IMG/VR virus record: IMGVR_UViG_3300023172_000252
Coordinates: 1-20,613 of that record
Reading direction: 5' to 3' (one strand)
Origin: a virus
Length of the DNA stretch: 20,613 nucleotides
The notes beneath the pieces were generated by a model. That model searched no databases, was not told where the DNA came from, and saw nothing but the letters and a program-made list of their open reading frames with translations. How positions within the stretch are numbered: position 1 is the stretch's first letter; each line of letters starts with the position of its first letter. Below are positions 1-20,613 of the stretch, in pieces. The translations under genes and the position numbers were made by a program.

Positions 1-885
1 AGTTGGTAAATCTACTGGTGCTGTGATTGGTGTATTTACTGCCTGTTGTAATCCACGCAATTCATAACCACCTTCGGAAATTACAGAAGAGCAGACTTGC
101 TTCATAGTGCTACTACTTGTAGTAATTCCAGTGTTGGCAATCTCATATCTCAAAGGAAGTGATGCTGTTGTGATATAAGTTGACTGAATTCTATTTGCGT
201 GGTGGAATGAATGTGCATGAACAAACCTACCATCAATCACAAATCCCATTCTGACTGTACCAAGACCAAGCCATTCAATATCCATCCAAAGAATTTGTGC
301 TTTGGAAATATCTAATGTAATACCAGAAACCCCAGTGCCATCTAACTTATCAATATTCCAGTCGTCTTGTGCTACCTCTGTTTGTGTTCCAGTAGATAAA
401 CTTCTTTCTACAAAATAAGGTGTTGTTCCATTAATCTCAAAATACATTCCATTATCAGCACCAAAATATCCAATTCTTTGTCTTAGATTTTCTTTTGGTG
501 TTGCAGGAACAAATGTATTTAAAACAAGCAAAGATTTGCCTGGTTGATATGAGAATGTCTTTGTAGTCTCTCTAATTACCGAACAACCAGCAGTAGTTCC
601 AATACCAATATTGACTAATCCTTGAGTAGTTGCAAATCCAACCGTAGAACCAGTGCCTACAATCAAACTCTCCCAAAGATTATTGTCTCTATATCTGTGA
701 GAACTATCAAATAGAGTAAGAGGTTGAGATATTCTGGTTCTTCCAAAAGCATCAGGATTTACACTTACTGGAAATCTATTGAGATTATCAACAACATTTC
801 CATCCCTTGTCGCTATCAAAGGAACTTCAAAAAGTGTTCTTTCTTGGTTTAGAAAGTCTTGTGTATTCTTATTCCACTGAGCCAT
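1..885 (-). CDS. Virion structural-like protein, 3' end cut by window edge
   Basis: The frame opens at an ATG (885-883) and runs without a stop for 295 codons to the left edge, so the C-terminus is missing. The start is well supported: GGAG lies six bases upstream and the ATG overlaps the TAA of the preceding gene (TAATG). The protein begins MAQWNKNTQDFLNQERTLFE. An Asp/Asn/Arg-rich stretch follows, then a Gly/Thr-rich beta region, a segment containing YQPGKSLLVLNTF, an RQRIGYFG motif, and a Trp/Gly-rich core (ILWMDIEWLG, then GFVIDGRFVHAHSFHHAN). I recall this core from large structural proteins of marine T4-like phages, but I know no demonstrated function. There is no signal peptide, membrane segment or catalytic signature. 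The late-gene context suggests a virion component, possibly a fibre or capsid-surface protein. That role is inference. Confidence 0.75.
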   Translation of the reverse strand, partial: MAQWNKNTQDFLNQERTLFEVPLIATRDGNVVDNLNRFPVSVNPDAFGRTRISQPLTLFDSSHRYRDNNLWESLIVGTGSTVGFATTQGLVNIGIGTTAGCSVIRETTKTFSYQPGKSLLVLNTFVPATPKENLRQRIGYFGADNGMYFEINGTTPYFVERSLSTGTQTEVAQDDWNIDKLDGTGVSGITLDISKAQILWMDIEWLGLGTVRMGFVIDGRFVHAHSFHHANRIQSTYITTASLPLRYEIANTGITTSSSTMKQVCSSVISEGGYELRGLQQAVNTPITAPVDLPT

Positions 886-1193
886 TAATCACTCCACGAT
901 AATCTTTCTGGTTGATATCTCTGTGCGTTTTTAATTCTTGAAGTATTTACCTGACCAGGATAAATGTTATGAACGATTGCACCAGGATATTCTCCCTGTA
1001 TCTGTTCTGCAAGTTCGTTCTTAGAAAGCATTTTGCCTTCTACTTCTAAACGGTAAAGTTTACCTTCCCACATAACATCGGCAAAGAAAGATTCTTGTGC
1101 CTGTTCTGGTTGGGAACCCCCTACGTTGAGGGTTCCATTGAAATCACCGTTGATGGTGATACTTTCGGATAGAAATTCTTGAAAACTTTTCAT
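885..1193 (-). CDS. Conserved-looking small phage protein, 102 aa, function unknown
   Basis: This small acidic protein starts MKSFQEFLSES. Similar short N-terminal leaders (MKSF-x-x-F) are common in marine T4-like phage proteins of the late region. Thr/Asn/Gly-rich strands follow, then an FFADVMWEGKLYRLEVEG segment, an ELAEQIQGEYPGA helix and IVHNIYPG. That second half looks like a small alpha/beta domain. I remember related cyanophage hypothetical proteins but no function. An alternative ATG lies six bases upstream (1199), but GGAG at 1200-1203 abuts that codon directly and sits six bases from the ATG at 1193, so the shorter form is preferred. The start overlaps the stop of the 541-residue gene (TAATG), and the stop overlaps the next start, so translation is probably coupled on both sides. 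Confidence 0.8.
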   Translation of the reverse strand: MKSFQEFLSESITINGDFNGTLNVGGSQPEQAQESFFADVMWEGKLYRLEVEGKMLSKNELAEQIQGEYPGAIVHNIYPGQVNTSRIKNAQRYQPERLSWSD

Positions 1194-2818
1194 TAGCATC
1201 TCCAGCGACGACGTGCCTTACAAATTGCCTTATCGGGATCTTTTGAGCAATCTATGTTATGCATATCTTGCTGACCCTTAGAGCGGGCACAGAAGGACTT
1301 TCTACGCTTGCTCCTACCAGGACCAGGATCCTTCTCAGTTACGGCAGTCTTAAGTTTAGAACCTGGGTTCTCACGACGGTAAGCATCAACTGCTTTTTGA
1401 CTCATACCATCAGTCTTATCTCCTTTATTAACCTTTTGCCAATCCTCACCCAGATCTTCTCTCCAGTTTGAGAAATTTTCTTTTGCGGTTTTAGTTCTTG
1501 TTGTGCTAAAAAGTCTCTTATTGTTTACACCAGGAATAAATTCTCCAAGTTCACCTTTTGCTTTGTCATTGTGATCGGTGTCACCATCAGCATCAGTATC
1601 AATTCTTTTAACTGCTTTAGCAACTAAACTCTTTAAATTGCCAGAAGGAATCTCATAGGATGAAAGACTCTTTTTAGGTACTTCTCTTAAACTATCCACA
1701 TTGTAGATTTTTTTACTTTTAATATTTGAGGCATATTCACCAGATTCACCTTTTGCCTTATCATAAACATCAATATCAGCATCAGCATCAGTATCAACTC
1801 TTTTACTTGCTTTAGCAACTATTTTTTTAAGGTTGCCAGATGGTACTTCATGTGGCGCATGCGCCTGACTATGAATTTCGTTTATTTCTTCACCTTCCTT
1901 TACACAATTGGGAACTACTTTGTCTCCTTTTTTCTTCATACCAACTTGTTTGTAACCAACCCAACATTTCTCATCGATAGGTTGACCACCTTTGATTGGT
2001 TCTGGTTCAATAAGATTCACTGTTTCAATTTCAAGTGCCTTGAAGTCTTCTCTCCAGTTTGAGAAATCATAACTCTCAGATTTATTTCCCCAGTTAGCGG
2101 CACCAACTTTACGACACTTTACAAGTGCCCCAGAAGCATATGCACTTGGCCAAACACTATAACGCGACTTTACTTTATTGTAGCAAGCATCTTTCTTACC
2201 ACTACCTTTACCAGGTTTATCTTTTGCTTCTGTTACTTCTACTTCTTCTTTCTTCATTTTCTTCTTTGGATCTGTAGAAACATAAGTCGGTTTTGCCGCA
2301 CCAGTTTTTTCTTGTTGTCCCGGATCTGCTGCTTTTTTTCTTCTTTGTGCAGAAAGTCTTTCTGCCTTGGTCATACTCGCTCTTTTTGCTGAAGAAACAC
2401 ATTTTGGTGTTCCTTCACCAGGTTCGTCACTGGCACAGGTTCCGCCAGTAACTACATTTACCCATCCTGCTTTACCGTCTTTTGATTTGGACTTACCAAA
2501 CCAATCACGAAGACCTTCTTCTTTGACAGTCTCTTCGTTGGTTACATAGTCTGCTGCAGTATCAATATAATCTGCTGCTTTGGTAATTTTGGATTGCACC
2601 CATGCCTGCAGATTACCTTCGCCTTTTTTACCCATCTTCTTCTGAAGACGTTTTGCAGCGTTCTGAATAGTTTTTACCTCAGAACGAGCCATAGAATATT
2701 CATGATCTTTTTTTTCTTCCGTCATTTTCTTTTTTCGCCCTTGACAGTGAGCACGCTGACTAAAACCTTTTGGGTTGTCGCAATCAATAGATTTTTTATA
2801 TTTTTCGGACCAACCCAT
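1193..2818 (-). CDS. Mosaic Cys-pair / calcium-loop protein of unknown function, 541 aa
   Basis: This is a very basic, Lys-rich soluble protein built from short modules. In order: an N-terminal C13/C25 module (NPKGFSQRAHCQGRKKK); a helical Lys/Ala segment (44-100); a GWVNVVTGGTC...PKC module (119-140) followed by a basic linker; a C212/C235 module around VWPSAYASGALVKC; an FSNWRED motif (252-258); a C285/C305 module (CWVGYKQVG...VPNC); two dockerin-like calcium loops (342-353 and 407-418) in a duplicated unit; a second FSNWRED motif (449-455); and a C-terminal Arg/Cys module with C510, C524, C533 and C541. The C-terminal module resembles what I recall as DUF6321. The twelve cysteines mostly occur as pairs. 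I recall the individual modules from marine phage and giant-virus proteins, but their function is unknown. It follows gp16 by 12 bases, where T4 has gp17. A DNA-associated or prohead-interior role would fit its charge but is speculation. No clear Shine-Dalgarno sequence precedes the start. Confidence 0.8.
   Translation of the reverse strand: MGWSEKYKKSIDCDNPKGFSQRAHCQGRKKKMTEEKKDHEYSMARSEVKTIQNAAKRLQKKMGKKGEGNLQAWVQSKITKAADYIDTAADYVTNEETVKEEGLRDWFGKSKSKDGKAGWVNVVTGGTCASDEPGEGTPKCVSSAKRASMTKAERLSAQRRKKAADPGQQEKTGAAKPTYVSTDPKKKMKKEEVEVTEAKDKPGKGSGKKDACYNKVKSRYSVWPSAYASGALVKCRKVGAANWGNKSESYDFSNWREDFKALEIETVNLIEPEPIKGGQPIDEKCWVGYKQVGMKKKGDKVVPNCVKEGEEINEIHSQAHAPHEVPSGNLKKIVAKASKRVDTDADADIDVYDKAKGESGEYASNIKSKKIYNVDSLREVPKKSLSSYEIPSGNLKSLVAKAVKRIDTDADGDTDHNDKAKGELGEFIPGVNNKRLFSTTRTKTAKENFSNWREDLGEDWQKVNKGDKTDGMSQKAVDAYRRENPGSKLKTAVTEKDPGPGRSKRRKSFCARSKGQQDMHNIDCSKDPDKAICKARRRWRC
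1200..1203 (-). promoter_or_regulatory. Ribosome binding site deciding the 102-aa gene start
   Basis: GGAG on the minus strand is six bases upstream of the ATG at 1193 and zero bases from the in-frame ATG at 1199. Only the downstream codon has workable spacing, and only it forms the TAATG junction with the preceding stop codon. Confidence 0.6.
1538..1657 (-). repeat. Calcium-loop repeat, copy B (residues 388-427 of the 541-aa protein)
   Basis: The second copy reads Y-E-I-P-S-G-N-L, then a helix, then the loop DTDADGDTDHND and KAKGELGEF. The Gly at loop position 6 makes it the more canonical of the two. The copies differ mainly by conservative substitutions, as expected for an old tandem duplication under selection. 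Confidence 0.7.
1733..1852 (-). repeat. Calcium-loop repeat, copy A (residues 323-362 of the 541-aa protein)
   Basis: This is the first of two copies offset by 65 residues. It reads H-E-V-P-S-G-N-L, then a Lys/Ala helix, then the loop DTDADADIDVYD and KAKGESGEY. Asp at loop positions 1, 3, 5, 9 and 12 matches a dockerin-type EF-hand loop. Confidence 0.7.
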
Positions 2819-2830
2819 TATAGGAAAATA

Positions 2831-3253
2831 TTATTCTTTATTATTTAGAAAACCTTGCTTGAGTAACTTTTGAAGTTCTGATGTTGAACCAACGAATACG
2901 GCATTATTGGTAACATTATTAGTAGTTTTTACTGATTCATCCTGAACATCTTTAAGTTTTTTCTGAAGATCAATTAATTTATCCGTTGTATCAGCAACAC
3001 TCTTAATTAACTGTCCGGCAACTTCATATGCTCTTGGACTTCCACCCTCACCAGCAAGTTCCATAATTCCATTAATTGCTTCCTGACCCTTTTCAATCAA
3101 TGAATATAAGTTGGCACGAGTGTATTCATAGTCCTTTTCGATATCTGGACCTTTTGGTTTTACAGTATCTATTTCTGCAGAAACTTTTTTAGTTTCTACA
3201 ATATCACTCTCAATATTGAGAGCTCTGTCGATGGAATCATAACTATCACTCAT
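2831..3253 (-). CDS. gp16: Terminase small subunit (T4 gp16-like)
   Basis: The protein has 140 residues; T4 gp16 has 164. The small terminase forms a ring that binds genome DNA and stimulates the packaging motor gp17. The match to T4 gp16 is visible in the central helical hairpin: an acidic D-(I/L)-E-x-D-Y followed by R-x-N, then the A-x(n)-SPRAYEV stretch (SPRHMEV in T4), then long Lys-rich helices (LQKKLKDVQDE; LHKDMKDITSE in T4). The N-terminal 35 residues and the Asn/Thr-rich tail before LLKQGFLNN look disordered, as in the family. It starts six bases after the gp15 stop. No good Shine-Dalgarno sequence is visible, only AAGAAG about 15 bases upstream, so translation may depend on gp15. 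The large subunit gp17 is not in the window and does not directly follow. Confidence 0.9.
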   Translation of the reverse strand: MSDSYDSIDRALNIESDIVETKKVSAEIDTVKPKGPDIEKDYEYTRANLYSLIEKGQEAINGIMELAGEGGSPRAYEVAGQLIKSVADTTDKLIDLQKKLKDVQDESVKTTNNVTNNAVFVGSTSELQKLLKQGFLNNKE

Positions 3254-3259
3254 AATTTA

Positions 3260-4063
3260 TTAAATGTCTTCTTGTTGGGTGGGACTATAAGACTTAGAAT
3301 CTGTAAAAAATTCCCAGGACTCACTAAATCCAAAATCGTCTCCAGCAGCTGGATCCGCACTAACTGGATCTGGGGTAACAGTATACCTCATTTCACGTTT
3401 TGCAGTTTGTGTATTGGTTCCACTGTAAACGTCTGCCTGAACTTTGCGAATAAGACCGTCAGTAGTCTCAGAGATTGGACCAAAGAGATAAGTTTTGGCA
3501 GTAAATCTTAATGTATATATCAAAGCTCTTCTAGTATTAAAATCTCCCTCATAGTCATCTTGAAAATCAACGCTATCTAAAATAATAGGGACATCTCTTT
3601 TTTCTCCGATGGAACTAACAAGATCTATCGTTAAATTAAAAGATGGTTGAAAAAATGGTAAAATTTGCTCAACTATTTGTAATGCATCATCGTTCAATTT
3701 GCTAAAGATGCTGAGTTCAAATCCAATATTATATGGAACTGGCATATAAACTTTTTTCAAATTAGTTCCATCAGATGCTTTAAATGTTTGTGTTACGCCT
3801 GCTTTTCTGGTTGGATCATATTGTATAGAAACCATTTCGAAAGACATTCTTGGAAGAGTAATTGCAATCGATTTATTCAAATTTGCTTGTTCCTGAATTT
3901 TTGTCAGGAATTTTTGCATTGGTCCGTAAGAAATACCAACCTTTGTTTCATCTAAAACAGTTCCATTTTCTTTGGAATGTCTAATGTAAATATTATTAAA
4001 CAAAGTTCCAAAACCAATAATGGTTTTTCTTATGATTTCGTGATAAAAATAAGTTCCTAACAT
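3260..4063 (-). CDS. gp15: Tail terminator / proximal tail sheath stabilisation protein (T4 gp15-like)
   Basis: The protein has 267 residues; T4 gp15 has 272. gp15 forms the ring that caps the finished tail tube and sheath and joins the tail to the neck. The clearest match to T4 is the segment FELSIFSKLNDDALQIVEQ and the following ILPFFQPSFN, which aligns nearly residue for residue with T4 (YELSIFTRYEDDMFQIVEQILPYFQPHFN). The N-terminus (MLGTYFYHEIIRKTI) and the ITLPRMSFEM strand also fit. The C-terminus is acidic and low in complexity. The ATG overlaps the gp14 stop as TAATG, with GGAG seven bases upstream, so this start is secure and coupling to gp14 is likely. A TATAAATA box inside gp14 lies about 175 bases upstream. 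Confidence 0.95.
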   Translation of the reverse strand: MLGTYFYHEIIRKTIIGFGTLFNNIYIRHSKENGTVLDETKVGISYGPMQKFLTKIQEQANLNKSIAITLPRMSFEMVSIQYDPTRKAGVTQTFKASDGTNLKKVYMPVPYNIGFELSIFSKLNDDALQIVEQILPFFQPSFNLTIDLVSSIGEKRDVPIILDSVDFQDDYEGDFNTRRALIYTLRFTAKTYLFGPISETTDGLIRKVQADVYSGTNTQTAKREMRYTVTPDPVSADPAAGDDFGFSESWEFFTDSKSYSPTQQEDI

Positions 4064-5511
4064 TAATATTCTCCAAATGGATTAGATTCTGTGAAGTCCA
4101 AAATAGAATCTGCTGCCGTTTCTATCTTTTCGTTATCATCGTAATAATCATTGTAAGTTTCACGATCGTAAGATTCTACAACATAAATTGCACCAGAATC
4201 TTGCCCAATAACTGTTTCTCCAACATTAAAGTTACCAGTATTTATAGATATTTGTAAATCTACAGGGGGATAAAGGGAACTAATATCAGTTCTTTCAGTA
4301 TAATTTCTAACTCTAGCGGTTACTCCAGAAGTTTGTCCAGTAATTAATTCGTTATAAGTAAAGGTTCCAATACCAGAAACTGGACTTGTAATAGTTACTG
4401 TTGGTGCCGCTGTATAACCATATCCCGAATTTATTATTTGTATCTGTGATACTTGTCCATTAGATACTATTGCCTTCGCAACTGCTGTTTGTCCAATAGA
4501 GGGACCACTTACTGTTACTGATGGAATTCCCTCACCATAATATCCTCTTCCAGAATTCGTTACTGAGAAGGACAATATGCCACCAGAAACAACTATTGCT
4601 GTTGCTGCTGCTCCAGTTCCACCACCTCCACTTATGGTTACCGTTGGTGGGTTTGTAGATGTGTACCCAAAACCTGCATTTGTTATTCGTACTTCTTTTA
4701 CAGATTGTACATTTCCTATAGAAGTTGTTATGGCAACGGCAGTTGCAGTAACACCTATTCCACTTGGTCCAGAAATTGTTACAGTTGGAGTGCTGGTATA
4801 TCCAGATCCATCATCAGTCAATATTATTTGACCAATAGATGGTAGAATAGATCCTATTCCAGATACATTAACACTAGCAGTTGCAGTTGCTGTAATTCCA
4901 GTTCCAACTAATCTGAGGGTTGTAATATATCCACCATCATCTACCGTGTTATCAACTTCCTCAAGCGCAGTATCGATAAGTTCATTTTCATATTCATACA
5001 ACTCGCAACTCAATTCATAGATATAATTTTTACCTAATTGATAAAATGGTTTTTCAAATTCCACTCTCTTGATTTCAAAAAGTCTTTCTCCAAGTGGAAA
5101 ATAAATTAAATCTCCTTCCTTTGGTCTTTCAATCAAATCTGCAAAGTCATATTCTGTTATAAACCCTTCTCTAATACCAGAAGATATACCCTCTAAGAAA
5201 GGAGCAATAAATTCTTCATATCTTTCTCTAGAAATTGTTAAACTAACTTCATTTTGCAATTTAAGTCCAAATTTGGTCATCAAATCACTTCCTGGAGCAT
5301 ATCCATCATAGTTGTTCAAATATGCTTCAATTAGAAAAACATCATCAAATTTTGAGGATTGTATTTCGTTGAGAATATTATCTGTTTTAAAAATTTTTCT
5401 TGGCAAATAATAAATTTCAATACCATAAATCTTCAATTGCTCATTAATCAAATCTTGAATGAGAAATTGTTCTGTATTAGATCCTTGAAGAAAAAATGGA
5501 TTTAAAGTCAT
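4063..5511 (-). CDS. gp14: Neck protein (T4 gp14-like) with large repeat insertion
   Basis: gp14 acts with gp13 to complete the neck below the portal, seal the filled head and accept the tail. Residues 1-195 match the family: ILNEIQSSKF, AYLNNYDGY, then KEGDLIYFPLGERLFEI and PFYQLGKN, which T4 shares as KEGDLIYFP...LFEI and PFYQLGQN. T4 gp14 has 256 residues and this protein 482. The surplus is a block at about residues 197-425 with four G-x-G-Y-x(n)-P-x-V-T units near 235, 280, 321 and 363, followed by two G-(E/Q)-x-x-SG-x-x-A segments (near 388-400 and 430-445). An acidic tail ends in ESNPFGEY. The block is probably a surface-exposed beta decoration on the neck (inference). It starts three bases after gp13. 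Confidence 0.93.
   Translation of the reverse strand: MTLNPFFLQGSNTEQFLIQDLINEQLKIYGIEIYYLPRKIFKTDNILNEIQSSKFDDVFLIEAYLNNYDGYAPGSDLMTKFGLKLQNEVSLTISRERYEEFIAPFLEGISSGIREGFITEYDFADLIERPKEGDLIYFPLGERLFEIKRVEFEKPFYQLGKNYIYELSCELYEYENELIDTALEEVDNTVDDGGYITTLRLVGTGITATATASVNVSGIGSILPSIGQIILTDDGSGYTSTPTVTISGPSGIGVTATAVAITTSIGNVQSVKEVRITNAGFGYTSTNPPTVTISGGGGTGAAATAIVVSGGILSFSVTNSGRGYYGEGIPSVTVSGPSIGQTAVAKAIVSNGQVSQIQIINSGYGYTAAPTVTITSPVSGIGTFTYNELITGQTSGVTARVRNYTERTDISSLYPPVDLQISINTGNFNVGETVIGQDSGAIYVVESYDRETYNDYYDDNEKIETAADSILDFTESNPFGEY
4239..4246 (-). promoter_or_regulatory. Possible intragenic late promoter ahead of gp15
   Basis: TATAAATA followed by CT on the minus strand matches the T4 late -10 box and its common downstream bases. 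It lies within the gp14 coding sequence (residues about 422-425, I-S-I-N-T), 175 bases before the gp15 start. It could give extra gp15/gp16 expression, but the codons explain the bases equally well. Confidence 0.3.
4381..4809 (-). repeat. Four G-x-G-Y beta repeats inside gp14
   Basis: The four units begin at residues 235 (GSGYTSTPTVTISGP), 280 (GFGYTSTNPPTVTISGG), 321 (GRGYYGEGIPSVTVSGP) and 363 (GYGYTAAPTVTITSP), with a period of about 43 residues. Between them lie Ala/Thr-rich strands and a V-x-x-(I/V)-x-(I/V)-(T/I)-N-(A/S)-G approach to the next motif. The protein repeat is clear, while the DNA is diverged. Confidence 0.85.
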
Positions 5512-5513
5512 GA

Positions 5514-6353
5514 TTATCCAATGAGGTCCATGGGTGGTAATTCGTATTCGGAGAACATTTTTTGTTTTATCTCCTCAAGATCTCTTACTGCATCATCATA
5601 CAATTGTCTTCCGTTTAATTCAATTCCTCCTGGAAGTTTTACTCCTTGGAATTTAATTAAATTTTGACCCCACTGCCTTTTTATTAATGCAGTAAGATAT
5701 TGTTTCACAAAACTATCATTGTAAACTTGTGTGAAAGATTCTGGATCCAGTGCTCTATAACACTCAATAACCAAATAATCACCAGCAGATTGTGACGACC
5801 AATCGATGTCCAAATATAACCTATCTTGCCTTTTGTTAAATCTTACTTGCTTATCTGTTGTAAGTAAAAAGTCAATATCTTCCAAATAAGATTTAACCAT
5901 AGCATACTGAAGAAGTTCTACGGAATTGAAATAGTATAAGTCGTTTAAAAATAGTTGATATTTAATACTAAACATTCCACCAGAAATAGAACTAGTATCA
6001 AACTTAAATATCTTTTCAATACCAATTACCGAGTCTGGAACTTGGATATAATTTGAATTTTCATAAAAACTAAATGTAGTTGCAGAACCAACAATAGTAG
6101 AAGTTCCTGTAGTAGTTACTATACCAACACCACTACTTCCACTTGCTCTACCCCTAGAAATATCGTCAGAAGTTAATTGATATTTTAAATACATTTTCTC
6201 AACACCATCAAAGTGGCGTTCATTAAAATATTGAATAGCATCATCTACAAGATCATCAATCTGTTCATCTGATACATTTATTTCTAATACTGGAGCACCA
6301 AGTCTCCTCAAACAATAATCAATAAGTCCTTGTTTAGTGCTTGGTTTTGCCAT
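5514..6353 (-). CDS. gp13: Neck protein (T4 gp13-like)
   Basis: The protein has 279 residues; T4 gp13 has 309. gp13 binds below the portal ring after packaging and with gp14 makes the head competent for tail joining. The N-terminal signature is strong: STKQGLIDYCLRRLGAPV, then E-(I/V)-N-V, then a helix ending in HFDGVEKMYLKY (T4 has HFDGVERVFLKH). The C-terminal signature is RQWGQNLIKFQGVKLPGG followed by ELNGRQLYDDAV, which I know from gp13 proteins of this group. A short Gly/Ser/Thr-rich loop at about residues 68-90 (GSSGVGIVTTTG) is the only low-complexity part. The start forms TGATG with the preceding stop, and a strong GGAGGAG lies seven bases upstream. It is followed three bases later by gp14. 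Confidence 0.95.
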   Translation of the reverse strand: MAKPSTKQGLIDYCLRRLGAPVLEINVSDEQIDDLVDDAIQYFNERHFDGVEKMYLKYQLTSDDISRGRASGSSGVGIVTTTGTSTIVGSATTFSFYENSNYIQVPDSVIGIEKIFKFDTSSISGGMFSIKYQLFLNDLYYFNSVELLQYAMVKSYLEDIDFLLTTDKQVRFNKRQDRLYLDIDWSSQSAGDYLVIECYRALDPESFTQVYNDSFVKQYLTALIKRQWGQNLIKFQGVKLPGGIELNGRQLYDDAVRDLEEIKQKMFSEYELPPMDLIG

Positions 6354-7693
6354 CAGTATTCTCCTCCATCAATAGTGCTTGTCCATACTGGCGTTCCACT
6401 TGCGTTTGTTGTTAAAACATAATTACTTGTACTTATTCCAGATTCTGTACTTGCTGCTCCGATAAGTTTTCCAGAATCATCAAAATAAGAAACTCCATTT
6501 GGACCATCAAAATCACCAACATCATAATATAAACCTTCAGTTACCGTTACAAATCCGGTAATCGATACATTTCCAGTTGTAAATTGATTTCCTGTAAAAG
6601 TTGAAACACCAACAATTTCTGAATTTCCATCAACTTTTAAATTACGACCTACCGTTAGGTCTGTATCTACATAAAGTTCTCCTCCAGTAGTGGTAATGCC
6701 TCCAGCAGATGCTAAAGTTGTAACACCTACTGATTGGAAATTATTGTTTACTACAAGATTACTAGAGATATCAACTGAAGCATTGATATCAACGTTAGAA
6801 CCAAAAGTAGAAAGACCTGATACATTAAGATTATCAATTTCCACATCGCCAGAAATATCAATAGGGCCATCGATATTGACACTTCCAAGAAATGTTGATA
6901 ATCCAGAAACAAATAAATCGGTAGTCGTTACAAGACCTGAGAATCTACCAGTTCTCCAACGCTTACCATCAATACCCAAATCATAAGTAGCGTCATCATT
7001 TGGATTTAAGTCTGATATAAATTCGCCGCCAACATTAATATCATCGCTATTAGCATCACCAAGGTTTATAGTTCCTCCCCTAAATGTTGCAACACCAATA
7101 AATTCCGATGTACCATCGACCTTTAAATTTTGACCAATGGTTAGGTTGTTGTTTACAAATAGACTTCCACCAGTTGTTGTGATTCCCCCAGCAGAAGCGA
7201 GTGTTGATACTCCACTAATACTCAGCGATTGTGCTGTTAGTGGTCCAAGAACGTTAATGGATGGTGCTGTTATTCCATCCGAAGAACTTATAGTTACTCC
7301 AGAACCAACGTTTATTATGTCGTTTGTTCCATCAATAACTACAGAACCTGTTCCAAATGTTACAACTCCAACTATGTTGGCATCGCCGCCAACATTCAAA
7401 TTTTTAGCAATTCCAACACCACCACTAACAATTACTGCGCCAGTAGTTGTTGATGATGATTGTGTGGTATTGGAAAATGTAACTATTCCCGTAGCAATTA
7501 ACGAAGACGAATCAATCGTATCCGTCATGTAGAATTTCTCGTCTTCTAAATTCCAAACGAGAAGCATTCCATCTCTAGTCTTAAGAGTGGAATCTACATC
7601 AGTTAAATTAATTATTCGTGTTGGTGCTGCTGAAGCATTAGATAAAACACGAATTACGTTCTGAGAACCAATTCTATCGTTAATACTAGGCAT
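6353..7693 (-). CDS. Beta-repeat fibre-like structural protein in the T4 wac slot, 446 aa
   Basis: This protein lies directly before gp13, where T4 encodes the fibritin whisker (wac, 487 aa), but I see no long fibritin-type coiled coil. The first 70 residues (MPSINDRIGSQNVIRVLSN to DSSSLIATGI) look like a small attachment domain. The rest is a chain of short beta repeats rich in G-V-(S/A/V)-T-F, V-S-G-L-S-T-F and N-L-x-V-x-G, typical of elongated trimeric fibres. Three related units lie at about 83-113, 161-204 and 323-366. Residues 234-252 (DATYDLGIDGKRWRTGRFSG) resemble the Y-D-L-G-x-x-x-x-R-W motif widespread in phage tail fibres. The C-terminus (YVLTTNASGTPVWTST) resembles fibre ends. It may be a neck or side fibre (inference). 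The start overlaps the 111-residue gene's stop (TAATG). Confidence 0.85.
   Translation of the reverse strand: MPSINDRIGSQNVIRVLSNASAAPTRIINLTDVDSTLKTRDGMLLVWNLEDEKFYMTDTIDSSSLIATGIVTFSNTTQSSSTTTGAVIVSGGVGIAKNLNVGGDANIVGVVTFGTGSVVIDGTNDIINVGSGVTISSSDGITAPSINVLGPLTAQSLSISGVSTLASAGGITTTGGSLFVNNNLTIGQNLKVDGTSEFIGVATFRGGTINLGDANSDDINVGGEFISDLNPNDDATYDLGIDGKRWRTGRFSGLVTTTDLFVSGLSTFLGSVNIDGPIDISGDVEIDNLNVSGLSTFGSNVDINASVDISSNLVVNNNFQSVGVTTLASAGGITTTGGELYVDTDLTVGRNLKVDGNSEIVGVSTFTGNQFTTGNVSITGFVTVTEGLYYDVGDFDGPNGVSYFDDSGKLIGAASTESGISTSNYVLTTNASGTPVWTSTIDGGEY
6361..6367 (-). promoter_or_regulatory. Strong ribosome binding site of gp13
   Basis: GGAGGAG lies seven bases before the gp13 ATG, inside the last codons of the 446-residue gene. 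It is the best Shine-Dalgarno match I saw in the window, so the neck gene may be translated efficiently despite the overlapping upstream stop. Confidence 0.7.
6596..6727 (-). repeat. Fibre repeat, copy 2 (residues 323-366 of the 446-aa protein)
   Basis: This is the second unit: G-V-T-T-L-A-S-A-G-G-I-T-T-T-G-G, then D-L-T-V-G-R-N-L-K-V-D-G, ending I-V-G-V-S-T-F. It is nearly identical to copy 1 in protein, with more drift in the DNA. A more diverged third relative lies at residues 83-113. Confidence 0.8.
7082..7213 (-). repeat. Fibre repeat, copy 1 (residues 161-204 of the 446-aa protein)
   Basis: This is the first of two closely related 44-residue units: G-V-S-T-L-A-S-A-G-G-I-T-T-T-G-G, then N-L-T-I-G-Q-N-L-K-V-D-G, ending F-I-G-V-A-T-F. 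It pairs with the unit 162 residues downstream. Confidence 0.8.
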
Positions 7694-8028
7694 TACCTGG
7701 TTACCCCGCCTCTTACTAGTGCTGCACCTTCCACAGCTTTAAATTCCTTACCATCGTTTAATAATTTTACATCATAAACGTATCTTCCTGGCTTCAAACT
7801 GGTTGTTTGGGCAGCAGTTAATGATATTGATAAAATTCCTAGTTCAGGACTAGTTACAGTAGAAGCAAAAGATACTGAAGAAGTCGAAGCATAATGTTTT
7901 CTCAATTGACCCACTGGAACAGTGCTAGACAAATCCAAAGGGGAATTTGATCTAGTATCCTCCAACTGAAAAGAGGTGTCAAAACTGAATCCCTGTTCAA
8001 TCACAATATTGGATACATAAATCGCCAT
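7693..8028 (-). CDS. Small beta-rich structural protein, 111 aa
   Basis: This is a single-domain, strand-rich protein: MAIYVSNIVIEQGFSFDTSF, then a D-L-S-S turn, V-G-Q-L-R-K-H-Y, then S-I-S-L-T-A-A-Q-T and L-K-P-G-R-Y-V-Y-D-V-K-L. It ends V-E-G-A-A-L-V-R-G-G-V-T-R. The pattern of an extended input strand, a paired beta sandwich and a G-R-Y-V-Y-D-V strand recalls the small N-terminal beta-sandwich domains of phage baseplate proteins, though no specific family is certain. It is the first gene after a late promoter element (8050-8063) and overlaps the start of the fibre-like 446-residue gene by one base. It may be an adaptor for that fibre (inference from position). The leader has AGGAAA about 20 bases upstream but no well-spaced Shine-Dalgarno sequence. 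Confidence 0.75.
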   Translation of the reverse strand: MAIYVSNIVIEQGFSFDTSFQLEDTRSNSPLDLSSTVPVGQLRKHYASTSSVSFASTVTSPELGILSISLTAAQTTSLKPGRYVYDVKLLNDGKEFKAVEGAALVRGGVTR

Positions 8029-8049
8029 TATTAGAATTAAAAAGTTTCC

Positions 8050-8063
8050 TTTAGATATTTATA
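8050..8063 (-). promoter_or_regulatory. T4-type late promoter before the 111-aa / fibre / neck unit
   Basis: The minus strand reads TATAAATATCTAAA. Its first eight bases are the T4 late -10 box recognised by gp55-type sigma factors. It lies in the 55-base gap between the 65-residue gene and the 111-residue gene, one of the few intergenic spaces in the window, 27 bases before the ATG. The same 14 bases occur before gp8. Confidence 0.75.
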
Positions 8064-8083
8064 TTTACAGCAAACCAATAAAA

Positions 8084-8281
8084 TTATTTCTTATTTAGTA
8101 TTTCCATAAGTAAAGATTTTATCTCTTCAATATCCTGTTTCATTTTATCCAATTCTTGTTTTTGCATATCTTTATAGTTTAAGGAGTTAACATATTGATT
8201 GTATGAAGTGGTGTCACAGTTAATTATGGCACCACTTTTTTCGTCTCTATAAAGATTTTTGTATCCTTCTACCCTTATCAT
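8084..8281 (-). CDS. Small coiled-coil protein, 65 aa, function unknown
   Basis: The first half (MIRVEGYKNLYRDEKSGAI) continues to a C-D-T-T-S-Y-N-Q-Y motif and looks like a compact beta hairpin. The second half is a heptad-like amphipathic helix (about residues 36-64, D-M-Q-K-Q-E-L-D-K-M-K-Q-D-I-E-E-I-K). I recall very similar small proteins in cyanophage late regions, always hypothetical. The ATG overlaps the stop of the giant upstream gene as ATGA, and no well-spaced Shine-Dalgarno sequence is visible, so translation is probably coupled. It is the last gene before a late promoter. A scaffold or chaperone-like helper for its giant neighbour is possible but is only a guess from position. Confidence 0.8.
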   Translation of the reverse strand: MIRVEGYKNLYRDEKSGAIINCDTTSYNQYVNSLNYKDMQKQELDKMKQDIEEIKSLLMEILNKK

Positions 8282-11200
8282 CTCAATGCAATAGTTCTAA
8301 GATCTTTAATTCTTGGAGCATATGCTTGATTTGTTCCGGACATTACAATCTTGATTGTGTATCCCGTGAACAGATCTAAATTATCTGCGGTAAACTCATA
8401 CTCTAAATACTGATTTTCCAAACTTGCTGGAACAAAAGTATCAGGTCTTCCACTATTTTTGGAGGAATCAACTGGTGTAATTGTTCCGTCAGCACTAAGA
8501 CTCAGATTATCATATCCTGGGAACAACTCAAATTCTTGAGTAACTTCACTAGAATCTGCTCTGATCAAATTATAAAGAACTCTAAAGTCTGCAGACTCAT
8601 GTCTATAAGCAGCAAGTATTACTTTAAGTGATGTTGCTGCCTGGGTAAGATTTACAGTATTTGAAACATAAACTGCCGAATGTGGATCAAATAAGAGTGA
8701 ATTGACTCTATTGTCAGTGGAATAATCGGAGATAGGATTATTCAATCTGCTCAGTCTGAATTCAGTCAATGCTGTATCAGTATAAATTATTGGTGATAAA
8801 TTGGAATCGGTGGTATTCAAAAGTATACGTGTTGTAAATGATTTATTTCTTGGTAAAGTTGTCAAACTCGTATTTTCGTTGACGTTAGAAGCAACGAGTC
8901 TTACAGAGTTCAACTTATTAACCTTATTCAATTCAACATTTTCAAATCCACTATCTAGGAAAGGAGTTTCTGTTCCGTCAACACTTCTACCAGTTGTTGT
9001 TCTAACACTCGCAGTTACGGAAGTAGAAGAACCTGGTGATAAAATATCATAATTTGGAACGATTTCGTTGAATTGAATGTTTTCAGTTGCCTTACAATTT
9101 TCTCCACCAACAAATTGTTCCGAAGTGAATGACAACTGCGGAAGATCGGAAGTGTCTCCATCATTTGATCTATCTGAACCGTTAGCAGACATATCGATTT
9201 CTACATGATATTGGTCGATAGTATTTCCTAAAGAACTTACGGTATGTTCAACTCCGTTAATTCTTCTTAGAGAAACTCCACCTAGTTCATATTTTGTAAC
9301 CAATGATCCAACACTATGTGGTTGTACCACACCCTCTACAGATCTGGAACTTATTGATAAAGTTCCACTACCAACTGAATTATAAGAGATTATTTCATCT
9401 CCAATCTTTACATATCCAAGATAAGAAGCTGAAACTGTCTGACCTTCAAAGGTTGCGAAGTTTGCTGTGCTGGCAACACTGATAGTTGCTGTTTCACTTA
9501 TTGTTAAAGGAGAATCCAAAGTGGTTGCAGGAACGCTTGGTTCAATTCCAGTAAGAACTACTTTATTTGTGGAGGAATACATTCCATGATCAAAATGATT
9601 TACTCTCAAGAAATTGCCAGAATTTAGATTTGTTCCTTCAGTCGTTCTGGTCGTAATAGTTGTACTTGCAAGAGAAACAACAGTTCCAGAATCGTTATAG
9701 TAACTAAGTGCTGCCCCAACTTGGAAAGTCTTAGACGCACCCTTCTCTCCTTGAACGTTTGAAAGATAAAGTGTATCTAATCCGTTAATTTCGGAAATAG
9801 TAAATCTCGCATCTCTACCCAGAGTGGTAGTAATACCAACAACATCACCAACCTGATACCCATTTCCAGCAAAAGTTGTTGCTGCAATTCCCGTAATTAC
9901 TCCACCGGATGCTGTAACACTCAACCTTAAACCAGAACCACTACCAACAATATTCGTAGTTTCCAAATCAGCAAACGTTCCTGTTGGATAATTTGTACCA
10001 CTATCGGTAATAGTTACATTTGTTACTGAACTGCCTGTTCCAACAATATATCCATATCCAAAATCATTAGAACCTGCAATTTTTCTTCCAGTAGTCAAAA
10101 TTCCAATAGCAGAACTATTTGTAGTTGTTGTAATTCCAAGTGTTACTGTTTTAGGTAAAGTTGTTATTGGATTATTATTCAGTATTTTTACATATCCGTT
10201 GCTCTCATCTAAAGTTGGGTTATAGAAGAATGCAGTTCCAGTAGTTGATGTGAAGTTTGCTTTATAAAGTTTGAATTTTAAATCTTGATATTGATTTGCA
10301 GTCCAAATAGATCCATTTTGAGACTTGAACAAACTTCCAAGTGCAAATTGTTTAGAATATATAACTGCTTCAGCATCAGGTAAAGACTGTGTATTTACAG
10401 TTCTTTCGCCCATTTCCGCAATCCAAAGTTCATATTCATCTGAAGTTTCTGCTACAGCAACAATTGCATATTCTTGTCCAGGAGAAAGATAAATTGGATA
10501 ATCAAAAGTTACTCTCGTTGCGGTTTCTGCAGTTGATGAAGTTGTAATATCTGTAGGTCTTAATGTAACTGGATTTCCTATAACAGTTCTTGTTGGAGTT
10601 CCTAACTCAACGGTTCTTATTTCAATTCTAACCGGATCATTTCCAGATGGTTTATTGGCAAAGAACAAATCTATAGCAGTTAAGAATGCACCATTTGCAT
10701 CATTATTTTGACCATTTGGATTTGGTGCTTCAATGTTACCGCCAACACTAAAGGATTGTGCCAAAGGATCATAATATCCAACGGTGTTAGTTGTTCTTTG
10801 AGTTTGACGTACTTCAAATCTTCCTTCAGACTTATAAGAAGTTTCTGCTGTTGATAATAACTTACTTCCTGGAAGAGGAGTTGCATTAGATGAACTATTT
10901 GTAAGTCTATAAGTCTTGGTTCCTGTAGTTATTCTTACTGCTGGGGCTGGAATATCAAGTGGGTTTCTAAGGAAGAAAGTTCCATAGAGATCCCCATAGT
11001 TATCACTAATCAATCTAAGATCTTTAACATATGCAATAGCACCACTAGTTTGTCCAACCAATTTTGTTCCAACTTTTGTATAACCAAAATATTTCCCCTG
11101 TGCTTCTTCAGATAATCCAAAGGTGTCTACATTCAATACCTTAGATGATTGATTGTATTCTGAGGAAAGATTTTCTGTTTTAATATATGGATTTATATTA

Positions 11201-14200
11201 AATGTTTTTGTTGGCGCATTGAAAGGTCCTTCTTTGTGGTTTCCTGAAGATACTCTAAATCTAATTACCTCATTTCCTTCACTATAACCAACAACAGTTT
11301 CACCAACTTCAAAAGTTCCTACAGATCCATAATTGACTAAAGTTGAATCGTTAGCAATTTCCAATAACTTTGGAATAAAGTCAACACTACCGTTTCCATC
11401 GAAGAATTGATAGAATCTTGTCAAAGGTTTCAGATTATTTGCAGAAAACTGGGTATTTCTGGAACGCATATACTGTTCGTTTCCAGATGAAATTACAACT
11501 TCTCTGGAAGAAACATCTGCAGTTGTTTGACCTCTGCGATTTGGATCTGCAACCCTCCTTTCTATAAGAGTATTAGAAGCAGGTATTCTAATTGTTCTAA
11601 TCCAACTATCGCTAGAAGGAGATAATTTAACAAATCCATTATATGAAACAACATGGAATGGGTTGACGTTTTCAACTCTTGTTGCTAAAGGTTGTTCAAT
11701 CCAACCAACACTTTCATATTTTAAAGTAATAGCATTTCCAGTTTTCTGAACATTGGAGTCTAATAAATTAAAGTTTGTGGAAAGATCTAGATTTTCATCA
11801 GTAGTATCAGTTGAAGGTGCGATCTGACCCTTTAAGGTATTTACGCTAATAATTGGTGTTAAATCTTGAGTCTCAGAATCTGTCTGAATTGAAGATACAT
11901 TTATGTCTATCAACGAATTGTTTTTAAAATCATCTACAAAGAATCCAGTTTTAAATCTATTATTTCCTTGAGCATCTTGAACTTGTAAAGTTTGAGTGCT
12001 TACCTCTAACAGAGAAAGAGAAGTGACACGTTCAAGATTTTCTATTCTATCCTCAAGTTTTCCAATATCTCTCATAGTATATCTTCTATTATCTACGAGA
12101 GATATTTCTGCATCATTTGGATTATAAAGATACGCTGGAAGAGAAATTGTTCCAAGATCCATCAATCCATCTGGATTATTGTTAGAAGGAACCTTTGGAT
12201 TTATCCCAGATATACCTTTTTGAACAATAAAGTTGCCAAAAGTATCAAGATATACTTTATCTATTCTTGGCAAGTAATAAGTATAACCAATTAAAGAACT
12301 TTCTTTTGGTTTTAGAATAAGTTTTGGTAAAGTTCCAAAACTTCTTGAGTCAAAATCGAATGGTGATTTATCTGTTACTGTGAATTGAGATACTCTTGGT
12401 CTGAAATCAAGAGTATCTGTGGCTCTCACTTTTCTTGAACCAATATTAGGAATATCTTCAGAAAATCTTTCTTTATCATAACTTAAAACGGTGTAAACAT
12501 CACCAGAATCTGAAGAAGGAACTGTATAATGATCAAATACAATTTTTAGTCTTCTGGAAGGTATTGGTGTATTTGCACTTCTAACAATTCTCGAATAATC
12601 ATAATATTGATCTTTCTGTCCCTTATCTAGGGTAAAGGAAGAAGTTATATTTTTGTAAGAACCATTAGTTACAGATTGTATTGCTGCAGTATTATTCGAT
12701 TCCTGAAGAGTTACAGATTCTCCGGCAATAAATTTATCTTTATTTAAATATACAATTGATAATACCAATGAAGATGGTTTTGCAACAACTCTTGCAACAG
12801 TGTTGGAAGAAGAACTTACAATGTTTTCACCAATAATTGCATTGCTTACTACAGAACTATCAAAAAACTGAATCTGATCAAAAGTTGGTGTGCTTGAATC
12901 TAATGATTCTAGAATTGCTATGACTTTTACAACATCTGGATAATTTAATGAAATCTCTTCATCTTGAACTCTTAATCCATAATTTTTATTATAAGTAAGA
13001 CCATCATTTATTGAAGTATTGACGCCAACACCAGACTGTTGTTGTTTAGAATAAACAACATCTAAAGTCGCACTTCTTGTATATTCTTTAATCTTACTTT
13101 GTATCTCATTTTTAGTTAGTGATGTATTTACTACAATATTCGATTGACTTGCAGTTAAACCATTGATTGATACTTGATTATTACTTAAAGTAAATGCATC
13201 AGAAGTTACTGTACCAATACCACCGCCAGTGTAGTGAATTGAGTATCTTTCTTCATCAAATGGATCAAAGAAGGCACTTGTGATTCCACTAATAGAAGAA
13301 AGATCGAAAGTTAACGTACCAGAACTATCTGTTGTTTCTCCCGTGATCTGTTCCGATATTTTTAATGTTGAACCAGAAAGATCTACAGACTCGATGTTTG
13401 GATCTGAAAGTTCTGCATAAAGGTATCCTTTTTCTTGATTTCTTAAGGAAGGAACACCAATTTTAATTGAAGAATATGTTCCATTAGCAACTGTTCCGTT
13501 GGATACACCAGAAACCGTAGCACCAGCAGTGATTGTTAAAGAAGTTGTGTTATTTGCTGTAACCCTGTTGAAGGTTTCATCTCCAGAACTAGTTTGATAA
13601 CGAATAATATCTCCAACTTTAACTCCAGTAAACACTTTTCCAGGACTTACTAGGGTATTTCCACCACTAATAGTTCCACCAATCACACCATTTGGAAGAT
13701 TTATGGAATCTAACAGAGAATCTGCAGTAAATGTTGGGAACCCAGAAACTCCAGACTGGTAAACCGATTTAATATCTCTAGTTCCATATGCGATTACAGA
13801 TGCTATCGTAGCAGAAGCATCAATTCCATTAATAATAAGTTGTTCCCCAACAGAGAAAGTTCCAGAAGTTTGTCTAACACTTACTGTGCTTCCTGAACCT
13901 GAAGAAACTGCATATCCACTTGCCCCACTGCTCTTACCTTTAATATATGAAGATGTTATCAATCCGAGAGGTGCTACTGGCGTGTTTAACGTGAGGGAGG
14001 TATATGTTTGAATATCATATAAGTATAAATCCCAGTTAGTAGAAGCATCCTGATAAGCAGAACCTGTTAAATTGAAGGTGTAAACTCTAGCGTCACCAAT
14101 TTTTGTTCCACCACCAGCAGATTGATTGTAGAGACTGATAGATTCTTTTTGTTTGGGTGCTCCAGATACATTATTAACTCTTAAAAGATTTCCCATCTCA

Positions 14201-15372
14201 AATGGGATATTTGCAACCGATACTGTTTCAGTATCTCTTGGTTTTTCTACATCAAGAATAGTTGTAGCAATTTTTTCTACGTTATATCCACCAACATACG
14301 CTTCACCTGGAGATATTTTTAAACACATCAGATCATCTGATGGGGTGTTAAATTGATCTGTAGATTGATTGCTAAAGAACAATCCATCATTTCCTAATTT
14401 ATCATTTAACGAGTTATGTAAGGATAGTTTAAAATCATCTAGAGTATAATGACCAGATTCCTCATAAGTTCTTTCTGCAATATAATCACCAAGTCTATTC
14501 AGTTCCGTCTTATTTTCAATCTTTTTTATTCTTCCTTCTTCTACTCTAAGAAGTTCTACAAAGTCTGTATCATTGGTGTCAGAAATTAATTTTTTTGTTA
14601 ATGTTAAATTAATTTGTAATCTATCAGCACCAGGAGCAGCATAGTTTGTAAATCCCTTTGCGTTGTCAAATAACGTGGAATCATCTTTTGCGTTGACGAG
14701 TAATTCCTTGATAGATAACCCAACTCTATAAGAAGGTGTATTTGTATAGTGATCTAATATTAAAGTCTGTTTAGATACTTTTGCAAAATACCCTCTAATA
14801 AAATAAACTCCATCTCCAATAGATGCTGCAGATCCAATAGAGGACGCATTAGAACTGATTAAAGAAGCAAATGGAGTTTCTGCACTGATTGTTGTATTTC
14901 CGTATGTTACATTTTCATCAGAATACAAAGATTCCCCGTCTTCAAATTGATCAAAAACAAAATTATTATTAGAATCTACGTATTTTACATATATTGTTAA
15001 TTCATCAACATCTCCACCATCAGGAAACGCAACATATTGAATAGTTGCTGTGGTTCCAGATGTTTCACCGATAATCTTTTTCCCAATAAAATTATTGATG
15101 TAAAGTGATACGTCAATTCCAAATTGAGAAGAGTTTAATTTTACGGCATAAAACTGCCCATCGTAAAAAATATTTCCTGGAATTACTACAGTTCCTTCTT
15201 TAAAAGTATAACTGCCGAAAGATTCTACTTGATTTTGAAGTATTGACTGTAATGTCGTTAACTCTCGTGCCTGAACTGGATATCCTGGCTTAAATAAGAC
15301 TTTATAAAAATTTTTATCCGAATCAAAATCGTCAAAATATGGGTTGATATTTAAGTCTGTTTTTTGTGCCAT
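8278..15372 (-). CDS. Giant virion structural protein with N-terminal DUF4815-type region, 2364 aa
   Basis: The N-terminus contains the family start (LNINPYFDDFD, YKVLFKPGYPVQARELTTLQ, GSYTFKEGTVVIPG). The YYDYSRIVR signature lies near residue 920, and the R-D-I-G-K-L-E-D-R-I-E-N-L-E coil near 1095 is followed by a GFFVDDF motif. Together these mark a DUF4815-type structural protein. Downstream are NPFHVVSYNG (about 1230), a DPLAQSF-led jelly-roll-like domain (about 1530-1715), a loose G-x-G-Y segment (about 1785-1840), and a conserved-looking C-terminus with FDPHSAVYVSN and RIKDLRTIALR. Several V-G-(E/T)-x-(V/L)-x-G-x-x-S-G-x-x-A segments are scattered through it. It occupies the place of T4 genes 9-12, so it may provide peripheral baseplate or fibre functions (inference). 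There is no peptidase or lyase signature. It starts five bases after the gp8 stop, with only a weak A-rich ribosome site. Confidence 0.9.
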   Translation of the reverse strand: MAQKTDLNINPYFDDFDSDKNFYKVLFKPGYPVQARELTTLQSILQNQVESFGSYTFKEGTVVIPGNIFYDGQFYAVKLNSSQFGIDVSLYINNFIGKKIIGETSGTTATIQYVAFPDGGDVDELTIYVKYVDSNNNFVFDQFEDGESLYSDENVTYGNTTISAETPFASLISSNASSIGSAASIGDGVYFIRGYFAKVSKQTLILDHYTNTPSYRVGLSIKELLVNAKDDSTLFDNAKGFTNYAAPGADRLQINLTLTKKLISDTNDTDFVELLRVEEGRIKKIENKTELNRLGDYIAERTYEESGHYTLDDFKLSLHNSLNDKLGNDGLFFSNQSTDQFNTPSDDLMCLKISPGEAYVGGYNVEKIATTILDVEKPRDTETVSVANIPFEMGNLLRVNNVSGAPKQKESISLYNQSAGGGTKIGDARVYTFNLTGSAYQDASTNWDLYLYDIQTYTSLTLNTPVAPLGLITSSYIKGKSSGASGYAVSSGSGSTVSVRQTSGTFSVGEQLIINGIDASATIASVIAYGTRDIKSVYQSGVSGFPTFTADSLLDSINLPNGVIGGTISGGNTLVSPGKVFTGVKVGDIIRYQTSSGDETFNRVTANNTTSLTITAGATVSGVSNGTVANGTYSSIKIGVPSLRNQEKGYLYAELSDPNIESVDLSGSTLKISEQITGETTDSSGTLTFDLSSISGITSAFFDPFDEERYSIHYTGGGIGTVTSDAFTLSNNQVSINGLTASQSNIVVNTSLTKNEIQSKIKEYTRSATLDVVYSKQQQSGVGVNTSINDGLTYNKNYGLRVQDEEISLNYPDVVKVIAILESLDSSTPTFDQIQFFDSSVVSNAIIGENIVSSSSNTVARVVAKPSSLVLSIVYLNKDKFIAGESVTLQESNNTAAIQSVTNGSYKNITSSFTLDKGQKDQYYDYSRIVRSANTPIPSRRLKIVFDHYTVPSSDSGDVYTVLSYDKERFSEDIPNIGSRKVRATDTLDFRPRVSQFTVTDKSPFDFDSRSFGTLPKLILKPKESSLIGYTYYLPRIDKVYLDTFGNFIVQKGISGINPKVPSNNNPDGLMDLGTISLPAYLYNPNDAEISLVDNRRYTMRDIGKLEDRIENLERVTSLSLLEVSTQTLQVQDAQGNNRFKTGFFVDDFKNNSLIDINVSSIQTDSETQDLTPIISVNTLKGQIAPSTDTTDENLDLSTNFNLLDSNVQKTGNAITLKYESVGWIEQPLATRVENVNPFHVVSYNGFVKLSPSSDSWIRTIRIPASNTLIERRVADPNRRGQTTADVSSREVVISSGNEQYMRSRNTQFSANNLKPLTRFYQFFDGNGSVDFIPKLLEIANDSTLVNYGSVGTFEVGETVVGYSEGNEVIRFRVSSGNHKEGPFNAPTKTFNINPYIKTENLSSEYNQSSKVLNVDTFGLSEEAQGKYFGYTKVGTKLVGQTSGAIAYVKDLRLISDNYGDLYGTFFLRNPLDIPAPAVRITTGTKTYRLTNSSSNATPLPGSKLLSTAETSYKSEGRFEVRQTQRTTNTVGYYDPLAQSFSVGGNIEAPNPNGQNNDANGAFLTAIDLFFANKPSGNDPVRIEIRTVELGTPTRTVIGNPVTLRPTDITTSSTAETATRVTFDYPIYLSPGQEYAIVAVAETSDEYELWIAEMGERTVNTQSLPDAEAVIYSKQFALGSLFKSQNGSIWTANQYQDLKFKLYKANFTSTTGTAFFYNPTLDESNGYVKILNNNPITTLPKTVTLGITTTTNSSAIGILTTGRKIAGSNDFGYGYIVGTGSSVTNVTITDSGTNYPTGTFADLETTNIVGSGSGLRLSVTASGGVITGIAATTFAGNGYQVGDVVGITTTLGRDARFTISEINGLDTLYLSNVQGEKGASKTFQVGAALSYYNDSGTVVSLASTTITTRTTEGTNLNSGNFLRVNHFDHGMYSSTNKVVLTGIEPSVPATTLDSPLTISETATISVASTANFATFEGQTVSASYLGYVKIGDEIISYNSVGSGTLSISSRSVEGVVQPHSVGSLVTKYELGGVSLRRINGVEHTVSSLGNTIDQYHVEIDMSANGSDRSNDGDTSDLPQLSFTSEQFVGGENCKATENIQFNEIVPNYDILSPGSSTSVTASVRTTTGRSVDGTETPFLDSGFENVELNKVNKLNSVRLVASNVNENTSLTTLPRNKSFTTRILLNTTDSNLSPIIYTDTALTEFRLSRLNNPISDYSTDNRVNSLLFDPHSAVYVSNTVNLTQAATSLKVILAAYRHESADFRVLYNLIRADSSEVTQEFELFPGYDNLSLSADGTITPVDSSKNSGRPDTFVPASLENQYLEYEFTADNLDLFTGYTIKIVMSGTNQAYAPRIKDLRTIALR

Positions 15373-15377
15373 CTTTT

Positions 15378-16904
15378 TTAGAATTCCAGAATGATTTTAA
15401 CGTCTTCTTTTTGCCTGAGATTTCTTTCAACCTGAGGTCTATTGTCAATGTAAATAATATCCCCTGTCTTTTTATTTATCTCTGGATTAGCAAGTCCACC
15501 AGTGAAAGTTACTCCTAAATCAATCCCATTTTCAGAACTGCCAGTAAAACCAGCAGAAACTGAAGTAGAAGTTGCTGAAGTAAATGATATACTGTCAGTG
15601 TTATTGAATTCAACAATATTAGAATCTATAGTAATATCAGTACTATCTTGTTGGTCCAATCCGTTCGTAAGGAATAAAGACCTATCTTTCAAATATTTTA
15701 ATACTTTTGTAGTGCTATCATAGGATGCAACGTATCCCTTTGCAATCTGTGTTGATGATTGAGTTTGAGTAACAATTTCTCCGACTGCAGGAGTTCCAGT
15801 GTAACCACTATCAAGTTTTAATGCATATAAACTAGAATAAGTTGATCCAACGTATGTAGAAACACCTGAATATTCTTTGGGATTTTTTACAATTCCAACC
15901 TGAGAGAATTTTGTACTAACAGGAAAATCCTTAGTTGAATCGTCAAATCTAGCATAAATTAAAACTCTGTCAGTTCCAAGTTCGGTATAAATGTCATAAC
16001 CATGACCTTTTGAAGGTGGAATAATTGGTATTAATTTAGCTGGGTTTGATATTGTTCCTGTTCTTTCCAAATCAACAATACCGTAAGTATATCCACTTCC
16101 ACCATTGACAACATTTGTTGAAGTAATAGTTCCGGAACTATCAACTGATATTGAAACTCTAGCGCCAGAACCATCGCCTAGAATATTATATGTTCCTGCG
16201 GAATATCCCGCACCACCGTTTTCAATATAAACTTTTTTTATTTGGTTATCATTTACTTCAGAATCTCCAGATTCTCTAACTGTTTGAATTTGAGCATCTG
16301 AAGTTGTATCCCAATCGTTTGGAACTACAATATATTCGGTTGAATCAAATTTTATAACATCACTTGGAGAAATTGAGAATAAGTATTTCCACAAGTAACC
16401 GTCAGATCCTGCAGAAAATGGTTGAAGATCAGTGGACGTAGGTTCATATCTAGATCTTTCACCTTTAAGATTAGTTCCAGAAGAACCATTATCAATACAA
16501 ATGTAAACTCTATAATCGCTATTAATTACATAATAGTTTGAATCATATAGTCTACTTGTTTGAGAATTTGGAGTTTGATTTAGGATACTATAATCATGCC
16601 TATACATATCATAGGCAGTGTTTGATGTCCATTCAACTTTTCTTATAACTCTTCTAATATTAGCACTTGTTACTCTCTTACCAAATAAAGAAGTATCTCT
16701 ATAATGTGTCAAATATTGTAAATTATCAACTGGACTTGGTGGTCCACTACTACTAGAGTTCCAATCACTAGTTCTGCCAAATCCGACAGCAGTAGAGTTT
16801 GGTAAACCTAAAAAAACATAATATGAGTTATTATCATCTAAAACGGAATCAACGAAATTATTCGCATTCAGTATTCTAAATTGATCTGTTACGACAGCAG
16901 CCAT
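15378..16904 (-). CDS. gp8: Baseplate wedge protein (T4 gp8-like), enlarged
   Basis: gp8 is a dimeric component of the six baseplate wedges that joins the gp10-gp7 complex early in assembly. The match is clear: T-x-x-F-R near the N-terminus, the F-G-R-T-S-D-W / P-P-S-P-V-D segment (F-G-R-S-E-P-W / P-P-Y-P-T-D in T4), I-R-R-V-I-R-K-V-E-W, and above all GSDGYLWKYLFSISPSDVIK with TEYIVVPNDW (GDGYVWEYLFEIPP...NEYIVVPWPEE in T4). At 508 residues it is about half again as long as T4 gp8 (334). The extra length includes two G-x-G-Y units at about residues 228-282 (GGAGYSAGTYNI, GGSGYTYGIVDL). The C-terminus (KTGDIIYIDNRPQVERN to IILEF) is typical of marine relatives. A late promoter directly precedes it, but there is no clear Shine-Dalgarno sequence. 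Confidence 0.95.
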   Translation of the reverse strand: MAAVVTDQFRILNANNFVDSVLDDNNSYYVFLGLPNSTAVGFGRTSDWNSSSSGPPSPVDNLQYLTHYRDTSLFGKRVTSANIRRVIRKVEWTSNTAYDMYRHDYSILNQTPNSQTSRLYDSNYYVINSDYRVYICIDNGSSGTNLKGERSRYEPTSTDLQPFSAGSDGYLWKYLFSISPSDVIKFDSTEYIVVPNDWDTTSDAQIQTVRESGDSEVNDNQIKKVYIENGGAGYSAGTYNILGDGSGARVSISVDSSGTITSTNVVNGGSGYTYGIVDLERTGTISNPAKLIPIIPPSKGHGYDIYTELGTDRVLIYARFDDSTKDFPVSTKFSQVGIVKNPKEYSGVSTYVGSTYSSLYALKLDSGYTGTPAVGEIVTQTQSSTQIAKGYVASYDSTTKVLKYLKDRSLFLTNGLDQQDSTDITIDSNIVEFNNTDSISFTSATSTSVSAGFTGSSENGIDLGVTFTGGLANPEINKKTGDIIYIDNRPQVERNLRQKEDVKIILEF

Positions 16905-16917
16905 ATTAACATAGTTT

Positions 16918-16931
16918 TTTAGATATTTATA
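16918..16931 (-). promoter_or_regulatory. T4-type late promoter before gp8
   Basis: The minus strand reads TATAAATATCTAAA, identical to the element at 8050-8063. The TATAAATA part (16924-16931) ends 19 bases before the gp8 ATG, and the stop codon of the upstream gene (TAA, 16927-16929) is embedded in it. Initiation at the usual distance would give a leader of only about a dozen bases. Confidence 0.75.
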
Positions 16932-19900
16932 ATACTTTGGGAAGAGCTCCAGTTTCTCTTATACCAACGTTTCTTCTTTGGATTGTTGGGTATGTTGACA
17001 ATCCAGATGCAACCTTTCCAGTTACTCCAATTGCAACAGGATTTGACCTTACAAGACCGGAGGTGTTTGACAATCTTCCCCAAGAATATCTACCAACAGG
17101 GTAACTAGAAGTTCCGGAAGTAACAATTCCAGACACATTCGATCCTGAGTGAACTCTACAAGTAATAATACCGGTAGAATTGTCCAGTGCTTCTACGTAA
17201 TAAATGTTATCCAAATGAGTCGTCCCAATTCCAATAACTTCACTATCAGAAAAACTGATAGAAGTTACTCCAGTTCCAACTAGAGTATCAAAGATGTAGA
17301 TGGGGTATCCAACATTTAAATTTGAACCAATTAAAGAATCTAATGTAAACTCTATGGCAAGATTTGGTGTAGTTGTTGAAGCAATTCCAACGATAGAACC
17401 TATATCACCCTGAATTGTTGTAAAGTTTTTAATAAGTTCAATAGAATTACTAGTAACCGTTGATATTCCGTTAATTACTAATGCATCAAAAGAAGTTAAA
17501 TCTGGATCTTCGTACTTAAACAATTCAACACTATCTACAAATACTTGAGTATCGGTGAGAGATATATCACCTATTACATTTGCAGTTGGGAATATCAATG
17601 ATTCAATAGAATCTCTTGCTTTGGAGACGTTTTCTCCATTTATTTTTTTATCGGATTTTTGCTTAATCCAACTAAGTGGTTTATATGTTGTACTAATTCC
17701 AGGACCTGAGTAGAGATTAGTTTCAAACTTATCGGAGAAAGATAAGTCAGTTACAGTTCTCTTGTCTTGAGATATTGTTTCTGGATAATTGTTATTCTTA
17801 AGAATCTGGACAACATCACCTTTCTTTATTGTTTCTGCAATATTGGTTACGACTTCAATGTCTGATGCAGAACCCTTGTAGAAGTAAATTGAAATTTTAT
17901 CATCTACTTTTGGTGCTGTTGTAAATCTGAACGAAGTTCCTCCTCCAAATTCATAAGAGACTCCTGGTTCTTGAAGAACACCATTAATAAAGATTAATAG
18001 ACAATTTGTTAAATTAATTCTAGAATTTTCACCTTGTTCGAAACTTAGAAGTTCTCCGTTATAGAATAATGGGAATGTTTGTCTTGCACCATCTTGATAT
18101 TCTGCGATAGAATCGATGAAGTCCAATTCGCCAAACTCCCATGCTGCAAATTTATCAGAATATGTTTCAACAACAGTTAGTTCAAAATCTGAAATGGGAG
18201 ATGCTAATCTAGAATCTGTAACCAATCCAACTGGTTTAAATACGTCTCCTCTTTGGAAACTATATCCACTCTTAGTAATATCAAATTCAGTAACCCCAAA
18301 GTGTGTAGATCCAATTCCAGTGCTATCTACATGACCAACTTTCAAACTGATTGATAATCCAATACCAGTTAGAGTAGTTGAACCAATTCCGAGTCTTGAA
18401 ACACCTATTACAGAAAGATTATCATATGTTGGTTCAGACACATAAATTTGTGGATTGGTGTATCCTGTTCCTCCTCCAACTATATTAAACGCTAAGGTTC
18501 CTCCAGCACCAACTGATGCCGTGATTGTGGCAGCTGCACCAGAGTGTCCATCTTCATAAACGGTAACACCAATTGAAGTTAATCCATTATATCCAGAACC
18601 ATATGAACCTCCAGGAAGTGCTGTATTAATTCCAGAGATAGAACCTCCAGCTCCAACTATGGCAGTCACAGAAGCACCTACAAGAGGAGCAAAACCGAGA
18701 CCTGGGGTTGACCCTAGAGAAACAATAATTCCACCTCTAGGAGTTTCATTTTGGTTTACATCATAGTTTGAAATAACATATTCTAAAGGATCCGTATTTG
18801 GTTTTGTAATTCCAGAAAATACTATTGTACTTATTCCAGCACTAGTATCTTCAAGAATATCAAAATTTCCACGTGGATTATTATCTGTTGTTGGTTGTTG
18901 GAAGATTCCGTTTATAAGAACAATTCCACTTCCGCCAGTTGAACCAATTCCAGTCGTATTTGCTCCACCAACTTGTAAAGTAAATGTTCTACCTATACCA
19001 TTAAACTGATCAGATAGATCATCATATATCTTGTTTGTAGTGTAGTCTGATCTTAAGAATACACGTCCATTGAACGTCGATGTTTCATAATCTAGGTTAT
19101 ATTCAGTCTTATCAATTTGTGGATTTCCTCTAGGAGCATCTGTAAAATGTATTTTATTTTCTACAATATTGAATGCACCTCTATAAACGTCAACTTGCGT
19201 TGAAGACGTGTGAGAGGTTGCTGTTGTTCCAACAAATCCTCTTTCAGTTTCAACTAAATTGAAGGAACCATTATTGGTGATAGGACCAATACTGGATGTT
19301 CCAAGACCAACATTATTGACTCTTACATACTCATCATCTATTTTTAGAATATCCGAAGGATTAATAGAAGATATACCACTTAAGTTAAATGTAGTTACTC
19401 CAGTTCCTATGGAACCAGATAATGTGTGAGAAACATTGGTAAAGATTAGTGGATGTTGGATAAGATTATCTATGACAATAATTGACTTTTCATTCTTCTT
19501 AGACATCTCAAATTGGTGAGCATTTCCTCCACCAAGATCAGTGAAAGATACTGCAATACCATTTCTTACTGTCGATATTTGGAATACATCATAGTTAAGG
19601 TTGTCAACTACAGCAAAAACTGTGGAAGGTAATGTGTCAGTTACAGTTCCATCTGTGTATGTCATTGCAGTTGTTGCAATTCCAATAATCGTTGATTTTG
19701 GAGTATAAATCAACTCCTCTCCATCTTTGAAGAAGTGATTTGTGATATTAAATGTGCCAGTTGTTGAAATTAATGCATCAGTATCTTCTGGATCAAATAC
19801 TTTTACAAAAATTGGCACACCTTCCGATGTTAATGTAAAACTAGTTCTATTGATTCTATCTCCATTTAATGAATCGTAGAATTTAAGGTCAACAGATTCT

Positions 19901-20613
19901 TGAGTGTTTCCATATTCAAGAACTGGAGGTGTGTTTGCAACATCTAAATCATTATAGAAACACTGACTGAATGCGGATATTACAATGTTATTGGAGGAAT
20001 ACTGGGAATCTGGATAGAAATTCAATTCAAACTCAGATCCAGAATTATCTCCACCAAAAGTTCCTATTCCAGAAGCACTATCAAGTGTAGAAATTCCACT
20101 TACACTAAGTAAAGGAGAATGTTGAACATAAACATTATTATTGTTATCCTGGATCATCATAACTTGATGAACAGCCTTGGTAGAACCAATACTAACTTCT
20201 ACTAAAGATTTTACCGAATTAAATAATGTTTTGCTTATAGACAAGACTGAAGTTTCTCCAACCCCTGTAGTCGTGTCTGATTGATATATCACACTTCTTT
20301 CAGATCCATTTGGTTGTCTATCCAACTTAAATCTGTAAGGACTTCCAGTTCCAGTTGATGTTGTTCCAAATCCAACAATCTTAGATCTAAAAGTATTTCT
20401 GTTAGAAGAAGTGTTGGTATAATTTAACGATAAAATCCCAGAAGAAATATTTGCCCCAAAAGAACCTATAAAATTATTCGAATAATTTGATGTATCCTGT
20501 TCAGAATCGAAATAATATTCGGAAAGATAAGTATTTGATCCATCTGTAGCAACATATAACTCCACAAAATTCATTTGATTCGTTATATCATCGATAATCT
20601 GAACATTTGCATA
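16927..20613 (-). CDS. Very large baseplate/structural protein in the gp7 slot, 5' end cut by window edge
   Basis: The frame stays open from the ATG at 20574 to the right edge (13 more codons, beginning Y-A-N-V-Q-I-I-D-D-I-T), so that ATG is probably internal and the real start lies outside. At least 1228 residues are visible, ending ETGALPKVL. It lies immediately before gp8, where T4 has gp7 (1032 aa), a baseplate wedge protein, but I cannot align it to gp7. Visible parts are a DLYVATDG-like strand region (here ELYVATDGSNTYLSEYYFD), many G-(I/V)-(S/G)-(T/S)-T beta turns, two I-N-G-(I/V)-(F/L)-Q-(Q/E)-P hairpins (at about 18900 and 17970), two G-x-G-Y units (18440-18615) and a Y-S-F-Q-R-G-D-V-F-K-P-V-G-L segment. 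These are typical of marine T4-like structural proteins. There is no enzyme signature. Other possibilities are a peripheral baseplate protein unrelated to gp7 or a fibre. Confidence 0.8.
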   Translation of the reverse strand, partial: YANVQIIDDITNQMNFVELYVATDGSNTYLSEYYFDSEQDTSNYSNNFIGSFGANISSGILSLNYTNTSSNRNTFRSKIVGFGTTSTGTGSPYRFKLDRQPNGSERSVIYQSDTTTGVGETSVLSISKTLFNSVKSLVEVSIGSTKAVHQVMMIQDNNNNVYVQHSPLLSVSGISTLDSASGIGTFGGDNSGSEFELNFYPDSQYSSNNIVISAFSQCFYNDLDVANTPPVLEYGNTQESVDLKFYDSLNGDRINRTSFTLTSEGVPIFVKVFDPEDTDALISTTGTFNITNHFFKDGEELIYTPKSTIIGIATTAMTYTDGTVTDTLPSTVFAVVDNLNYDVFQISTVRNGIAVSFTDLGGGNAHQFEMSKKNEKSIIVIDNLIQHPLIFTNVSHTLSGSIGTGVTTFNLSGISSINPSDILKIDDEYVRVNNVGLGTSSIGPITNNGSFNLVETERGFVGTTATSHTSSTQVDVYRGAFNIVENKIHFTDAPRGNPQIDKTEYNLDYETSTFNGRVFLRSDYTTNKIYDDLSDQFNGIGRTFTLQVGGANTTGIGSTGGSGIVLINGIFQQPTTDNNPRGNFDILEDTSAGISTIVFSGITKPNTDPLEYVISNYDVNQNETPRGGIIVSLGSTPGLGFAPLVGASVTAIVGAGGSISGINTALPGGSYGSGYNGLTSIGVTVYEDGHSGAAATITASVGAGGTLAFNIVGGGTGYTNPQIYVSEPTYDNLSVIGVSRLGIGSTTLTGIGLSISLKVGHVDSTGIGSTHFGVTEFDITKSGYSFQRGDVFKPVGLVTDSRLASPISDFELTVVETYSDKFAAWEFGELDFIDSIAEYQDGARQTFPLFYNGELLSFEQGENSRINLTNCLLIFINGVLQEPGVSYEFGGGTSFRFTTAPKVDDKISIYFYKGSASDIEVVTNIAETIKKGDVVQILKNNNYPETISQDKRTVTDLSFSDKFETNLYSGPGISTTYKPLSWIKQKSDKKINGENVSKARDSIESLIFPTANVIGDISLTDTQVFVDSVELFKYEDPDLTSFDALVINGISTVTSNSIELIKNFTTIQGDIGSIVGIASTTTPNLAIEFTLDSLIGSNLNVGYPIYIFDTLVGTGVTSISFSDSEVIGIGTTHLDNIYYVEALDNSTGIITCRVHSGSNVSGIVTSGTSSYPVGRYSWGRLSNTSGLVRSNPVAIGVTGKVASGLSTYPTIQRRNVGIRETGALPKVL

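Follow-up and report, generated by a model that had tools for sequence, protein, structure and literature searches.

Gene location and family

The window analysed here is a whole IMG/VR record of 20,613 bases. Homologues of gp14, gp15 and gp16 lie upstream, so we take the source to be a T4-like cyanophage. With only this length of record, gp17 and gp21–gp23 of the source phage are not visible, and statements on these genes are taken from relatives. The 541-aa ORF that a first-pass annotation had placed directly after the small terminase proved genuine; it starts 12 nt past the end of the gp16 ORF, on the minus strand (Table 1). Its stop codon overlaps the ATG of a downstream gene as TAATG, with GGAG immediately upstream. 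The longest ORF for this downstream gene begins at 1199, giving 102–104 aa according to the start chosen. In the gp14 homologue of the window (4063–5511) the N-terminal domain is followed by a Gly/Thr-rich, repeat-like stretch with matches to many families of virion structural proteins.

By sequence, the 541-aa protein belongs to PHROG_727 (E 9.3e-94), also T4-GC119, whose family entry carries no function, and to DUF6321. The latter is the sole Pfam domain in the protein (PF19846, residues 467–539, E 5e-11) and lies above the gathering cut-off (43.4 bits vs 28.5). No match was obtained for the protein by PDB sequence search or in NCBIfam, and a literature search on DUF6321 found no paper. The protein is basic (pI 9.45; 113 K+R vs 81 D+E), with acidic M8 modules.

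The protein is not unique to the source phage, since tblastn matched it in at least 414 of 50,697 phage records, nearly all from Synechococcus and Prochlorococcus phages. Matches from pelagiphages and Microcystis phages in the spread list cover the C-terminal region only. The family gene lies between gp16 and gp17 in S-SM1, S-SM2, P-RSM4, S-T4, S-B43, DSL-LC02 and S-SRM01; the window shows the gp16 side of this position, the gp17 side being outside it. In T4 the gp16 and gp17 genes overlap, with nothing between them.

TABLE 1. Features of the window (20,613 bases); the last row gives related features in S-SM2 and S-CREM2.
Feature	Position	Strand	Basis
gp16, terminase small subunit (TerS)	2831..3253	-	PHROG_445 E 4e-56; Pfam DNA_Packaging
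Modular Cys-pair protein, 541 aa, proposed head-internal polyprotein	1193..2818	-	PHROG_727 / T4-GC119
Module M1, aa 3-31, Cys13/Cys25; stand-alone CTS-tagged small proteins in relatives	2726..2812	-	module profile
Module M2, aa 39-92, Lys-rich helical, without Cys	2543..2704	-	module profile
Module M3, aa 101-183, Cys128/Cys140; fixed family core with M4	2270..2518	-	module profile
Module M4, aa 207-247, Cys212/Cys235, nearly invariant; also on S-CREM2 ORF160	2078..2200	-	module profile
FSNWRED motif 1, aa 252-258	2045..2065	-	sequence
Module M5, aa 282-308, Cys285/Cys305	1895..1975	-	module profile
Module M8 copy 1, aa 324-363, EF-hand-like Asp loop	1730..1849	-	module profile
Module M8 copy 2, aa 389-428, EF-hand-like Asp loop	1535..1654	-	module profile
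FSNWRED motif 2, aa 449-455, then protease-like LGE↓D	1454..1474	-	sequence
Module M9, aa 458-541, DUF6321 (PF19846), Cys510/524/533/541	1196..1447	-	module profile, Pfam
Downstream gene, 102 aa, CTS N-terminus and M7-related domain	885..1193	-	ATG at 1193
gp23 N-arm mimic just past protease site, joined to Cys modules	SSM2_108 L012:41577-42005; S-CREM2 gp160 L102:8542-9435		

Modules and conserved cysteines

Profiles of nine modules were built from eight relatives and used to parse 84 distinct homologues, mostly from IMG/VR. The presence of M4, and of no other module, was the inclusion criterion. The 12 Cys residues of the 541-aa protein form pairs with spacings of 12, 12, 23 and 20, followed by a last module that holds four, which bears out the Cys-pair modules described from the sequence at the outset. 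In all unique instances among the homologues both Cys of M1, M3, M4, M5 and M9 are 100% conserved, the figure for M4 being circular because M4 served for inclusion, and the same is true of the three Cys in M6. Judged against the four metal ligands that a zinc finger needs in each module, most modules have two invariant Cys, M6 has three and the M9 of the window type has four. Two invariant Cys per module are suggestive of disulfides or shared metal sites.

Shuffling of modules is evident: the 84 homologues show 32 complete module orders. M3 stands ahead of M4 and M9 at the chain end across the homologues, and these core modules are nearly invariant in sequence, while M1, M2, M5, M6, M7 and M8 are gained, lost, moved and duplicated. 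Relatives also contain unprofiled pieces, including a DUF5661 domain, a DUF192 domain and a four-Cys N-terminal stretch with Gly/Asn repeats; others exist. In the S-SM2 homologue (L002:6093-8219) the DUF192 domain (Pfam E 4e-24) sits as an insertion that separates M3 from M4. In other cyanophages M5 also turns up next to, or within, the virion cytidylyltransferase, and M5-like sequences (44–50% identity, weak E-values) were seen in Halorubrum and Haloarcula tailed viruses (H228, H229, H231).

Two calcium loops had also been proposed for the protein. Two EF-like Asp loops are indeed present, DTDADADID and DTDADGDTD, one in each M8 copy, and the DxDxDGDxDxxD loop is kept in M8 across homologues. 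Pfam EF-hand models gave no match to the protein at E≤1, however, and calcium binding is therefore treated here as a sequence pattern only. Structure prediction was uninformative: AlphaFold2 gave a mean pLDDT of 42.7 for the whole protein (31-sequence alignment) and of 58.1 for M3-M4 (65 sequences), values too low for Cys-Cys contacts to be judged from the models. A Foldseek search against the PDB returned no match.

Junction motifs and protease-like sites

The FSNWRED repeat, already noticed in the first-pass annotation, holds up well beyond its two copies in the window. A generalised form, (S/N/D/Y)(N/D)WRx(E/D/Q), has 81 instances in 53 of the 84 proteins, where composition shuffles average 0.7, and its density is 18.4 per 10,000 residues in the homologues vs 0.14 in other ORFs of the same loci. 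It lies in the linkers preceding M4, M5 and M9, and is followed by PhixE within 0–5 residues in 69% of cases (shuffle 19%). In the S-SM2 genome the motif with a PhixE tail is found only in SSM2_162, which adjoins the virion cytidylyltransferase, and the clear case in S-CREM2 is the virion-detected ORF155 (ARYSWREELSE↓K; arrows mark the protease-like position). The same types of junction carry SFQQFQE, KSFGQFM or KSFEQFIGE in other homologues, which are like the capsid-targeting (CTS) peptides of T4. Compared with the T4 CTS, FSNWRED has three extra residues between the aromatic pair and LxE; that it is a head-targeting signal is our guess.

The cleavage motif of T4 gp21 is L/I-x-E (PMC9026906). 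We scanned for [LIVM]xE in a short window ahead of each module start; the homologues are related, and border counts are hence not independent. The motif was present at 99% of M4 borders, 82% of M5, 76% of M9, 74% of M3, 52% of M2 and, with a condition on the following residue, 100% of M1, compared with 9–28% in shuffles. Among 26 representatives less than 60% identical, the values before M1, M2, M3, M4, M5 and M9 were 100, 71, 61, 100, 77 and 67%, respectively (shuffles 13–34%). With the strict L/I-x-E form the representatives still showed 54–59% at the M4, M5 and M9 borders vs 15–16%, or ≈3.5-fold, whereas the M1, M2 and M3 borders have V/M-x-E instead and were not enriched.

The extended form [LIVM]xE↓[AGSV] occurred 231 times in linkers and 20 times in modules, which corresponds to densities of 1.27 and 0.08 per 100 aa. 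Every junction of the 541-aa protein has one candidate site: MTE↓E34, VKE↓E100, VTE↓A197, IDE↓K283, VKE↓G308, INE↓I314, LRE↓V379 and LGE↓D458, where the number is that of the Glu. Cyanophage gp23 keeps LTE/IAE at the position where T4 gp23 is cut. The S-SM2 gp21 (L009:2012-2662) ends in LDE↓QKLNLFNDFLNSI, a possible C-terminal targeting propeptide, and the end of S-SM1 gp21 is similar.

N-termini of the capsid-targeting type

Residues 4 and 7 of the T4 CTS govern targeting, and residues 8 and 10 processing. The N-terminal test for internal proteins (IPs) asked for an aromatic residue at 4 and 7, I/L at 8 and E at 10. The N-terminus of the 541-aa protein, MGWSEKYKKSIDC, does not have this pattern. 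It is found in the adjacent 102-aa protein, which begins MKSFQEFLSE↓S where T4 ipII and ipIII begin MKTYQEFIAE↓A, and in stand-alone relatives of M7. Stand-alone M1 ORFs (51 aa) begin MKTFKQFQED/E, an approximate fit with Q at position 8. Such 51-aa ORFs, CTS-like plus M1, directly precede the gene for the modular protein in loci L064-L070 (e.g., L070:3971-4126).

For genome scans the CTS pattern was widened at position 5, since a narrower form missed the cytidylyltransferase, and was checked on T4 before use; at start codons in 50 kb of T4 it picked ipII and ipIII only. In S-SM2 it matched SSM2_065, SSM2_108 (the gene that directly precedes the GC119 homologue) and SSM2_161, the virion cytidylyltransferase, as well as a doubtful ORF of 49 aa. 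Among annotated genes of S-CREM2 it matched gp6, gp13, gp14 (GTG start), gp136, gp154 and gp175. The 49-aa ORF, as too short, and four further S-CREM2 starts, as not annotated, were set aside. All of the six S-CREM2 genes but gp175 are in the published virion list (hypergeometric P 0.003, partly post hoc because gp14 with its GTG start was added by eye); without structural genes the same test gave P 0.0003, again partly post hoc. The rule picked a SAM hydrolase, a kinase and the cytidylyltransferase in this phage, all reported in virions.

A CTS-type gene lies downstream of the modular gene in 32 of 65 loci, mostly where the modular protein itself has no M7. A separate M7 gene is missing in 17 of the 21 loci with M7 inside the chain vs 16 of the 44 others (P 0.001). 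The S-CREM2 gp12 (L100:7704-10313), a virion-reported Cas9-like nuclease, carries the CTS-like peptide LRFASFMAE↓A close to the N-terminus and has GEPKTFRDFLN at its C-terminal end; judged by these motifs, it may be head cargo.

Family members in virions and a link to the capsid

Two family members are virion proteins of S-CREM2, whose proteome lists four peptides for ORF137 and seven for ORF160, besides eight for ORF136 (PMC10665884 Table 3). ORF137 consists of M7 and M9, lies between TerS and TerL and matches PHROG_727 with E 3.5e-20, its proteomic coverage being low (4.1%). ORF160 has the modules M3-M5-M4 (PHROG_727 E 9e-49), and ORF136, with a CTS-type start, adjoins TerS.

A second indication comes from record notes. 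The T4-GC119 record is annotated 'similar to Synechococcus phage S-SM1 protein'. In the S-SM2 record 18 proteins bear this note, GC119 among them; apart from a few unassigned ones, they are structural proteins or virion proteins named in the paper. The note marks gp3, 4, 6, 13-15, 18-21, 23, 25 and 53, as well as GC15 and GC190, which were named as virion-detected (PMC3037559), and is missing from gp16, gp17, gp43 and other enzymes. From this we infer that T4-GC119 is present in S-SM1 virions.

Some Cys modules are joined to a mimic of the N-terminal arm of the phage's own gp23. In SSM2_108 the CTS is followed by PTNSVGNGGYTSAGGQTVAGYD, which shares 78% identity over 27 residues with S-SM2 gp23 immediately past the cut site (E 5e-11). 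S-CREM2 ORF160 has a like stretch from its own gp23 (75% over 24 residues, E 2e-8) and matches PHROG_696, a major head protein family. M1 and M3/M5/M4 lie at the end of, or within, these two proteins, and the fusions thus link Cys modules with the capsid by a route separate from the CTS.

Absence from virions, together with Cys pairs that are not conserved among homologues, would have spoken against a structural or processed role; the pairs are invariant and homologues occur in virions. The first-pass annotation was partly supported overall. Its proposal of a polyprotein or multivalent binder with a role in the prohead interior is favoured by the virion homologues, the invariant Cys, the border sites and the confirmed FSNWRED repeat. 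A packaging-enzyme role is not supported: the gene has a fixed place between gp16 and gp17, but the records of these two do not have the virion mark that GC119 carries. A direct terminase role was considered and judged less likely.

A proposed head-internal polyprotein and its alternatives

We propose that the 541-aa protein is a prohead-targeted, head-internal polyprotein that is cut by gp21 and is functionally like the T4 internal proteins, a reading to which we give a probability of about 0.55. It would be synthesized late as phage head cargo and would enter the prohead core via short CTS-type peptides, those of its own junction motifs and/or those of its neighbours. The gp21 prohead protease would then cut after (L/I/V/M)xE at the module junctions, leaving small, mostly basic, Cys-paired mini-proteins with the DNA in the mature head, like T4 IPI-III. 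We infer the targeting from motif similarity and the cleavage from the placement of the sites. Contact with DNA and delivery into the host are put forward by analogy with T4, where internal-protein lysines touch DNA (PMC3012670). Since a CTS is missing from the N-terminus of the 541-aa protein, we suggest that it works like the T4 internal proteins and do not claim membership.

Like T4 IPI-IPIII, the proteins considered here are basic non-shell proteins that carry a short aromatic peptide, putatively for targeting, with (L/I)xE at its end, and the start of the neighbouring gene has the T4 CTS form. The T4 IPs, however, are encoded by separate genes, and each has a single N-terminal CTS that is cut off once, whereas the cyanophage ORF fuses many small modules with a candidate site per junction, and the mature parts share no sequence homology. 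The T4 prohead core proteins gp22, gp67 and gp68 offer a candidate likeness in that gp21 cuts them at several (L/I)xE sites (PMC9026906). They differ in being scaffolds whose fragments mostly leave, while the cyanophage pieces would be conserved modules with paired Cys, in which sites are almost lacking. In the giant phages SPN3US and phiKZ, head-internal proteins have propeptides that a prohead protease cuts several times after a short Glu-ending motif (PMC10052503), but there the propeptides alone are removed and no array of small folded modules has been described.

Virion detection is silent on cleavage, and the chain could also stay whole as a flexible multivalent tether between the capsid inner surface and DNA, or as a neck or head component, with PhixE belonging to acidic linkers. 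The Lys-rich composition and the low predicted order between modules favour this, and the gp23 N-arm mimics joined to Cys modules in ORF160 and SSM2_108 are as expected of a capsid tether. We nevertheless find this rather unlikely, as PhixE at the borders is far above shuffles and nearly missing inside modules, and there are small free-standing M1 and M7 proteins, each equipped with a CTS.

Still less probable is a cytoplasmic assembly or packaging accessory of gp16/gp17 that is found in virions only as a contaminant. Members are reported from two phages by two laboratories, gp16 and gp17 are not in the S-CREM2 list, and modules recur beside a virion cargo gene, that of the cytidylyltransferase; these observations have to be set against the fixed gene position between gp16 and gp17, where T4 has nothing, and against the tendency of basic proteins to stick to virions, for which PMC10665884 gives a co-purification warning. 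We consider it very improbable that the modules are metal-binding or disulfide mini-domains acting on the host early (anti-defence or take-over) after ejection with the DNA, which is less an alternative to the head-cargo reading than an extension of it: in T4 the internal proteins, the anti-restriction IPI among them, are ejected (PMC3012670, PMC9026906), the CTS-type genes of S-CREM2 include SAM hydrolase and kinase in virions, and an arms race would fit the speed at which modules are shuffled and replaced, yet M3, M4 and M9 are nearly invariant, not fast-evolving, and no fold or defence link was found (NCBIfam, PDB sequence search, Foldseek).

Implications for cyanophage heads

A broader and more tentative idea, to which we give somewhat less than even odds, is that cyanophages use a generalised T4-type head-loading code, in which an aromatic-pair peptide plus LxE at the N-terminus, at junctions or at the C-terminus marks all head cargo. 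The TerS-adjacent gene would then be a shuffling cassette whose many Cys-paired mini-proteins enter the head as a single chain, from which the prohead protease frees them. If such a code holds, the cargo would include the SAM hydrolase, the kinase, the cytidylyltransferase and even the Cas9-like nuclease. In the literature searched we found no description of a polyprotein of folded head cargo freed by a prohead protease, and in the sources searched none of module shuffling, border sites or targeting peptides in PHROG_727/DUF6321.

T4-like cyanophages are among the most abundant marine viruses, and a role has yet to be assigned to many of the proteins in their virions. The head-internal polyprotein reading, if right, would give a testable job to a family present in hundreds of phage records and would extend the T4 internal-protein strategy to cyanophages in polyprotein form. 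A simple sequence rule would then predict which phage proteins ride inside the head.
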